Assembly: GCF_004361855.1 (NCBI RefSeq) | Contig: NZ_SNWQ01000001.1 | Location: forward strand, 682,001-746,000 | Origin: Kribbella caucasensis | GTDB taxonomy: Bacteria > Actinomycetota > Actinomycetes > Propionibacteriales > Kribbellaceae | Length of the DNA stretch: 64,000 nt | Reading direction: 5' to 3' | Shown here: piece after piece, positions 1 to 64,000 of the stretch | Position numbering within the stretch: the first letter of the stretch is position 1 | How the letters are laid out: every line of letters starts with the position of its first letter | Position numbers and translations under genes: made by a program | The notes under the pieces: generated by a model | Databases searched by the model: none | What the model saw: only the letters and a program-made list of their open reading frames with translations | Told to the model about the DNA's origin: nothing

Positions 1-516
1 GTCGCGCCGCACGCCGTCCGGGAGAAGCTCGTGCTGGCCCAGGAGTCCGCGACGTTGTGTCCGCCCGTCTTCAGCCAGCAGACGATCTCTGCGTACCTGA
101 GCCGGCACGACTGGCTCGGCCAGGTGAAGCAGTTCCGGGAGATGTACCGGGAGCGGCGCGACGCGATGCTCGCGGCCCTGACCGAGAAGATGCCCGCGGC
201 AACGACCTGGACGAAGCCGGCCGGCGGGTTCTACGTCTGGCTGACCTTGCCGGAGGGCCTGGACGCGAAGGCGATGCTGCCGCGCGCGGTCACCGCGCGG
301 GTCGCCTATGTGCCCGGAACCGCCTTCTTCGCCGACGGTTTCGGCTCGCAGTGCATGCGGTTGTCCTACTGTCACCCGACCCCGGAGCGGATCACCGAAG
401 GTGTCGCCCGGCTGGCCGCGGTGATCAACGAGGAGCTCGAGCTCCGGCAGACGTTCGGCCCGCTGCCACCCGGCGCCGGTCGCGACTACGACGCTCCGGG
501 ACCGGAGCTGAGCTGA
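1..516 (+). CDS. PLP-dependent aminotransferase, C-terminal part (5' end outside window)
   Basis: The frame is open from base 1 to the TGA at 514-516 and gives the last 171 residues. The sequence fits the C-terminal half of a fold-type I, class I/II aminotransferase of the 2-aminoadipate/MocR-like group. It has the GGFYVWLTLPEG segment of the small domain, and near the end MRLSYCHPTPERITEGVARL, where the Arg (R120 of the visible part) is expected to bind the substrate carboxylate. The PLP lysine lies upstream of the window. The substrate cannot be told from this part. A hairpin directly after the stop suggests the transcript ends here. Confidence 0.85.
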   Translation, partial: VAPHAVREKLVLAQESATLCPPVFSQQTISAYLSRHDWLGQVKQFREMYRERRDAMLAALTEKMPAATTWTKPAGGFYVWLTLPEGLDAKAMLPRAVTARVAYVPGTAFFADGFGSQCMRLSYCHPTPERITEGVARLAAVINEELELRQTFGPLPPGAGRDYDAPGPELS

Positions 517-518
517 TG

Positions 519-547
519 CCCCGCGCAAAATCTGCGCAGGGGTTCTT
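519..547 (+). terminator. Intrinsic terminator after the aminotransferase
   Basis: CCCC-GCGCA (519-527) pairs with TGCGC-(A)-GGGG (533-542) around the loop AAATC, with one bulged A. TTCTT follows. The hairpin starts two bases after the stop codon. Confidence 0.6.
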
Positions 548-646
548 GGGCGGCTAGTGGGTTCGCCGGAGGGTGGCGGTACGGTTCCAATGGGCCTCGG
601 GACCGGCGCCCTGCCGGAGTCGCCCACGAGTGATCGGGAAGATTCT

Positions 647-1594
647 ATGAGTGATCTGGGTCGAGTGCTGGTCCTGGCCGGCGGACTGTCGCATGAGCGC
701 GACGTCTCGCTGCGCTCGGGCCGGCGGGTTGCCGACGCCTTACGCAGCGTCGGGGTCGAGGTCGAGCAGCGAGACGTCGACGCGAGCTTGGTGGACCGTC
801 TGCGCGACGATCCGCCGGACGCGGTGTTCCCCGTCCTGCACGGCGTGACCGGCGAGGACGGCGCTCTCCGCCAGGTCCTCGATCTGTACCGCGTGCCCTA
901 CGTCGGCGCCGACGCGGCCGCCTGCCGGACCGCCTTCGACAAGCCGGTAGCGAGCACCATGGTCGGCGCCGCCGGCCTCTGTACGCCGGAGTCGGTGGTG
1001 CTCGGGCACGACACGTTCCGCGAACTCGGGGCGGCCGCGCTGATGGAGGCCGTGATCGGTCAGATCGGGCTGCCGCTGGTGGTCAAGCCGGCTCGGGGTG
1101 GTTCGGCGCTGGGAGCGTCGATCGTGCGCTCGGCGGACGAACTGCCGTCCGCGATGGTGAACTGCTACGCGTATGGGCCGGTTGCACTGATCGAGCGGTT
1201 CATCGACGGGACCGAGGTCGCCGTGACCGTGGTCGACACGGGTGACGGACCACGTGCGTTGCCGGCCGTGGAGATCCTGCCGGACTCGGGGTTCTACGAC
1301 TACGAGGCTCGATACACGGCGGGCGCCACCCAGTTCGTCGTACCGGCTCGGCTGGACGCAGCTGTGGCGCAGGCATGTGCGGAGGCGGCTGTCACGGCGC
1401 ATCGGGCGCTTGGGCTTCGGGACCTGTCGCGGTCGGATCTGGTGGTCGACCCTGATGGCGTGCCGTGGTTCCTCGAGGTGAACGTGGCGCCCGGGATGAC
1501 CGAGACGTCGTTGGTGCCGTTGGCCGCGGAGGCCGCCGGCGTGGAGCTGGGCGTGCTGTGTCGCGATCTGCTGGCCGCGGCCGCTGCTCGTTGA
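647..1594 (+). CDS. ddl: D-alanine--D-alanine ligase family protein
   Basis: This ATP-grasp enzyme would join two D-alanines for peptidoglycan synthesis in the cytoplasm. The protein of 315 residues opens with the family signature LAGGLSHERDVSLRSG (about residues 9-24). It continues with HGVTGEDGALRQVL, the ATP-binding strand PLVVKPARGGSALGAS, and the C-terminal metal/substrate loop VNVAPGMTETSLVP. The ATG at 647 is chosen because the homologous region begins there; an in-frame start 90 bases upstream would add a low-complexity leader. The surf1 gene follows 7 bases downstream. A Ddl-like ligase with another substrate cannot be excluded, because many actinobacteria carry a second ddl in a cell-wall cluster. 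Confidence 0.85.
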   Translation: MSDLGRVLVLAGGLSHERDVSLRSGRRVADALRSVGVEVEQRDVDASLVDRLRDDPPDAVFPVLHGVTGEDGALRQVLDLYRVPYVGADAAACRTAFDKPVASTMVGAAGLCTPESVVLGHDTFRELGAAALMEAVIGQIGLPLVVKPARGGSALGASIVRSADELPSAMVNCYAYGPVALIERFIDGTEVAVTVVDTGDGPRALPAVEILPDSGFYDYEARYTAGATQFVVPARLDAAVAQACAEAAVTAHRALGLRDLSRSDLVVDPDGVPWFLEVNVAPGMTETSLVPLAAEAAGVELGVLCRDLLAAAAAR

Positions 1595-1601
1595 GGTCCT
1601 G

Positions 1602-2600
1602 ATGCCTGTCGCGCCGGCCGCCGAACCCGTGGAGACCCAGCTGGTCGCGCGACCCTTGTGGCGAACGATCCTGACGCCACGCTGGACCGGCCTGCTGGTG
1701 TTCGCGCTGGCGATTGCCTCCGTCATGTCGGTGCTCGGTGTGTGGCAGCTGGACGTGTATCGCTCGAAGACCGCCGCCGCTACGGCAGGACGGGCCGCCA
1801 TCTCGCCGGTGGCCCTGGAGTCCTTGTTCTCGATCGACTCCGGACTGCCGGCTGCTGCGGTCGCTCGTCGTGTCACTGTCACCGGCAGTTGGGCACCGGC
1901 GGCCGATCAGCTCTTCATCTCCGACCGGGCGCACAACAACCAGGACGGCTTCTGGGTCATCACTCCCCTACTGCTCGACCAGTCGTCCACCTCGGGCTCA
2001 GGTGACCCGGACTTCATGGGCGGCACGGGCGGTTCAGGCTCGGGTGATTCGGCTGGTGCGGGCAGGTCGGCGGGTGCGGTGATGGTGGTCCGTGGATGGG
2101 TCTCGTCGGTGGACGACCCGGCCGCGAAGGCACCCAGCGGTCGGGTGAGCCTGACCGGAGCGGTCGCGGCTTCCGAGGCACAGGATTCCTCGGGCGACGC
2201 TGCGAAGGGTCGAGTTCTGCAGTCGCTCCGGATCCCGACGATCGTCCACCTGGTCGACTACCGGATCTACGACGCCTTCGTCGTCCTCACATCCGTCGAC
2301 CAGTCCACCTCGGGCACGCCTTCGACGGGCGCTGTGGACGCTCCGGCCTTGGTCTCACCACCGAGTCCACCCACCGACCACGCGGGCCTCCGGAACGTCG
2401 CATACGCCTTCCAGTGGTGGCTCTTCGCCGCCTTCACCCTGTGGATGTGGGCCCGCGTGGTCCTGGACGCCCACCGCCCGGACCCCGAGCTTGCAGCCGA
2501 ACTGGGCGCCCAGCCTGAACCTGATCCCGCTGGCGAGCCCGCGACCGAGGGAGACCGGGCCCAGGAGCCGGTGGAGCCAAGCGGTACCGTTTCAGCGTGA
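1602..2600 (+). CDS. SURF1 family cytochrome oxidase assembly protein
   Basis: This is a predicted membrane protein of 332 residues with the SURF1 layout. An N-terminal transmembrane helix (about residues 28-48) ends in LGVWQL, the conserved G-x-W-Q motif. A long extracytoplasmic domain contains the VTVTGSW strand, and a second helix lies near the C-terminus (YAFQWWLFAAFTLWMWARVVL). SURF1 proteins help assemble the haem-copper centre of aa3-type cytochrome c oxidase. The extracytoplasmic loop carries two Ser/Gly/Thr-rich inserts, and the last 40 residues are an acidic, Pro-rich tail. The stop overlaps the GTG start of the DUF3817 gene (GTGA), so the two are probably translationally coupled. 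Confidence 0.85.
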   Translation: MPVAPAAEPVETQLVARPLWRTILTPRWTGLLVFALAIASVMSVLGVWQLDVYRSKTAAATAGRAAISPVALESLFSIDSGLPAAAVARRVTVTGSWAPAADQLFISDRAHNNQDGFWVITPLLLDQSSTSGSGDPDFMGGTGGSGSGDSAGAGRSAGAVMVVRGWVSSVDDPAAKAPSGRVSLTGAVAASEAQDSSGDAAKGRVLQSLRIPTIVHLVDYRIYDAFVVLTSVDQSTSGTPSTGAVDAPALVSPPSPPTDHAGLRNVAYAFQWWLFAAFTLWMWARVVLDAHRPDPELAAELGAQPEPDPAGEPATEGDRAQEPVEPSGTVSA

Positions 2601-2953
2601 CTTCACCAGCCGACCCCGCAACGTCCGCCACCTCACAGTCGCCGCTCACTCCGGCCGTCCGGGGCGCACTCACCCGCTATCGCGTGATCGCGTACATCGT
2701 CGGCGTGATGCTCCTGCTCCTGCTGTTCGTGGCGATGCCGCTGAAGTACCTCGCCGACGACCCCGGCGCGATGAACGTCATCGGCCCGCTACATGGGTTC
2801 CTCTACGTGGTGTACCTGCTCGGCACCTTCGACCTGTTCCGCCGCGTCAAGTGGTCCCTCCCTCGCCTCGTCCTGATGGCCCTCGCCGGCACGATCCCCT
2901 TCCTGTCGTTCTACGCCGAGCGCAAGACCACCCACGAGCTGACCCGGCACTGA
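2597..2953 (+). CDS. DUF3817 integral membrane protein
   Basis: This small membrane protein of 118 residues has about three hydrophobic helices (residues about 28-48, 60-78 and 88-107). The conserved pieces HGFLYVVYLLGTFDLFRR and GTIPFLSFYAER match the actinobacterial DUF3817 family, often found beside SURF1 genes. Its function is not known. The GTG start overlaps the surf1 stop by four bases. A parS site lies 13 bases after its stop. Confidence 0.85.
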   Translation: MTSPADPATSATSQSPLTPAVRGALTRYRVIAYIVGVMLLLLLFVAMPLKYLADDPGAMNVIGPLHGFLYVVYLLGTFDLFRRVKWSLPRLVLMALAGTIPFLSFYAERKTTHELTRH

Positions 2954-2965
2954 CCCACGCGTCGA

Positions 2966-2981
2966 TGTTCCACGTGAAACA
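2966..2981. other. parS site 1
   Basis: TGTTCCACGTGAAACA differs at one position from the bacterial parS consensus TGTTTCACGTGAAACA. It lies in the 149-bp gap between the DUF3817 gene and the immunity-protein gene, about 1.7 kb from the parB start. The rest of that gap shows no gene. Confidence 0.9.
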
Positions 2982-3102
2982 TCGACTGCAAGTCCCCAAG
3001 TGTCTTTGTCGACAAATCTCGATCGCGGCCACGCGTGGACAGTGTTGGCCCTGAAATTCCTCTGTGAGCGCGATCCTGAGCGACCTGCAAAGCCCGCTGG
3101 AT

Positions 3103-3639
3103 TCAGTAGAGCGATCGCAGTGAGGCGTCCAGCTCGCTCATGAGTTCGGCCACCCGGTTTCCACTCGGGGCGGCGGGGTAGCGCTTGAGCACCGCAACAA
3201 GCGCAGGCGTTGCTCGCTCGCGAGCCTGCTGAATTCGCGCCGCTCCAACACTTGGATCCCCGTCGGCGGCCAGCTCCGCCGCGTGTGCTGAGCATGCTGC
3301 GGCGCCCAGGATGTGGCCGACCTGGGTCGACTTTGCGAGCGGGTGCAGGTAGGCCGCGGCCGCGGCGTGGCCCGCGGCGCGTGCCGCGTTCTGAGCGGCT
3401 TCGGTTGTCGCCTCCCGCGCAGCCTTGTGTGCGGCCAACGCGCTGATTCGCTGCAAGTTCGTGCGCTTGGCACCGTCAACGAAAGTCCACGCCGATTCGA
3501 CAGCTGCCCGAGGCCGTCGGTCGTCCGGGTGACTTGTCTCGAAGATCGGCAGTGCCTCCTGGGCGCACTCCGCGGCATAGCGAGCGACCACCCGGAGGTC
3601 CTGCATGCTCAGCTCGACCTCGCCGGCCTTGTTCGTCAT
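3103..3639 (-). CDS. Imm_5-like immunity protein (orphan)
   Basis: The predicted soluble helical protein has 178 residues. The pattern DLRVVARYAAECAQEALPIFETSHPDDRRPRAAVESA, followed by an Ala/His-rich series (AARAAGHAAAAAYLHP, AAACSAHAAELA), matches the Imm_5 group of predicted immunity proteins of polymorphic toxin systems. Such proteins are sometimes misannotated as 'exonuclease SbcC'. No partner toxin is visible nearby, so its role is open. The start is uncertain: the ATG at 3639 is used, but a TTG at 3669 behind GGCGGGG is possible. It is convergent with DUF3817 and downstream of parB on the same strand. Confidence 0.65.
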   Translation of the reverse strand: MTNKAGEVELSMQDLRVVARYAAECAQEALPIFETSHPDDRRPRAAVESAWTFVDGAKRTNLQRISALAAHKAAREATTEAAQNAARAAGHAAAAAYLHPLAKSTQVGHILGAAACSAHAAELAADGDPSVGAARIQQARERATPALVAVLKRYPAAPSGNRVAELMSELDASLRSLY

Positions 3640-3697
3640 ACCCTCATCGTCGCGCGGCCGTCCAGTCAAAGGCCCCGCCCAGGCCGGCGATGGGAAG

Positions 3698-4648
3698 TCA
3701 GGAATTCGACTTGTTGGGGTCCATCAGAGTGACGATGCGTTCGAGGTCGTCGAGGGAGGCGAACTCGACAGTGATCTTGCCCTTGGACTTGCCGAGGTCG
3801 ACCTTCACCCGGGTCTCGAAGCGATCGGAGAGCCGGTCGGCCAGGTCGACCAGCCGCGGTGCGACCGGCTTGTTGCGTCGACGAGCCGGAGCGGGCGCAT
3901 CGTCCGTCATGTCGCCCAACGCGACGATCTCCTCGACCGTGCGGACCGACAGGCCCTCGGCGACGATCCGCTGAGCCAACCGCTCGATCGCGTCTCCGCT
4001 AGGAAGCCCGAGGAGAGCGCGAGCGTGTCCCGCGGACAGTACGCCGGCAGCCACGCGTCGCTGCACCGACGCCGGCAGCTTCAGCAGTCGAAGCGTGTTG
4101 GAGATCTGCGGACGGGAGCGTCCGATCCGTGTCGCCAGCACTTCCTGCGTACACCCGAAGTCGTCGAGCATCTGCTGGTACGCCGCGGCCTCCTCCAGTG
4201 GGTTCAGCTGGCTCCGGTGCAAGTTCTCCAGCAGCGCGTCGCGCAGCATGACGTCGTCAGAGGTCTCCCGGACAATGGCCGGGATCGTGGTCAGCCCCGC
4301 CTGCTGGGTCGCGCGCCAGCGACGCTCCCCCATCACGAGCTCGTACTTGTCCTGCTCCAGCCGGCGAACGACGATCGGCTGCAGCAGGCCGATCTCCTTC
4401 ACCGAGTGGACCAGCTCGTCCATCGCCTCTTCGTCGAAGACGGTGCGCGGCTGCTTCGGGTTCGGGGTGATCTTGTCGATCTCGATCTCCGCGAACCGGG
4501 CTCCGGGGACAGCCGCCAACTCGGGCTCCACCCTGATCGGCGGAGCTCCCGGGATCGAGTTCGACTTGCTGCCAAGTGTCGGGCTGGTACCGGGAGCGGG
4601 AGTACTCGGAATCAGTGCGCCGAGTCCACGTCCAAGCCTGGTGTTCAT
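3698..4648 (-). CDS. parB: Chromosome partitioning protein ParB
   Basis: ParB binds parS sites, hydrolyses CTP and spreads as a clamp to load SMC and move origins with ParA. The 316-residue protein begins [15 protein letters not shown], the usual N-terminal ParA-stimulating segment. It has the GERRWRA motif at about 107-113, [14 protein letters not shown] at 141-154, and the helix-turn-helix [20 protein letters not shown] at about 167-186. The C-terminal dimerisation segment ends [18 protein letters not shown]. Two parS sites sit in its own leader. parA lies upstream on the same strand, but a strong hairpin separates the two, so parB probably has its own promoter. Confidence 0.97.
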
Positions 4649-4850
4649 ACCGCTCCCTCGAGTTCAGCTCTTGCCGTTTCAGCCCCTGCCGTTGCGGCTG
4701 TCCATCCAACCTGTCGAGGTGAGACTGCTGCGCCTCCCCACAACAACCAGCCTGCGCAACGGTAGCCGGTAACTGCCCGACCAACACCCTCGCCCCCCAC
4801 AACTTCCACACTCCGATCGCCACTCCACCCCGAACAGCACCTGTTCACTC

Positions 4851-4866
4851 CGTTCCACGTGAAACA
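4851..4866. other. parS site 2
   Basis: CGTTCCACGTGAAACA keeps the CACGTG core. It has two changes from the 16-bp consensus and lies about 200 bp upstream of the parB start. Confidence 0.85.
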
Positions 4867-4906
4867 TCGCCCCCAACACCAGCCGCCCCTACTCTCGGGC
4901 GCAGCT

Positions 4907-4922
4907 CGTTTCACGTGGAACA
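4907..4922. other. parS site 3
   Basis: CGTTTCACGTGGAACA keeps the CACGTG core. It lies 40 bp from site 2, with the non-consensus base on the opposite half, so the two sites face each other as near mirror images. Confidence 0.85.
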
Positions 4923-4944
4923 TCGCCCCTGGTCCGAGACAAAA

Positions 4945-4979
4945 CGAAAGGCCCGGACCGTGTGGGTCCGGGCCTTTCG
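4945..4979 (-). terminator. Strong hairpin terminator after parA
   Basis: A perfect 15-bp stem, CGAAAGGCCCGGACC (4945-4959) with GGTCCGGGCCTTTCG (4965-4979), closes on a 5-nt loop. On the parA transcript the hairpin begins 38 bases after the stop, in a run rich in A/T at its edges. It should insulate parB from parA transcription. Confidence 0.85.
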
Positions 4980-5017
4980 CGTTCCTTGTCAGGCGTTGCT
5001 TGTCAGGTGTTGTCTTG

Positions 5018-6613
5018 TCAGCTGTTGTTCCTCATGGCGATCTCTCGGGATGCCTCCAGGTACGACAGTGCGCCCGCGGACGCCGGGTCGTAGGCGAGCA
5101 CCGTCTGCCCATGGCTCGGGGCCTCGGAGATGCGGACCGATCGCGGTACCGCCGTCCGCAGTACGGCATCCTGGAAGTGGCCGCGGACTTCGGCAGCCAC
5201 CTCTCCGGCCAGCTTGGTGCGGGCGTCGTACATGGTGAGCAGGATCGTCGAGACGTCGAGCCCAGGGTTCAGGTGCGCCTTCACCATGTCGATGTGGCGG
5301 AGTAGTTGCGACAGGCCCTCCAGGGCGTAGTACTCGCTCTGGATCGGGACCAGGACCTCCCGCGCCGCCGTCAGGGCGTTCACGGTGAGCAGGCCCAGCG
5401 ACGGCGGGCAGTCGATGAACACGTAGTCGTACTTCTCGCCCGCGGCCTCGGTCTCGGCCAGGTGCGCGTCCAGGACGCGCTTCAGCCGGCTCTCCCGGGC
5501 CACGATGCTGACCAGTTCGATCTCGGCGCCGGCCAGGTCGATCGTCGCCGGCACCACCACGATGCCGGGGTGCTCCTCGCAGGGCTGCAGCAGCTTGCTC
5601 AGCGACTCGCCCTCGATGACCGCCTCGTAGACACCCGGGGTGCCCTCCGAGTGCTCGATGCCGAGAGCGGTCGAGGCGTTGCCCTGGGGGTCGAGGTCGA
5701 TCACCAGGATCCGGGCGCCGTACAGGGCGAGGCCGGCGGCGACGTTGACGGTGGTGGTGGTCTTGCCGACGCCGCCCTTCTGGTTGGCGACAACGAAGAC
5801 CCGGGTCTCAGCGGGCAGCGGGAACTCGCGGCCCATCGTGCGTCCTTCATTCACCAGCAGGGTCCGTTCGGTGGCGGCGGCGATCGGAGTTTCCAGAAGT
5901 CGTCGTTGAAGCTCGTCCGAAGTGGCCCGCGCGGCAATCTGTGCGGCAGTCATGGCGCCCATTCCAAGAGGTGCGGGACTTGGCCCGAAGAGGATGTCGG
6001 TCGGGGTCGGAGCTGGGGTTGGGGCGGGGCTTGAAGCAGGAGTTCGAGCGGCTGGAGCAAGAGCTGGGGGGACAGCTGGAGGGAGAGCTGGTGCGAATCC
6101 GCCCCCAGGTTCATCCACAGGGGTCTGTGGATGAATTCCAGCCTGCGGAGGCGTCTCGCGGGGGTGGTCATCCACAGGAGGTGGGGACTCGGGGTACTGC
6201 TCTTCAGTGTCGGGCTCAGTATCCAGCAAGGGGCCCGTTTCACGTGAAACCGTCGACGTCTGAGCACCACTTGCGGCCCCTGAAGTGAGGCCGACCGCGG
6301 CCGCTCGAAGACCCGAGGAGTCGAAGTTCACGTCGCTGCCGTTGATCGCGGGCGCCTCCGGTGAAGGTAGAGGCGCCGATACCGGCGATGATGCAGGGGC
6401 TACGAACGGCGAAGTAGCCGAGGACGGCTTGGCGGCTGAAGTGGTGGTTGAAGTGGTATCTGCGGTGGGAACTTGGGAGGCAGTTGAGGAGGGAGCGTCC
6501 GACTCGGGCGCGACCAAAGTGATCGAGTTCTGACCGCCGGTGGGCCAGCCGATGCCTTGGTTCGCCCCGGGTTCACCGGTGCTTTTCTCCGGCCATCCGA
6601 GGGCACGACTCAC
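5018..6613 (-). CDS. parA: Chromosome partitioning ATPase ParA with long N-terminal extension
   Basis: The C-terminal 270 residues are a typical ParA/Soj ATPase: VANQKGGVGKTTT (deviant Walker A, about residues 276-288), VIDLDPQGNAST and DYVFIDCPPSLGLLT. It would drive movement of ParB-parS complexes. The GTG at 6613 gives 531 residues and is preceded by GGGAGGTGATC at good distance; this Shine-Dalgarno overlaps the rsmG stop. About 260 N-terminal residues are Pro/Ala/Ser/Thr-rich and predicted disordered. They use visibly fewer GC-ending codons than the ATPase and contain a parS site and three DnaA-box-like sequences. A shorter protein from an ATG at 5962 or 5953 is possible, but neither has a clear ribosome site. 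Confidence 0.9.
   Translation of the reverse strand: MSRALGWPEKSTGEPGANQGIGWPTGGQNSITLVAPESDAPSSTASQVPTADTTSTTTSAAKPSSATSPFVAPASSPVSAPLPSPEAPAINGSDVNFDSSGLRAAAVGLTSGAASGAQTSTVSRETGPLLDTEPDTEEQYPESPPPVDDHPRETPPQAGIHPQTPVDEPGGGFAPALPPAVPPALAPAARTPASSPAPTPAPTPTDILFGPSPAPLGMGAMTAAQIAARATSDELQRRLLETPIAAATERTLLVNEGRTMGREFPLPAETRVFVVANQKGGVGKTTTTVNVAAGLALYGARILVIDLDPQGNASTALGIEHSEGTPGVYEAVIEGESLSKLLQPCEEHPGIVVVPATIDLAGAEIELVSIVARESRLKRVLDAHLAETEAAGEKYDYVFIDCPPSLGLLTVNALTAAREVLVPIQSEYYALEGLSQLLRHIDMVKAHLNPGLDVSTILLTMYDARTKLAGEVAAEVRGHFQDAVLRTAVPRSVRISEAPSHGQTVLAYDPASAGALSYLEASREIAMRNNS
6111..6176. other. Three DnaA-box-like sequences inside the parA extension
   Basis: TCATCCACA occurs at 6111-6119 and 6168-6176, and its complement TGTGGATGA at 6126-6134. 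The first two form a palindrome around GGGGTC. They match the relaxed actinobacterial box YYRTCCACA. A parS site follows 60 bp away. Confidence 0.5.
6236..6251. other. parS site 4 (inside parA)
   Basis: CGTTTCACGTGAAACC has the complete 14-bp TTTCACGTGAAA core region. It lies within the parA reading frame and is translated as VSRET on the minus strand. Confidence 0.9.
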
Positions 6614-6621
6614 GAACCCGA

Positions 6622-7293
6622 TCACCTCCCGCGTCTTCTGTGCTGGGATCCCCGCGCAGCACGTCCGGCCACAATACTCACGACAGTTGTCGGCTGGGCC
6701 AGTTCGCCATCCCCTAGTTGGTGAACATGCCAAACTTCCGCCCCGAGGGCCTCCAATTCACCTTCGGCGCTGTCCAGTTCGTCCTCCGCGGACGCGCCCT
6801 TCATCGCGAGCATCAGGCCACCTTCGGCACAGAGCGGCAGGCACCACCCGGCCAACTTGCCCAATGGCGCCACCGCTCGCGAGGTGACCACGTCGTACGA
6901 CGCCGGCGGCAACTCCTCGGCCCGGGCCCGGACCACTTCCGCATTCGGGATGCCGAGCTTGTCGACGGCCTCCTGCAGGAACGTGGTGCGCCGGAGCAAC
7001 GGCTCGACGAGCGACACCTGGAGGTCGGGGCGGACCAGTGCGAGCACGATCCCGGGCAGTCCCGCGCCGGTGCCGATGTCGGCCACCGTGGACTCTTCGG
7101 GGATCAGGCGCTCCAGCACGGCGCAGTTCAGCAGGTGCCGATCCCAGAGTCGCGGCACTTCACGCGGGCCGATCAGCCCACGCAGGGTTCCTTCGGTCGA
7201 CAGCAGCTCCGCGTACGCCACGAGCTGACCCACCGCCCGGGGGTAGAGCTCCTCCACGAGCGGCGGGGTTTCACGTGAAACGTCATCTGTCAC
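6622..7293 (-). CDS. rsmG: 16S rRNA m7G527 methyltransferase RsmG (GidB)
   Basis: This SAM-dependent enzyme methylates N7 of G527 in 16S rRNA; loss gives low-level streptomycin resistance in many bacteria. The SAM-binding motif VADIGTGAGLPGIVLAL is clear, followed by VEPLLRRTTFLQEAVDKLG and VVTSRAVAPLGKLAGW. With the GTG at 7293 it has 223 residues. An ATG 69 bases upstream would overlap jag and add an unlikely basic leader. The early VSRETPP peptide is the translation of a parS site. It lies between jag and parA in the standard actinobacterial order. Confidence 0.93.
   Translation of the reverse strand: MTDDVSRETPPLVEELYPRAVGQLVAYAELLSTEGTLRGLIGPREVPRLWDRHLLNCAVLERLIPEESTVADIGTGAGLPGIVLALVRPDLQVSLVEPLLRRTTFLQEAVDKLGIPNAEVVRARAEELPPASYDVVTSRAVAPLGKLAGWCLPLCAEGGLMLAMKGASAEDELDSAEGELEALGAEVWHVHQLGDGELAQPTTVVSIVAGRAARGSQHRRRGR
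7267..7282. other. parS site 5 (inside rsmG)
   Basis: GGTTTCACGTGAAACG has the intact GTTTCACGTGAAAC core. It lies within the first dozen codons of rsmG and is read as VSRET. Confidence 0.9.
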
Positions 7294-7309
7294 GAGCAGA
7301 ACACGATGA

Positions 7310-7855
7310 TCAGGCGGGCTGGACGACGACCCGGCGGCGCGGTTCCTCGCCCTCCGACTCACTCGTCAGGCCGGCCGCGGCGACGACGTCGTGCACGACC
7401 TTCCGCTCGAACGGCGTCATCGGGTCCAGCCGGACCGGCTCGCCGGTCGCCTTCGCCTCCTCGATCGCCTTCAGGCCGACCTGCTCCAGCTCGGCCTTGC
7501 GGTTCGCCCGGAAGTTCGACACGTCCAGCATCAGCCGGGACCGCTCACCGGTCTCCCGGTACACGGCCAGCCGGGTGAGTTCCTGCAGCGCCTCGAGCAC
7601 CTTGCCGTTCTCACCGACCAGGTTGCTCAGGTCGGCGCCGACGATCGACACGGCGGCCCGGTCGCCGTCGATGTCCATGTCGATGTCGCCGTCCAGGTCG
7701 GCGATGTCGAGCAACTCCTCGAGGTAGTCCGCCGCGATGTCGCTCTCGTTCTCCAGCGCCTTCAGGCGGTCGTCCGCTCCACCAGTCGCGGAGTTCCCGA
7801 TCGACGTCTCAGCTGACGTCTCACTCGACTCGCCGTTCTGCATGCCGTCGCTCAC
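7310..7855 (-). CDS. jag: Jag/KhpB family RNA-binding protein (KH and R3H domains)
   Basis: The cytoplasmic single-stranded nucleic-acid-binding protein has 181 residues. An acidic N-terminal third is followed by a KH-like domain with the loop LVGENGKVLEALQELTRLAV (the GxxG equivalent is GENG) and a C-terminal R3H domain (MTPFERKVVHDVVAA). KhpB proteins act as RNA chaperones in cell-wall and division control, and the gene conventionally follows yidC. The GTG at 7855 is chosen because AAGGAG stands five bases upstream. A short spacer without obvious features separates it from yidC. Confidence 0.9.
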   Translation of the reverse strand: MSDGMQNGESSETSAETSIGNSATGGADDRLKALENESDIAADYLEELLDIADLDGDIDMDIDGDRAAVSIVGADLSNLVGENGKVLEALQELTRLAVYRETGERSRLMLDVSNFRANRKAELEQVGLKAIEEAKATGEPVRLDPMTPFERKVVHDVVAAAGLTSESEGEEPRRRVVVQPA

Positions 7856-7940
7856 GGCCACTCCTTCACAGTTCGAGATCCGCCCCACGGGGACCCAGGT
7901 CTAACAAAGCAGAGGAAACAGGGATACCGGTGCAGCGGGA

Positions 7941-9164
7941 TCAGCTGTCGGTCTTGCGACCGGCCGACCCACCCGACTTCTGCTGCGCGGCCTTCCGCTG
8001 CGCCCGCGACTTGGCGGCGGGCTGGCGCTTGGCGGTGTTCGCGGTCTTCTTGGCCGCGGGAGCCTTCTTGGCGGCCGGCGGTTGACCGTTGGCGGCCGCC
8101 TTCTCGGGCTGCGCGTCCTGGCTGTTCTGACCGGACTCGGCCTTTGGTGCGTTCTGGCTTGCACCGCCGGCACCGCCCGACCTCCGGTCGCTGCGGGACT
8201 GACGTTTCGGCTGCTGACGGTTCGCCGGGCGGCGGTCCGACCCGGCCTCGTCGTCCTCGGTGGCGGTGGCCAGGCCCGACTCCTCCGGCCGGCCGGCCTT
8301 CCGGTTGTGCTCGCGCTTCCGCGCTTCCATCGCGTCGTACGCCGGGGTGCCGGGGGCCGGGTTGCGCCGGATCACGTAGAACTGCTGGCCCATCGTCCAC
8401 ACGTTCGAGACGAACCAGTAGATCAGCACACCGATCGGGAAGTTGAAGCCACCGATCAGGAAGAAGATCGGGAAGACGTACAGCATGATCTTCTGCATCT
8501 GCGCCGCCTGGCCCTCGAGGGCCTCCTTCGGCATGTTCTTGCGCATCAGCTGAAGCTGGGTGATGAACATCGTGCTGGTCATCAGGATGATCAGCACGAC
8601 GGCGACGATCTTGACGTTGGTCGAGCCGTCGCCGCTGGCCCGCAGGAAGGTCTGGGAGATCTCCGCGCCGAAGATCTTCGCGTGCCGCAGCGACTCGACG
8701 TGCGGCGCGATGATGCCACTGTGGCTCTCGCCCTTCGAGGCGCCGTCGAGCACCCGGAAGAGGGCCAGGAAGATCGGCGACTGGAGCAGCAGCGGCAGGC
8801 ACGAGGAGAACGGGTTGGTGCCCGTCTCCTTGTACAGCTTCATCATTTCCTGACCGAGCTTCTCCCGGTCATGGCCGTACTTCTTTTGCAGCTCCTTCAT
8901 CTTCGGCTGCAGCAGCTGCATGTTCCGGCTGGACCGGATCTGCCGTACGAACAGCGGGATCAGCAGCGTCCGGATCACGATGGTCAGGCCGGCGATGGAC
9001 AGCGCCCAGGCCCAGCCGCCGTTCGGGTCCAGCACCTGCGACAACAGCCAGTGCCACCCCACCAGCAGCGCCGAGACACCGTGGTAAAGCGGTGTCATGA
9101 TCGCGTTGAAAACGTCTACGATCCCGTCCCACAACGCGAGCTCAGGGATGGCCAGAAGAGTCAC
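7941..9164 (-). CDS. yidC: Membrane protein insertase YidC (Oxa1 family)
   Basis: YidC inserts and folds proteins in the cytoplasmic membrane, alone or with SecYEG. The 407-residue protein has the short actinobacterial/Gram-positive plan with about five helices. The signature run is TIVIRTLLIPLFVRQIRSSRNMQLLQPKMKELQKKYG, with the conserved hydrophilic-groove Arg, then NPFSSCLPLLLQSPIFLALFRVL and the later YVFPIFFLIGGFNFPIGVLIYWFVSNVWTM stretch. The last 130 residues are a basic Lys/Ala-rich tail, as in ribosome-binding YidC tails. The GTG start at 9164 directly abuts the yidD stop. Confidence 0.96.
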   Translation of the reverse strand: MTLLAIPELALWDGIVDVFNAIMTPLYHGVSALLVGWHWLLSQVLDPNGGWAWALSIAGLTIVIRTLLIPLFVRQIRSSRNMQLLQPKMKELQKKYGHDREKLGQEMMKLYKETGTNPFSSCLPLLLQSPIFLALFRVLDGASKGESHSGIIAPHVESLRHAKIFGAEISQTFLRASGDGSTNVKIVAVVLIILMTSTMFITQLQLMRKNMPKEALEGQAAQMQKIMLYVFPIFFLIGGFNFPIGVLIYWFVSNVWTMGQQFYVIRRNPAPGTPAYDAMEARKREHNRKAGRPEESGLATATEDDEAGSDRRPANRQQPKRQSRSDRRSGGAGGASQNAPKAESGQNSQDAQPEKAAANGQPPAAKKAPAAKKTANTAKRQPAAKSRAQRKAAQQKSGGSAGRKTDS

Positions 9165-9476
9165 TCAAGCACCTCGCTGCACAGGCCCGGCGTCGGCGGA
9201 CGATCCGGGCTGGTTGGCGGAGACGGACTCTCCGCGCTGGTCGACATCTGTGGGTGGAACGGGGTCGTAGCCGCCGGGGTTCCACGGGTGGCAGCGGGCG
9301 AGTCTCCTCGCCGCCAGCCAGCTACCGCGCACCGCGCCGTGCCGCTCGACCGCTTCCAGGGCGTACGCCGAACAACTGGGGTAGAACCGGCAGACCTGCC
9401 CGTACATCGGGCTGACGAACTTCCGGTACAGCTTCAGAAAACCGATGATCCCGTACTTGACGGGTGCGATCTTCAT
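9165..9476 (-). CDS. yidD: Membrane protein insertion efficiency factor YidD
   Basis: This small membrane-associated protein of 103 residues is found almost always between rnpA and yidC. The motif [25 protein letters not shown] and the later [14 protein letters not shown] identify the family. It is thought to help YidC-dependent insertion. The start overlaps the rnpA stop by four bases, so translation is probably coupled. The C-terminal 25 residues after DPVPP are variable. Confidence 0.95.
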
Positions 9477-9823
9477 CGTGGTTCCAGCACCCGGCGCAGG
9501 GCGGCGTCGACGTCCGAGACCAGCTCGTCGTACGACGCCGAGGCGGCCGCGGGCAGGGCACGAACCACGGTCAGGCTGCCGGCCGGCAGATCGGGGAGCC
9601 GTGCGGCCAGGACGGCACGCAGGCGGCGGTGGACCCGGTTCCGAAGAACCGCGTTGCCCACCGCCTTGTTCACCACGAATCCGACACGGGCAGGCTCGGC
9701 CTGATCAAGGCCGGCCTGGGACAGCAGATGGACCACCACGGCGCGCCGGGCCGCCCGCCGACCGGAACGGACGGCGCGGCGGTAGTCGTCGGACCGGCGG
9801 AGCCGATGCGACGCGGGCAGCAC
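9473..9823 (-). CDS. rnpA: Ribonuclease P protein component
   Basis: This is the basic protein subunit of RNase P, which trims the 5' ends of pre-tRNAs. The 116-residue protein contains [18 protein letters not shown] near the start, [23 protein letters not shown] (the conserved RNR motif) and a final [11 protein letters not shown]. The GTG at 9823 places it 31 bases behind rpmH and gives the normal length. The upstream ATG in this frame would overlap rpmH entirely. Confidence 0.95.
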
Positions 9824-9854
9824 GAGGTGGTCACCGGAACATTCGGCAGACAGC

Positions 9855-9992
9855 TCAGGCCGCGAGGCGCTGACGGCCCTTGCTGCGACGGGAGGCGATG
9901 ATCGCGCGGCCCGCACGGGTGCGCATCCGAAGACGGAAGCCGTGCTTCTTGTGCCGGCGACGGTTGTTCGGCTGGAACGTCCGCTTGCTCAC
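9855..9992 (-). CDS. rpmH: 50S ribosomal protein L34
   Basis: The protein of 45 residues reads [20 protein letters not shown] and onwards to SKGRQRLAA, an unmistakable bL34. It starts at a GTG (9992) with GGAG eight bases upstream and leads the rpmH-rnpA-yidD-yidC-jag-rsmG-parA series. Its promoter must lie in the dnaA-rpmH spacer, divergent from dnaA. Confidence 0.97.
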
Positions 9993-10651
9993 TGGAATGA
10001 CTCCGGTTACTCGAGATCAGAGATGTCGACAAATCCACTGGTAGATCTGCCGCTGCTGCAGGTCCTGCACGCCGCCCGAGAAACCAGGCCGGCCAAACCG
10101 CCGGCAAACAAGGTCTCGCCTGGAGCGCAGCACGAAACGGCCGGCTCAACGCCGACCGATCCACGGTACGTGGCCGCCTGTGGACAGGTCAAACCGACCG
10201 TCCCCATAGTTTTCCACAGGTCTGTGGAAAATCCACGCGCCGCACGGATCGTCCGGTTCTGATCACGCACAGCCGACAACCGCTACCAACGGCGACTGCC
10301 CAACCACGACTACGCTCCGGCGTCTACCCGACACGCCGGAGGTTGCCCCCAATTTGGCATCCATAGCCTGTGGATGACGGCTTGAAGCGCCCTGCCCGGA
10401 CTTGTTAGCGTCAGCCCCTCACACCACAGGTTCCACCCCCCGCAACCGGTAACCAACCTGCTCCACGCGTCGTTCACAACTGTGGACAACGATGTGGACA
10501 ATGAGGAGAACCGGCTGAGGAGACCGGCGATTGCGATGTTCGGCCGAGCGGCCGGACGGGCAACGGCCGGGGGCCGGGACGAGAGGTCGCGCTGAACTGG
10601 GGGAACCCGGCCGGCACCGGCCACCGCAGCGAAGGATTCGGGGAGCAACGC
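9993..10651. promoter_or_regulatory. rpmH-dnaA spacer with DnaA boxes
   Basis: This 659-bp non-coding stretch carries the divergent promoters of rpmH and dnaA. DnaA-box-like sequences occur at 10179-10187 (TGTGGACAG), 10210-10218 (TTTTCCACA), 10223-10231 (TGTGGAAAA), 10369-10377 (TGTGGATGA), 10481-10489 and 10493-10501. The last two are perfect TGTGGACAA boxes 12 bp apart, 150 bp before dnaA. They suit autoregulation of dnaA by its own product. No gene is supported here. Confidence 0.8.
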
Positions 10652-12760
10652 GTGGTCGAGGATCAGTCCGGTAATGCGGACTTCAGAGCGGACATCGATA
10701 CCGAGGCCACGGGCGGGGACACACCACCGGTCGGCATCTTCGGCGAAACGCAGAACGAAGCGACCAACGGCTGGCCCGGTGAAGCCGCCGACAGCCAACT
10801 TGGCGAAGCAAACGGTGGGCGACTCGGGGATGCGGGCGGCCTTCTGGGCGGCCCGAGCATCGGCGACAGCAACGGACCGAACAGCGCGGTCCAGACCAGC
10901 GGCACAGGACCGGTCGGACCGAGCAGCCGCGGTGTAGCCGACGGCGGAGCACCCGGCGGTGGTTTCGCGGGCGGGCCTGCGGCCGGCGGGAATGCCGGTG
11001 ACGGCGGGCGTGAGGTCAGGGCTCAGGTGAATGATCTGGGTGATGCGTGGGCGCGGGTGCTCGCCGGGTTGCCGCCGAATCAGCGCGCCTGGCTGACGAA
11101 CTCGCGGCCGGTGACGCTGCACGAGAGCACCGCGATCGTGGCCGTTCCCGACGACTTCACCCGGGGCCAGCTCGAGACCCGGCTCCGGCCCGATCTGGAG
11201 CGGATTCTCAGCGAGAGCTTCGGCCGCGACATCCGGATCGCGGTGACCGTCGACCCGTCCCTCGATCCCGAGCTCCGCGAACAAACCCAGCCCGCGCAAC
11301 CCGCGGTACAGGAGTCGCGGTATCAGGGTGGGACGTTGCAGCAGCCGACCCAGCAGCACCAGCCGGCTCAGCACCATCAGCCGACACAGCACATGCAGCC
11401 CTCGCAGCATCTGCAGCCGAATCGGTACCAGCAGCCGGATCACTCCGGCCGGCCGGGCGAAGCAAGCAATCCACACCAGCCCGCCCAAGGTCAGCCACTG
11501 CAGGCTGAGGGGTCATTCCAGCCAACGCTCCAGTCCTCGCTGACCGCGGCGCCCGACCTGCCCGTTCACCGGATGGACCAGCCCATCGGCCAGCCGATCA
11601 ACCAGCAGCCGAACCAGCCCATGAACCAGCCACTGAACCAGCAGCACGGGCAGCCGCTCGGCTCGGTCGCGCCGCCGCCGAACGGTTCGGCCCCGATCCA
11701 GCAGGCCACTCAGGCCCAGGGCGAGGCCCGGCTGAACCCGAAGTACACCTTCGAGACCTTCGTCATCGGCAGCTCCAACCGGTTCGCGCACGCCGCGGCT
11801 GTCGCCGTCGCCGAGGCACCGGGCAAGGCCTACAACCCGCAGCTGATCTACGGCGACTCCGGTCTCGGCAAGACCCATCTGCTGCACGCGATCGGGCACT
11901 ACGTCCGCAGCCTCTACACCGGGGCCCGGGTCCGGTACGTCTCGAGCGAAGAGTTCACCAACGACTTCATCAACGCGATCCGCGATGACAAGGCATCCCA
12001 GTTCCAGCGCCGATACCGCGACGTCGATGTGCTGCTGATCGACGACATCCAGTTCCTCGAGGGCAAGATCCAGACCCAGGAGGAGTTCTTCCACACCTTC
12101 AACACGCTGCACAACGCGAACAAGCAGATCGTGATCAGCTCCGACCGGGCGCCGAAACGCCTGGAGGCACTGGAGGATCGGCTGCGCAACCGGTTCGAGT
12201 GGGGGCTGATCACCGACATCCAGCCGCCCGACCTGGAGACCCGGATCGCGATCCTGCGGAAGAAGGCGGCCACCGAGCGGCTGACCGCGCCGCCGGAGGT
12301 GCTGGAGTTCATCGCGTCGAAGGTGCAGACCAACATCCGCGAGCTCGAGGGCGCCCTGATCCGGGTCACCGCGTTCGCCAGCCTGAACCGGCAGCCGGTC
12401 GATCTGAGCCTGGCCGAGATCGTGCTGAAGGACCTGATTCCTGAAGGCAGCAAGCCAGAGGTGACGGCCAGCATGATCATGGGCCAGACCGCCTCGTACT
12501 TCGGCCTGTCGATCGATGACCTCTGTGGTTCGAGCCGGAGCCGGGTGCTGGTGACGGCCCGGCAGATCGCGATGTACCTGTGCCGGGAGCTGACTGATCT
12601 GTCCCTGCCGAAGATCGGCCAGCAGTTCGGCGGCCGCGACCACACGACGGTGATGCACGCCGAGCGGAAGATCCGCCAGCTGATGTCCGAGCGGCGCAGC
12701 GTCTTCAACCAGGTGACCGAACTGACCAACAGGATCAAGCATCAGGCCAAGCAGCAATGA
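10652..12760 (+). CDS. dnaA: Chromosomal replication initiator protein DnaA
   Basis: DnaA binds DnaA boxes and opens oriC. From the GTG at 10652, with GGGGAG well placed upstream, it has 702 residues, long for the family. Residues 1-125 are a Gly/Ala-rich extension. Domain I begins at about 127 ([20 protein letters not shown]). A Gln/Pro/His-rich domain II linker spans about 210-360. Domain III has Walker [10 protein letters not shown] at 401-409 and Walker B LLIDDIQF at 461-468. Domain IV carries [14 protein letters not shown] from 661, which reads the DnaA box. A GTG at 11027 just before domain I could give a conventional 577-residue form. Confidence 0.97.
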
Positions 12761-13280
12761 CCCCGGTGACCGTCTCGCCGAGCTCGGAAGCCGAGTGCTA
12801 CGAAGCGGTCACCGGAACCACACAGGTTGGGGATACTCCTGTGGAAAACTGTGGGTATCCCGGTGGACATCCACGCCTTCGTTGTGGATTCGCTGTGGGG
12901 ACAGCCGGCGTCGTCCTCAGCCGTCCCCAGGCAAGCCCGATTTCGTCCACACCCAACACACAGGGTGATTCGCGCTCTGACCTGCGAATACGTCGCTTCT
13001 CCACAGTTTCCACAGTTGCGAAGAACCCTATGGAATCTGTAACTAGGTCAAAGTCCACAAATGGTTCATCCGGCCCGATCTGGGGAAAACTCGCAAATCC
13101 GGCCCGGGCTGGGCAGTGTCGGCGCGACCTGTCAGGCTGTTCCTGCGACACCCCAAGGCCCACTCGTGGACTTCGGCGGACGACCCGCCCGAAGCGCCGC
13201 GTCAAGCCCGGTTGGCGCACATCACATCTGTCCGTGGCAGGATCTGCCTGGCACACAGCCGAATCAGGAGGCACCCAGCG
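12761..13280 (+). other. oriC: Origin of replication (oriC), dnaA-dnaN spacer
   Basis: The 520-bp spacer between dnaA and dnaN carries clustered, mostly imperfect DnaA boxes: TGTGGAAAA (12840-12848), TGTGGATTC (12883-12891), TCGTCCACA (12943-12951), TTCTCCACA (12997-13005), GTTTCCACA (13006-13014) and AAGTCCACA (13051-13059). A relatively A/T-rich stretch lies at about 13015-13075. The position matches mapped origins of other actinobacteria. Transcription and gene orientation also switch around here. Exact unwinding sites cannot be read off. Confidence 0.85.
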
Positions 13281-14426
13281 GTGAAGTTTCGCGTCGAGCG
13301 CGACGTACTGGCCGAGTCGGTGGCCTGGGCCGCGCGTAGTTTGCCCAGTCGTCCGAGCGTCCCGATCCTGGCGGGACTCCTCGTCGAGGCCGAGGACGGG
13401 CAGATCACCCTGTCCGGCTTCGACTACGAGACCTCCGTGCGCGTCACCGTGCCCGCACAGGTGGCGGATTCGGGGAAGTGCCTGATCTCCGGCCGGCTCG
13501 TCGCCGACATCTCCAAGAGCCTGCCCAACCAGCCCGTGGACGTCGCCGTGGACGGCGCGAAGGCCCAGGTCACCTGTGGCACTTCTCGATTCACGCTCCA
13601 GACGCTTCCCACAGAGGAATATCCGGCTCTGCCAGACCTTCCGGCGGCCAGCGGCACGGTTCGTAGCGACGTTTTCGCCCAGGCCGTCTCTCAGGTCGTC
13701 ACCGCGGCCGGTCGCGAGGACACTCTTCCGGTGCTGACCGGCGTCCGGGTGGAGATCGAGGGATCGACCATCTCGCTGCTGGCCACCGACCGGTACAGGC
13801 TGGCCATCCGCGAGTTGGAGTGGAACCCGCATTCGCCCGACGCGTCGGCGGCCGCCCTGATCCCGGCCCGCGTGCTGTCCGAGACCGCGAAGGCGATGAC
13901 CGGGACCGACATCATCGTGTCGCTCGCGGCTCCGGGCAGCGGTGACGGCATCGTCGGCTTCGAAGGCGAGGTGTCCGGCGGCAACCGCCGGGCCACCACC
14001 CGCTTGTTGGACGGCGAGTTCCCGAAGGTCCGCGGCATCATCCCGACCGACGCCGCGATCGCCACCCGGGTCCGGATCGACACCGCGACCCTGGTCGAGG
14101 CGGTCAAGCGCGTCGCCCTGGTGGCCGAGCGGAACGCGCCGGTCCGGCTGACGTTCTCCGAGGACACCGTGACGCTCGACGCCGGCAGTGGCGACGAGGC
14201 TCAGGCGTCGGAGTCGATCGAGGCACGGGTGGCCGGCGAACCGGTCACCGTCGGCTTCAACCCGACGTACCTGCTCGATGGCTTGAACGCGATCGGAACA
14301 CCGGTGGCCCATCTGGCGTTCACCCAAGCGACGAAGCCGGCCGAACTGACCGGTGTGGTGGACTTCGACAGCGATCCGATCAGCGAGTTCCGGTACGTCC
14401 TGATGCCGGTCCGTCTGAACAGCTGA
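13281..14426 (+). CDS. dnaN: DNA polymerase III beta subunit (sliding clamp)
   Basis: This ring-shaped processivity factor holds the replicative polymerase on DNA. The protein of 381 residues starts MKFRVERDVLAESVAWAARSLPSRPSVPILAG and ends FRYVLMPVRLNS, both typical. Three repeated clamp domains are visible. The GTG start at 13281 has AGGAGG nine bases upstream. It heads the dnaN-gnd-recF-DUF721 series. Confidence 0.97.
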   Translation: MKFRVERDVLAESVAWAARSLPSRPSVPILAGLLVEAEDGQITLSGFDYETSVRVTVPAQVADSGKCLISGRLVADISKSLPNQPVDVAVDGAKAQVTCGTSRFTLQTLPTEEYPALPDLPAASGTVRSDVFAQAVSQVVTAAGREDTLPVLTGVRVEIEGSTISLLATDRYRLAIRELEWNPHSPDASAAALIPARVLSETAKAMTGTDIIVSLAAPGSGDGIVGFEGEVSGGNRRATTRLLDGEFPKVRGIIPTDAAIATRVRIDTATLVEAVKRVALVAERNAPVRLTFSEDTVTLDAGSGDEAQASESIEARVAGEPVTVGFNPTYLLDGLNAIGTPVAHLAFTQATKPAELTGVVDFDSDPISEFRYVLMPVRLNS

Positions 14427-14475
14427 CCCTGGACCACCACGACAGCGGAAAGCCAACAGAACAAGGGGATTCACG

Positions 14476-15393
14476 ATGGAGCTCGGCCTTGTCGGTCTCG
14501 GCAAGATGGGCGGCAATATGCGCCAGCGGATTCGTAACGCCGGCCACACCGTGGTCGGCTACGACCACAACCCGGACATCTCCGACGCCAAAGACCTGAC
14601 CGACCTGGTCGGCAAGCTCACCGCAACAGATCAGCCGAAGGTCGTCTGGGTGATGGTGCCGGTGCAGGCCATCGATCCGGTGATCACCGAGCTGGCCGAG
14701 CTGCTGTCCGAGGGCGACATCGTGATCGACGGCGGCAACAGCCGCTGGACCGACGACACCCGGCGGGCGGCGCAGCTGGCCGAGAAGGGCATCAACTTCG
14801 TCGACTGCGGCGTCTCCGGCGGCGTCTGGGGCCTGGAGAACGGCTACGCGCTGATGTGCGGCGGTGAGGCCGCCACCATCACGACGCTGATGCCGATCTT
14901 CGAGTCGCTCAAGCCAGAGGGCGAGTTCGGTTTCGTGCACGCCGGCAAGGTCGGCGCCGGGCACTTCACCAAGATGGTCCACAACGGCATCGAGTACGCG
15001 ATCATGCAGGCGTACGCCGAGGGCTTCGAGCTGCTCGAGGCCGCCGACGTCGTGGACAACGTCCCGGAGGCGTTCAACTCCTGGCGCGAGGGCACCGTGA
15101 TCCGGTCCTGGCTGCTCGACCTGATGGTCAACGCGCTCAAGGAGGACACCCACCTGGACAAGATCCGGGGGTACGCCGACGACTCGGGTGAGGGCCGCTG
15201 GACCGTCGAGGCCGCCATCGAAAACGCCGTACCGGTGCCCGCCATCGCCGCGTCGCTGTTCGCCCGGTTCGCCTCCCGGCAGGAGGACTCCCCCGCGATG
15301 AAGGCGATCGCCGCGATGCGGAACCAGTTCGGCGGCCACGCGGTCAAGGGCGCCGAGGACCCGTCGTACGCGACGCCGCCGATCAAGCACTGA
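14476..15393 (+). CDS. gnd: 6-phosphogluconate dehydrogenase, decarboxylating (short form)
   Basis: The enzyme oxidises 6-phosphogluconate to ribulose 5-phosphate and CO2 in the pentose phosphate pathway. At 305 residues it belongs to the short class. The Rossmann motif GLVGLGKMGGNM opens the protein, VIDGGNSRWTDDTRR and SGGVWGLENGYALMCGG follow, and the catalytic stretch is GAGHFTKMVHNGIEYAIMQAYAEGFEL. Placement between dnaN and recF is a known actinobacterial arrangement. The spacing to recF is nine bases, so the genes are probably co-transcribed. Confidence 0.95.
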   Translation: MELGLVGLGKMGGNMRQRIRNAGHTVVGYDHNPDISDAKDLTDLVGKLTATDQPKVVWVMVPVQAIDPVITELAELLSEGDIVIDGGNSRWTDDTRRAAQLAEKGINFVDCGVSGGVWGLENGYALMCGGEAATITTLMPIFESLKPEGEFGFVHAGKVGAGHFTKMVHNGIEYAIMQAYAEGFELLEAADVVDNVPEAFNSWREGTVIRSWLLDLMVNALKEDTHLDKIRGYADDSGEGRWTVEAAIENAVPVPAIAASLFARFASRQEDSPAMKAIAAMRNQFGGHAVKGAEDPSYATPPIKH

Positions 15394-15402
15394 GACCAGC
15401 AG

Positions 15403-16542
15403 GTGTATGTCACCGCCCTCGGTCTGGTCGACTTCCGGTCCTACCAGCAGGCGGAGGTCCAGCTCTCACCGGGCGTGACCTCCTTCGTCGGACCGAACGG
15501 CCAGGGCAAGACGAACCTGGTCGAGGCGATCCACTACACCGCGACGCTCGGCTCGCACCGGGTCGCCACCGACGCGCCCCTGGTCCGGGCCGGTGCGCCG
15601 CGAGCGATCGTCCGGACCGAGATCCGCGCCGAGTACGACCGGGACGTGGTGGTCGAGCTCGAGATCAACCCGGGCAAGGCGAACCGGGCCCGGATCAACC
15701 GCTCACCGGTCCCCCGGCCGCGCGAGGTGCTCGGCCTGCTCCGCACGGTGCTGTTCGCGCCCGAGGATCTCGCGCTGGTGAAGGGCGATCCGTCCGAGCG
15801 GCGCCGGTTCCTGGACGAGCTGCTCACCCTGCGATCGCCGCGGATGGCCGGCGTCAGGCAGGACTACGACCGCGTGCTCAAACAGCGGAACTCCTTGCTG
15901 CGCAGCGCGTCCATGGCACGCCGGCAGAACCGATCCGGCGCCGCCGAGGGGCAGCTCCGCACCCTCGAGGTCTGGGATTCGCACCTGGCCAAGTCCGGTT
16001 CGGAGCTGCTCGCCACCCGGCTCGAACTGCTGGAATCCCTTCGACCGTTGGTCTCCAGCTCGTACGACGCTGTTGCCCGGGGCAAGGGTAATGCGCGGCT
16101 GGAGTACAAGTCGTCGGTCCGGCTGGAGCCAGGTGTCACGTCGCGGGACGACCTCGCCCAGGTCCTGCTCGACGCGGTCCGGGAGAAGCGGCAGGACGAG
16201 CTGGACCGTGGGGTCTCCCTGGTCGGCCCGCATCGCGACGACATTTTGCTCGGGCTCGGGGACTTGCCGGCCAAGGGGTACGCGAGTCACGGTGAGTCCT
16301 GGTCGTTCGCACTCGCGCTGCGACTGGCGTCGTACGAGTTGCTGAGGGCGGACGGGGGTGAGCCGGTGCTGATCCTGGACGACGTGTTCGCCGAGCTCGA
16401 CTCGCAACGGCGGAACCGGCTGGCCGAGCTGGTAGCGCCCGCCCAGCAGGTCCTGGTGACGGCCGCGGTCGGCGCCGACGTACCGGATGAGCTGGCCGGC
16501 GAGCGGTTCGACGTCGGTGACGGGACGGTTCGCCGTGCCTGA
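15403..16542 (+). CDS. recF: DNA replication and repair protein RecF
   Basis: RecF is an SMC-like ATPase that helps RecOR load RecA at gaps. The 379-residue protein starts [21 protein letters not shown], has Walker [17 protein letters not shown] at about 31-46, the family signature of the central lobe, and Walker [20 protein letters not shown] near the C-terminus. The start is a GTG at 15403. The last eight bases overlap the DUF721 start. Confidence 0.96.
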
Positions 16543-17128
16543 ACCCCGGAATTCCTCTGAGAGCGGCCCTGAGAGCGGCACCGAGAGCGAGGTCGAGTCG
16601 GGCCTGCTGCCCGAGGAAGCGGAGCACGACACGCAGGGGCTCGACCTGGCGAAGTCGCTGGCCGGCCGGTTGAAGAGTGCCGCGGCCAAGAACGGCCCGG
16701 CCAGACCGGTCCTCAAGCGCCGCAGGCGCCGCGCCGATGGCGTCCAGGTCAGCGGCGCCCGCCCTGACGACCGCGATCCGCAGAAGCTGACGAACACCCT
16801 CGGCCGGCTGATGCGCGACCAGGGCTGGGAGATCGACGTCGCCGTGCACGGTGTGATGGCCCGCTGGCCGTCGATCGTCGGCCCCGAGATGGCCGAACAC
16901 TGCAAGCCGGAGAGCTACACCGACACCGAGCTCACCGTTCGTACCGATTCCACCGCCTGGGCCACCCAGCTCCGCCTGCTGGCCCCCGAGCTGGTTCGCC
17001 GCCTCAACGCCGAACTGGGCGACGGCACCGTCACCCACGTCACCGTCCAAGGCCCCAACACCCCCACCTGGCGTAAGGGTCCCCGTACCATCCGCGGCGG
17101 CCGCGGTCCAAGAGACACCTACGGCTGA
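16535..17128 (+). CDS. DUF721 (DciA-like) protein
   Basis: The 197-residue protein has an acidic, disordered N-terminal third and a basic patch ([12 protein letters not shown]). The DUF721 domain follows: [76 protein letters not shown]721 includes DciA, the ancestral helicase operator that helps load DnaB in bacteria lacking DnaC, which fits its place in the replication operon. The GTG at 16535 overlaps recF. The C-terminal tail is basic and Gly/Arg-rich. Confidence 0.9.
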
Positions 17129-17172
17129 GATCGGTTGCGATCGCGACCCGGGGCTCCCCTAGGATCGGCGCG

Positions 17173-18504
17173 ATGCGCACGATGGTCGAGGGACTCAGCG
17201 AGCTGGTCCACCTGGTCGGAGACACCATCCGGCTGTGGTGTCGGAACCTGCTGCCCCTGGTGATGTGGTTCCTGGCCGGTTACGTCGGCTTCCGGGCCGC
17301 GGTCAACGGCGCCATCTGGCTCAGCGCACATCAGCACAAGAGCCTGGCCTTCGGGATGTTCGCGGCCGGTGTGCTGGCCCAGATCGCCGCATCGGTCGGC
17401 ATGATCCGGACCTGCGCCAACTCGCTCTACCGCTGGCGCGACGCCGCCAGCGACGACGAGGACGAGACCTCCGACCCGACCCAGCAGAACCTGATGGAGC
17501 TGCTGGCGGTGACGATGCTCCCGCTGGTCGCCATCTGGTCCGCCTGGGGTTTTCTGGAGGATCAGATCGGGCAACTGTCGGCCACCAACATGGTCCAGAT
17601 CGGGCTCCAGCCGGGTGCTCAGTTCTTCAACGTCGCCGGCGACGCCTGGCGGGGCTATCTGCCGGCCATCGTCGTCCTGCTGGTCCTCCGCCGGGTGGTC
17701 GAGGCGATCGACGACCGCTGGCCGAGCCGGCCGGCCAAGTTCGTCCAGGTCTGGGCCGAGGCGTTCTTCCTGCTGATCACCGTCGTGGTGCTCCCGTCGG
17801 CGAAGAATCAGTTCATCGGGTGGTTCCAGGCGCGGAACTTCTGGTACCTCACCCTCGACTGGTGGGACGCCTTCAATAACTTCTTCGACGGCATCAACAT
17901 CCCGGTGCCGGACGGAATCGTGTTCCTCTGGGGATTCTTCTGGGACCCGCTGTGGCCGTTGTTCAAGGAAGGTGTCGGTGAGCCGCTGACCTGGCTCGCG
18001 ATCACTACAGTCGTGTTCGGACACCGAGTGCTGTCCGGCCATGGAGTTCTGCGCGGGACACGGCTGGAACAGCGGCTGGGCGGTCAGCCGGTCGTGGAGA
18101 AGCAGCCGAACCGGATCGTCGCGCTCACCAACAAGGCGCCCAACCTGCTGCTCGGCGGGCTGCGGGAGAAGTTCTACCCCACCTTGAACGCGTTCCGGCT
18201 GCTGGTCCGATCCGGTCCGGTCTTCCTGGGCGTGGTCTGCCTGGTCTACACCCTCTACACGCTCGGCGACCAGTGGACGTTCGTGGGCATCCAGCGGCTG
18301 CTCGGCGTCCACGGCGAGCGCTGGGGCTTGATGAACCACGAGATCGCCTCGCTGATCAAGGACGTGCTGTTCGAGACCTTCCGGATCGCCCTGCTGGCGG
18401 CCGCGTTCGACATGTGTATCTCGGTCAGTGCGCAGCGCCGAGCGGAGGCCGCCCAGGCGGCAGCGGCCAAGACCGAGGGCGAAGCGGCCGACGCCCGGAG
18501 TTGA
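17173..18504 (+). CDS. Polytopic membrane protein of unknown function
   Basis: The protein of 443 residues has about six to eight hydrophobic segments: residues about 23-45, 57-76, 110-130, 155-175, 190-215, 240-270, 340-365 and 390-412. Aromatic-rich pieces such as WYLTLDWWDAFNNFFDGINIPVPDG and FLWGFFWDPLWPLF stand out. I recognise no family. It sits 44 bases after DUF721 on the same strand and may be read from the dnaN operon. The start at 17173 has AGGA eight bases upstream. It is convergent with the three anchored-protein genes that follow. Confidence 0.7.
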   Translation: MRTMVEGLSELVHLVGDTIRLWCRNLLPLVMWFLAGYVGFRAAVNGAIWLSAHQHKSLAFGMFAAGVLAQIAASVGMIRTCANSLYRWRDAASDDEDETSDPTQQNLMELLAVTMLPLVAIWSAWGFLEDQIGQLSATNMVQIGLQPGAQFFNVAGDAWRGYLPAIVVLLVLRRVVEAIDDRWPSRPAKFVQVWAEAFFLLITVVVLPSAKNQFIGWFQARNFWYLTLDWWDAFNNFFDGINIPVPDGIVFLWGFFWDPLWPLFKEGVGEPLTWLAITTVVFGHRVLSGHGVLRGTRLEQRLGGQPVVEKQPNRIVALTNKAPNLLLGGLREKFYPTLNAFRLLVRSGPVFLGVVCLVYTLYTLGDQWTFVGIQRLLGVHGERWGLMNHEIASLIKDVLFETFRIALLAAAFDMCISVSAQRRAEAAQAAAAKTEGEAADARS

Positions 18505-18546
18505 GTAGTACCGGGCTGATCAGCATCGGGCTGATCGGCACTGGGA

Positions 18547-19107
18547 TCAGAAGGTGATCAGCACCCGGCGGAACTTTTCCCGGGTCTCCACCTGAATCCC
18601 GGTCAGATGCGGTACTGCGGACGCCGGCACCACGAAGACCTTCGCGATCTTGCCGGTCTCGTTCCGCTTGATCGGCATGTCGTCGTTCCCGCAATAGGTG
18701 GACAGCGGCAGCCGGAACACGTCCTTGCTCTTCCAGACGTTGCCGCGATCGTCGCGCAGCGCGGCGTCACAGGTGAATCCGCCATCGTTCATCTTCAGAC
18801 CGTCCAGCGGGGTGACGGAGACCGTCACCAGGATCACGACCGAGCCGGCGACGTTGTCGTCCACCTCGATCGCCTTCTTCTCCTCGTCGACCAGCCGGGT
18901 GTACGGCTGCATCGAATCGATCTTCCAGGTCACCTTCTCGATCGTCACCGGGCCGCCGTCGACCACCTCCGTGACGGCACCTTCGTTCCACAGCCGTTCT
19001 TCGTCGCCAAGGTAGGTCCGGAGCAACAGGTACGCGCTCAGGCCGAGCAGCACGACCAGGAGCGAGAGCTGGGCCGTCAGCCGGAAGAAGCGGTTGGAGA
19101 TTCTCAT
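18547..19107 (-). CDS. Membrane-anchored extracytoplasmic protein (third of a coupled trio)
   Basis: This hypothetical protein has 186 residues. Residues 12-30 form a single N-terminal helix (LTAQLSLLVVLLGLSAYLLL) and the rest is a hydrophilic, beta-rich domain presumed outside the cell. Two cysteines (in FTCDAAL and STYCGND) could form a disulfide. The strand pattern resembles DUF4352-type immunoglobulin-like domains, but I cannot assign it firmly. The ATG overlaps the stop of the preceding gene by four bases. Confidence 0.6.
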   Translation of the reverse strand: MRISNRFFRLTAQLSLLVVLLGLSAYLLLRTYLGDEERLWNEGAVTEVVDGGPVTIEKVTWKIDSMQPYTRLVDEEKKAIEVDDNVAGSVVILVTVSVTPLDGLKMNDGGFTCDAALRDDRGNVWKSKDVFRLPLSTYCGNDDMPIKRNETGKIAKVFVVPASAVPHLTGIQVETREKFRRVLITF

Positions 19108-19697
19108 TCGGCCACCCGGGTGGTCTCATCGGGCATCACGTACTCGTCGGCGGCGCCGTCGATCGACCGTTGGGCGATTTCTTCGCTGGGCACCGCGAGG
19201 TCGATCGACAGGTCCTGGGCCAGCGAGTTGAAGAACTGGGTCCTCTTCAGATAGAAGGTCAGGCCGGTCACGTCGGCCGGGTTGACCTCGAACACGAAGG
19301 CTCCGGTCTGGGCGAACCCGGGCTCGGGGAAGCTGACGCTGTCCCCGATCACCTCGGTCACAGGTTCGTAGACCGAGCCGCCGTCGGCCCTCAGCATCAC
19401 GCTGTTGGTGCCGGGGTCCTTGCCGCCGCGGACGGCGTCGTACTCGATCGCGACGAAGATGCCCTTCGTCTGCACCATCTTGTCGTCGGACTCGTCCGCC
19501 TGGAACGACTTGACGAAGCGCATCCGGGTGATGGTCAGCTTCGAGTCGCCGTACTCGAGCTCCTCGCCGATCGTGCCGCTGGTGACGACCCGGTCCTGTT
19601 TGTCGAACACCTGCTCGGGCTCGCCCAGCCGGGTCAGACCGCCGAGCAGGACGAAGATGACGCCGATCACGACGGTCGCCGGACGGTAGAGCTTCAC
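19104..19697 (-). CDS. Membrane-anchored extracytoplasmic protein (second of a coupled trio)
   Basis: This hypothetical protein has 197 residues. An N-terminal helix (residues 5-22, RPATVVIGVIFVLLGGLT) anchors an acidic beta-rich domain. Segments such as YGDSKLTITRMRFVKSF and GIFVAIEYDAV recall the strand pairs of DUF4352/telokin-like domains, in which a titration-like 'effect on growth' motif is absent. Function unknown. It overlaps both neighbours by four bases, so the three proteins are probably made in fixed ratio. Confidence 0.6.
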   Translation of the reverse strand: MKLYRPATVVIGVIFVLLGGLTRLGEPEQVFDKQDRVVTSGTIGEELEYGDSKLTITRMRFVKSFQADESDDKMVQTKGIFVAIEYDAVRGGKDPGTNSVMLRADGGSVYEPVTEVIGDSVSFPEPGFAQTGAFVFEVNPADVTGLTFYLKRTQFFNSLAQDLSIDLAVPSEEIAQRSIDGAADEYVMPDETTRVAE

Positions 19698-20320
19698 TTC
19701 TCCTCCGTCTCGATCGTCGTCGGCAGCCGGACCACGCTGATCGCTGTCTCGGCCCCCCAGTACTTGTCGTCGGTGGCGCCGGTCAGCTCGCTGGCGGCGT
19801 CGTACTGCTCGCCCATCACGCCGATCTCGACCTCCTTCGCGTCGAAGTCGACCGGCACCTCGAACTTGGCCGAGCAGGACTCCGACGGCAGGCCGTAGAC
19901 GAAGACGTAGCCCAGCTCGTCATGGCAGGTGGCGCCATTCGAGTCGATCGGGTCCTCGCCACCGCCGACAACGAGTTTCAGCAGCCCGCCGGACATATAC
20001 GTACTCGTCTGCTCCTCGTCATCGATGTTCTTGATGTCGAGGTACACCTCGAGACGGGTCTCGGCCTTGCTGTACTCACCCTTCGGCTTGCGGATGATCT
20101 TGGCGCTGGTGAAGCCGAACTCGAACCGGCCGGCCTCGACCGTGACCGGGGCGGTCAGCGTGGGGACCGAGCGGCCCTTGTGCTCCTTCCAGCCGCCGGT
20201 GAGCCAGATGACCACGGCGAGTACGACGACGACGGCGAGGGCGATCAGCCATTTGCGGCGGTGCCGGTGGATCACCCGGTCGGCGATCATGGCGTCGATG
20301 ACGTCGTCGAGACTTTCCAC
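19694..20320 (-). CDS. Membrane-anchored extracytoplasmic protein (first of a coupled trio)
   Basis: This hypothetical protein has 208 residues. About 25 cytoplasmic residues (ESLDDVIDAMIADRVIHRHRRK) precede a helix at about 27-44 and a beta-rich outer domain with two cysteines (ATCHDELGYVF, SESCSAKFEV). The GTG at 20320 is chosen because the upstream part of the frame is Pro/Gly-rich and lacks the protein-like pattern. It leads the minus-strand operon that reads toward the origin, against the direction of replication and of the gyrase genes. Confidence 0.6.
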   Translation of the reverse strand: MESLDDVIDAMIADRVIHRHRRKWLIALAVVVVLAVVIWLTGGWKEHKGRSVPTLTAPVTVEAGRFEFGFTSAKIIRKPKGEYSKAETRLEVYLDIKNIDDEEQTSTYMSGGLLKLVVGGGEDPIDSNGATCHDELGYVFVYGLPSESCSAKFEVPVDFDAKEVEIGVMGEQYDAASELTGATDDKYWGAETAISVVRLPTTIETEEK

Positions 20321-20723
20321 GGCAGTGATCCTAAGCGCCGGTGGGTGCGGCGGCCGGGTGGTTCCGGAACCCGGCCGGATCACGGTTGGATCCCCGGTCG
20401 GATCGCCGGTCCGGGTCTCGGAAATCAGACGGTCAGGGACAAGTCGGTCAGAAGCCACTGAGCGCCCGTGAGCGCTTTCCGAGCCCCCACCCGCGAGAGG
20501 GGACATGGCGAGGAGGGAGAAAAGACGCCCTGTCCACAGTTTCGGCCGCCTCATGGCCGGTTCTGCTTCGCTCGACAGGTAGACTGGGGCCGTTGAGAGA
20601 GCCGCTGCTACTGATCAGGCCACCGACGGGCCGGAAACAGGGTCCGAGGTCCGGGACGGTAGGGGCGGCTTCCACTGTGCATCGATGCCCCGTGTACGCG
20701 GGGTCCGAGGAGGACAACAGACG
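20321..20723. promoter_or_regulatory. Divergent spacer upstream of gyrB
   Basis: This 403-bp stretch holds no supported gene. It must contain the gyrB promoter; TAGACT at 20580-20585 is a possible -10 box, but I see no good -35. One DnaA-box-like CTGTCCACA lies at 20530-20538. AGCGC/GCGCT arms at 20461-20476 form a small palindrome. Confidence 0.45.
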
Positions 20724-22760
20724 GTGACCGACGAGCCGACCGAGATCGACGCAAACCCGTCCGCCGACAGCATCGGCACCGTCGTACCAGACAGCGTGAT
20801 CCCCTCCAGTCTCGTGGAGAAGGAGTACGACGCGAGCGCGATCCAGGTCCTCGAGGGCCTCGACGCGGTCCGGAAGCGTCCCGGTATGTACATCGGGTCC
20901 ACCGGTGAGCGGGGTCTGCATCACCTGGTCACCGAGGTGGTTGACAACGCCGTGGACGAGGCCCTCGCCGGGTACTGCGACAAGATCATCGTCACCCTGC
21001 TGGCCGACGGCGGAGTCCGGGTCAAGGACAACGGCCGTGGCATCCCCGTCGGCATCGTCGAGTCCGAGGGCAAGCCGGCCGTCACCGTCGTACTGACCGT
21101 GCTGCACGCCGGCGGCAAGTTCGGCGGCGGTGGGTACAAGGTGTCCGGCGGTCTGCACGGTGTCGGTGTGTCCGTGGTGAACGCGCTGTCCACCCGGCTG
21201 CGGGTCGACGTCGAGCAGAACGGCAAGGAATACACCCAGTCGTTCACCATCGGCGTCCCGGACGCGGACCTGGAAGAGATCGGCCCGTCCGACGGCCACG
21301 GCACCACCGTCACCTTCTGGGCCAGCCCGGACGTCTTCGAGACCACCACCTACTCGTACGAGACGCTGTCCACCCGCTTCCGCGAGTACGCCTTCCTGAA
21401 CAAGGGCCTGGAGATCGTGATCCGGGACGAGCGGCCGGACCACACCGAGGACGGCAACCCGGTCGAGCAGTCGTTCCGGTACGACGACGGCCTGATCGAC
21501 TTCGTGAAGTACCTGACCGGGACCCGCGAGACCGTGCACCGCGACGTGATCGCCTTCGAGGCCGCGCAGAACGAGGACAACCTCAGCCTCGAGCTCGCGA
21601 TGCAGTGGAGCGGATCGTTCCAGGAGTCCGTGCACACGTTCGCGAACACGATCAACACGCACGAGGGCGGCACCCACGAAGAGGGGTTCCGCGCCGCGCT
21701 CACCTCATTGGTCAACTCGTTCGGCGAGGACCAGGGGATGATCAAGAAGAAAGAGGACAGGCTCACCGGTGACGACGTCCGGGAGGGCCTGACCGCGATC
21801 ATCTCGGTCAAGCTGGGCGAGCCGCAGTTCGAGGGCCAGACCAAGACCAAGCTCGGCAACACCGAGGTCAAGGGTTTCGTCCAGAAGGTCGTGAACGACC
21901 GGCTGGGCGCCTGGTTCGAGCAGAACCCGACCGAGGGCCGCGAGATCATCCGCAAGGCGACCGCGGCCGCGAGCGCCCGGATCGCCGCCCGCAAGGCGCG
22001 CGACCTGGCCCGCAACCGCAAGGGCCTGCTGGGTGGCGGCGGGCTGCCGGGCAAGCTGTCCGACTGCCAGTCGACCAATCCGGAGGAGTGCGAGGTCTAC
22101 ATCGTCGAGGGTGACTCGGCGGGCGGCTCCGCGAAGGGCGGCCGGGACCCGAAGTTCCAGGCGATCCTGCCGATCCGGGGCAAGATCCTGAACGTCGAGA
22201 AGGCCCGGATCGACAAGGTGCTGCAGAACAACGAGGTGCAGGCGATCATCTCCGCCCTCGGTACCGGCATCCACGAGGACTTCGACGAGGAGAAGCTGCG
22301 GTACCACAAGATCGTGATCATGGCCGACGCCGACGTCGACGGCCAGCACATCCGGACCCTGCTGCTGACCCTGCTGTTCCGGTTCATGCGGCCGCTGATC
22401 GAGCGCGGTCACGTGTACGCCGCGCAGCCGCCGCTGTACAAGATCCGCTGGAGCAACGGGCCGCACGAGCTGGCCTACACCGAGCGGGAGAAGGACGGCC
22501 TGATGGCGGCCGGCTTCGAGGCGGGCAAGAAGCTGCCCAAGGAGAACGGGACCCAGCGCTACAAGGGTCTGGGTGAGATGAACGCGCAGGAGCTGTGGGA
22601 GACCACGATGGACCCGGCCAACCGGGTGCTGCTGCAGATCACCCTGGACGACGCCGCGAGGGCCGACGAGACCTTCGCGACGCTGATGGGCGACGACATC
22701 GAGGCCCGCCGGAACTTCATCCAGCGCAACGCCAAGGACGTCCGCTTTCTTGATATTTAG
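20724..22760 (+). CDS. gyrB: DNA gyrase subunit B
   Basis: This is the ATPase subunit of gyrase, which introduces negative supercoils with GyrA. The 678-residue protein shows the GHKL ATP site ([40 protein letters not shown]), the transducer domain, and the TOPRIM metal site [14 protein letters not shown] and DADVDGQHI. It ends [13 protein letters not shown], as usual. The GTG at 20724 follows GAGGAGGA; the frame is open further upstream without family similarity. gyrA starts 94 bases downstream. Confidence 0.98.
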
Positions 22761-22854
22761 CGCAGCCTCGACATCTGAGGACCGCCGCCCGGGCCGCCGG
22801 GCGGCCACCACAGCTTCGCCGTACTGACCGACGTATTGAACCGAACGGGACGAG

Positions 22855-25506
22855 ATGACCGAGACCCCCACTTCGCCGGGACACGACCGGATCGAGCCGC
22901 TCGATCTGCAGACGGAGATGCAGCAGTCGTACCTCGACTACGCGATGGCCGTCATCGTCGGCCGCGCCCTGCCCGAGGTCCGTGACGGCCTCAAGCCGGT
23001 GCACCGCCGCATCCTCTACGCGATGTACGACGGCGGCTATCGGCCGGACCGTGGCTTCTCCAAGTGCTCGCGTGTCGTCGGTGACGTGATGGGTCAGTAC
23101 CACCCGCACGGCGACTCGGCGATCTACGACACCCTGGTCCGGCTGGCGCAGCCGTGGGTGATGCGGGCGCCGATGATCCAGGGCCAGGGCAACTTCGGCT
23201 CGCCGGGTAACGACCCGGCCGCCGCGATGCGGTACACCGAGTGCCGGCTGGCTCCGCTGGCGATGGAGATGGTGCGCGACATCGACCAGGAGACGGTCGA
23301 CTTCCGCCCCAACTACGACGGTCGCTCGCAGGAGCCGGTGATCCTGCCCAGCCGTTTCCCGAACCTGCTGGTGAACGGCTCGGCCGGTATCGCCGTCGGG
23401 ATGGCGACCCAGATCCCGCCGCACAACCTGCGCGAGGTCGCCGCCGCCGCGAACTGGTGCCTGGAGAACCCGGACGCCAGCCAGGAGGAGATCCTGGCCG
23501 CCTGCATGGAGCACATCAAGGGCCCGGACTTCCCGAACGGCGCCCTGGTGGTCGGCTACAAGGGCATCGACGACGCCTACCGCACCGGTCGTGGCTCCGT
23601 CACGATGCGCGCGGTGGTGGACATCGAGGAAGACGCGAAGGGCCGCACCAGCCTGGTCGTCACCCAGCTGCCGTACATGGTCAACCCGGACAACCTGGCG
23701 CAGAAGATCGCCGAGCTGGTCAACACCGGCAAGATGAGCGGCATCGCCGACATCCGGGACGACACCTCGTCCCGGACCGGCCAGCGCCTGGTGATCGTGC
23801 TGAAGCGCGACGCCCAGCCCCGGGTCGTGCTGAACAACCTCTACAAGCACACGCAACTGCAGGACACCTTCGGCTGCAACATGCTCGCCCTGGTCGACGG
23901 TGTGCCGCGGACGCTGAGCCTGGACTTGTTCATCACGCACTGGCTTGAGCACCAGATCGAGGTCATCCAGCGGCGGACCCGGTACCGCCTGCGTGAGGCC
24001 GAGAAGCAGGCCCACGTCTACCGCGGTCTGGTCAAGGCGCTCGACGCGCTGGACGAGGTGATCGCCCTGATCCGGCGCAGCCCGGACGTCGAGGACGCCC
24101 GGACCGGCCTGATCTCGCTGCTGGAGATCGACGAGATCCAGGCCCAGGCGATCCTGGACATGCAGCTGCGCCGGCTGGCCGCCCTCGAACGGCAGAAGAT
24201 CATCGACCGGCTGAACGAGCTCGAGGCCGTCATCGCCGACCTCGAGGACATCCTGGCCAGCCCGATCCGGCAGCGGAACATCGTCCGCGACGAGCTGGCC
24301 GAGATCGTGGAGAAGTTCGGCGACGAGCGGCGTACCGAGATCATCGCGGCCGACGGCGACCTGTCCGTCCAGGACCTGGTGCCGGACGAGGACGTCGTCG
24401 TCACCATCACCCGCGGCGGCTACGCCAAGCGGACCAAGACTGACCTGTACCGCGTCCAGAACCGCGGCGGCAAGGGAGTTCGCGGCGCGACCATGCGGGC
24501 CGAGGACGAGATCGGCCACTTCTTCGCCACCACGAACCACCACTGGATGCTGTTCTTCACCACCAAAGGCCGGGTCTACCGGGCCAAGGTGTGGCAGCTG
24601 CCCGAGTCGGCGCGGGACGCCAAGGGATCGCATGTGGCCGGTCTGCTCTCGTTCCAGCCGGACGAGGAGATCGCCCAGGTGCTGACCCTGCGCGACTACG
24701 AGCAGTCCGACTACCTGGTGCTCGCCACCAAGCGGGGGCTGGTCAAGAAGACCGCGCTGACCGATTACGACTCCGCCCGGCAGAGCGGCATCATCGCGGT
24801 GAACTTCCGCGAGGAGGACGACGAGCTGATCGGCGCCGACCTGGCGACCGCCGTGGACGACCTGCTGCTGGTGTCGAGGAAGGGCCAGTCGATCCGGTTC
24901 ACCGCGAACGACGAGCAGCTGCGGCCGATGGGCCGGGCCACCTCCGGCGTCACCGGGATGAAGTTCCGCCCCGGCGACGAACTGCTGTCGATGTCGGTGA
25001 TCCGGGCCGGGACGGAGGAGGACGAGCAGTACGTCTTCACCGTCACCGATGCCGGCTACGCCAAGCGCAGCCGGGTCTCGGAGTACCGGCAGCAGGGGCG
25101 TGGTGGGCTCGGGATCAAGGCGGTCAAGCTGAACGACGAGCGTGGCTCGCTGGTCGGCGCGATCATCGTCGGGGACGGCGACCAGGTGCTGGCGATCAAG
25201 TCCAGCGGCCAGGTCGTCCGGAGCCGGGTGGACAGCGTGCCGGTGAAGGGCCGCGACACGATGGGCGTGAAGTTCGCCGGCGTCGGCGAGTCGGACGCGG
25301 TGGTCGCGATCGCTCATAACACCGACCTCACGGTGAGTGAGGAGGGTGTCGTGATCAGCGCGGATGCGGTCGAGGATGCCCAGGATGTGGACGGTTCGAC
25401 AACCGAAACCACCCCTGAGAGCGTCCAGGATGGTGACAACCATTCGACTGACGCCGACGGCACGGCTACCGTCGATGACGACGAAGCCGGCCAGGAGGGC
25501 ATCTGA
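22855..25506 (+). CDS. gyrA: DNA gyrase subunit A
   Basis: This subunit breaks and rejoins DNA. It has 883 residues. The quinolone-resistance region reads [14 protein letters not shown], with Ser88 and Asp92 at the positions most often changed in resistant strains; both look wild type. The catalytic tyrosine is Tyr127 in AMRYTECRL. The C-terminal beta-pinwheel includes the GyrA-box-like [10 protein letters not shown]. The last 45 residues are an acidic Asp/Thr-rich tail. Its stop overlaps the DUF3566 start (ATGA-type junction). Confidence 0.98.
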
Positions 25507-26660
25507 TGACCAACCGTGCGAGGCCGACATGGCCTGATGGTGCGGACAACGCCAAATCCCAGCGGTCGCCCCAGGGCGGCAACGGGAAGGCGCCGTCCAA
25601 CCCACCGGCCGGACCGGCCTCCAACGGACGGGCCGGCGGTTCCCAGCCGCGGCCAGGTACGCCGAACGGGCAGAAGGCGGCCCAAAATCCGACGGATCTC
25701 CGCCCCCAGCCCCGGACGGTGAACCAGCCGCAGCCGGGGGGATCGCAGCCGGGACCGTCGGGCGGATCGCAGTCCGGTCCGTCGTCGGCCGGGTCGAAGC
25801 CAGGTTCGTCTGGGTCCAAGCCCGGGTCCTCGGTCGGATCCAAGCCGGCGCGGCCGCCGCAGCAGCCGCCGGTCCGCCCGGTCTCGAAGCAGTCGCAGCC
25901 GTCGCCCTCGATCCAGTCGTCATCGATCCCGCCGATCTCGACACATCCGGGTGTCGGTCAGCCTGGTCTGGCGGTCCCCGCGGCGAAGGCGGGGCAGTCT
26001 CCGGTGGGCCAGCGGCCGGCTTCGGTGACTCCGAGCACGCCCGGCCGGCCCGAACCGAGGCTGACCTCCGGTCCGGCGACTCCCGGGCAGCCCGCGACCC
26101 CGGCGTACGGGCAGACCGGGAAGCTGTCGTCGCCCTCGGCGAAGTCGACCGAGACGTTCGGCGATCGGGTCAGCGCGGCGAAGCAGGCCGTGCTGGACAA
26201 GGCCGCCGCGGTCAAGGAGGCGGCGAGCACCGACAAGCCGAGGCCGTCGGCGGCCACCGAACCGGCGCCGCGGCCGTCGACTCGCGGTCAGGTCCGCAAG
26301 GCGCGGCTGCGGCTGGCCCGGCTGGACCCGTGGTCGGTGATGAAGACGTCGTTCCTGCTGTCGATCGCGTTCGGCATCGTGACCTGGGTCGCGGTGTTCA
26401 TCGTCTGGTCGGCGATCGGCGCGGCCGGCGTGTTCGACAACATCAACAACACTGTGTCCGAGGTTCTCGGTACGCCGTCCGCCGAACCGTTCCGGATCGA
26501 GAACTACATCAACACCGGCAAGGTGATGGGCTTCACCACCTTGCTCGCCTGCGCGGATGTGCTGATCCTCACCGCGCTGGCGACGCTCGGATCGTTCCTC
26601 TACAACATCGCGGCCACCCTGCTGGGCGGCCTCGAGGTGACGCTCGCGTCGGAGGACTGA
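25506..26660 (+). CDS. DUF3566 transmembrane protein with disordered N-terminus
   Basis: The 384-residue protein has about 255 residues of Pro/Ser/Gln-rich disordered sequence with GSKPGSS-type repeats. The conserved DUF3566 domain follows: ARLRLARLDPWSVMKTSFLLSIAFGIVTWVAVFIVW, then a second helix LLACADVLILTALATLGSFLYNIAATLLGGLEVTL. This family nearly always follows gyrA in actinobacteria; its function is not established. Translation is probably coupled to gyrA. Confidence 0.92.
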   Translation: MTNRARPTWPDGADNAKSQRSPQGGNGKAPSNPPAGPASNGRAGGSQPRPGTPNGQKAAQNPTDLRPQPRTVNQPQPGGSQPGPSGGSQSGPSSAGSKPGSSGSKPGSSVGSKPARPPQQPPVRPVSKQSQPSPSIQSSSIPPISTHPGVGQPGLAVPAAKAGQSPVGQRPASVTPSTPGRPEPRLTSGPATPGQPATPAYGQTGKLSSPSAKSTETFGDRVSAAKQAVLDKAAAVKEAASTDKPRPSAATEPAPRPSTRGQVRKARLRLARLDPWSVMKTSFLLSIAFGIVTWVAVFIVWSAIGAAGVFDNINNTVSEVLGTPSAEPFRIENYINTGKVMGFTTLLACADVLILTALATLGSFLYNIAATLLGGLEVTLASED

Positions 26661-26670
26661 CCGCCTGGTT

Positions 26671-26714
26671 CCGGTTCCGATCCCCGCTGCCGTCGGGCCG
26701 ATCGGAACCGGTTT
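26671..26714 (+). terminator. Hairpin terminator after DUF3566
   Basis: CCGGTTCCGATC (26671-26682) pairs perfectly with GATCGGAACCGG (26700-26711). An inner CCCG/CGGG pair lies within the loop and TTT follows. It would end the gyrB-gyrA-DUF3566 transcript before the tRNA. Confidence 0.65.
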
Positions 26715-26742
26715 GGGAGACAGGGCCCGAGTGCGGTAATCT
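26713..26742 (+). promoter_or_regulatory. Candidate promoter of tRNA-Ile
   Basis: TTGGGA (26713-26718) and TAATCT (26737-26742) are separated by 18 bp, and the mature tRNA begins 25 bp after the -10 box. This is the expected distance for a stable-RNA promoter. It overlaps the end of the hairpin before it. Confidence 0.5.
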
Positions 26743-26766
26743 CTCCCGGGTTCGATCCCGCACTGC

Positions 26767-26843
26767 GGGCCTATAGCTCAGACGGTTAGAGCGCTGCCCT
26801 GATAAGGCAGAGGTCACTGGTTCAAGTCCAGTTAGGCCCACCA
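26767..26843 (+). tRNA. tRNA-Ile (GAT anticodon)
   Basis: Acceptor arms GGGCCTA (26767-26773) and TAGGCCC (26833-26839) pair fully. The anticodon stem CTGCC/GGCAG holds the loop CTGATAA with anticodon GAT at 26801-26803. GTTCAAGTCC forms the T loop. The CCA end is encoded (26841-26843). Confidence 0.97.
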
Positions 26844-26880
26844 TCCCCAACTGATCGACACACCGATCCGAGGAGTCCCG

Positions 26881-27012
26881 GTGCTGAAGAAGGTTCTGCT
26901 GGTCCTGGTAGCGAGCATCGGTGGATACTTCGCGTACAAGAAGACCCAGCAGTCCCGCGCCGACAAGGACCTCTGGGCCGAGGCCGTCGACCCGGTCACC
27001 CCGGGCCGCTGA
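26881..27012 (+). CDS. DLW-39 family small protein
   Basis: This small protein of 43 residues, MLKKVLLVLVASIGGYFAYK then KTQQSRADKDLWAEAVDPVT and PGR, lies between the two tRNA genes. It has one N-terminal hydrophobic helix (residues 4-18) and the conserved DLWAEA motif that names the actinobacterial DLW-39 family, always found in this place. GAGGAG stands upstream of the GTG start. Its function is unknown; a single-pass membrane peptide is likely. Confidence 0.9.
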   Translation: MLKKVLLVLVASIGGYFAYKKTQQSRADKDLWAEAVDPVTPGR

Positions 27013-27022
27013 TCACCCCCAC

Positions 27023-27098
27023 GGGGGCGTAGCTCAACTGGCAGAGCACTGCCTTTGCAAGGCAGGGGTTAGGGGTTCGAGTCCCCTCGTCTCCACCA
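27023..27098 (+). tRNA. tRNA-Ala (TGC anticodon)
   Basis: GGGGGCG (27023-27029) pairs with CGTCTCC (27088-27094) using two G-T wobbles. The anticodon stem CTGCC/GGCAG encloses TTTGCAA with anticodon TGC. The T loop is GGTTCGAGTCC. CCA is encoded at 27096-27098. Confidence 0.96.
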
Positions 27099-27168
27099 TC
27101 ACTCCGCTGGTCGGCGCCCGATTCTCCCGTTCCAGCTCCGAACCTCGCGGCGACTCCGCGTGCCGCAG

Positions 27169-27762
27169 TCACACCCGCTCGTAGGTTCCGAGCCGTTGTC
27201 CATCAGCCGCGGAGAAGGTGAGCGAGCGGCCGTCGATCGCGAACCGTACTGCCCGTTGAAGCACTATTGAGTTGGGGACGTTGTCACAGCCGATCAGGTG
27301 CTGAGGGCCGGCATCCGCGCTGATTGATCCGTCGTCGCCGGCGCGGTAGGTTCCGCCGATCCCGTTGCACCCGTCCGAACCATGCCATCGCCCATCGCTC
27401 GTGAACCCGATGTTCGGCGCGCGGTCGGCCGCCGGCGGCCCGGAGGGCGGGAGTTTCGAGTTGTCGAACCCGACGATGTCGACTGGCCGCCAGCTGCCAA
27501 GCAGCGCCTCGGCCTGCGTCTGCGTCGATGCCGATGTGCTGGACGTCGACACCCCCGCGGGCTCGTTCCCGGCCGGCGTGGTGACGGCAATGGTGACTCC
27601 GACCGCAGCCATGGTTGCCGCGGCGAGGCCGGATGCCAGCCAGGTGCGGCGGCGGCGAACGGGCGTGGCTGCTCGGCTGACGAGGTCCTCGACCACCGGC
27701 GCCCGCTCGCCTACCTCGATCAGGATCGCGCGAAGTTCGCGTTCAAAATCTGTCATGGTCAT
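27169..27762 (-). CDS. META-domain membrane protein, possible anti-sigma partner
   Basis: The protein has 197 residues. Residues 1-38 are cytoplasmic and charged (DFERELRAILIEVGERAPVVEDLVSRA). A helix spans about 41-63. The outer part is a META/HslJ-like domain: LLGSWRPVDI, SDGCNGIGGTYRAG and LQRAVRFAIDGRSLTF. The gene overlaps the sigma-factor gene by 20 bases and is downstream of it. Proteins with this layout next to SigE-type sigma factors often bind the sigma factor, so an anti-sigma or sensor role is plausible. This is inference from context. Confidence 0.75.
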   Translation of the reverse strand: MTMTDFERELRAILIEVGERAPVVEDLVSRAATPVRRRRTWLASGLAAATMAAVGVTIAVTTPAGNEPAGVSTSSTSASTQTQAEALLGSWRPVDIVGFDNSKLPPSGPPAADRAPNIGFTSDGRWHGSDGCNGIGGTYRAGDDGSISADAGPQHLIGCDNVPNSIVLQRAVRFAIDGRSLTFSAADGQRLGTYERV

Positions 27763-28252
27763 CGTCAGCTCCCTTGACGATCGCCGGATCGTGGGCCGCT
27801 CTCAGCGCGGCGAGCGCCCTGCTCGCAGTCGCTCGGGCGGTGGATTCCTTGATCCCGAGCACGGCCGCGATCGAGGCATGGTCGAGATCCTCGTAGTACC
27901 GCAGGACGATCACCGTCCGCTCCCGGAGCGGTAGCTGGATCAGCGCGCGCCACATCGCGTCGTGCTCAGTCACCGCCAACGCCGGATCAGGTTCCGAGTG
28001 GTCCGACGCAGGCAGCACCCGAGGTGTCTCGCGGGAGGAGCTACGTCGGGCCGCCGACACATGCGCGTTGACCAGGGCACGGCGTACGTAGGCGTGTGGA
28101 TCGTCCATGCCTCGTACACGCCGCCAATGCCGATAGGCGTTCATCAGAGCTTCCTGTGTCAGGTCTTCGGCGCGGTATCGGTCACCCGACAGCACGTAGC
28201 CCAGCCGCACCAACTGCTGCCCGCGGGCCGCCACGTACTCGTCGAACTCCAC
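27743..28252 (-). CDS. SigE-family (ECF) RNA polymerase sigma factor
   Basis: The extracytoplasmic-function sigma factor has 169 residues. Region 2 is FDEYVAARGQQLVRLGYVLSGDRYRAEDLTQEALMNAYRHW and region 4 is LPLRERTVIVLRYYEDLDHASIAAVLGIKESTARATASRALAAL, with the helix-turn-helix that reads the -35 box. The GTG at 28252 has GGGAG seven bases upstream; upstream codons in frame lack sigma similarity. It is translated just before the META-domain protein. Confidence 0.92.
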   Translation of the reverse strand: MEFDEYVAARGQQLVRLGYVLSGDRYRAEDLTQEALMNAYRHWRRVRGMDDPHAYVRRALVNAHVSAARRSSSRETPRVLPASDHSEPDPALAVTEHDAMWRALIQLPLRERTVIVLRYYEDLDHASIAAVLGIKESTARATASRALAALRAAHDPAIVKGADDDHDRF

Positions 28253-28269
28253 ACCCGACTCCCAACTAC

Positions 28270-28285
28270 GGGGTTGTCCTACCCC
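28270..28285 (-). promoter_or_regulatory. Palindrome upstream of the sigma factor
   Basis: On the minus strand GGGGTAGGACAACCCC is an inverted repeat of five-base arms, 18 bases before the sigma-factor start. Its place suggests an autoregulatory promoter or operator; no -10 box can be assigned with confidence. Confidence 0.4.
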
Positions 28286-28414
28286 TTGAACGTTGCAGCG
28301 CCCCAAAACGCTGCGTCGCCGCACTATCCCGCTAGCTCGGTGCCCCGGGGCGAGGGCAAGGTGTGGCTCGGATAATGCTTTGCTCGGCTTGGAGGGGGCG
28401 GATAGTTTCGCCGG

Positions 28415-28948
28415 GTGGTGGAGATCATTACTGATCGGCTGGTTCTGCGGGACTGGCGGGAGTCCGACCTGGCGCCGTGGGCAGCGATGAACGCCGACCC
28501 GGAGGTCCGGGAGTATCTCGGGCCGTTGCTCACCGCCGAGGAGGCGGCGGCCTCGGTGCGCAGCTTCCAGGACGATCTGGACCGCAACGGCTTCGGGTTC
28601 TGGGCGGTGGAGGTTCGCCACACGGGCGAATTCGTCGGGTTCGCCGGCCTGGACACGGTGGACGAGGGGATGCCGTTCACAGGCGTGGAGGCTGGTTGGC
28701 GGCTGGCCCGGTCGGCATGGGGGCACGGGTACGCCACGGAGGCGGCGCTCGCCGTACTGCGGTACGGCTTCGACACGCACCGGATGCCTGAGATCCTGGC
28801 GATCACCACGACGACGAACCTGCGCTCGCAGGCTGTGATGCAGCGGATCGGCATGACCACCGACCCGGCCGAGGACTTCGACGACCCAGAGGTAGCAGTG
28901 GGTCCACTGAGGCGATGCGTCCTTTATCGCAAGCCGATGACAGCCTGA
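28415..28948 (+). CDS. GNAT family N-acetyltransferase (RimJ/RimL type)
   Basis: The 177-residue enzyme is predicted to use acetyl-CoA. Sequence pieces TDRLVLRDWRESDLAPWAAMNADPEVREYLGP at the start and LARSAWGHGYATEAALAVLRYGFD (the acetyl-CoA pyrophosphate loop Q/RxxGxG/A is WGHGYATEA) are those of the RimJ-like group. The C-terminal NLRSQAVMQRIGM is also typical. Substrate unknown; these enzymes acetylate ribosomal proteins, antibiotics or amino acids. It begins at one of two adjacent GTG codons (28415 or 28418). Confidence 0.88.
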   Translation: MVEIITDRLVLRDWRESDLAPWAAMNADPEVREYLGPLLTAEEAAASVRSFQDDLDRNGFGFWAVEVRHTGEFVGFAGLDTVDEGMPFTGVEAGWRLARSAWGHGYATEAALAVLRYGFDTHRMPEILAITTTTNLRSQAVMQRIGMTTDPAEDFDDPEVAVGPLRRCVLYRKPMTA

Positions 28949-28966
28949 TCCAGTCTTGACCTCTGG

Positions 28967-29344
28967 TTACGCCTGTGAGGGGAGCCAGCACAGGCAGAAC
29001 GGATGGCCGGCGGGATCGGCGTAGACCCGGAAGCCTGACGGTACGGCGGAGTCGTCGGCCGCCTTCAACAATCGCCCGCCCAGTTCCAGCACCCGCTCAT
29101 GCCCGGCTTCGAGATCCTCGAGGTAGAAATCGAGGTGGATCTGCTGCGGCGAAGTGTCGTCGGGCCACCTGGGCGGGACGTGATTCGGCGCCAGCTGGAC
29201 TCCGAGCTGCCAGTCCCCATCGACCCAGATGTTGTGCCATCGCTGGTTCGCCTCGACGGTGCCGCCCAGCAGCCCGGCCCAGAACGCGCTCTCCGCGTGG
29301 AGATCCGCCGCCTCGAGAACGATCATCCGATGCTTGATCTTCAC
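28967..29344 (-). CDS. VOC (glyoxalase/bleomycin-resistance fold) protein
   Basis: The 125-residue protein has the vicinal-oxygen-chelate fold: KIKHRMIVLEAADLHAESAFWAGLLGG, then QIHLDFYLEDLEAGHERVLELGGRLL and a final VYADPAGHPFCLCWL. Metal-binding candidates are His in DTSPQQIHLDF and residues near the C-terminus. Substrate unknown. The GTG at 29344 with AGGGGT upstream is preferred over a longer form. Confidence 0.82.
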   Translation of the reverse strand: MKIKHRMIVLEAADLHAESAFWAGLLGGTVEANQRWHNIWVDGDWQLGVQLAPNHVPPRWPDDTSPQQIHLDFYLEDLEAGHERVLELGGRLLKAADDSAVPSGFRVYADPAGHPFCLCWLPSQA

Positions 29345-29700
29345 AGCTCGTACCCCTCTGATCGGCAACCAGCATGATGAGAACCCGGATCAGGGGACCA
29401 CGAAACTGAAGGTCTCATCAACAGTTGCCGCTCCGACGCCGCCAAGTCAGCGCCGCGGTGAGGTTGCTGGGGGCAACTAGGTTGTTGCCTTGGGCTACTG
29501 AAAAGTCGTGACAGTTCGGGTACGGATTGTCACGGGGTGTGCACTGTTTGTTTGCGATGTCCGGAACTCACTAGCGAGCGGCGGAACTGTCAGCCGATCG
29601 TCTGATGAGGAAGTTTTCGGCGACGTTCCTTTGACGCTGTGCTCACGCGGGGTCCGGTCTGGCGCGCGTGAAACCGGTCGACGACGGAGGATCCGGACAC
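29345..29700. other. Intergenic stretch, no gene seen
   Basis: This 356-bp divergent region has lower GC than its neighbours. The only structure I see is GTTGC/GCAAC (29463-29477), followed by a second GTTGTTGCC. It should carry promoters for the VOC and VanZ genes. Confidence 0.4.
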
Positions 29701-30345
29701 GTGCTCGAGACCTATCGCGGCATCCCGCACCTGCTGGACACTTGGCTCGTTCTCACCGGGATGGCGATCCCGATCGCGGTGTCGGCCGCCCGGCGTCGCG
29801 GTGACGGAGTGGTGCCACGGCTCGCCTCCGTACTGATGCCGGCCGCGTTCGCACTCGTACTGGCGGCGACCCTCAGCCCGACCGCGAACCGGCTGAACGG
29901 CCTCGGCAGCTGCGGCACCCACCTGGCCACGACGGGTGGCCTGACGTCGGTGCAGGGGCTGCTGAACGTGCTGCTGTTCGTGCCCGTCGCCGGGATGCTC
30001 ACGCTGGCCTGTGGGCGGCCGGCGGACGGGATCGCAACCGGGATCGGCTTGTCGGCCGCGGTGGAGGCGATCCAGGCGTTGGTACCGCAACTCGGCCGGT
30101 CGTGTCAGCTGCACGACCTGATCGCGAACACGGCCGGAGCGTTCGCGGGCGTCGGGCTGGCCGCGGGCGTCCAGGCGATCATCAGTCGAGGGCGGGTGCT
30201 CACCGTCCCGGTGTACGTCGTGGACCATGGCGCGCTGCTGGCGACACGAGGGCGGCCGGCCGCTCGGCATCGACGGCAGGAGCTGTCTCCAGTCCCGGTC
30301 ACCGCCCGGACGAACCCACTCCACCCCATGGCACGGCTGCGCTGA
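29701..30345 (+). CDS. VanZ-like membrane protein
   Basis: The 214-residue protein has four to five helices and the VanZ-like pattern: a tail-end helix pair with LLNVLLFVPVAGMLTLACGR and GIGLSAAVEAIQALVPQLGRSCQLHDLIANTAGAFAGVGLAAG. VanZ family proteins include a teicoplanin-resistance accessory protein, but most members are uncharacterised and resistance should not be inferred. The GTG at 29701 has GGAGGA nine bases upstream; a GTG at 29668 is the alternative. A polar tail of about 45 residues follows the last helix. Confidence 0.78.
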   Translation: MLETYRGIPHLLDTWLVLTGMAIPIAVSAARRRGDGVVPRLASVLMPAAFALVLAATLSPTANRLNGLGSCGTHLATTGGLTSVQGLLNVLLFVPVAGMLTLACGRPADGIATGIGLSAAVEAIQALVPQLGRSCQLHDLIANTAGAFAGVGLAAGVQAIISRGRVLTVPVYVVDHGALLATRGRPAARHRRQELSPVPVTARTNPLHPMARLR

Positions 30346-30462
30346 GTCCCGCCGTACGCCGGTGTGCGCGGCTGGGGTCGGCTGTTCTCCGGTACATGCG
30401 TGGGTGCCGATTGACGCCGTCTGGCGGGGTGACGGTGGATGATGACCACGGAGAGTGGGAGG

Positions 30463-30524
30463 TTATCCACAGCTTGTGGACGAAATCTGGGGATAGCCGG
30501 GTCATAGCGCTGGAGTTATCCACA
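30463..30524. other. Cluster of consensus DnaA boxes outside oriC
   Basis: TTATCCACA occurs at 30463-30471 and 30516-30524, both exact matches to the classic 9-mer. TGTGGACGA at 30475-30483 is a reverse-oriented relaxed box. They fill the 180-bp gap between the VanZ and pentapeptide-repeat genes, 17.5 kb from oriC. Confidence 0.6.
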
Positions 30525-30525
30525 G

Positions 30526-31137
30526 TCAGGGGCGAACCTCCAGGCCGAGGGACTGGGTGATGGTCATCGCCTGAGGGAGGTCGACGATGGCGCCTTTGAG
30601 GGCGACTGTCAGTGGATCGACGGTGGACAGGTCCGAGCCGCGGAGGTCGCAGCCGGACAGATCGGCCTGATGGAGGTAGGCCCCGGACAGGTCGACGTTG
30701 CGGAACACGGCTTTCGAGGCGCGGAGGCCCGTGAGGTCGGCCTCACGGAGCTTCACACCGGTGAACTCGGTACCGCGCAGGTCCGCCCCGGGCAGGCCGG
30801 TGAAGGACCAGTCGCCGCCGTCGACCTTCATCAGGTTGTACGTGCAGTCGTCGAACAGGCTGCCCATGAGCTTGCAGCGGGTGAAAGCCGAGTCGAAGAA
30901 CGAGCAGCGGACGAATGTGCAGTTCACGAACGCGGCGTCGGTGTGGACGGATGCGTTGAACCGGACGCCGCGGAAGGTGCACTCCTCGAACACGCCGCCC
31001 TGGTTGGTCACCTCGGTCAGGTCGGAATCGATGAACAGCACCTTGGTGAAGGTCTGCCCGGACGGGTCGGCATCCTCCCAGTCGCGGATGGTGGATTCGG
31101 TCTTGGGCGCGGGACGCCCGTGCAGCCGGTCGGCCAC
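30526..31137 (-). CDS. Pentapeptide repeat protein
   Basis: The 203-residue protein is built of A(D/N)LxX-like five-residue repeats that form a right-handed beta helix. Examples are GVFEECTFRGVRFNAS, AAFVNCTFVRCSFFDSAFTRCKLMGSLFDDCTY, GADLRGTEFTGVKLREADLTGLRASKAVFRNVDLSGAYLHQADLSGCDLRGSDL. Some relatives (MfpA, Qnr) mimic DNA and bind gyrase, but this family is broad. The GTG at 31137 has AAGGAG five bases upstream. Confidence 0.88.
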   Translation of the reverse strand: MADRLHGRPAPKTESTIRDWEDADPSGQTFTKVLFIDSDLTEVTNQGGVFEECTFRGVRFNASVHTDAAFVNCTFVRCSFFDSAFTRCKLMGSLFDDCTYNLMKVDGGDWSFTGLPGADLRGTEFTGVKLREADLTGLRASKAVFRNVDLSGAYLHQADLSGCDLRGSDLSTVDPLTVALKGAIVDLPQAMTITQSLGLEVRP

Positions 31138-31259
31138 GGCACTCCTTCCCTGGAGCGGCCCGGAGCACCATCGTGCGGCGGTCCGGCCTCCTGTCTCACC
31201 CAGCATTGTGACGACCCCGACGGACAAAGTTCAGGGGATCGACAACGACAGCGGGCAAG

Positions 31260-32174
31260 ATGGGCCAGGTGACCGGATCAGAACGGGTGATGGTGTTCGG
31301 CGCCGGCGGGTTCCTCGGTGCCCGGATCTGCGCGCTGCTCGCCGATCGCGGGATCGAGCACCGCGGCATGACCCGGAGTACCGGCGATCCACATCGGCGG
31401 TTCGATCTCGCCACCGGGCACTGCTACGCACTCGACACCCAGCTCGGCCTGTACAAGCCGACCGTGATCATCAACGCGGCCGCTGCGACCCACGGCGACA
31501 CCCTGGCGCTGACCCGGGGCAACGTGGTCGCCGTGGAGGCGCTGCTCTCGTCGATGCACCGGACGGCGAACAACGCTCGCTTCATCCAGATCGGCTCAGC
31601 CGCGGAGTACGGCGGGGCGGCGTACGGGACGAGTCAGGACGAGCAGACGGAGCTCCGGCCGGGAGCGGCGTACGGGTTCACCAAGCTGGCCGGATCCGAG
31701 CTGGTACTGCGCGCGCAGCGGAACGGGGCGGACGCCGTGGTGGTGAGGTCGTTCAACATCACCGGGCCGGGATCGCCGCCGAGTACGTTGCTCGGCCGGG
31801 TCATCCGGCTGCTCGGGACGACGGACACGCTGGAACTGGGTTCGCTGGAGGCGTGGCGGGACTACGTCGACGTCCGGGACGTCGCCGAGGCGGTGATCGC
31901 GGTGGCGACAGCCGAGGCGAAACTGCCGCCGGTGCTGAACGTCGGCTCGGGGCGCGCCGCACTCGCCCGCGACGTCGTCAACCGCCTGATCGAGCTCAGC
32001 GGGACCGAGACGAAGCTGGTCGAGGGATCCGTCCATGCGGGGCATGCGGGTTCGCCGGCGGATGCCGTTCCCTGGCAGCAGGCCGACACGACGCTGATCG
32101 AGAAGCACCTGGGTTGGTCCTGCCGGATCCCCCTTGACCAGTCGCTGCAGGACACCTGGACGGCTCGGGATTGA
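31260..32174 (+). CDS. NAD(P)-dependent epimerase/dehydratase
   Basis: This is an extended short-chain dehydrogenase of 304 residues. The nucleotide-binding motif VFGAGGFLGARI opens it. The catalytic Tyr-x3-Lys lies in AYGFTKLAGSEL, with the nearby Ser in QIGSAAEYGG. It probably modifies a nucleotide sugar; the substrate is not known. The PP2C-like gene starts directly after its stop, so the two are likely co-transcribed. A GTG nine bases into the gene is an alternative start. Confidence 0.88.
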   Translation: MGQVTGSERVMVFGAGGFLGARICALLADRGIEHRGMTRSTGDPHRRFDLATGHCYALDTQLGLYKPTVIINAAAATHGDTLALTRGNVVAVEALLSSMHRTANNARFIQIGSAAEYGGAAYGTSQDEQTELRPGAAYGFTKLAGSELVLRAQRNGADAVVVRSFNITGPGSPPSTLLGRVIRLLGTTDTLELGSLEAWRDYVDVRDVAEAVIAVATAEAKLPPVLNVGSGRAALARDVVNRLIELSGTETKLVEGSVHAGHAGSPADAVPWQQADTTLIEKHLGWSCRIPLDQSLQDTWTARD

Positions 32175-32966
32175 ATGGGCCGGGTGGAGATTCGTTCGGC
32201 TTGTTGGCCTGCGCCTGACCGTGTACCGCCCTCGGTGAATGAAGATCTGGTGCTGACCGGGCCTGACTTCGTGGTGGTGCTGGATGGGGCGACTGCGCCG
32301 GCGGGGGTCGAATCGGGGTGCCGGCATGACGTGGCGTGGTTGGTCGGGCAGCTCGGTGGGCAGCTGGCGGTGCCGCTGCTCGGGAGGTCGCGGGCGCCGC
32401 TGGCCGACATCCTCGCGGATGCGATCAGCGCGGTTTGTGCTGAGCACGCCGATACGTGTGACCTGACGAATCCGGACAGTCCGTCGTCGACCGTTTCGAT
32501 GGTTCGGGTGGGTTCGGAGGTTGTCGAACATCTGGTGCTGGCGGATTCGCCGGTCGTTCTGCGGTCGCCGGCCGGCGTGGTCTCGGTCGTGGCGGACAAC
32601 CGGATCGAGTTGTTGCCGGAGTGGACCTTCGCGGCGGTCCGGCGGTTGCGGAACCAGCCGGGCGGATTCTGGGTGGCGAGCACCGAGCCGAAGGCGGCGT
32701 ACGAGGCGGTCGCCGGTACGACGGATCGCGGCGAGGTCGAGGTGATCGCGTTGCTGACGGACGGGGCTTCCCGGTACGCCGAGCGGTACGGGCACACGTG
32801 GGAAGAGCTGGTGGATCTGCTGGAGTCCGCGGGGCCGCAGGTGTTGATCGATCGCGTGCGGGCCTACGACACCGCGGCGGATCCGGCGAGCTTCCGGGGC
32901 AAACGTCACGACGACGCGACCGCAGCCGTATGTCGGCTGACCAGCGAAGGCGCGGCGTTGGCCTAG
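32175..32966 (+). CDS. PP2C-like protein phosphatase
   Basis: The 263-residue protein resembles PPM/PP2C phosphatases: SVNEDLVLTGPDFVVVLDGATAP (metal-binding Asp in VLDGAT), SSTVSMVRVGSEVVEHLVLADSPVVL, ALLTDGASRY and GKRHDDATAAVCRL (final metal-binding Asp). It would remove phosphate from Ser/Thr. It follows the epimerase gene without a gap and converges with the first DUF4328 gene, overlapping it by four bases. Assignment to the fold is good; the target is unknown. Confidence 0.75.
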   Translation: MGRVEIRSACWPAPDRVPPSVNEDLVLTGPDFVVVLDGATAPAGVESGCRHDVAWLVGQLGGQLAVPLLGRSRAPLADILADAISAVCAEHADTCDLTNPDSPSSTVSMVRVGSEVVEHLVLADSPVVLRSPAGVVSVVADNRIELLPEWTFAAVRRLRNQPGGFWVASTEPKAAYEAVAGTTDRGEVEVIALLTDGASRYAERYGHTWEELVDLLESAGPQVLIDRVRAYDTAADPASFRGKRHDDATAAVCRLTSEGAALA

Positions 32967-34351
32967 TGAGGCGGTTGCCAGGGGGTGGCGCCGCCGGGCG
33001 GTGGGTCCTGGTCGGGTCCAGTAGTGGGGATCGGGTCGGTTGGATGGTCCGCTCGCGGTGGTTGGTGAGTCGTGGGCGGGCCGACGAGTGAGGACCCGGA
33101 TCCGTTCGGCCCCGGGTGGTTAGGCCCCGACTGACCAGGGCCCGACTGACCAGGGCCGGGGCGGGCGGTTGGGATTGTGGTTGGGCTGGTGCCGAGGGTG
33201 CCGCCGTAGCCGCCTGGGCCGTGGGGACCGGGGGCGGTGGCGGCTTGGGCGACCGAGCTGGTGGTGTTGGGGGCCAGGTGGCCGGTGGTTCCTCGGTAGG
33301 TGCCGGGGCCGTAGGTGGGGTGCGCGGTCGTGCCGCCGTACTGCTCGGGGCCGTAGGTCTGCGGGCGGGCGTTGGGGCCTGACGGATTCGTCGCGTAGGT
33401 GGGGAAACTCGGGCGGGGCGCGTACTGCGGCGGGCCGCCTGGTGGTGGACCGTCCTGTGGGCGGACGGGTGGGAGATGCGAAGGCGAGTGGTCGGGCAGG
33501 GCAGGGCCGAGGGGCGGACCGCCCACGGGAACGCGGCCGTCCTGCCAAGAGGTGACCCGGTGCATGAGCAGTGAGACCGTGATGCCGGCGACGATCAGCA
33601 GGATCGTGGCGACGGTGAAGCCGATGTTCACCGCCAGGGCGACGCGGACCATGAAGTCCTGCAGATCGTAGATGTCCACGTAGTCGCCGGCCGCGTCCGC
33701 GGCATCGGCGGCGCTGACCAGCCGGACGATCCAGGAGATGAAGCTGATCATCGCGACCGCCCCACCGCCGACCAGGATCACCCAGAACCCGGTCCATGTC
33801 CCCCACCAGCCATAGAGCAGCGTGCGGATCCGGCCGGATCGCGCGGCGCCGGGCTGGTGCGCCGGCTCGCTGGCGGTGACCACGTCTTCGACCACCTGCA
33901 GCGGATACCAGAACTGCACGATCGGACAGAACCAACCGCCGATCGCCCAGCCTTTCTCATGCCGATGCGCGCTGGGACCGGAGCTGAACCCACCCTGGTA
34001 CGCGAACGCGGACTTCAGCACCTCGGTGTTCTCCCGCGCCTGCCAGAGCCAGATCAAGAACGCGATCCCGGTCGCCAGGAACAGGTAGCCGGACAAGTCG
34101 AGCAGCGGCCCGGTGCCGGCGATCGACTGGACCCCGCGGTCGAGCTCCTCCTCCGACAGCAGGCCGTAGATGAACCGCTTGACCTCGTCGTACGACGTCC
34201 ACATGACGACGGCCTGGATCACGGCGGCCACCACAGTGAGGCCCATCAGCACGATGCTGGCGAGCGCGATCCGCCGCAGCGGCCGGTACTTCGGCTGTGC
34301 GATCGGAACCATCGGCCGAACGGGATACTGCCCCGGATACGGCTGACTCAC
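32963..34351 (-). CDS. DUF4328 membrane protein (paralogue A)
   Basis: The 462-residue membrane protein has six or so helices, with the DUF4328 signatures FLIWLWQARENTEVL and GWAIGGWFCPIVQFWYPLQVVEDVVTASEP. The C-terminal 180 residues are a disordered Gly/Pro/Tyr-rich tail with YGPEQYGGTT and GPGQSGPGQSGP repeats. Function unknown. The GTG at 34351 has GGGGAGG eight bases upstream. Two further paralogues lie at 42.7-46.1 kb. Confidence 0.8.
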   Translation of the reverse strand: MSQPYPGQYPVRPMVPIAQPKYRPLRRIALASIVLMGLTVVAAVIQAVVMWTSYDEVKRFIYGLLSEEELDRGVQSIAGTGPLLDLSGYLFLATGIAFLIWLWQARENTEVLKSAFAYQGGFSSGPSAHRHEKGWAIGGWFCPIVQFWYPLQVVEDVVTASEPAHQPGAARSGRIRTLLYGWWGTWTGFWVILVGGGAVAMISFISWIVRLVSAADAADAAGDYVDIYDLQDFMVRVALAVNIGFTVATILLIVAGITVSLLMHRVTSWQDGRVPVGGPPLGPALPDHSPSHLPPVRPQDGPPPGGPPQYAPRPSFPTYATNPSGPNARPQTYGPEQYGGTTAHPTYGPGTYRGTTGHLAPNTTSSVAQAATAPGPHGPGGYGGTLGTSPTTIPTARPGPGQSGPGQSGPNHPGPNGSGSSLVGPPTTHQPPRADHPTDPIPTTGPDQDPPPGGATPWQPPH

Positions 34352-34415
34352 GATCCTCACCTCCCCAGGCCGCCGCTACAGCTAAGTTACAGCGACCGGG
34401 GAATCACCCAACCGG

Positions 34416-34424
34416 TTATCCACA
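34416..34424. other. Single consensus DnaA box
   Basis: TTATCCACA, an exact classic 9-mer, lies in the 96-bp gap between the DUF4328 and glpD genes. On its own it may be chance, but it is the third exact copy within 4 kb. Confidence 0.35.
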
Positions 34425-34447
34425 GTGCCAAAAACCTGCAGCCGGGC

Positions 34448-35989
34448 TCAGACCGAGGCGAAGGCCGCCTGCGCCGCCGGGAGCGCAACCGCGCGATCGG
34501 CCGCCGACAGCCCGATCCGGGTCCGGCGATCCAGTACGTCGTCCTCGGTCATCGCACCCTCGTGCCGCACCGCGAACCGCAGCTCCGCCTGCGTCGTGGC
34601 CAGCCCAGGTGCGATCGGCACCAGCAGCGACGGATCCCCGGCGATCACCTCGGGCGCCTCCATCCCATACCGCTCGACGAAGCGGCCAGGAGCACGAACA
34701 GCCGCCAGTCTGACCCGATCCGCCGCCCCGACCAGCGGGATCCGATGGGTCAGACACGGCCGCCGTACCTCGACCGACGACTGACCGAGCGCCGTGTCGA
34801 GCGCGTCCTGCGCCATCCGCCGGTACGTCGTCAGCTTGCCGCCCACGATCGTCACGATCCCGTCCGCACTGGTCAGCACCGCATGCCGCCGAGAGATGTC
34901 GGCCGTCTTGTGCTCACCCGGCTGGTGCCCGGTATCGAGCAATGGCCGCAGCCCCGCATACGTCCCGAGCAGATCCGCACGGGTCAGCGGAGTACGCACC
35001 GCCGTGTTGATGGTCGCCAGCAGGAAGTCGATCTCGGCATCGGTCGCCTCCGGTACGTCGCTCACCGGCCCGGGCGCGTCCTCGTCCGTCAGCCCGACGT
35101 ACACCCGGCCCTCCGGCGCCGGAATCGCCATCACCACCCGGCGCAACTCCCCCGGCACCGGCACCGTGAGCACCGCCGACAGGCCGCCGAAGGCCGACTG
35201 CGGCAACACCAGATGCGTCCCCCGGCTCGGCCGCAACTTGATGCCCGAGGCAACCTGGTCGGCCCAGATCCCGGTCGCGTTGATCACCATCCGCGCCGCC
35301 ACGTCGATCCGCCGGCCGGAGAACTGGTCGACCACGACCGCACCCGAACCGGTCACCTGCTCGGCCGCGCAGTACGTCAGCACCCGAGCGCCGTACGACG
35401 CGGCCGTGCGCGCGATCGCGACGACCAGCCGCGCATCGTCGTACAACTGCCCGTCCCAGGTCAGGAAGCCGCCCCGCAGGCCGGACGGTCGCAGCGTCGG
35501 CGCATAGCGGAGGATCTCGGCCGAGCTGATCCGGCGCGAGTGCGGCAGGTAGTCGTCCGAGGTGTGCGCGAAGGTCCGCAGCACGTCGCCGCCCAAGAAG
35601 GCCGAGCGCAGCAACGCCGCCTGCACGAACGTTGCCTGCGGCAACCAAGGCGCGATCTGCGGGACCGGGCGGACCAGGTGCGGTGCCGTCGTCTTCATCA
35701 GGATGCCGCGCTCGACGGCGCTCTCGTACGCGATCCCGACATGCCCGGATGCCAAGTACCGCAGGCCGCCGTGCACCAGTTTCGAGCTCCACCGGCTGGT
35801 GCCGAAGGCCAGATCATGTTTCTCCACGAGGGCAACGGTGAGCCCGCGCGCGGCCGCGTCCAGCGCGACGCCGACGCCGGTGACGCCACCGCCGATCACC
35901 AGCACGTCGACCTCGCCGGTCGTGTCCAGCCAGTCCAGCTCACGGGTCCGGCGGGCCGCGTTCAGGCTGGCGTTGCCCACCGCGATCAT
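34448..35989 (-). CDS. glpD: Glycerol-3-phosphate dehydrogenase (FAD, respiratory)
   Basis: The flavoenzyme oxidises sn-glycerol 3-phosphate to dihydroxyacetone phosphate and feeds electrons to the quinone pool. The 513-residue protein has the FAD motif DVLVIGGGVTGVGVALDAAARG near residue 27, KHDLAFGTSRWSSKLVHGGLRYL, VINATGIWADQV and TIVGGKLTTYRRMAQDALD, all typical of GlpD. The ATG at 35989 overlaps the stop of the upstream TetR gene (ATGA), so the regulator and enzyme are co-translated. Confidence 0.94.
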   Translation of the reverse strand: MIAVGNASLNAARRTRELDWLDTTGEVDVLVIGGGVTGVGVALDAAARGLTVALVEKHDLAFGTSRWSSKLVHGGLRYLASGHVGIAYESAVERGILMKTTAPHLVRPVPQIAPWLPQATFVQAALLRSAFLGGDVLRTFAHTSDDYLPHSRRISSAEILRYAPTLRPSGLRGGFLTWDGQLYDDARLVVAIARTAASYGARVLTYCAAEQVTGSGAVVVDQFSGRRIDVAARMVINATGIWADQVASGIKLRPSRGTHLVLPQSAFGGLSAVLTVPVPGELRRVVMAIPAPEGRVYVGLTDEDAPGPVSDVPEATDAEIDFLLATINTAVRTPLTRADLLGTYAGLRPLLDTGHQPGEHKTADISRRHAVLTSADGIVTIVGGKLTTYRRMAQDALDTALGQSSVEVRRPCLTHRIPLVGAADRVRLAAVRAPGRFVERYGMEAPEVIAGDPSLLVPIAPGLATTQAELRFAVRHEGAMTEDDVLDRRTRIGLSAADRAVALPAAQAAFASV

Positions 35990-36669
35990 GGCGTCAGGTA
36001 CCTGGTCAGCATCGAACGCAGCTCCTCGTCCAGCCGCGGATACTCCTCGAGCGACGCCATCACCGGACCCGACACGGCGGAGGCGAGCGAGATCAGGATG
36101 ATCTGCCGGGCCAGCCAGACCGGATCGCCGGCCCGGATCGAACCGTCCGCCTGACCGGCCTTGATCCCCTCCTCGACCAGGGCGAGGTGGGCGACCGTGC
36201 TGCTCCCCCGCCGCTCCAGCAGGTACGGCGTCAGGAACTCGGGGTCGAGCTCGATGATCTTGCGCATCAGCGGGTGCACCCGGGTCCGCGCGACCACCTC
36301 GACCACACCCTCGACCAGCCGGGACCTGCCGTCGGCGGCGTCCGGCTGGAACGCGGACATCAGCGCGGTGGTCCACTCCCGCGTCATCAGCGCGGCGACC
36401 ACGGCCTGCACGTTCGGCCAGCGGCGGTAGAGGGTCGCGCGGGAGACCTCGGCATGCCGGGCGATATCGGCCATCGTCATCCGGCGCATCCCGATCGCCA
36501 GCAGCAGCTCGTACGCCGCGTCCAGGATCCGCTCCTCGCCGATCGCGTTCGCCGGCGCGGGCCGGACCGAGCCACCGGTCTCCGGACCGCTCTCGGCACC
36601 GGCCGTGCCCGGATCGGTTGCCGCGGCATCGGTCGCCAACGGATCCGCTTCGCTGCTACGCTGAGACAT
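35986..36669 (-). CDS. TetR family regulator upstream of glpD
   Basis: The 227-residue regulator has a 45-residue disordered leader. Its TetR helix-turn-helix is RILDAAYELLLAIGMRRMTMADIARHAEVSRATLYRRWPNVQAVVAAL. It is co-translated with glpD and divergent from the FAD-linked oxidase gene, so it probably controls both, perhaps in response to a lipid or glycerol derivative. The ligand is unknown. The start ATG has no clear ribosome site. Confidence 0.88.
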   Translation of the reverse strand: MSQRSSEADPLATDAAATDPGTAGAESGPETGGSVRPAPANAIGEERILDAAYELLLAIGMRRMTMADIARHAEVSRATLYRRWPNVQAVVAALMTREWTTALMSAFQPDAADGRSRLVEGVVEVVARTRVHPLMRKIIELDPEFLTPYLLERRGSSTVAHLALVEEGIKAGQADGSIRAGDPVWLARQIILISLASAVSGPVMASLEEYPRLDEELRSMLTRYLTP

Positions 36670-36670
36670 C

Positions 36671-36684
36671 ACACGTCAGAGTGT
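36671..36684. promoter_or_regulatory. Possible TetR operator in the glpD divergon
   Basis: ACAC-GTCAGA-GTGT is an inverted repeat in the 117-bp divergent spacer, directly at the start of the TetR gene. Short arms make it tentative. Confidence 0.3.
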
Positions 36685-36786
36685 ATCAGCGACACCGGCG
36701 TCCCGAAACGGCTCGCGGGAGTGGAAGCCAGGGGGTTCCACTCCCGCGAGACGCTACCTCCGAAGCCCGCCAAAGAGGAGCTTTCG

Positions 36787-38349
36787 ATGACCGAGTCCGA
36801 CCTGCCGGTGGTGCAACTCACGCCCGGCCGCTGGGGCGACCCCGCGCACACCGTCGAGCTCCCGGCCGCCGCTGCCGAAGCCCTCAAGCACCTCGGCGTA
36901 CGACGCCCCGCCGCCGCAGCCGTGGATCCTGTCGAGCGACCCGGTCCGGGCGCGGACGTCGAGCAACTCCTGACCGACCTGCTTGGTCCCGAGCACGTGA
37001 AGACCGACCTCGCGACCCGCTGGGCGCACACCCGCGGCTACTCAACCCCCGATCTCCTTCGACACCGAGCCGGCGACACGTCGGACATGCCCGACGCCGT
37101 CGTCTACCCGGGCTCCCACGACGACGTACAAGAGTTGCTGACCGCCTGCGACGAGCACGGCATCGCCGTGGTCCCGTACGCCGGGGGCACGTCGGTCGTC
37201 GGTGGGCTCGCGCCGAGCAGGAGGTTCGTCGCGATCGACCTGCGAAGGCTCGACCAGTTGACCGAGCTCGACGAGATCTCCCGTACGGTGCGACTCCAGG
37301 CGGGCGTTCGCGGTACGGCGGCCGAGGCGCTGCTAGCCAAGAACGGCTACACCCTCGGCCATTTCCCGCAGTCGTACGAGGGCGCCAGCATCGGCGGCTA
37401 CGCGGCAACACGTTCGAGTGGTCAGTCGTCGGCGGGATACGGCCGGTTCGACGAGATGGTGGTCGGCCTGACCGTGGCCACCCCGCGCGGCACGATCGAA
37501 GTCGGCCGGGCGCCGATGTCCGCGGCCGGGCCCGATCTGCGCCAACTGTTCCTCGGGTCGGAAGGTGCCCTGGGCATCATCACGTCGGTGGTCGTCCGGA
37601 TCCGGCCGCGGCCGGCCGAGCGGTCCTTCGAGGGCTGGCGGTTCGACACGTTCGACCAGGGCCTGGCCGCCATCCGCCGGCTCGCCCAGGACGGTCCGTT
37701 GCCGACCGTACTGCGGTTGTCGGACGAGGCCGAGACCGCTGTGAACCTGGCCGATCCGGACGTCCTCGGCGGGGCAGGCGCGGGCGGAGTGCTGGCGATT
37801 GTCGGCTTCGACGGACCAGCCAATCCGAAGACGGCCGCGGTGCTCTCAGCGGCCGGTGGGCAGTCGTTAGGCGAAGGGCCGGGTGAGACCTGGCGGCAGG
37901 GTCGATACCGGGCCCCCTACCTCCGCGATCCACTGCTCAATGAGGGTGCTCTGGTCGAGACGCTGGAAACGGCGGGTTTCTGGTCGAAACTGCCTGAGCT
38001 CAAGACGGCTGTCACCGAGGCACTGGTGGGCTCACTCTCGGAGCAAGGTACGCCGCCGCTCGTGCTGTGCCACGTCTCGCATGTGTATGAGACCGGGGCC
38101 TCGCTCTACTTCACCGTCGTGTCCGCCCAGACCGACGAGCCGGTTGGCCAATGGCGCAAGGCGAAGTCGACCGCCAGCGAGGCGATCGCGCGGGCCGGCG
38201 GGACGATCACCCATCACCACGGCGTCGGCACCGACCATCGCGATGCTTATGCGACTGAGGTCGGGCCGCTGGCGATCGAGTCCCTACAAGCCGTCAAGCG
38301 AGTGCTCGACCCGAACGGCATTCTCAACCCTGGCATCCTCCTGCCCTGA
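36787..38349 (+). CDS. FAD-binding oxidase, alkyl-DHAP synthase-like
   Basis: The 520-residue flavoprotein belongs to the vanillyl-alcohol oxidase/FAD_binding_4 fold. The FAD region is VVYPGSHDDVQELLTACDEHGIAVVPYAGGTSVVGGL, then GHFPQSYEGASIGGYAATRSSGQSSAGYGRF and LGSEGALGIIT. The C-terminal ITHHHGVGTDHRDAYATE matches the His-rich active-site motif of alkyldihydroxyacetonephosphate synthases. Its place opposite glpD, which makes DHAP, supports a role in glycerol-ether or glycerol-phosphate metabolism; this is inference. AAAGAGGAG stands before the ATG. Confidence 0.85.
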   Translation: MTESDLPVVQLTPGRWGDPAHTVELPAAAAEALKHLGVRRPAAAAVDPVERPGPGADVEQLLTDLLGPEHVKTDLATRWAHTRGYSTPDLLRHRAGDTSDMPDAVVYPGSHDDVQELLTACDEHGIAVVPYAGGTSVVGGLAPSRRFVAIDLRRLDQLTELDEISRTVRLQAGVRGTAAEALLAKNGYTLGHFPQSYEGASIGGYAATRSSGQSSAGYGRFDEMVVGLTVATPRGTIEVGRAPMSAAGPDLRQLFLGSEGALGIITSVVVRIRPRPAERSFEGWRFDTFDQGLAAIRRLAQDGPLPTVLRLSDEAETAVNLADPDVLGGAGAGGVLAIVGFDGPANPKTAAVLSAAGGQSLGEGPGETWRQGRYRAPYLRDPLLNEGALVETLETAGFWSKLPELKTAVTEALVGSLSEQGTPPLVLCHVSHVYETGASLYFTVVSAQTDEPVGQWRKAKSTASEAIARAGGTITHHHGVGTDHRDAYATEVGPLAIESLQAVKRVLDPNGILNPGILLP

Positions 38350-38363
38350 CGCCGTGGGTGCTC

Positions 38364-38391
38364 TTGACCTCAAGTTCACTTGAGGTATGAG
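38364..38391 (+). promoter_or_regulatory. SoxR-type (MerR family) operator and promoter
   Basis: CCTCAAGTTCACTTGAGG (38368-38385) is a perfect 8+2+8 palindrome, nearly the same as the enterobacterial soxS SoxR box CCTCAAGTTAACTTGAGG. A -35 box TTGACC (38364-38369) overlaps it. The -10 is unclear (TATGAG with 16-bp spacing, or GAGAGT with the 19-bp spacing usual for MerR control). It points to the SDR/QueA-like pair. No merR-family gene lies in the window. Confidence 0.7.
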
Positions 38392-38401
38392 AGTGGCGGA
38401 C

Positions 38402-39118
38402 ATGACTCCTTCGCTGACTCGTCCCGTCGCTCTCGTCACCGGTGCCTCGGCCGGCCTCGGTCTGGCCCTGGCGCACGGCCTGGCCGATCGTGCCTGGGCC
38501 CTGATCATCGACGCCCGCGGCGCGGACGCCCTGAAGAACGCGGCCGACGTGCTGGCCGCCAAGACCGACGTGGTTCCGCTCGCGGGTGACGTCACCGATC
38601 CCGACCACCGGGCCGACCTGGCCGACGCCGTCGGTGAACTCGGCCGCCTCGATCTGCTCGTCAACAACGCGAGCTACCTCGGCCCCAGCCCGTTGCAGCG
38701 ACTCGCCGCGGCCGACCTGGCCGAGCTCCGGCGCGTGTACGAGGTCGACGTGATCGCGCCGATCGCGCTGACCCAGACCTTCGTCCCGGATCTCGTCGCT
38801 ACCGCCGGGATCGTGCTCAACATCAGCTCGGACGCCGCCGTCGAGGCCTACGAAGGCTGGGGTGGTTACGGTTCCGCCAAGGCGGCGCTCGACCACGCCA
38901 GCGCAGTACTGGCCGCGGAACATCCCGAGTTGGCCGTGTACGCCGTCGATCCGGGCGACCTGCGGACCGCGATGCACCAGGCGGCGTTCCCGGGTGAGGA
39001 CATCTCGGATCGGCCCGAGCCGGCGTCCGTAGTACCGGCGTTCCTGCGGTTGCTGGACAGCCGGCCGGCGAGTGGGCGGTACCGGGCGGCCGAGTTCGCC
39101 CCGGCGGTGGCCTCGTGA
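38402..39118 (+). CDS. SDR family NAD(P)-dependent oxidoreductase
   Basis: This classical short-chain dehydrogenase of 238 residues has the cofactor motif VTGASAGLGLAL (TGxxxGxG), LVNNAS, and the catalytic Ser (NISSDA) and Tyr-x3-Lys (GYGSAKAAL). The last part, VVPAFLRLLDSRPASGRYRAAE, is typical of oxidoreductases of this subgroup. The ATG at 38402 is chosen because an upstream ATG (38387) lies inside the promoter region. The stop overlaps the QueA-like start (GTGA). Confidence 0.88.
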   Translation: MTPSLTRPVALVTGASAGLGLALAHGLADRAWALIIDARGADALKNAADVLAAKTDVVPLAGDVTDPDHRADLADAVGELGRLDLLVNNASYLGPSPLQRLAAADLAELRRVYEVDVIAPIALTQTFVPDLVATAGIVLNISSDAAVEAYEGWGGYGSAKAALDHASAVLAAEHPELAVYAVDPGDLRTAMHQAAFPGEDISDRPEPASVVPAFLRLLDSRPASGRYRAAEFAPAVAS

Positions 39119-40149
39119 GGGTGCATCCACAGACCCGGTTCACCTTGCCCGACGAACTGAACGCGGCCCAGCCGCCGGAGGCTCGCGGGCTGGTCCGGGA
39201 TCAGGTGAAGCTGCTGGTCGCGGCGGGGTCGGCCATCACCCACACCAGGTTCGACCGGATCGGCGAACACCTGCGGCCGGGCGATCTGTTGCTGGTCAAC
39301 ACGTCGGCCACCCTGGCCGCGGCCGTCGACGGCTCGTGGATCACCGGCTCGGGCGTCGCGCCTGTGGTTGTGCATTTCTCCACTGAGCTGGACGACGGCA
39401 CCTGGGTGGTCGAACTGCGTAGTGGTGGTACGCCGATGCTCGGTGCGGCCGACGGCGACCAGGTGGAGTTACCCGAAGGCGTGCTGACGTTGCTGTCGCC
39501 GTACCAGCTTGGACTGACGCGGCTGTGGATCGCGCAACCGCCTGTGCCCGATGTGGTCGAGTACCTACGTCGCCACGGTCGGCCGATCTCGTACAAGTAC
39601 GTGAGCCGGGAGTGGCCGCTCGCGTTCTACCAGACTGTCTTCGCTAACCAACCCGGCTCGGCGGAGATGCCGAGTGCGGGCAGACCATTCAGCTTCGAGT
39701 TGGTGAGTCACCTCGCGGCGGCCGGTGTGCTGATCGCGCCGATCCTGTTGCACTGCGGCGTTTCCTCGCTGGAGAGCCACGAACCACCCCTGCCCGAGCG
39801 GTACGCCGTCCCGGAGCACACCGCACGACTCGTCAACTGGGTGAAGGCCAACGGTGGACGCGTAATCGCCGTCGGAACCACGGCCGTCCGCGCGATCGAG
39901 ACCGCCGCCCTGCCCGACGGATCAGTCGTCGCCGCCGAAGGCTGGACCGATCTCGTCCTTGGCCCCGACCGTTCAGCTGTCGTGGTCGACGGACTCGTGA
40001 CCGGCATGCACGCCCCCGACGCGTCCCACCTGCTCCTGCTCGAATCCGTAGTCGGCGCCGACATCGTCCAGCACGCCTACAACGCCGCCCTCGAACAGCA
40101 CTACCTCTGGCACGAATTCGGCGACACCAGCCTCCTGCTGCGGAGCTGA
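39115..40149 (+). CDS. QueA-like S-adenosylmethionine:tRNA ribosyltransferase-isomerase
   Basis: The 344-residue protein has the QueA layout: FTLPDELNAAQPPEARGL, RIGEHLRPGDLLLVNTSATL, PISYKYVSREWPLAFYQTVFANQPGSAEMPSAGRPF, RVIAVGTTAVRAIETAA and VVDGLVTGMHAPDASHLLLLESVVG. True QueA transfers the ribosyl part of SAM to preQ1-tRNA in queuosine synthesis. No tgt or other queuosine gene is seen, and this actinobacterial branch pairs with an SDR, so its real substrate may differ. It is coupled to the SDR gene. Confidence 0.85.
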   Translation: MRVHPQTRFTLPDELNAAQPPEARGLVRDQVKLLVAAGSAITHTRFDRIGEHLRPGDLLLVNTSATLAAAVDGSWITGSGVAPVVVHFSTELDDGTWVVELRSGGTPMLGAADGDQVELPEGVLTLLSPYQLGLTRLWIAQPPVPDVVEYLRRHGRPISYKYVSREWPLAFYQTVFANQPGSAEMPSAGRPFSFELVSHLAAAGVLIAPILLHCGVSSLESHEPPLPERYAVPEHTARLVNWVKANGGRVIAVGTTAVRAIETAALPDGSVVAAEGWTDLVLGPDRSAVVVDGLVTGMHAPDASHLLLLESVVGADIVQHAYNAALEQHYLWHEFGDTSLLLRS

Positions 40150-40213
40150 TCAGCCGGTAGGAGGCGTGAACCAGGCGGCGGCCCGGGGGTGAACGAGCCG
40201 CCGCGCGGGTGGA

Positions 40214-40375
40214 TCAGTCGGTGGCTGCCTTCTCCAGTGCTTCCTCGTCGGCCGGTGCTTCTTCTCCGGTTGGGGTCAGCTCGTCGAGGTGGGTGAGGTC
40301 GGCGGGTGGTTCGGGGGTGGTGCTGCTCCCGAGGTTTCCGGGGCGGGCTCGTTTGTCCACCGCGCGCGGACTCAT
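40214..40375 (-). CDS. Possible small acidic protein
   Basis: The 53-residue frame reads MSPRAVDKRARPGNLGSSTT and onwards to an acidic tail (TGEEAPADEEALEKAATD). Codon third positions are moderately GC-rich. No family is recognised, and the ribosome site is weak (GTGGGA four bases upstream). It may be chance. Confidence 0.3.
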   Translation of the reverse strand: MSPRAVDKRARPGNLGSSTTPEPPADLTHLDELTPTGEEAPADEEALEKAATD

Positions 40376-40485
40376 CGGTCCCACCGCCGGATCGCGGTCA
40401 GTGTTCCGGTCATCACGAATGTCCTTACCTGCACAGGTCCCCCGTTGGGACTCCACCCGGATTGACGAGCGACAGGTACACCGCG

Positions 40486-40728
40486 TCATGCGCCGAAGCG
40501 AAATTGTGGCCCGGCAACGTCACAGCCAATTAGTTTTGATTTCAACGGCCCCTCGCCGACGAGGTCCTCGCTGGCGCCGTACGCGTCGGCAGTGTCGATC
40601 ACGTTGCCGCCCGCCTCGGCGTACCGGTCGATGATCGGGCGGGCCTGGTCCACAGAGCCGAATCGCATCGCGCCGAGGAACAGTTCCGATACGCGCAGAC
40701 CGGTGCGGCCGAACAGCCCGTACCTCAT
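40486..40728 (-). pseudogene. Truncated aldo/keto reductase
   Basis: The first 55 residues, MRYGLFGRTGLRVSELFLGA then MRFGSVDQARPIIDRYAEAGGNVIDTADAYG, are the N-terminus of an aldo/keto reductase of the YdbC/AKR11-like type. The frame then runs through ASEDLVGEGPLKSK into unrelated sequence and stops at 80 residues. The usual family length is about 310-340. The catalytic Asp and Tyr (DTADAY) remain, but Lys, His and the cofactor site are gone. The ATG overlaps the stop of the TetR gene, so it was part of a two-gene unit before a deletion removed its 3' two-thirds. Confidence 0.8.
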
Positions 40729-41315
40729 GGACGACCGTACCCATGCAGGAAGGCGTGTACGCCGGTGGCGACTGTCTCGTCGAGGTTCTCGGTCTTGGCG
40801 GGATAGGGGTTCACCGTGTCGCCGGAGATCAGGACCGAGTAGTGCAACGCGGCGCGCAGCGGATCGTCGACAGTGAGCAGGCCATCGCTGGCGAGGGCGG
40901 CAAAGCGATCGGCCAGCGCGCGGCGGACGGCGAGCGGGCCGGCTTGCTGCCAGGCCTCGATCGCCGCGGGCGGGATGTGCTGGGCGTCGGCGATGACCTG
41001 GCGGACGAGTGCCTGGTGCTCGGCGAAGTCCGGCACCGACGTCCGCCAGGCGACTCCGAACGCGACCAGATCGGCCTCGAGATCGGTGATCCTGCCCAGG
41101 TGGCGGTCGAGGATCTCGATCTGGACGGCGGCGACCCGCCCGGCGCTTTCCAGCAGTACGGCGTAGAACAGCCCGGCCTTGTCCTGGAAGTGGTTGTAGA
41201 TCGTCCGGCTCGACACGTTCGCCTCGGCCGCGATCACGTCGATGCTTGCCCGGCTGAACCCGTCGCGAGCGAAGACCGCCCGCGCACCGGTCAGCACCGC
41301 GGTCCGTTTGTCCAC
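40725..41315 (-). CDS. TetR family regulator (divergent from PPOX gene)
   Basis: The 196-residue regulator's helix-turn-helix is TGARAVFARDGFSRASIDVIAAEANVSSRTIYNHFQDKAGLFYAVLLE. The C-terminal ligand domain contains HQALVRQVIADAQHIPPAAIEAWQQAGP, as in the AefR/TetR_C_7-like group. The GTG at 41315 follows GGAGG by five bases; a TTG further upstream would place the start within the operator. It once drove an aldo/keto reductase, now a remnant, and shares a divergent operator with the flavoprotein gene. Confidence 0.88.
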   Translation of the reverse strand: MDKRTAVLTGARAVFARDGFSRASIDVIAAEANVSSRTIYNHFQDKAGLFYAVLLESAGRVAAVQIEILDRHLGRITDLEADLVAFGVAWRTSVPDFAEHQALVRQVIADAQHIPPAAIEAWQQAGPLAVRRALADRFAALASDGLLTVDDPLRAALHYSVLISGDTVNPYPAKTENLDETVATGVHAFLHGYGRP

Positions 41316-41336
41316 AGACTCCTCCACCTCGATGTG

Positions 41337-41369
41337 CAACGAGCGTTGTACTAATTACAACGCTCGTTG
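41337..41369. promoter_or_regulatory. Double palindromic TetR operator
   Basis: CAACGAGCGTTG (41337-41348) and CAACGCTCGTTG (41358-41369) are both palindromes. Their centres are 21 bp apart, two helical turns, and they form a larger inverted repeat of 13-bp arms around CTAAT. The arrangement suits two regulator dimers bound side by side between the tetR and PPOX genes. Confidence 0.8.
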
Positions 41370-41401
41370 TACCTTACCTCGGAGAGCAAAGGAGAGACAG
41401 C

Positions 41402-41842
41402 ATGTCGTTCACCGAGGAAGAACTCGCATACCTGAAGTCGCAGCCGCTGGCGCGGATCGCCACGGTTGGCCCGGACGGCCAGCCCGATGTCGTCCCGGTC
41501 GGGTTCGAGTACGACGGGCGGTACTTCTACATCGGCGGCGGGCACCATCCCGAGCGCACCCGCAAACTGGTCAACGTCCGGGGAGGGCACGAACAGATCG
41601 CGTTCGTCGTCGACGACCTGGTCTCCACCAACCCCTGGTCGCCGCGGTTCCTGCGGGTCTACGGCACGGCCGAGGTGGTCGAGCGGACCGGGCAGTTCGG
41701 AGCAGGCGCCTACCTGCGGATCACGCCGACGGTCAGCTGGAGCTGGCATCTCGACGGCCGGCCGGTTGACTACGACGACTTCGCACCCCGCCGTACCATC
41801 CACTCAGCGTCCACTCAGGGGCGGCCTGATCAGGTCGGCTGA
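41402..41842 (+). CDS. PPOX-class F420-dependent oxidoreductase
   Basis: The 146-residue flavin/F420-binding split-barrel protein begins MSFTEEELAYLKSQPLARIA and continues TVGPDGQPDVVPVGFEYDG. It has HHPERTRKLVNVRGG and PRFLRVYGTAEVVERTG, signatures of the actinobacterial F420-binding PPOX family. These enzymes reduce various small molecules with F420H2. AAAGGAG stands nine bases before the ATG. The 3' end overlaps the convergent TIM-barrel gene by 13 bases. Confidence 0.88.
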   Translation: MSFTEEELAYLKSQPLARIATVGPDGQPDVVPVGFEYDGRYFYIGGGHHPERTRKLVNVRGGHEQIAFVVDDLVSTNPWSPRFLRVYGTAEVVERTGQFGAGAYLRITPTVSWSWHLDGRPVDYDDFAPRRTIHSASTQGRPDQVG

Positions 41843-42672
41843 CCGCTGATCCAGCGCCGGGTTGCGGCCAGCGCCTCGGCGAGGGGTGGGAGCTCGGGGT
41901 GCCACTTGCGCTCCCACTCCAGCGAGAGCCAGTAATCGGTGCCGTCCAGCGCGGCCAGCAAATCGGCGATCGGGTAGTCGCCGGCGCCGATCGCGACCGG
42001 CTTGAATGCCTGGTTCGAGTCGTTGTCCTTGATCTGGACGAACTCCAGCCAGGGCCGCAGGAGTTCGAGTGACTGGGCCGGGGACTCGCCGGTCCGCCAG
42101 GTGTGCGCGGCGTCCCAGATCACCTTCGCGTTGTGGCCCGGAACCGCGTTGTCCAGCCACGTGCAGAAGGCGGCGACACTCCGGCCGGAGGAGTGCGTGT
42201 CGTGCGTCTCGATCAACACGTGCACGTCCTTCGGCGCGGTCGCCACCCGGTCCATCGCCCGCAGCTCGCCCGGCGTTGGTGAGCTCAGGGTCGGTGAGTC
42301 TTGCGTCGGTTCGCCGGTGCTGTCGTCGCGCGTGCTGTAGTCCCGCACGTTGTCGTCGCGCATGCTGTCGTCACCCATGAAGGCTCGGACCCCGCGAGCA
42401 CCCAGGTCGTTCGCCAGCTCCAGATGCGCGTCGAGCGGTTGCTCCCCGACCCCGCACAGGTGGACGTAGCTGTTGATCGCGAGGATCTCCAGGCCGGCGT
42501 CCTCGATCCGCTGCCGGAGCTCGCGGCGCTCGGCCGTGGTCAGGCCGATATTGGTGAACTCGTCATCGGCGGCCCGGAGCTCCAGACCGGCGATGCCGTT
42601 CGCGTTGGCGAGTTCCAGGACGCTGTCGAGCGGATCGCCCGCACAGCCGAGCGTGGAGAAAGCCAAGTTCAT
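41830..42672 (-). CDS. Sugar phosphate isomerase/epimerase (xylose isomerase-like TIM barrel)
   Basis: The 280-residue protein has the AP-endonuclease-2/xylose-isomerase-like barrel: MNLAFSTLGCAGDPLDSVLE, GIAGLELRAADDEF, INSYVHLCG, VHVLIETHDTHSSG (metal-binding Glu), KVIWDAAHTW (metal-binding Asp) and YWLSLEWERKWHPELP (metal-binding Glu). A Thr/Asp-rich insertion of about 25 residues (DDSMRDDNVRDYSTRDDST) sits in a loop and looks like an expanded repeat. It is predicted to isomerise or epimerise a sugar; the substrate is unknown. Confidence 0.82.
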   Translation of the reverse strand: MNLAFSTLGCAGDPLDSVLELANANGIAGLELRAADDEFTNIGLTTAERRELRQRIEDAGLEILAINSYVHLCGVGEQPLDAHLELANDLGARGVRAFMGDDSMRDDNVRDYSTRDDSTGEPTQDSPTLSSPTPGELRAMDRVATAPKDVHVLIETHDTHSSGRSVAAFCTWLDNAVPGHNAKVIWDAAHTWRTGESPAQSLELLRPWLEFVQIKDNDSNQAFKPVAIGAGDYPIADLLAALDGTDYWLSLEWERKWHPELPPLAEALAATRRWISGQPT

Positions 42673-42678
42673 GCAGTA

Positions 42679-44970
42679 TCAGACCCAACGCCGACGGGGG
42701 TGGGTGCGCGGCGCTGTCGTCTCCGCGTCAGCCTGCGGGTCGGTGTGGGGCGGGTCGGCCGGCTCGTAGGCGTACGGCGACGGCTGGTACTGCCTCGGCT
42801 GATGCTGCGCCGGCTGATGCTGCGCCGGCTGGTACTGGGGCTCCTCGTACTGCGGGGCCGCGGGCTCCTCGCCGTAGCCGGTGGAGCTGTAGTCCGGGGT
42901 GGGCTGGTACTCGCCGCTGTACGACTCGGGGGTGTAGTTCGGGCTGTAGTCGTAGCTGTCGGTGCCGTAGTTCGAGCTGTACGAGCTGGAGCTGTACGTC
43001 GAGTCGTAGGACGACGACGTGTACGGGTCGTACGACTGCTCGGTCGACGAGCTGTACTCGGAGGAGTAGCCCGAGTCCGCCGTGTTCGAGGTGCCGGCGC
43101 CCTGGGTGTACGACGTGCCGTAGTCCGGGTTGTGCGACGACGGCTCGTACGCCGGGGTGTCGTACGACGCGTAGGTCGGCTCCGGGTCCGCGGCGTACGT
43201 CGGCTGCGTGTACGTGGGCTCGGGCGTGTACGTCGGCTCGGGCGAGTAGCTCGGCTCCGGACCGTACGACGGGACCGTGGGCAGCGGCTTCGACGGGGTC
43301 AGGTAATCGTCGGCCGCGGCGGAGACGATCGACGCGGGCTCCTCGTAGTACGAGGCGGCCGGCTGGATCGTGGAGGGGCTGTCGACCGCCACCCGAGCGG
43401 CCCGGCGACCTGCGCGCGCAACGGGCTCGGGCTCCGGCTCGGGGGCGGGGGCGGGGGTCGGGGTGAAGGCAGGGGTGGGGATCGGCGCCGACGAGGTGAG
43501 GTAGTCGGCCGACGTGTCGTACGAGGACGAGTCGGCGTAGGACTCGACGTACGGCTCGGAGTACGAAGCGACCCAGGACTGGGAGGACTCGGTCGGCTCC
43601 GGTTGGTACGAGTACGGGTCGGACTGGATCAGGGAGAGCGAGGGCGGTGCGACCGACTCGGTCTGCCAGCTCGGCAGCGGGGCGGAGAGCAGGTCGTCGG
43701 CGGGCGGGTTGTACGAGCTTGCCGTCGACCAGTTCGGCGAGTCCAGGCCGGCCGCGGTCTGCTGGTACGACGGCGTGGCCTCCTCGACCGGGCCCGGTGT
43801 GTCCTGCCAGGTCTCGATCGGGCTGAACTGCTCGGTCGCGGGGCCGCTGTCGTCCTGCCAGGTCTCCACCACGGAGGCGAACGGGCTCCACTTCGGCGCT
43901 TCCTCGTCCTGACTGGACAGCGAGGCGGTCGCCGGGAAGGAAGAGTCACCCTGACCGCCGAAGCCGGAGCCGCCGAAACCTGACTCGGTGGCGCTGGCAG
44001 TCCCGAACCCGGCACCCGCGGCGCCGAACGGGGAACCCGCGGGCGCGGTACCGAAGGACGAGCCACCCTGGGCGGCCGGTGCGTACGGGGCTCCGGCGGT
44101 GGCCGGCTCGAGCTCCATCGGCGAGCGCTGCAGCCGCAACTGCGGAGCCTGAACAACCTCGGCCGCGATCGCGGGCTGCTCGGAGGTGTCGTCGTCGGCG
44201 TAGGTCGGGACAGCGATGAGCTTCGGCTCGCGCTGGTCCCACCACGGGACCCACTCACGGCTGGCCTGCATGTCGTTGATCTTGCGGATCACCAGCGTCG
44301 CGCCGACCGCCGAGATCGCGGTCAGCACCAGCGACGCCGTACCGGCCAGCGCGATCCCGCGCAGGGTGACGACGGTCGGGTCCATCCACATCAGGAAGCG
44401 GCGGATCACCACGTCGAACGCGAGCGCGCCGACCCAGGTGACCCACCAGACCCGGGTGAGGGCCGGGGTCCTGAATCGGCGCAGGTCGTCGGTGTACACC
44501 GGGGTCTTCGGATCGCTGGCGAGCCAGACGTCGTCGACGATCTGCTTCGGGTACCAGAGGTTCGGGCCTGGGCAGAACCAGCTGGCCAGCACCCAGCCGT
44601 GGCTGCGCCGGTGGTCGGCCTGGCAGAGGACCTCGGAGTTCACCCGGGCCCGCCAGAGCCAGATCACGAAGACCACGGCGGCGGCGACCGAGATGATGAC
44701 GTTCGGGATCGAGGTGATCCGGGCGATGGTGTCGGCGCGGTTCAGGTCCGCGTCGTCGACGTTGAGGCCACCGCCGAGGTACTGGTTGACGACGCCGTAG
44801 GTGTTCCAGTCCGACCAGGTGGACAGCAGGTGGGTGACCGTCGAGGCAGCGAGCAGACCGATCGCGATACGTCCGACCCGATCGACCTGCTGGAACTCCT
44901 CAGCCGCATGCGGCTGCCATTCGTCGTTGTCCTCGACTGCGGACAGGACGGCATGGTGCGGGTGGCTCAC
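42679..44970 (-). CDS. DUF4328 membrane protein with very long Tyr/Ser-rich tail (paralogue B)
   Basis: The 763-residue protein has a DUF4328 membrane part in the first 260 residues (VIWLWRARVNSEVL and GWVLASWFCPGPNLWYPKQIVDDVWLASDPKTP). A tail of about 500 residues follows. Its distal half is strikingly rich in Tyr, Ser, Pro and Glu, with repeats such as YSPEPTYTPEPTYTQ and SYDSTYSSSSYSSNYG. Such composition is typical of disordered, self-associating sequence. The GTG at 44970 with GAGGGA upstream is favoured. Function unknown. Confidence 0.78.
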   Translation of the reverse strand: MSHPHHAVLSAVEDNDEWQPHAAEEFQQVDRVGRIAIGLLAASTVTHLLSTWSDWNTYGVVNQYLGGGLNVDDADLNRADTIARITSIPNVIISVAAAVVFVIWLWRARVNSEVLCQADHRRSHGWVLASWFCPGPNLWYPKQIVDDVWLASDPKTPVYTDDLRRFRTPALTRVWWVTWVGALAFDVVIRRFLMWMDPTVVTLRGIALAGTASLVLTAISAVGATLVIRKINDMQASREWVPWWDQREPKLIAVPTYADDDTSEQPAIAAEVVQAPQLRLQRSPMELEPATAGAPYAPAAQGGSSFGTAPAGSPFGAAGAGFGTASATESGFGGSGFGGQGDSSFPATASLSSQDEEAPKWSPFASVVETWQDDSGPATEQFSPIETWQDTPGPVEEATPSYQQTAAGLDSPNWSTASSYNPPADDLLSAPLPSWQTESVAPPSLSLIQSDPYSYQPEPTESSQSWVASYSEPYVESYADSSSYDTSADYLTSSAPIPTPAFTPTPAPAPEPEPEPVARAGRRAARVAVDSPSTIQPAASYYEEPASIVSAAADDYLTPSKPLPTVPSYGPEPSYSPEPTYTPEPTYTQPTYAADPEPTYASYDTPAYEPSSHNPDYGTSYTQGAGTSNTADSGYSSEYSSSTEQSYDPYTSSSYDSTYSSSSYSSNYGTDSYDYSPNYTPESYSGEYQPTPDYSSTGYGEEPAAPQYEEPQYQPAQHQPAQHQPRQYQPSPYAYEPADPPHTDPQADAETTAPRTHPRRRWV

Positions 44971-45190
44971 GGTTCGCGTCCCTCGCGTTGCTGGAACTCC
45001 GTCGTCTTTTCGGCGTTTCGGTCGTGTCCTGCCCCCGCGTGACCGAGCCACATTGATACCACGAAGTAGGTACCCGTGTGCAGTCCGGTTCAGCACGGAG
45101 GGTATCGACTTAACGAGTTCTTTTCCAACGCCCATCACCTCTGGTAACGAGAGACCGGACGCTGCGTGACGGTTATCTTCCCGCGAATGC

Positions 45191-46078
45191 CTATCTGGCA
45201 GGCGGTTGGAACGGCGGATTGGCCGGCGCGACTGCCCACCACGGCGTCCACGGCCGCCTCATCTGCAACTCGTTCAGCCGCTTGACGAGCAGCACGGCGA
45301 GCACCGCGGCGGCCGTCGTACTGACTGCCGAGACCGTTGCCATCAGCGCGTTCTGCCGCAGGTCGCCGAGCTCGGCCGCACCGTCGAGGACGCTGCGCTG
45401 GGCGACGTTGTCGAGCACCAGGCCGACCACCCAGGTGAGCCACCAGGCCCAGACCAGCCGGGTGCCCGGGACCTCGCGCAGGGTCTCGACCTGAGCGGGC
45501 GTCCGCGGATCGCTGGCGGCGACGATGTCGTCGACCACCTGCTTGGGGTACCAGAGGTTGACCACCGGGCAGATCCAGCTGCCCAGCACCCAGCCGCGGG
45601 TGAACCGGTGCTCGCCGCGGCAGAACATCTCCGCGTTCCACCGGACCCGCCACAGCCAGACGATGAACACCGCCGCGGCCGCGAACAGCGCCAGCGCCGC
45701 GACGATGCCGAGCGATCCCGAGATCAGGTCGGCCTGGTCGAGCTTGTCCTGGTCGTCGCGGAACAGCTTGAAGACCCGGTACGAGTGCCAGTCCGACCAG
45801 GCGGTCGCCCAGCTCAGCACCGTGACCACGCAGATCAGGATCGATGCCGCCAGCCCCATCGCCTGCTCCGAGGTGAACCACCGGTCCAACGGCGGCTGCG
45901 GCGGCCGGGTCGGCGTCTGATGCGCTGGCTGGTACGCCGCGGCGTCGTACCAGGCGGGTCCGTAGAACGGGAACTGTTGTTCCAAAGCCTCCGGCCGGTA
46001 CGACGGGAGCGGGCCGGCCTGTGGACGTCGTTCGGGCTCGGGTGGGACCGGCGGGCCTGCCGCATGAGGACCGGTCAC
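45191..46078 (-). CDS. DUF4328 membrane protein (paralogue C)
   Basis: The 295-residue protein carries its Pro/Tyr-rich segment at the N-terminus (residues 1-65) rather than the C-terminus. The membrane part has about five helices with FIVWLWRVRWNAEMF and GWVLGSWICPVVNLWYPKQVVDDIVAASDPRTPAQ. It closely resembles the core of paralogue B, 220 bases downstream on the same strand, which suggests tandem duplication. The start is a GTG. Confidence 0.8.
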   Translation of the reverse strand: MTGPHAAGPPVPPEPERRPQAGPLPSYRPEALEQQFPFYGPAWYDAAAYQPAHQTPTRPPQPPLDRWFTSEQAMGLAASILICVVTVLSWATAWSDWHSYRVFKLFRDDQDKLDQADLISGSLGIVAALALFAAAAVFIVWLWRVRWNAEMFCRGEHRFTRGWVLGSWICPVVNLWYPKQVVDDIVAASDPRTPAQVETLREVPGTRLVWAWWLTWVVGLVLDNVAQRSVLDGAAELGDLRQNALMATVSAVSTTAAAVLAVLLVKRLNELQMRRPWTPWWAVAPANPPFQPPAR

Positions 46079-46239
46079 GTCATACCCCTCGTTCGCCGGG
46101 CCCGGTGCCAGGGATGAGCGACCGGACGAGTTCCGCCGGGTGAGGCGGGCGGATCAGACATAGCACAACCGGGTGTGGCCGGGCGAGGACGTTAGGTGAG
46201 TCTGCCGAAAGTGTCGGCGCCGTGCCGGAGGATGGGTCC

Positions 46240-46719
46240 ATGCGCTGGTCCGTGATCGATTCGCCCGTCGGTGAGCTGTCCCTGGCTGTGGACGAGGTGG
46301 GGTTGTGCTGTGTCCGGTTCGGGCCGGTCGACGTCGAGCCGGCCGTCGAGCGGAGCGAGGTGCTGGTCGAGACCCAGGACCAGTTGAAGGCCTATTTCGC
46401 CGGTGAGCTGACCAGCTTCGAGTTGCCGTTGTCGGTGCGTGGCGGGTCGGAGTTCGAGCGAGCGGTGTGGAATCAGTTGAGCCGCATCCCGTACGGCGAG
46501 ATGCAGACGTACGGCGACGTGGCGAAGGCGGTCGGTGATGCCGGCGCGGCTCGTGCGGTCGGCGTGGCCTGCAATCGCAACCCGTTGCCCATCGTCGTTC
46601 CGTGCCATCGGGTGGTCGGTGCCGGCGGCAAGATGGTCGGCTTCGGCGGCGGGATCCCGCGCAAACGCCACCTGCTCGAACTAGAGGCCAGAGTCACTCT
46701 CGAAACCCTCTGGAGCTGA
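46240..46719 (+). CDS. ogt: Methylated-DNA--protein-cysteine methyltransferase
   Basis: This suicide repair protein transfers alkyl groups from O6-alkylguanine to its own cysteine. The 159-residue protein has FERAVWNQLSRIPYGEMQTYGDVAKAVG (winged helix) and the active site VVPCHRVVGAGG, with Cys122 as acceptor. FGGGIPRKRHLLELE follows, as in the family. The ATG at 46240 has GGAGGA seven bases upstream. The single-domain form matches Ogt rather than Ada. Confidence 0.94.
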   Translation: MRWSVIDSPVGELSLAVDEVGLCCVRFGPVDVEPAVERSEVLVETQDQLKAYFAGELTSFELPLSVRGGSEFERAVWNQLSRIPYGEMQTYGDVAKAVGDAGAARAVGVACNRNPLPIVVPCHRVVGAGGKMVGFGGGIPRKRHLLELEARVTLETLWS

Positions 46720-46873
46720 CAGCTCTTACTACCGGCCGGTACGGGTTGGGCTCCGACCTGAGTCGCCCCCGGCGACCGCTAATGTCGCTGTCAGCGATCG
46801 GACTGACACGCTTCAAACGGGCTTTTGAGTCCGGTCGGGTCCGGCGCCGCCCCGACCAGTTGCCCGGAGATGA

Positions 46874-47260
46874 ATGATGACGAAGTCCCCTGCCGAACCC
46901 CCTGCCTCCGGTGCACATCTCCACCCCGACCTGAGTGCGCTGATGGACAAGAGCGCCGAGGAATGGTCGGCGCCGGAGATCCAGAGCGCTGCCCGGGAAG
47001 CCCTCAAACTGCACGCGCCGGACCGTGAGCCGCTGACCCGGACCAAGCGGTTCGGGGTGCTGCCGTGGCTGCACCGCAACGACGCCGTCTGCCAGCACTG
47101 CGGCGGCACCTACCCGTGCATCACTCATCGCTATGCGACCCAGCTCCTGTCAGCCGGCCGGATCAGCACAACCCGGGCCCCGGCAGACCGCCATGGCGAC
47201 GACGATCTCGACCACGAAGTGATCGAGCTGGACGGCCCGGGCGAGGACCGGCGGAACTGA
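46874..47260 (+). CDS. Hypothetical protein with CxxC motif
   Basis: The 128-residue protein is not recognised. A central segment, KRFGVLPWLHRNDAVCQHCGGTYPCITHRYA, has three cysteines and two histidines that could bind zinc. The N-terminal 40 residues are acidic and the C-terminal 30 residues are polar. The start is one of two adjacent ATGs with CGGAGATGA upstream. A strong terminator follows 73 bases after the stop. Confidence 0.65.
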   Translation: MMTKSPAEPPASGAHLHPDLSALMDKSAEEWSAPEIQSAAREALKLHAPDREPLTRTKRFGVLPWLHRNDAVCQHCGGTYPCITHRYATQLLSAGRISTTRAPADRHGDDDLDHEVIELDGPGEDRRN

Positions 47261-47332
47261 ACCCGGCAGCCCGATGGCGCGGTAGCCCGTTGAAGCCGCT
47301 ACGCCGGCTGCCTGCATCGCGTCGATGACAAA

Positions 47333-47368
47333 CGAAGGCCGCGGACCCCGAGGGGTTCGCGGCCTTCG
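47333..47368. terminator. Bidirectional hairpin terminator
   Basis: A 17-bp near-perfect stem, CGAAGGCCGCGGACCCC (47333-47349) with GGGGTTCGCGGCCTTCG (47352-47368), lies between convergent genes. It can end transcripts from both sides. Confidence 0.8.
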
Positions 47369-47388
47369 CCGTTGCGGTTCGGTTGGGA

Positions 47389-48285
47389 TCAGGAGTCGGT
47401 CGGCTTCGACGCGTTCGTGCCGGTCGACTTGCGGGCCGACGTGGTCTTCTTGGCGGTGCCGTTCGACGAGGTCTTCGCCTCGTCGGCCTTGGCCTCCTCG
47501 GTGACCTCGGTCTTGCCGTTGTGGGACGCGGGCTCGGCCTTCGCGCCGGCGGAAGCACCCGCCTTGGCGTCGGCCGGAGCGCCTGCCTTGGTGTCGGACT
47601 TGGTGTCGGACTTCGCGTCGGCCGGAGCGCCTGCCTTGGCTTCCGGCTTGGCGGCGGCGGTCGGTGCGGTGCCGGCCGGCTTGTCAGCGGCCGGGCGCGA
47701 CGTCGTACCGGCTGGGGCCGAGCTGTAGTCGCGGCCGCTCGTCGGGGTGGACTGCCAGGCCGGCTCCGGCGGGGTCAGCAGCTTCTTCACCGCTGCCGCG
47801 GCGAGCGCCCCGAAACCGAGGAACAGCACCACCTTGCGCAGCTTGTGGCTCTTCTTGCTCGGGGCATCGATCTCGCCCTTCAGCGCTGCCTTGGTCGCCT
47901 TGCCCCGCCGGCTGGTCTCCTCGACCACCGGCTCGGCAGCCGCGGCCAGCGACGCCAGCGCGGCGGTCACCTTCGGCAGCACGTCGTCGTTGAACCGCTC
48001 ACGGGCCTTCTCGGCGGCGTGCTCGGTGGCCGGGCCGACCTTGCTCAGCGCGTCGTCGATGACCGGGCCGGCCTTCTCCACCGCGGCGTGCGCGAGGGTG
48101 GCGCCGCGCTCGACGGCCTTCTCGGCGTAGGGCGACACCTTCTCCCGTGCGGTGTCCATGGCCGGTCCGAGGTGGTCCTTGACCTGGCCGACGGCCGGCC
48201 CGACCTTGTGCGTTGCCGATTCGGCGAGCGGCCGGAGCTGTTCCTTGGCGGTCTCGACCCGGCCCTTGGACTTCTTCAAACCCAC
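47389..48285 (-). CDS. DUF5324-like membrane protein with Ala/Lys-rich tail
   Basis: The 298-residue protein starts GLKKSKGRVETAKEQLRPLAESATHKVGPAVGQVKDHLGP, a set of amphipathic repeats (xxxVGPA) that recall the actinobacterial DUF5324 family. A single helix (residues about 150-170, KVVLFLGFGALAAAAVKKLL) anchors it. The last 120 residues are Ala/Lys/Ser/Thr-rich with repeats such as AGAPADAK and SDTKSDTK. GAGGAGG stands before the GTG at 48285. Function unknown; the amphipathic part may bind membrane or cell envelope. Confidence 0.65.
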   Translation of the reverse strand: MGLKKSKGRVETAKEQLRPLAESATHKVGPAVGQVKDHLGPAMDTAREKVSPYAEKAVERGATLAHAAVEKAGPVIDDALSKVGPATEHAAEKARERFNDDVLPKVTAALASLAAAAEPVVEETSRRGKATKAALKGEIDAPSKKSHKLRKVVLFLGFGALAAAAVKKLLTPPEPAWQSTPTSGRDYSSAPAGTTSRPAADKPAGTAPTAAAKPEAKAGAPADAKSDTKSDTKAGAPADAKAGASAGAKAEPASHNGKTEVTEEAKADEAKTSSNGTAKKTTSARKSTGTNASKPTDS

Positions 48286-48523
48286 GGTTCCTCCTCGGTG
48301 TCGCCCGCGGGCGCGGGCTGACTTCGGCCCATCGGCGACATGGACCACTGCTCTGGACAAATCCGGCTTCGTCTGCATCGTACGACGTACCCAGCCGACA
48401 AACCGCTACGCATGGTCGCCGGCATCCGCTTAACCGGTTGTTCGGCCGGTCGGTGCCCGGTCACTTGGTCGCGCGTGACAGGATCGATGGCGTCAGCCGT
48501 ACCCGATGAGGAGTTGAACCACC

Positions 48524-49066
48524 GTGGCCGAAGAACTGTTCGCGACCCTGAAGACGACGAAGGGCGATGTCGTGATCAGGCTGTTCCCCAACCACGCGCC
48601 GAAGACGGTCCAGAACTTCGTCGGCCTGGCCGAGGGCAGCAAGGAGTGGACCGACCCGCAGACCGGACAGAAGAGCAACGCCCGGTTCTACGACGGCCTG
48701 AACTTCCACCGGGTGATCGACGGTTTCATGATCCAGGGCGGCTGCCCGCTCGGCACCGGCACCGGCTCGCCGGGGTACAGCTTCGACGACGAGATCCACC
48801 CGGAACTGCAGTTCGACCGCCCGTACCTGCTGGCGATGGCGAACGCGGGCATCCAGATGGGCCGCGGCACGAACGGCTCGCAGTTCTTCGTCACCGTGGT
48901 GCCGACGCCGCACCTGAACCGCAAGCACACCATCTTCGGTGAGGTCGCCGACGACGACTCGAAGAAGGTCGTCGACGACATCGCGACCACCGAGACCGAC
49001 CGCGGCGACCGTCCGGCCACCCCGATCGTGATCAACAGCGTCGTGATCGAGACCAAGACCGTCTGA
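48524..49066 (+). CDS. Peptidyl-prolyl cis-trans isomerase, cyclophilin type
   Basis: The 180-residue cytoplasmic enzyme speeds proline isomerisation. The cyclophilin core is FYDGLNFHRVIDGFMIQGG (catalytic Arg in FHRV), GRGTNGSQFFVT and LNRKHTIFGEV. It begins with ATLKTTKGDVVIRLFPNHAPKTVQNFVGLAEG. There is no signal peptide. GAGGAG lies upstream of the GTG start. In several actinobacteria it neighbours a rhomboid gene, as here. Confidence 0.94.
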   Translation: MAEELFATLKTTKGDVVIRLFPNHAPKTVQNFVGLAEGSKEWTDPQTGQKSNARFYDGLNFHRVIDGFMIQGGCPLGTGTGSPGYSFDDEIHPELQFDRPYLLAMANAGIQMGRGTNGSQFFVTVVPTPHLNRKHTIFGEVADDDSKKVVDDIATTETDRGDRPATPIVINSVVIETKTV

Positions 49067-49079
49067 CCCACCGCCGGCG

Positions 49080-49101
49080 CCGGCCGCGAACCCGCGGCCG
49101 G
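49080..49101 (+). terminator. GC-rich hairpin after the cyclophilin gene
   Basis: CCGGCCGCG and CGCGGCCGG form a perfect nine-base stem around AACC, 13 bases after the stop. No T run follows, so it may be a weak or factor-assisted terminator. Confidence 0.5.
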
Positions 49102-49212
49102 ACTGGCACCCGTCCCGGCCCGGACGTCCGAGCAACCACGCTCGGGCGACGGGCCGAGCGCGATTCACACCGCACAACTCAGGACTGAGGACTGGGGAGA
49201 GAGGACCACGGC

Positions 49213-49953
49213 GTGACCGAGACCGTCTGCTATCGGCACCCGGACCGGCCGGCCGGGGTCCGTTGTCAACGTTGCGACCGCCCGATCTGCCCGGCCTGTA
49301 TGAACAGCGCCGCGGTCGGCTTCCAGTGCCCGTCCTGCTTCAACGAGGGGGTGAAGTCGATCCCGCGCACCCGGACCTCGCTCGGCGGAGTCGCCCGCGG
49401 CAACACCCAGATCGTCACCCTGACCGTGCTCGCGCTGAACGTACTGGTCTTCATCGCCGTCCGGACCGGCAGCAGCCGGGTCGTCAACGACCTGGTGCTG
49501 GTCCCCGCGCTGGTGGACACCGAGCCGTGGCGATTGCTCACCTCGGCGTTCACGCACCTGCAGATCTTCCACATCTTCTCGAACCTGTTCATGCTCTACC
49601 AGGTCGGTCCGCCGCTGGAGCAGATGCTCGGCCGGGTCCGGTTCGTCATCCTCTATCTGCTGTCCGCGCTCGGTGGTGGGGTCGCGGTCTGGCTGATCAG
49701 CAACCCGCTCGGCGCGACCCTCGGTGCGTCCGGTGCCGTGCTCGGCCTGGTCGGCGCACTGCTGGTGATCAGCAGGGCGCGCGGGATGGACGTCACCTGG
49801 ATCCTCGCCTACGTGGCCGTCACCGCGGTGATCTCGTTCACCATCCCGAACATCTCCTGGGAGGGTCACCTCGGCGGCTTCGTCACCGGTGCGGCCGTCG
49901 CCTGGCTGTTCCTCCAGGACACCAAACGCCGCCGCAACAAGGCCCGAACCTGA
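49213..49953 (+). CDS. Rhomboid intramembrane serine protease with N-terminal zinc-binding motif
   Basis: The 246-residue protease has a Cys/His-rich N-terminus: CYRHPDRPAGVRCQRCDRPICPACMNSAAVGFQCPSCF, a B-box-like zinc site. Six or so helices follow. Catalytic Ser173 lies in GASGAVLG, and His219 in WEGHLGGFVTG. The LTSAFTHLQIFHIFSNLFMLYQVGPPLEQMLG segment is the conserved rhomboid loop and helix 2. It would cleave transmembrane substrates. This layout is common in actinobacteria. Confidence 0.93.
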   Translation: MTETVCYRHPDRPAGVRCQRCDRPICPACMNSAAVGFQCPSCFNEGVKSIPRTRTSLGGVARGNTQIVTLTVLALNVLVFIAVRTGSSRVVNDLVLVPALVDTEPWRLLTSAFTHLQIFHIFSNLFMLYQVGPPLEQMLGRVRFVILYLLSALGGGVAVWLISNPLGATLGASGAVLGLVGALLVISRARGMDVTWILAYVAVTAVISFTIPNISWEGHLGGFVTGAAVAWLFLQDTKRRRNKART

Positions 49954-49955
49954 CG

Positions 49956-50540
49956 TCAGGTCGGGTCGGGGTCGGTCAGGTAGCGCTGGACGGTCGGGCC
50001 GAGCCAGGCGATCACCGTCGCCCGGGGCATCTCAGCGATCGGCCCGACGGCCAGCACGTACCGGCACAGGGCAAGGCCGAGGGTCTGGGTCGCGACCAGG
50101 CCGGCTCGGATCGCGGTGTCCGGGCCTCCCCCGGTGAGTTTGCCGATGGCCGGTCCGAGTTGGCCGGCGAAGAGCTGTCGTAGCCGCTCGGCGGCGGCCT
50201 CGTTGGTGACGCCGGCCCGGAGCAACGCCATCAGGGTGTCGTCGTCCTCCCAGCGGGTCAGGAAGTGTTCGACCAGCTTCGAGCCGAGCTGGTCGCGGGG
50301 CAGCGCCGAGAAGTCGGGCAGCCGGAGGTCGAACTCGGCCGCCGCGGCGAACAGCTTCTCCTTGTTGCCGTAGTACCGCATCACCATCGCCGGATCGATC
50401 CCCGCGTCGGCCGCGATCGACCGGATCGTCGCCCGCTCGTACCCGTCCGCCGCGAACCGCTCCCGCGCGGCCGTCAGGATCGCCGCCCGGGTCTCGTCCC
50501 CGGTCCGCCGCCGCCCGCTCCCGGGGTCCGTTGCCGTCAT
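49956..50540 (-). CDS. TetR family regulator (divergent from FAD monooxygenase)
   Basis: The 194-residue regulator's helix-turn-helix is RAAILTAARERFAADGYERATIRSIAADAGIDPAMVMRYYGNKEKLFAAAAE. The C-terminal half belongs to the TetR_C_17-like group (LRAGVTNEAAAERLRQLFAGQL). The ATG at 50540 is preferred. It converges with the rhomboid gene and diverges from the monooxygenase, with clear operators in between. Confidence 0.9.
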   Translation of the reverse strand: MTATDPGSGRRRTGDETRAAILTAARERFAADGYERATIRSIAADAGIDPAMVMRYYGNKEKLFAAAAEFDLRLPDFSALPRDQLGSKLVEHFLTRWEDDDTLMALLRAGVTNEAAAERLRQLFAGQLGPAIGKLTGGGPDTAIRAGLVATQTLGLALCRYVLAVGPIAEMPRATVIAWLGPTVQRYLTDPDPT

Positions 50541-50551
50541 GTCCCCACCAT

Positions 50552-50571
50552 AGGTCAACACCTGTTGACCT
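50552..50571. promoter_or_regulatory. TetR operator 1
   Basis: AGGTCAACACCTGTTGACCT is a perfect palindrome of nine-base arms, 12 bases before the tetR start. It should allow self-repression. Confidence 0.85.
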
Positions 50572-50595
50572 CCAAGGATCGGCGGCGTACTGTCG

Positions 50596-50629
50596 TGGTC
50601 AACAAGCGTTGGCCAACAACTGTTGACCA
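50596..50629. promoter_or_regulatory. TetR operators 2 and 2' upstream of the monooxygenase
   Basis: TGGCCAACAACTGTTGACCA (50610-50629) has one mismatch between its arms. An overlapping TGGTCAACA half-site starts at 50596. They share the GGTCAACA/TGTTGACC sequence of operator 1 and lie 18 bases before the monooxygenase start. Confidence 0.8.
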
Positions 50630-50647
50630 TAATCTCAGGGAGATGCG

Positions 50648-51799
50648 ATGAGCAGGTTGCCGGAGCAGACGGAGGTACTGGTGGTCGGTGCGGGTCCGGT
50701 CGGACTCGCGCTGGCCGTGTCGCTGGCCGCGATCGGGCACGAGGTGACGGTCGTCGACAAGCAGGCGGCCGGGGCGAACACCTCCCGAGCGGCCGTGGTG
50801 CACGCGCGGACACTGGAGATGCTCGAGCAGATCGGTGTGGCCGAGCGGCTGGCCGGGCTCGGGATCCACGCCAAGCGATTCACGGTCCGCGACGGCGACC
50901 GCGACCTGATGCCGGTCGCCTTCGACCAGCTGCCGACGAAGTACCCGTACACGCTGATGGTCCCGCAGAACGTCACCGAACAAGTGCTGCTCGATCGCCT
51001 GGAGGAACTCGGCGGCCAGGTCCACCGCCCGCACGCCGCCACCGGGGTGACCCAGAACGCCGACGGTGCCGTGGTCACCCTCGACACCGGCGACGAGATC
51101 GCGGCGAAGTACGTCGTGGCCGCGGACGGCATGCACAGCCGGATCCGCGATCTGGCCGGGCTCGGGGACACGGGTGAAACGCTGGAGTTGTCGTTCAGCC
51201 TCGCGGATGTCCGGGTCGAAGACGGTCTGCCGGCGGATCAGGTCCTGCTCTACTTCTCGACGCCCGGCATCCTCGTGGTCGCGCCGCTGCCCGATGGATC
51301 CTTCCGCCTGGTCGCCGAGGTAGGCGAGGCGCCCGAGCACCCCGACGTCGCCTATGCGCAGCAGCTGCTGAACGCACGTGGTCCGCGCCGGACGACCGTC
51401 CGGGTGACCGAGGTGATCTGGGGTTCGCGGTTCCGGATCCACGAGCGCGTTGCCGACCGCTACCGCAACGGGCGGGTCCTGCTGGCCGGCGACTCTGCCC
51501 ACACTCACAGCCCCGCTGGTGGCCAAGGCATGAACCTCGGCCTCCGGGACGCCGTCACTCTCGGCGCGGCGTTGTCCACAGCCCTGAAGGAAGGTCGCGA
51601 GGACCAGCTCGACGAGTACGCCGCGAACAGCAGGGCCGAGGCTCTTCGGGTGGTCGCGCTGGCCGGCCGGCTGACCCGGCTGGCAACGGCGCCGACGATC
51701 ATCCGCCCGGTACGGAACGCACTTCTGCACCTGCTCTCGTACCTCCCGGCCGTCCGCCGCAACCTGGCCGAGCAACTCGCCGGGATCGGTCACCGCTGA
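50648..51799 (+). CDS. FAD-dependent monooxygenase (aromatic hydroxylase type)
   Basis: The 383-residue enzyme has the FAD motif VLVVGAGPVGLALAVSLAAIGHEVTVVDK, the DG motif VVAADGMHSRIRDLAG, and the second FAD motif GRVLLAGDSAHTHSPAGGQGMNLGLRDAVTLG. It resembles PHBH-like hydroxylases acting on phenolic or polycyclic substrates. CAGGGAGATGCG precedes the ATG. Control by the neighbouring TetR regulator is likely and its inducer may be the substrate. Confidence 0.9.
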   Translation: MSRLPEQTEVLVVGAGPVGLALAVSLAAIGHEVTVVDKQAAGANTSRAAVVHARTLEMLEQIGVAERLAGLGIHAKRFTVRDGDRDLMPVAFDQLPTKYPYTLMVPQNVTEQVLLDRLEELGGQVHRPHAATGVTQNADGAVVTLDTGDEIAAKYVVAADGMHSRIRDLAGLGDTGETLELSFSLADVRVEDGLPADQVLLYFSTPGILVVAPLPDGSFRLVAEVGEAPEHPDVAYAQQLLNARGPRRTTVRVTEVIWGSRFRIHERVADRYRNGRVLLAGDSAHTHSPAGGQGMNLGLRDAVTLGAALSTALKEGREDQLDEYAANSRAEALRVVALAGRLTRLATAPTIIRPVRNALLHLLSYLPAVRRNLAEQLAGIGHR

Positions 51800-51941
51800 C
51801 GGCCGGACCCCAGCGCTCCCCGCGGAACTTCACCGCTGAACGAGGGTTTTCCCCAGCCCTCGGCGCATCGGCTTCCGCGCGATCGGTGTGACCTCTACGC
51901 TCCAGTTACCCATCGCAACAACTCAATTACTGGAGGTCACT

Positions 51942-53603
51942 GTGTCCCATCCCGCCCGATGGCACAAATTGATCCCGCTGGCGCTCGCGGCCGTTCTGGC
52001 CGTCGGTGCCGGCAGCCAGGTCCAGGCCGCCGCACCACCCGACCCCAAGGCCCAGGCCTACCAGAACGCGGAGTTGATCCAGCTGCTCCGGATCAACACC
52101 CCGACTGCCGCTGACAAGAAGCGGCTGCAGACCCTCGACCTCGACCAGGCCGAGTCGTCCGGCAAGAACTTCGTCGATGTCATTGCCTATGGCAATCAGG
52201 ATCGCCGGTTCCTGAAACTGGCCGGCTTCAGTTGGTCGGTGCTGGAGGACGACCTGGTCGGCGCGGACCGCGACCGCGAGGCCGACGATGCCGCCTACGC
52301 GAAGGCGGTCGCCACCAAGGCCATCAAGGCCACGTTGCCGAGCGGCCGGACGGCGTACCGGCAGTTGGCCGACTACACGAACAATATGGCCGCCCTGGCG
52401 TTGCAGTACCCGACGAAGGTCAAGCAGTTCACGCTGAAGAACAGCTCGCTGGAGGGTCGCGCGATCAGTGGCATCGAGGTGAGCCGCGACGTCAACACCA
52501 GCAGCGGCAAACCGGTCTTCCTGATGCTCGGCCTGCATCACGCGCGGGAGTGGCCGTCCGGTGAGCTGACCATGGAGTTCGCCTACGACCTGCTGAAGAA
52601 CGACGGCGTCGATTCCCGGATCACGAACATCCTGGACAAGGCCCGGGTGATCTTCGTGCCGGTGGTGAACCCGGACGGCTTCAACCTGAGCCGCACCCTC
52701 GGCTACGAGATGAAGCGGAAGAACTGCCGGATCACCAACGGACAGCTCCCGTCCGCCGGCCAGTGCGCGCAGTCCGCGAACCAGTCCCGCGGTGTCGACC
52801 TGAACCGCAACTACTCCGGCTTCTGGGGTGGCCCCGGCGCCTCGACCAGCCTGACCTCGGAGACGTACCGCGGTCCGAGCGCCTTCAGCGAACCCGAGTC
52901 GCGCAACATCCAGGCCCTCGTCTCGGCCCACCAGGTCACCACGCTGATCACCAACCACACCTACTCGAACCTCGTCCTGCGCGAGCCCGGCTACGCGAGC
53001 GCCGGCAACACCCCGGACGAGGCGATCTACAAGGCACTCGGCGACCAGATGGCCGCGCAGAACGGATACGAGAGCCAGTTCGGCTACGAGCTCTACGACA
53101 CCACCGGCACCACCGAGGACTGGTCGTACTACGCGACCGGTGGGCTCGGGTTCACCTTCGAGCACGGGTCGAGCTTCCACCCCGCGTTCTCGAATGTGCC
53201 GAACTACTACTTCGGCTCCGGCAGTACGGCGGGCAAGGGCAACCGCGAGGCGTTCCTGATCGCGGCCGAGAACACCATCAACCCGGCCCGGCACTCGGTC
53301 ATCACCGGATCCGGACCAGCCGGTGCCGTCCTGCGACTGAAGAAGTCGTTCAACACCAAGACGTGGAACGGGACCAACATCCCGGACGTGCTCGACACCA
53401 CGATGGTGGTCCCGTCCGGCGGCACGTACAGCTGGCATGCGAACCCGTCCACCCGGCCGATCGTCGTACAGCAAGGCGGGACGGAATCGTGGACGCTGAC
53501 CTGTGAACGTCCATCGGGTGAGGTGCTCGAAACGCGTCAGGTCACGGTCGCCCGCGGCGCGAGCGTAACCGCCGACCTGACCACCTGCGCGGCGAACTTC
53601 TAA
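51942..53603 (+). CDS. Secreted zinc carboxypeptidase, M14 family
   Basis: The 553-residue protein has a signal peptide (residues 1-32, ending GSQVQA-AAPP). A propeptide-like region follows. The catalytic domain has HHAREWPSGE (zinc ligands His200 and Glu203), VPVVNPDGFNLSRT, RGVDLNRNYSGFWGG, ITNHTYSNLVLRE (third zinc ligand) and the catalytic Glu in FTFEHGSS. A small C-terminal beta domain ends the protein. The GTG at 51942 with GGAGGTC upstream is chosen because the signal peptide then starts properly. It overlaps the convergent lacI gene by four bases. Confidence 0.9.
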   Translation: MSHPARWHKLIPLALAAVLAVGAGSQVQAAAPPDPKAQAYQNAELIQLLRINTPTAADKKRLQTLDLDQAESSGKNFVDVIAYGNQDRRFLKLAGFSWSVLEDDLVGADRDREADDAAYAKAVATKAIKATLPSGRTAYRQLADYTNNMAALALQYPTKVKQFTLKNSSLEGRAISGIEVSRDVNTSSGKPVFLMLGLHHAREWPSGELTMEFAYDLLKNDGVDSRITNILDKARVIFVPVVNPDGFNLSRTLGYEMKRKNCRITNGQLPSAGQCAQSANQSRGVDLNRNYSGFWGGPGASTSLTSETYRGPSAFSEPESRNIQALVSAHQVTTLITNHTYSNLVLREPGYASAGNTPDEAIYKALGDQMAAQNGYESQFGYELYDTTGTTEDWSYYATGGLGFTFEHGSSFHPAFSNVPNYYFGSGSTAGKGNREAFLIAAENTINPARHSVITGSGPAGAVLRLKKSFNTKTWNGTNIPDVLDTTMVVPSGGTYSWHANPSTRPIVVQQGGTESWTLTCERPSGEVLETRQVTVARGASVTADLTTCAANF

Positions 53604-54604
53604 CCGCTGGTCGACTCGCGGATCTGCAATGTGTAGGGGACGGTGAGGTCGCGTCGGGCGGCTTCACCGGACCCCGCGATCCGCTCCAGCAGCAGGCCGA
53701 CCGCGTTCTCGGCCAGCCACTCCTTGTCCGGCGAGATCGTCGTCAAGGACGGCGAGTGGAACCGGCCGTCCTCGATGTCGTCGAAGCCGACCACCGCGAC
53801 GTCGGCCGGCACCTTCAGGCCCGCCTCGGCCAGCGTCCGCAATGCACCAAGGGCGAGCAGGTCGTTGAAGCAGAAGACCGCGTCGGGTGGTTCCGGCAAC
53901 GCCAACAGCTCACGCATCGAGGCGGCGCCGTCCTCGCGGTGATACCCGGTGCCGGCCAGCTCCAGCGCTGGATCGTGGGCCAGCCCGGCCGCCTTCAGAG
54001 CTTTGCGATACCCCTTGCGCCGAACGACTCCGGTCCCGGCGCCACCACCGACACCGATCGCCGCGATCCGCCGGCGGCCGATCGAGATCAGGTGCATGGT
54101 CGCGTCGAAGGACGCCTGCACCGAGTCCACCGCGACGTGGTCCAGGGTGCCGCCGGCATGCCGTTCGCCCAGCAGGACCAGGGGTTTCGCGGTGTCGGCC
54201 AGGTCGATCTTGGCCGGTGCCGTGGTGATCGGCGAGAAGATGATCCCGTCGATCAACTGGCCGCGCATCCCGTCCAGGACCAGTTGCTCGCCGCCGGCCT
54301 CGCCCTCGGTCTGGTCGATCAGCACGGTGATCCCGCGCTTCTTCGCCGCCCGGGAGATCGCCGCGCCCAGCTCCGCGAAGTACGGCGAAGCCATCTCCGG
54401 GATGGCCAGCGCGATGAAGTCGGACCGGCCCTTGCGCAGTGACCGGGCGCTCACGTTCGGCTTGTAATTCAGCGCCGTGATCGCCGCCTCGACCTTGGCC
54501 CGGGTCCGCGAGGTGATGTGCGGATAGTCGTTGATGACGTTCGAGACGGTCTTCACCGAGACGCCGGCCCGTGCCGCCACGTCGCTCAGCCTGGTCGTCG
54601 CCAT
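53600..54604 (-). CDS. LacI family regulator of the arabinoside cluster
   Basis: The 334-residue regulator's N-terminal helix-turn-helix is RLSDVAARAGVSVKTVSNVINDYPHITSRTRAKVEAAITALNYKPN. The sugar-binding core follows, with DAVFCFNDLLALGALRTLAEAGLKVPADVAVVGFDDIE. It is divergent from the GH51 gene, with operator-like repeats between them. An arabinose- or arabinobiose-like ligand is inferred from the neighbours. Confidence 0.92.
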   Translation of the reverse strand: MATTRLSDVAARAGVSVKTVSNVINDYPHITSRTRAKVEAAITALNYKPNVSARSLRKGRSDFIALAIPEMASPYFAELGAAISRAAKKRGITVLIDQTEGEAGGEQLVLDGMRGQLIDGIIFSPITTAPAKIDLADTAKPLVLLGERHAGGTLDHVAVDSVQASFDATMHLISIGRRRIAAIGVGGGAGTGVVRRKGYRKALKAAGLAHDPALELAGTGYHREDGAASMRELLALPEPPDAVFCFNDLLALGALRTLAEAGLKVPADVAVVGFDDIEDGRFHSPSLTTISPDKEWLAENAVGLLLERIAGSGEAARRDLTVPYTLQIRESTSG

Positions 54605-54666
54605 CCCCGCTCCTCCCGTCCAGCCGTCCAGTCTGCCGAGTGTGCCACGTCAGCTCTTTACAGGTG

Positions 54667-54703
54667 AGGTCAATCGTTGTAGAAATCCAGGTCAAACGTT
54701 GTA
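54667..54703 (+). promoter_or_regulatory. Paired LacI operators upstream of GH51
   Basis: AGGTCAATCGTTGTA (54667-54681) and AGGTCAAACGTTGTA (54689-54703) are direct repeats 22 bp apart. Each holds a TCAAxCGTTGTA pseudo-palindrome centred on CG, the usual LacI-family pattern. They end 20 bases before the GH51 start. Confidence 0.7.
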
Positions 54704-54723
54704 AATCGATTGGAGGGCACCAG

Positions 54724-56232
54724 GTGGCACGTCTCGCGGTCGATCCCGCGTTCGCCGTCGGGGCGCTGGACCGGCGGTTGTTCGGCTCGTTCGTCGAGCA
54801 CATGGGCCGCTGTGTCTACACCGGCATCTACGAGCCGGACCATCCGGCCGCCGACGCGGACGGATTCCGTACCGACGTACTGGAACTGGTCCGCGAGCTA
54901 GGTGTCACCGCGGTCCGCTATCCGGGCGGCAACTTCGTCTCGAACTACGACTGGGAGGACGGTGTCGGGCCGAAGGATGACCGGCCGCGCAAGCTCGATC
55001 TGGCCTGGCGAGCGGTCGAGCCGAACCAGTTCGGCACCGACGAGTTCGTCGCCTGGTCGAAGCAGGCCGGGGTCGAGCCGATCTGGGCCGTCAACCTGGG
55101 CACCCGCGGGATCAAGGAAGCGGTCGAGCTGCTCTCCTACTGCAACCTGCCACCCGGGACCGAGCTGCCCGATCGCCGGGTCGCGAACGGCGCCAAGGAA
55201 CCGCACGACATCCGCGTCTGGTGCCTCGGCAACGAAATGGACGGGCCCTGGCAGATCGGCCACAAGACCGCCGACGAGTACGCCCGGCTTGCTGAGGAGA
55301 CCGCGAACGCGATGCGCCGCGTCGACCCCGGCCTGGAACTGGTCGTCTGCGGCTCAAGCAACGCGCACATGCCGACCTTCGGCGAGTGGGAACGCACGGT
55401 CCTGGAGCGCACCTACGACCTGGTCGACCACCTCAGCCTGCACGCGTACTTCGAGCTCAAGGGCGACGACCGGGCCAGCTTCCTCGGATCGGCCGAGGAG
55501 ATGGACCGCTTCATCGCGTCGGTGGTCGCAACCGCCGACCACGTGAAGGCGCTGAAGCGCAGCGACAAGGAGATCACCTTGTCGTTCGACGAGTGGAACG
55601 TCTGGTACCAGCAGCACTTCCCCGGCGAGCTCGGCCTCGACGTACGCGAGGTGAGCCCGCTGATCGAGGACACCTACACCGTGGACGACGCGGTCGTGGT
55701 CGGCAGCCTGCTGATCACTCTGCTCCGGCACGCCGACCGGGTGAAGATCGCCTGCCTGGCCCAGTTGGTCAACGTGATCAGCCCGATCCGTACCGAACCC
55801 GGCGGCCGCGCCTGGCGGCAGACGATCTTCCACCCGTTCGCGTTGACCGCGAAGTACGCCGGCTCGACCGTACTGCGGACCGAGATCAGCGGGCCCGATG
55901 TGGAGACCCCGGCGTACGGGCGGATCCCCGCGTTGTGGAGCACCGCGACGTACGAGGAGAGCACCGGCGAGGTGGCGCTCTTCGTGGTGAATCGGAGCGA
56001 GACCGACGAGATCGAGCTGGAGGTCCCGCTGCGCGCGCTGGGACCACTGGAACTGACCGAGCACCTCGGTCTGTACGACGACGACCGGGCCGCGGCGAAC
56101 ACCGCCGACGAGCCCGACCGGGTCGTCCCCCGGCCGGTCGGCGGGACCGGCATCGACAACGGCATCTGCCGCGCCACGTTGCCTCCGGCGTCGTGGCACA
56201 TGATCAGGCTCTCCCCTGGAGGTACACGGTGA
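54724..56232 (+). CDS. Alpha-L-arabinofuranosidase, GH51
   Basis: The 502-residue intracellular enzyme (no signal peptide) releases L-arabinose from arabinan or arabinoxylan oligosaccharides. GH51 signatures: RLFGSFVEHMGRCVYTGIYEP, VRYPGGNFVSNYDWEDGVGP, VWCLGNEMDGPWQIGHKTADEYA (acid/base Glu in GNEMDG) and LSFDEWNVWYQ (nucleophile Glu in DEWN). The C-terminal jelly-roll domain is present. GGAGGG stands before the GTG at 54724. It is coupled to the ABC binding-protein gene. Confidence 0.95.
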   Translation: MARLAVDPAFAVGALDRRLFGSFVEHMGRCVYTGIYEPDHPAADADGFRTDVLELVRELGVTAVRYPGGNFVSNYDWEDGVGPKDDRPRKLDLAWRAVEPNQFGTDEFVAWSKQAGVEPIWAVNLGTRGIKEAVELLSYCNLPPGTELPDRRVANGAKEPHDIRVWCLGNEMDGPWQIGHKTADEYARLAEETANAMRRVDPGLELVVCGSSNAHMPTFGEWERTVLERTYDLVDHLSLHAYFELKGDDRASFLGSAEEMDRFIASVVATADHVKALKRSDKEITLSFDEWNVWYQQHFPGELGLDVREVSPLIEDTYTVDDAVVVGSLLITLLRHADRVKIACLAQLVNVISPIRTEPGGRAWRQTIFHPFALTAKYAGSTVLRTEISGPDVETPAYGRIPALWSTATYEESTGEVALFVVNRSETDEIELEVPLRALGPLELTEHLGLYDDDRAAANTADEPDRVVPRPVGGTGIDNGICRATLPPASWHMIRLSPGGTR

Positions 56233-57557
56233 ACACCATCAACCGGCGACTCGTACTGGGCGGGATCGGCGCGCTCGGCGCGGCCGGCATCCTGGCTGGT
56301 TGCGGCGAAGGCTCGGCCGGCAAGCCCGGCGCGGGCCCGGCCACCGGCAACGGCGGCGCGAAGGGTTACGACGGACCGAACGTCGAACTCGACTTCTGGA
56401 ACGGCTTCACCGGCGGCGACGGCCCGTTCATGCGCAAGCTGGTCGACCAGTTCAACACCGAGCACGCGAACATCAAGGTCAAGATGACTGTGATGCAGTG
56501 GGCCGACTACTACACCAAGCTGCCCACCGCGGTCAGCAGCGGGCGTGGTCCGGCGGTCGCGATCATGCACGTCGACTCGCTTGCCACCAACGCCGCGCGG
56601 AACGTGATCGAGCCGCTCGACGACGTGGCCAAGGCGCTCGAGCTCAAGCAGGAGGACTTCTCCGACGTCGTCTGGAAGGCCGGCGAGTACAACGGCAAGC
56701 GGTATGGCATCCCACTGGACGTCCACCCGCTCGGCTTCTTCTACAACAAGACGCTGATGAGCCAGGCGGGCCTGGACCCGGCCAAGCCGCCGACGAACGC
56801 CGACGAGTACGCCGCGGCGCTGGACGCGCTGAAGGGCAAGGGCATCCAGGGCCACTGGGCCACGCCCTTCCCGTTCACGGGTGTGCTCAGCGTGCAGGCG
56901 CTGCTTTGGCAGTTCGGTGGCAACCTCTTCAACGACGACTCGTCGAAGGCGACCTGGCACGAGGAGCCGGGGGTGAAGGGACTGAGTTGGTTCGTCGACC
57001 TGGTGAAGAACGGACACAGCCCGAAGAACGTCGCCCAGGACGCGGACAACATCGCGGTGATGAACGGCAAGAACGCCTTCGTCTGGAACGGCATCTGGAA
57101 CATCAACACGTTCAAGGAGAAGAAGGGTCTGGAGTGGGGCGTGGCTCCGCTGCCGAACATCGGCGGGACCAAGGCCGCCTGGGCCGGTTCGCACCAGTTC
57201 GTCCTGCCGAAGCTGAAGACCCCGGACCAGAACAAGTCGACCGCAGCCCGCGTGTTCGTCAACTACATCAGCCAGAAGTCGCTCGAGTGGGCCAAGGGCG
57301 GTCAGGTCCCGGCCCGCAAGCAGGTCCGCGAATCGGCCGAGTTCCAGGCGCTGCCGGAGCAGGCCGCGCTGGCCACCCAGATCGACGACCTGCACTTCCC
57401 GCCGCCGGTGCCGGGGATCGGTGACGCGCTGAACGAGCTGAACGAGGCAGTCAACGAAGCCGTGTTGCTGAAGACCGAGCCGGCCAAGGCACTCGCGGAC
57501 GCGTCGGCACGGGCGGACAAGATCCTCGAGGCCAACCGCAAGAAGTACGGCGCGTAG
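56229..57557 (+). CDS. ABC transporter sugar-binding lipoprotein
   Basis: The 442-residue CUT1-type extracellular binding protein has a lipoprotein signal peptide with lipobox LAGC near residue 25 (LGAAGILAGCGEGS). The mature part has VELDFWNGFTGGDGPFMRKLVDQFNTEH and the usual YYTKLPTAVSSGRGPAVAIMH and GIPLDVHPLGFFYNKTLM pieces. It probably binds arabino-oligosaccharides. The GTG start overlaps the GH51 stop, with TGGAGG upstream. Confidence 0.93.
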   Translation: MNTINRRLVLGGIGALGAAGILAGCGEGSAGKPGAGPATGNGGAKGYDGPNVELDFWNGFTGGDGPFMRKLVDQFNTEHANIKVKMTVMQWADYYTKLPTAVSSGRGPAVAIMHVDSLATNAARNVIEPLDDVAKALELKQEDFSDVVWKAGEYNGKRYGIPLDVHPLGFFYNKTLMSQAGLDPAKPPTNADEYAAALDALKGKGIQGHWATPFPFTGVLSVQALLWQFGGNLFNDDSSKATWHEEPGVKGLSWFVDLVKNGHSPKNVAQDADNIAVMNGKNAFVWNGIWNINTFKEKKGLEWGVAPLPNIGGTKAAWAGSHQFVLPKLKTPDQNKSTAARVFVNYISQKSLEWAKGGQVPARKQVRESAEFQALPEQAALATQIDDLHFPPPVPGIGDALNELNEAVNEAVLLKTEPAKALADASARADKILEANRKKYGA

Positions 57558-57559
57558 CC

Positions 57560-58501
57560 ATGGCGGTCCAGGCCAGCGCGGGCGTGATCCGGAAGCGTCG
57601 CGCCCGCGCTTCCACCGCGGTCCGCGGGTACGGCGCTGCGACCCCGTACCTGTTCCTCGCGCCGTACCTGCTGCTGTTCCTGGTGTTTGTGATCGGCCCG
57701 GCGATCTTCGGAATCTGGATGAGCCTGCACGACTGGGACTTCCAGCTACCGGGCAAACCCTGGGTCGGGCTGCAGAACTACAAGGACCTGTTCGACCCGC
57801 TGTCCGCGACGGCCGAGCCGTTCTGGCACGGTATGCGGGCGACCGGGATCTTCACGATCGCGTCGGTGCCGTTCCTGGTGGCGGTGCCGCTCGGGCTGGC
57901 CGTGTTGCTGAACCGGGAGTTCCCCGGCCGGACCTTCTTCCGGGCCGTGTACTTCGCGCCGTTCGTGCTTGGTGTCGCGGTGATCGGCCTGATGTTCCGC
58001 TACATCCTCGACACCAACTTCGGCATCCTGAACGCCTTCCTCGAGCTGTTCGGTCTGCCCGAGATCGGCTGGACCAACGATCAGCCGTGGGCCTGGGTGT
58101 CCCTGGTCGGGGTGACCGTGTGGTGGACGGCCGGCTTCAACGCGATCATCTACCTCGCCGGGCTGCAGGACATCCCGGCCGAGCAGTACGAGGCGGCCGA
58201 GCTCGACGGCGCGGGCAGCTGGCAGAAGTTCCGCAACGTCACCCTGCCCGGGCTGCGGCCGGTCTCGGTCTTCATCGTCATCATCACGCTGCTGGCCAGC
58301 GCGAACATGTTCGGTCAGGCGCTGCTGGTCACACAGGGCGCACCGGGGGACACGACCACGACGGCGTTGATGGTGATCACCGACACCGGCTTCAGCCAGT
58401 TCCGGATGGGTCAGGCCGCGGCGATGAGCTACCTGCTGGCGCTCTGCCTGGCGATCGTCGCACTGATCACGTTCGCCCTGATGAGGGAGCGTAAGTCATG
58501 A
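57560..58501 (+). CDS. ABC sugar transporter permease (MalF type)
   Basis: The 313-residue protein has six helices. A cytoplasmic basic leader precedes YLFLAPYLLLFLVFVIGPAIFGIWMS, and the EAA loop EQYEAAELDGAGSWQKFRNVTLPGLRP contacts the ATPase. It starts three bases after the binding-protein stop and overlaps the next permease. Confidence 0.94.
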   Translation: MAVQASAGVIRKRRARASTAVRGYGAATPYLFLAPYLLLFLVFVIGPAIFGIWMSLHDWDFQLPGKPWVGLQNYKDLFDPLSATAEPFWHGMRATGIFTIASVPFLVAVPLGLAVLLNREFPGRTFFRAVYFAPFVLGVAVIGLMFRYILDTNFGILNAFLELFGLPEIGWTNDQPWAWVSLVGVTVWWTAGFNAIIYLAGLQDIPAEQYEAAELDGAGSWQKFRNVTLPGLRPVSVFIVIITLLASANMFGQALLVTQGAPGDTTTTALMVITDTGFSQFRMGQAAAMSYLLALCLAIVALITFALMRERKS

Positions 58502-59325
58502 GGCGCCGACCGTCTGCCGCGTTCTGGGTGATGGTGGTGCTCCTCACCCTGCTGGTGATCGTCCCGTTGCTGTGGATGCTGATCACGTCCTTCAAGACTG
58601 TCGGTGAGTCACAGTCCGACCCGCCGACGCTGATCCCGCAGGACCCGACCGGCCGCGCCTACGGCGAGATCCTCACCACCGGTGGCCAGAACCCGGTCCT
58701 GCGCTGGGCGCTGAACAGCTTCGCCGCGGCCGGGCTGCACGCGCTGCTGGTGGTCGTGGTGTCGTCGATGGCCGGCTACGCCCTGGCCCGGATGAGTTTC
58801 CGGTTCAAGAACGCCATCTTCAGCGTGATCCTGCTGACCCTGTTCGTTCCGGGTTTCGTGTTCCTGATGCCGAACTACCTGCTGATGGACCAGCTCAGCT
58901 GGCTGGACACGTTGTGGGCGCTGGTCGTCCCCGGCGCGGCCGGAGCGTTCGGTGTCTTCTTCATGCGGCAGTTCTTCCTGGCCATCCCGAAGGAGCTCGA
59001 GGAGGTCGCGCTGATCGACGGCGCGAGCGCCTGGACGATCTTCACCAGGATCATCCTGCCGAACGCCAAACCGGCGCTGGCCACTCTGACGGTGCTGTCT
59101 TTCCTGTCGAACTGGAACGACTTCGTCTGGCCGCTCTTCGTGTTGTTCAGCCCGGAGCGGCTCACGCTCCCGGCCGGTCTCTCCCTGCTGCAGGGTGCCT
59201 ACACCACGGACTACCCGGTGATCATGGCGGGTGCGACCGTGGCCGCCGTGCCAGTGCTCATCCTCTACGTCTTCGTCCAGCGCTATGTGATCGAAGGTGT
59301 CGCCAACAGCGGCATCAAAGGCTGA
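58498..59325 (+). CDS. ABC sugar transporter permease (MalG type)
   Basis: The 275-residue protein has six helices and the EAA loop KELEEVALIDGASAWTIFTRIILPNAKP. It starts at an ATG overlapping the previous stop (ATGA). The transporter has no ATPase gene here; actinobacterial CUT1 importers often share one MsiK-type ATPase encoded elsewhere. Confidence 0.94.
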   Translation: MRRRPSAAFWVMVVLLTLLVIVPLLWMLITSFKTVGESQSDPPTLIPQDPTGRAYGEILTTGGQNPVLRWALNSFAAAGLHALLVVVVSSMAGYALARMSFRFKNAIFSVILLTLFVPGFVFLMPNYLLMDQLSWLDTLWALVVPGAAGAFGVFFMRQFFLAIPKELEEVALIDGASAWTIFTRIILPNAKPALATLTVLSFLSNWNDFVWPLFVLFSPERLTLPAGLSLLQGAYTTDYPVIMAGATVAAVPVLILYVFVQRYVIEGVANSGIKG

Positions 59326-59352
59326 TCAATCCCCTGCCGAGAGGAACCGCCA

Positions 59353-61569
59353 GTGCCTCGAAGATTCCTTGCCGCCGCGCTCGCCGTGGCCGCAATAACC
59401 GCCGGTACTACGGCCGCCGTCGCGGCCCCCGCGCCGATCACCACCCAGAACGACATCTCCTCGAGCTTCGCCGACACGTTCGCCGATCCGTCCGTCATCC
59501 AGGGCCGGGACGGCTACTGGTACGCGTACGCGACGTCAGACCCACTTGTTGCGGGAGGCCCGTTCGGCCTCATGCACATCGCCAGGACCAAGGACTTCGG
59601 TTCCTGGGAGTACCTGGGCACCGTCTTCAACGACAGCACCAAACCGTCGTGGGCCGCGCCCGGCTCCTTCTTCTGGGCCCCTGACATCCGGTACCTCGGC
59701 GGCCGGTACGTCATGTACTTCACCGTCACCGACACGGCCGCGAACCCCGGCGGCGATCCCGCGATCGGCGTGGCCACCGCGCCGGCACCGGCCGGTCCGT
59801 GGACCGCAACCGACGCGCCCGTCGTCACCCCCAAACCGGACGGCAACGGCGGCTACTTCGGCACGATCGACCCGGCGATGCTGACCGCCGCCGACGGCAA
59901 GCGCTACCTGTACTACGGCGGTTTCTACGGCGGCATCTCGGTCACCGAGCTGTCCGCCGACGGGCTGCACGCCGTCGGCTCCCCCACCCAGGTGACCATC
60001 GGCGACCGGTACGAGGGCGCGTACGCCGTCTACCGCGACGGCTGGTACTACCTGATGGGCTCGTCGATGAACTGCTGCGCCGGCCCGACGGCCGGGTACT
60101 CCGTCTTCGCGGGCCGCTCGAAGTCGCCGAAGGGCCCGTTCCTCGACGCCGACGGCGCTTCGCTGAACGAATCCCGCGTCGGCGGTACCACGGTGATCAC
60201 GCAGAACGGCAACAAGTGGATCGGCCCGGGCCACCACGCGTTCCTCACCGACGCGGCCGGCCAGGACCACATCGTCTACCACGCGATCGACCGAGGGACG
60301 CCCTGGCTGACCGACCCGTTCGGCATCAACCGGCGGCCGATGCTGATCGACCGGATCGACTGGATCGACGGCTGGCCACGGACCCGGGCGGGACTCGGTC
60401 CGTCTGATACGCCGCAGCCCGCTCCGGCGACGGGTTCAGGTGCAGGCATCGACTCGACCGATCCGGCCGGTGGGTTGTCGGGTGCGACCAGGCAAGCTGG
60501 TGACTCGCTTGGTGGCCCGACTGCGGTTGTCCGAGGTGTTGCCTCAACTCGGCAGTCCGCGCCGGGTGGTTCGGTCCGGGTGGATGCTGATGTGCGTTTG
60601 GGAAGCTCCTTCACCACGGTCCTCGGCGGGTCGGTGGTCGCGACAGTTTCCGGCAGCCGCGTGACCGTGTCCGCCGACGGCCGTACCGCATCGGCCTCGC
60701 TCCCTGCCGACTTCGACCGCTCCCAGTGGAACAAGCTCAGCGTGCAGGTCGTCGGGAACACGGTGACCGCGCGGCTGAGTGACGCCGGGCTCGGTGACCT
60801 CTACGCGGAGGCCCGACTCGTCGTACCAGGGCTCAAGCTGAAGGCGGCACCAGTTCGCTGGCTGGGAACGGCCGAGTTGGACAACCTGACCGTACGAGCC
60901 GTTGCCGATCCGGTACGCCGGGCGGCTGCGGTACCGCAGCCGGGCAAGGTGCTGGCAGGCGATGAATTCGATGCCGGGCTCGGGTCCGGTTGGTCCTGGG
61001 TGCGGCCGGATGCGAAGGCTGTTGTTGCCGATGGCAAGTTGTCATGGCCGTTGCAGAACACCGACCTGGTCGGCTCCGGGAACAACGCCGGTCTGCTGTT
61101 CCACCAGGTACCGGCCGGCGAGCGCTGGATCGCCGAGACGAAACTGCACCTCGAACTCGGCGAGGGCGACATCCGGAACTACCAGCAGGCCGGGATGATC
61201 GCGTACCGCAACGACGACGACTTCGCCCGGCTGGGGAACGTCGCGATCTGGCGCACCCGGCAGACGGAGTACGGTCGTGAACTGGTCGCGCGGCCGTCCG
61301 ACGGTGCGACCAGTTACGGCGGCGCCGCGATCGGACGGTCGGCTCCGGACCTGTGGATGCGGCTCGCGTACCAGCGGAACGCGGCGGGCGAGCACGTCTA
61401 CCGTGCAGGGACGAGTGTCGACGGCAAGAAGTGGACGTGGGGTGCGTCGTGGGTGCTGCCTGCCGGAGAAGCGCCCCGAGTCGGGATCTACGCGCACGGT
61501 GACTTCACGGGGGCGAGCCCGGCGCCGGTCGCGACCTTCGACTACCTGCGGTTCTATGAAAGCAAGTGA
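59353..61569 (+). CDS. Secreted GH43 family glycosidase with C-terminal beta-sandwich domains
   Basis: The 738-residue enzyme has a signal peptide (residues 1-25, AALAVAAITAGTTAAVAAPA). The GH43 five-blade propeller follows: TFADPSVIQGRDGYWYAYATSDP (catalytic base Asp in FADPS), GTIDPAML (pKa-modulating Asp) and IGDRYEGAYAVYRDGWYYLMGSS (acid Glu in YEGAY). The last 350 residues hold two beta-rich regions with LamG/GH43-C2-like pieces such as AGLLFHQVPAGERWIAETKLHLELGEGDIRNYQQAGMIAYRNDDDFARLG. Arabinan or arabinoxylan is the likely substrate. GAGAGGAA precedes the GTG. Confidence 0.9.
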   Translation: MPRRFLAAALAVAAITAGTTAAVAAPAPITTQNDISSSFADTFADPSVIQGRDGYWYAYATSDPLVAGGPFGLMHIARTKDFGSWEYLGTVFNDSTKPSWAAPGSFFWAPDIRYLGGRYVMYFTVTDTAANPGGDPAIGVATAPAPAGPWTATDAPVVTPKPDGNGGYFGTIDPAMLTAADGKRYLYYGGFYGGISVTELSADGLHAVGSPTQVTIGDRYEGAYAVYRDGWYYLMGSSMNCCAGPTAGYSVFAGRSKSPKGPFLDADGASLNESRVGGTTVITQNGNKWIGPGHHAFLTDAAGQDHIVYHAIDRGTPWLTDPFGINRRPMLIDRIDWIDGWPRTRAGLGPSDTPQPAPATGSGAGIDSTDPAGGLSGATRQAGDSLGGPTAVVRGVASTRQSAPGGSVRVDADVRLGSSFTTVLGGSVVATVSGSRVTVSADGRTASASLPADFDRSQWNKLSVQVVGNTVTARLSDAGLGDLYAEARLVVPGLKLKAAPVRWLGTAELDNLTVRAVADPVRRAAAVPQPGKVLAGDEFDAGLGSGWSWVRPDAKAVVADGKLSWPLQNTDLVGSGNNAGLLFHQVPAGERWIAETKLHLELGEGDIRNYQQAGMIAYRNDDDFARLGNVAIWRTRQTEYGRELVARPSDGATSYGGAAIGRSAPDLWMRLAYQRNAAGEHVYRAGTSVDGKKWTWGASWVLPAGEAPRVGIYAHGDFTGASPAPVATFDYLRFYESK

Positions 61570-62561
61570 TGCTGCGTCGGCTGGGGTTGCTGCTGCTGTT
61601 CCTGGTTTCGGCCGGGTGCGGCGGTGGCGACCCCGCTGGTGTTCCGGAAGAGGAGACCATGGGCTTCACCAATCCCGTGTACGACAACAACTTCGCCGAT
61701 CCGCACGTGATCGCGGTCGGCGACGGGTACTACGCGTTCGCGACGAACGGCCCGCTCGGCAACGTCCAGACCCTGAAGTCCGCGGATCTGATCTCATGGG
61801 AACAGGTCGGCGACGCGTTGCCGACCTTGCCCGCCTGGACCTCGCCGGGAAAGGTGTGGGCACCCGAGGTCGCAGTACAGGCGCCTGATCGGTACGTCAT
61901 GTACTACACGACCTCGGACGACGAGTCGGGGCGGCAGTGCGTCGGCGTCGCCGTGGCCTCGAAACCAGAAGGTCCCTATGTCGACAAATCGAGCAAACCC
62001 CTGATCTGTCAGGCGGATGAGGGCGGTTCGATCGACGCCAGCCCGTTCCAGGACTCGACCGGCCAACGCTGGCTCTACTGGAAGAACGACGGCAACGCGA
62101 TCGGCGTCGACACCTGGATCTACGCTTCCCGGCTGTCCCCGGACGGCCTCACCCTGACCGGCGAGCCCACCCGCCTGATCAAGCAAACCCTGCCGTGGGA
62201 GGGCAACCTGGTCGAGGCGCCCTACCTGATCGAACGCGCCGGCAAGTTCCACCTCTTCTACTCCGCCAACGCCTACGACAAGGACACCTACGCCGTCGGC
62301 CACGCCCTCTGCACCACCCCCGCCGGCCCCTGCACCAAATCCGGCGACCCGATCCTGGTGAGCTCGAACGACGCCGCCGGCCCCGGCCACAACATGGTCC
62401 TCCACAAGGACAACACCGATTGGTTCATCTACCACGCCTGGGACCCCGCCCTAGTAGGCATCGACCCACCCGGCCGAACCATGTGGCTCTCCCAACTAAC
62501 CTGGTCCGCCGACACCCCCAACGTCCAACCACCCCTTCGCAACAACCCGGCCAACCCGTGA
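61566..62561 (+). CDS. GH43 family lipoprotein
   Basis: The protein of about 331 residues starts at a GTG overlapping the previous stop, or at the next ATG. Its signal peptide ends in the lipobox VSAGC, so it is probably tethered to the outer face of the membrane. GH43 signatures: VYDNNFADPHVIAVGDGYYAFATNG, GSIDASPFQDSTGQRWLYWKND and EGNLVEAPYLIERAGKFHLFYSAN. It would release short oligomers next to the transporter. It is translationally coupled to the larger GH43. Confidence 0.9.
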   Translation: MMLRRLGLLLLFLVSAGCGGGDPAGVPEEETMGFTNPVYDNNFADPHVIAVGDGYYAFATNGPLGNVQTLKSADLISWEQVGDALPTLPAWTSPGKVWAPEVAVQAPDRYVMYYTTSDDESGRQCVGVAVASKPEGPYVDKSSKPLICQADEGGSIDASPFQDSTGQRWLYWKNDGNAIGVDTWIYASRLSPDGLTLTGEPTRLIKQTLPWEGNLVEAPYLIERAGKFHLFYSANAYDKDTYAVGHALCTTPAGPCTKSGDPILVSSNDAAGPGHNMVLHKDNTDWFIYHAWDPALVGIDPPGRTMWLSQLTWSADTPNVQPPLRNNPANP

Positions 62562-62587
62562 TCGTTGTCGAAGCAGCAAACCTGTGG

Positions 62588-62607
62588 ATATGATTTAGGA
62601 GTCATAT
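62588..62607 (+). promoter_or_regulatory. Inverted repeat upstream of the toxin-antitoxin pair
   Basis: ATATGA (62588-62593) and TCATAT (62602-62607) flank TTTAGGAG, in an A/T-rich stretch 23 bases before the toxin start. This is the usual place for antitoxin autoregulation. Confidence 0.5.
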
Positions 62608-62630
62608 GATCTGAGTGACATAGTTCGCTG

Positions 62631-63035
62631 GTGCAGATCGACTGGCCGGCAGATTTCGACCGATGGCTCGATGCCCTGGAGGATCGAGCGGAGAAGGGAG
62701 ACTCGCAGGCGAAACAGGTGCTGATCCTGGTCACGGCCGCCCTCAAACACCTTCAGGATCTCAGTGAAGCGCCGAGCCGTGACACGGAGACCGCGACACT
62801 TCGATGGGTTCGGCAATCCGGGCGGCATCCGCTCTGGCGGGTATCGCATCCATATCGGGCGGGTGTGGCGGTGCGACTCATCTGCTGGTTCCCGCCAGAC
62901 TCCGACACGGTCGTCGTCGCGCTCTTCGCGGGTGACAAGGCGCGGATCGGAGACGTGTTCTACAACTCCGTGGCCGGGCGAGCCGACGGACTGATCGATC
63001 AGTGGAAGCGGGAAGCGATGAGGAGGCAGCCATGA
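62631..63035 (+). CDS. HigB/RelE-like toxin candidate
   Basis: The 134-residue protein has the RelE/HigB-like layout: DWPADFDRWLDALEDRAEKGD, a helix, then LRWVRQSGRHPLWRVSHPYRAGVAVRLICWFPPDSDTVVVALFAGDK, the beta core with basic residues. Family members cleave mRNA on the ribosome. It is followed by an XRE-type partner whose start overlaps its stop, the toxin-first order of higBA systems. Assignment is from this fold pattern and context. Confidence 0.75.
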   Translation: MQIDWPADFDRWLDALEDRAEKGDSQAKQVLILVTAALKHLQDLSEAPSRDTETATLRWVRQSGRHPLWRVSHPYRAGVAVRLICWFPPDSDTVVVALFAGDKARIGDVFYNSVAGRADGLIDQWKREAMRRQP

Positions 63036-63403
63036 GCGTGGACGACAGTGGTCCGACCTTTGTCCGTGGCAACGACCGTCTCAACCGGCTGCTGGCCAAG
63101 CCGGAGATCGCGGCCGGGGTAGCCGAGGTCGAGGCCGAGGCGCGTGAGATGGACCGGATCTACGCCGAGAACCTGGCGATGATCCGCCGCGCCGGCGATC
63201 TCACACAGGTAGAGGTCGCTGAGCGGCTCGGCGTCGGTCAAGCGGTGGTCTCCCGCCTCGAACACCGCAGTGACATGTTGCTTTCGACGTTGGCGTCCTA
63301 CCTGCACGCCACGGGCGCGCAGCAGCCGCGGATCGTGGTGCTGCTCAACGGCATGGAGGTCGAGCTCGACCTCGACCAGTTCCGGGAACCGAAGCCTGCC
63401 TAG
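63032..63403 (+). CDS. XRE family antitoxin (HigA-like)
   Basis: The 123-residue protein has the XRE helix-turn-helix MIRRAGDLTQVEVAERLGVGQAVVSRLEHRSDMLLSTLASYLHATG in its second half, after a helical N-terminal region (EIAAGVAEVEAEAREMDRIYAENLA). The ATG overlaps the toxin stop and GGAGG stands four bases upstream. It would neutralise the toxin and repress the operon through the upstream repeat. Confidence 0.85.
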   Translation: MSVDDSGPTFVRGNDRLNRLLAKPEIAAGVAEVEAEAREMDRIYAENLAMIRRAGDLTQVEVAERLGVGQAVVSRLEHRSDMLLSTLASYLHATGAQQPRIVVLLNGMEVELDLDQFREPKPA

Positions 63404-63412
63404 TCCCCCGGC

Positions 63413-64000
63413 CTAGGTCCTCAGGACCCGGGTGAGGATTTTTAGGGCTTTGTGGAAGTCGGGGGTGGTGGGGGTTGCGTAGCCGATGACCAGGCCTGGT
63501 GGGCCGGGGATGCTGCGGCGGTAGTCGGAGAGGGGGGCGATGGCGACGCCGGCGGCGCGGGCTTGGGCGGCGACGGCTCGGTCGTCGACGTGGTCGGGGA
63601 GCAGGAGGGTGATGTGGAGGCCGGCGTCCTGGCCGATGATCTGGCCGTAGGGCGATAGGACGGTGCAGGTGTGGTTGCGGCGGTCGGCGTACAGGCGGCG
63701 GGAGCGGCGGACGACCTGGTCGAGGTAGCCGTCGCGGAGCATGGCTAGGAGAGCGGCCTGCATCGGCCAGGCGGGCCAGTCGGCCGAGGCCTCCCGGAGT
63801 GCGGTCAGCCGGTCGATGACGGGGGCCGCCGCGACCAGCCAGCCGAGGCGGAGGGCGGGGCTGAGCATCTTCGAGAGGGTGCCGAGGTGGACCACCCGGT
63901 CGAGGTCGAGCTGGGCCAGCGCGGGCAGCGGCGCCACGTCGTACCGGAACTCGCTGTCGTAGTCGTCCTCGATCAGGGTGGCCCCGGTCCGGCGCGCCCA
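63413..64000 (-). CDS. MocR-type (GntR/aminotransferase) regulator, C-terminal part
   Basis: The 5' end is outside the window; 195 residues are visible. From the window edge the frame reads TGATLIEDDYDSEFRYDVAPLPAL, then VVHLGTLSKMLSPALRLGW with the PLP lysine in GTLSK. These are MocR signatures: a fold-type I aminotransferase domain fused to a GntR winged helix. Family members such as PdxR control pyridoxal phosphate synthesis, while others control GABA or amino-sugar genes; the target here cannot be told. Confidence 0.88.
   Translation of the reverse strand, partial: WARRTGATLIEDDYDSEFRYDVAPLPALAQLDLDRVVHLGTLSKMLSPALRLGWLVAAAPVIDRLTALREASADWPAWPMQAALLAMLRDGYLDQVVRRSRRLYADRRNHTCTVLSPYGQIIGQDAGLHITLLLPDHVDDRAVAAQARAAGVAIAPLSDYRRSIPGPPGLVIGYATPTTPDFHKALKILTRVLRT

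What the first reader, a model, noticed from the sequence alone, without database searches (positions are those of the whole stretch)
30463..30524. Extra-origin cluster of exact DnaA boxes 17.5 kb from oriC
Two exact TTATCCACA boxes and one relaxed reverse box are packed into 62 bp of a gap between unrelated genes, with another exact box at 34416. None of the boxes in oriC itself is such a good match to this 9-mer. Such clusters elsewhere act as DnaA titration or reactivation sites (datA, DARS in E. coli; other loci in Bacillus).
Basis: partly seen in the sequence, partly recalled or inferred. Interest (0 to 1): 0.55.

Follow-up and report, generated by a model that had tools for sequence, protein, structure and literature searches.

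The report
Conserved DnaA-box cluster beside replication origin
A short stretch of DNA near the replication origin of a soil bacterium (Kribbella type) carries an ordered array of sites for the replication-starting protein DnaA, is kept in nearly all of its relatives examined, and probably helps to limit how often the chromosome starts to copy itself.

Summary
Two exact TTATCCACA boxes (30463, 30516) and a facing reverse box (30475-30483) lie in the gap between two convergent genes (VanZ-like, pentapeptide-repeat), 17.2 kb right of oriC; a degenerate reverse box (30488-30496) adds to them. About 0.015 such exact pairs are expected in the genome by chance. Conservation decides the case: 37 of 38 Kribbella-genus genomes carry the array beside the same pentapeptide gene, 18.5-43.1 kb from dnaA in the 34 where both are on one contig. 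The 38th has a different DnaA-box cluster 6.4 kb further on. All 15 invariant alignment columns lie in boxes 1, 2 and 2b. The same core (one box facing two at 12-bp pitch) recurs at two more loci on the other side of oriC, about 147-180 kb (38 of 38 genomes) and about 229-268 kb away. In other genera of the order 17 of 25 core hits lie within 2 kb of dnaA. A hairpin has no covariation support. Best reading: an origin-proximal DnaA-binding, titrating cluster like those reported in Streptomyces and Bacillus: a new member of a known kind. Polarity matches the E. coli DARS core, but its first spacing differs by 2 bp. No binding or replication data exist here.

The parts
30463..30471 (+). box 1, TTATCCACA
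   Evidence: in the 36 aligned genomes TTATCCACA in 31, TTTTCCACA in 4, CTATCCACA in 1
30475..30483 (-). box 2, TCGTCCACA, facing box 1 with 3 bp between
   Evidence: 12 bp start to start from box 1 in 36 of 36 aligned rows
30488..30496 (-). box 2b, degenerate (CTATCCCCA, two mismatches); here 13 bp after box 2, 12 bp in most relatives
   Evidence: 4 of its columns invariant in 36 genomes; strict 12/12 spacing in 32 of 36 rows, not in this genome
30516..30524 (+). box 3, TTATCCACA, directly before the stop codon of the pentapeptide gene; 53 bp after box 1
   Evidence: 51 bp after box 1 in 29 of 38 genomes, 52 in two
30346..30525 (.). gap between the two convergent genes that holds the cluster
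   Evidence: 180 bp here, only about 62 bp in several relatives
29668..30345 (+). VanZ-like gene (PF04892)
30526..31167 (-). pentapeptide-repeat gene (PF13599, PF00805); start codon uncertain
   Evidence: relative in 38 of 38 genomes
34416..34424 (+). single box TTATCCACA
   Evidence: same-strand counterpart at a similar place in 14 of 38 genomes
10652..12760 (+). dnaA
12761..13280 (.). oriC gap between dnaA and dnaN

Best explanation
The element is a DnaA-binding array outside oriC that acts as an origin-proximal DnaA sink. Shown by sequence: box 1 and box 2 face each other 3 bp apart, box 2b follows box 2 in the same direction, box 3 lies about 51 bp after box 1, and this layout is kept at one place across the genus. 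Inferred: DnaA molecules bind these boxes and touch one another. The array lies so close to oriC that it is copied soon after initiation; the number of sites then doubles, draws DnaA away from the new origins and delays re-initiation. Two further loci with the same core, about 160 and 250 kb on the other side, would add to the sink when the other fork reaches them. I put DnaA binding at about 0.9; titration (or another lowering of DnaA activity) as the main effect is less certain.
For: Same gap in 37 of 38 genomes; +18.5 to +43.1 kb from the dnaA match in 34 of 34 measurable. All 15 invariant columns in boxes 1, 2, 2b; mean majority share 0.985, 0.864, 0.880, 0.963 in boxes 1, 2, 2b, 3 against 0.746 in 33 other columns. 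Box 1 varies between TTA and TTT forms that are both found in oriC of the genus. In 694 kb around the locus, pairs of boxes with at most one mismatch and at most 53 bp apart occur at A in 33 genomes, at the displaced A of G037 and in one place in G031, nowhere else; G031, which lacks A in the gap, thus has another cluster. The same core at loci B (38 of 38) and C (26 of 38 at 35 bits or more, plus 3 by context), and near dnaA in other genera (17 of 25 hits). Clusters near oriC in B. subtilis and S. coelicolor are reported to repress untimely initiation (passages of PMC4585315, and PMC5742627).
Against: No binding or replication data. The 38 genomes are related, so they are not independent cases. 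Box 2b is a poor DnaA box, and box 3 is lost or replaced in some genomes (G003 none, G008 29 bp, G009 and G024 41 bp with another box). This genome itself departs from the common spacing (box 2b at 13 bp, box 3 at 53). Facing TCCACA/TGTGGA pairs with 0-30 bases between are hardly enriched in the genome as a whole (24 against 17 for the control). The published high-affinity actinobacterial box is TTGTCCACA. The sequence cannot tell titration from inactivation or reactivation.
Confidence: 0.6

Rival explanations
1. DARS-like element: DnaA-ADP assembles on the facing boxes, releases ADP and is recharged with ATP, so that the site promotes initiation.
For: The core polarity, one box opposed to two, equals that of E. 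coli DARS1 and DARS2 (PMC5742627 passages; boxes measured in K-12); the box II-III spacing of 12 bp is the same.
Against: Box I-II spacing is 14 bp in both E. coli DARS and 12 bp here. Cluster A lies within 18.5-43.1 kb of dnaA, whereas in E. coli it is datA that lies nearer oriC. No ADP-release data.
Confidence: 0.13
2. Bidirectional transcription terminator: boxes 1 and 2 are the arms of an RNA hairpin between two convergent genes.
For: Boxes 1 and 2 are inverted repeats with a 3-base loop between convergent genes; one strand of the element in one relative (G011, L108) folds better than its shuffles (z -3.47).
Against: Changes are not compensated: one two-sided change, as in shuffles, and position 3 of box 1 unpaired in 8 of 36. 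No terminator-like site, no Rfam family in 28500-36500. The other three folds are unremarkable (z -1.11, -0.67, -1.12). It does not explain box 3, nor the same core at B and C.
Confidence: 0.1
3. Binding sites of another protein, such as a transcription regulator, whose site resembles a pair of DnaA boxes.
For: Loci B and C lie beside regulator genes of the Lrp/AsnC and GntR families, where operators are expected, and conservation at B runs well beyond the boxes.
Against: Cluster A lies at the 3' ends of two convergent genes, not at a promoter. The same core beside two unrelated regulators and near dnaA in other genera points to one shared binder.
Confidence: 0.08

Closest known systems
DnaA-box clusters near oriC of Streptomyces coelicolor (Smulczyk-Krawczyszyn 2006; paper not held; names D78, H24, H69 recalled)
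   Same: DnaA-box clusters outside oriC but close to it in an actinobacterium; reported to repress untimely initiation (passages in PMC4585315, and PMC5742627).
   Different: Box layout and gene neighbourhood of the Streptomyces clusters could not be compared. No function is shown here.
Bacillus subtilis DnaA-box clusters (Okumura 2012; known only through the same passages)
   Same: Several clusters near oriC said to repress untimely initiation.
   Different: Layout not compared.
E. coli datA
   Same: Non-coding DnaA-box cluster downstream of genes, nearer oriC than DARS, doubled soon after initiation (PMC5742627 passages).
   Different: datA's essential boxes all point one way and need an IHF site between them; here boxes 1 and 2 face each other. 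An IHF-type site was not looked for.
E. coli DARS1 and DARS2 core
   Same: One box opposed to two; box II-III spacing 12 bp.
   Different: Box I-II spacing 14 bp against 12 here; ADP release untested.

Membership tests
Origin-proximal DnaA-box cluster (S. coelicolor / B. subtilis kind) | several DnaA boxes clustered outside oriC | tested here: met
Origin-proximal DnaA-box cluster (S. coelicolor / B. subtilis kind) | lies near oriC | tested here: met
   17.2 kb here; 18.5-43.1 kb from dnaA in 34 of 34 measurable genomes
Origin-proximal DnaA-box cluster (S. coelicolor / B. subtilis kind) | binds DnaA | not testable with these tools
   needs EMSA, SPR or ChIP
Origin-proximal DnaA-box cluster (S. 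coelicolor / B. subtilis kind) | represses untimely initiation | not testable with these tools
   needs deletion and origin/terminus ratio
DARS core | box I opposed to boxes II and III | tested here: met
DARS core | box I-II spacing as in E. coli (14 bp start to start) | tested here: not met
   12 bp in 36 of 36 aligned rows, 14 in DARS1 and DARS2
DARS core | promotes ADP release from DnaA | not testable with these tools
   biochemical assay
datA | essential boxes in one direction | tested here: not met
   boxes 1 and 2 face each other
datA | IHF site between boxes | not tested
   no consensus for an actinobacterial counterpart was at hand
Intrinsic terminator | G+C-rich hairpin followed by a run of T | tested here: not met
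   0 sites in 30200-30700
Intrinsic terminator | compensatory changes in the stem | tested here: not met

The most novel reading that the evidence does not exclude
Kribbella has a three-site DnaA control system at steady distances on both sides of oriC (about +20 to +40, -160 and -250 kb), built from one 12-bp-pitch core of one box facing two. The core acts on the nucleotide state of DnaA, as DARS does in E. coli, in a lineage for which my searches found no such site described.
Probability: 0.13. Interest if true: 0.75.

Novelty: new member of a known kind. Interest (0 to 1): 0.45.

Why it matters
If true, it gives small, defined deletion targets for asking how an actinobacterium prevents extra rounds of replication, shows which box spacings selection keeps, and offers a natural comparison with DARS and datA. 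A cluster lost from one gap and found 6 kb away in one species suggests that nearness to oriC matters more than the exact spot (inference from one case).

Tried and rejected
Hairpin or terminator: no covariation, no terminator-like site, no Rfam match; folding scores mixed. Box 0 (TTATCCGGA, 12 bp before box 1 in many genomes): not counted, because where the gap is about 62 bp it lies inside the end of the VanZ-like gene, and this genome lacks it. Pentapeptide relatives outside the genus (L035-L037: Microtetraspora, Sinosporangium, Streptosporangium) have no such box cluster beside the gene, so the cluster does not follow the gene. Models in the order (245 genomes, 38 of the genus): R1 gave weak hits in 3 of 207 other genomes (26.8-31.8 bits), R2 in 7 of 207 (30.1 bits or less), R3 in none; I did not examine the weak ones further. 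Papers: 'Kribbella' with 'DnaA boxes', 'DnaA-reactivating sequence' with 'actinobacteria', and D78 with DnaA, Streptomyces and oriC gave none; the S. coelicolor paper PMC1595370 is not held. Of PMC5742627, PMC4285127, PMC4585315, PMC3411110 and PMC7561715 I saw passages only.

Rows left out: alignment A1 holds 36 of 38 genomes (G031 and G037 left out). oriC boxes come from 37 of 38 (G017 not found). Distances: A from 34 of 37, B from 31 of 38, C from 20 of 29 rows given to the script, the rest being on other contigs. Those C rows include G000, added by hand from its locus, and G027 and G030, weak hits (28.0 and 25.3 bits) that I did not check; G030 lies at -290 kb and is left out of the range -229 to -268 kb. 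Three further R2 hits in the genus (G007, G014, G028) are at oriC, not C. Two core hits in the genus (G004:C107, G007:C2) stay unexplained.

Full report
Observation. The window is G000:C1:682001-746000 of a 9.46-Mb genome in 89 contigs. The genus is Kribbella: a named relative, Kribbella sp. VKM Ac-2568, has the pentapeptide gene at 85% identity on a contig of 578,580 bases, the length of contig C6 of G014, which genome search lists as of the same genus. The 9-mer occurs 53 times in the genome and the backward control 7 times; about 0.015 pairs as close as this are expected at that density. By itself that is suggestive, not decisive.

Surroundings. The cluster lies between the stop codons of two convergent genes, VanZ-like at 29668-30345 and pentapeptide-repeat at 30526-31167 on the other strand, so it is not at a promoter of either. 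dnaA is at 10652-12760 and the oriC gap at 12761-13280.

Conservation. The pentapeptide gene has a relative in 38 of 38 genomes of the genus; I took the DNA around each. In 36 of 38 boxes lie within 180 bp downstream of its stop codon. In G037 the array is there, but a small gene stands between it and the pentapeptide gene and box 3 is cut (by eye). G031 lacks it in the gap. A sequence model from 36 rows gives one hit of 44-95 bits in each of 37 genomes; the next best hit anywhere in the genus has 27.2 bits. The rows the model was built from match by construction; G037 was not among them. A VanZ-like end on the left was seen in 31 of 38 by a strict motif and in 4 of the other 7 by a looser one; in G008, G014 and G035 neither motif matched.

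Layout. Box 1 and box 2 are 12 bp apart, start to start, in 36 of 36 aligned rows. Box 3 is 51 bp after box 1 in 29 of 38 genomes, 52 in two (G006, G015) and 53 here. Exceptions: G009 and G024 (41 bp, other box), G008 (29), G003 (none), G031 and G037. The 15 invariant columns fall into box 1 (7), box 2 (4) and box 2b (4), none into box 3; mean majority share is 0.985, 0.864, 0.880 and 0.963 in boxes 1, 2, 2b and 3, against 0.746 in 33 non-box columns. Box 1 is TTATCCACA in 31, TTTTCCACA in 4 and CTATCCACA in 1 of 36 rows; the first two are also common in oriC of the genus (16 and 50 occurrences, 37 genomes).

Background. In 694 kb around the locus in 38 genomes, pairs of boxes with at most one mismatch and at most 53 bp apart occur at A in 33 genomes, at the displaced A of G037 and in one place in G031, nowhere else. 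The G031 place, 6.4 kb beyond its pentapeptide gene, lies between two open frames and holds an exact box, further facing boxes and a TTGTCCACA. So the one genome without A in the gap has another cluster near by. The single box at 34416 has a same-strand counterpart at a similar place in 14 of 38 genomes, as TTA, TTG, TTT or TCA followed by TCCACA.

Two more loci. Weaker hits of the model led to locus B, beside an Lrp/AsnC-family gene and a Cys/Met-metabolism enzyme gene, and locus C, in front of a GntR-family gene with a subtilase gene beyond (families). A model of B hits 38 of 38 genomes of the genus and 0 of 207 others of the order; B lies at -147 to -180 kb in 31 genomes. A model of C gives 35 bits or more in 26 of 38; G000 by gene context and G009 and G024 by a motif of the GntR protein beside a core hit add three. 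C lies at -229 to -268 kb in 19 of 20 rows measured; the 20th, G030, is a weak unchecked hit at -290 kb. In G000 the C locus keeps four boxes but with other spacings. Distances are from the edge of the dnaA match, which in many genomes starts inside the gene, so they are good to about 1 kb.

One core. In A, B and C a box is followed by two opposed boxes at 12 and 24 bp. I wrote a pattern for this from A, B and C, so hits there are by construction; what informs is how few others there are and where they lie. In 245 genomes of the order it gives 91 hits in the 38 genomes of the genus: 33 at A, 37 at B, 17 at C, 4 elsewhere, of which two are C by context. The backward control gave 1 hit in all. 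Outside the genus 23 of 207 genomes have 25 hits; 17 lie within 2 kb of the dnaA match. Of these 16 lie on the upstream side: 9 clear of the longest dnaA reading frame and 7 overlapping its first part, where the start codon is uncertain; rpmH was seen beyond 14 of the 16. The 17th is 0.8 kb past the match. The other 8 are far away or on other contigs. The core thus often stands where DnaA is expected to act. The strict core is met in 32 of 36 rows of A, not in G000 itself, where box 2b is 1 bp further. Facing pairs of TCCACA with 0-30 bases between are hardly enriched in this genome (24 against 17), but of the ten with at most 7 bases between, a cut chosen after seeing the list, six lie within 250 kb of dnaA (binomial P 6e-6, region taken as 534 kb though part of its right side is on an unknown contig).

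Mechanism. Binding by DnaA is inferred from sequence. A site this close to oriC is copied soon after initiation, as is datA in E. coli, and more sites then compete for DnaA. Passages of PMC4585315 and PMC5742627 say that clusters near oriC in S. coelicolor and B. subtilis repress untimely initiation. I therefore favour titration. The polarity equals that of the DARS core (PMC5742627); measured in E. coli K-12 the DARS1 and DARS2 boxes are +, -, - at 14 and 12 bp, here 12 and 12. On the first spacing the membership test fails, so I do not call it a DARS; a DARS-like action is not excluded.

Hairpin. Boxes 1 and 2 could pair as RNA, but changes are not compensated (one two-sided change, no more than in shuffles; position 3 unpaired in 8 of 36), no terminator-like site or RNA family is found, and folding is unremarkable for both strands of the window (z -1.11, -0.67) and one strand of the relative G011 (-1.12), though strong for its other strand (-3.47).

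Limits. The published high-affinity box of M. tuberculosis and S. coelicolor is TTGTCCACA (PMC4285127), so the affinity of TTATCCACA for Kribbella DnaA is unknown. The 38 genomes share ancestry. Nothing here measures binding or replication.

Verdict. A real and conserved DnaA-box cluster, a new member of a known kind, with a regular layout shared by three loci. Its function remains to be tested.

Noticed in passing
window 6111-6176: Three TCATCCACA boxes (+, -, +) inside the N-terminal extension of the parA reading frame. The same 0/15/57 spacing was seen in G003, G019 and G031, and with TTATCCACA first in G028 and G030, among 14 left flanks looked at.
   Followed up: partly
window 6237-6250: Perfect palindrome GTTTCACGTGAAAC, which looks like parS (recalled), 61 bp from those boxes.
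   Followed up: no
window 10210-10231 and 10481-10501: DnaA boxes upstream of dnaA: a facing TTTTCCACA pair and two TTGTCCACA 12 bp apart.
   Followed up: no
Genome-wide (G000): TTATCCACA is 53 times in the genome against 7 for the backward control; several copies lie near contig ends (C6, C12, C21, C68), which may be repeats.
   Followed up: no
L196:14211-15411: In this genome the Cys/Met-metabolism gene beside locus B appears as two neighbouring reading frames: a frameshift or an assembly error.
   Followed up: no
G037, beside cluster A: An inserted small reading frame separates the cluster from the pentapeptide gene and breaks box 3.
   Followed up: no
G204:C1:2099742-2099769: A second copy of the facing core about 9 kb from dnaA in another genus: perhaps an origin-side cluster there too.
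   Followed up: no
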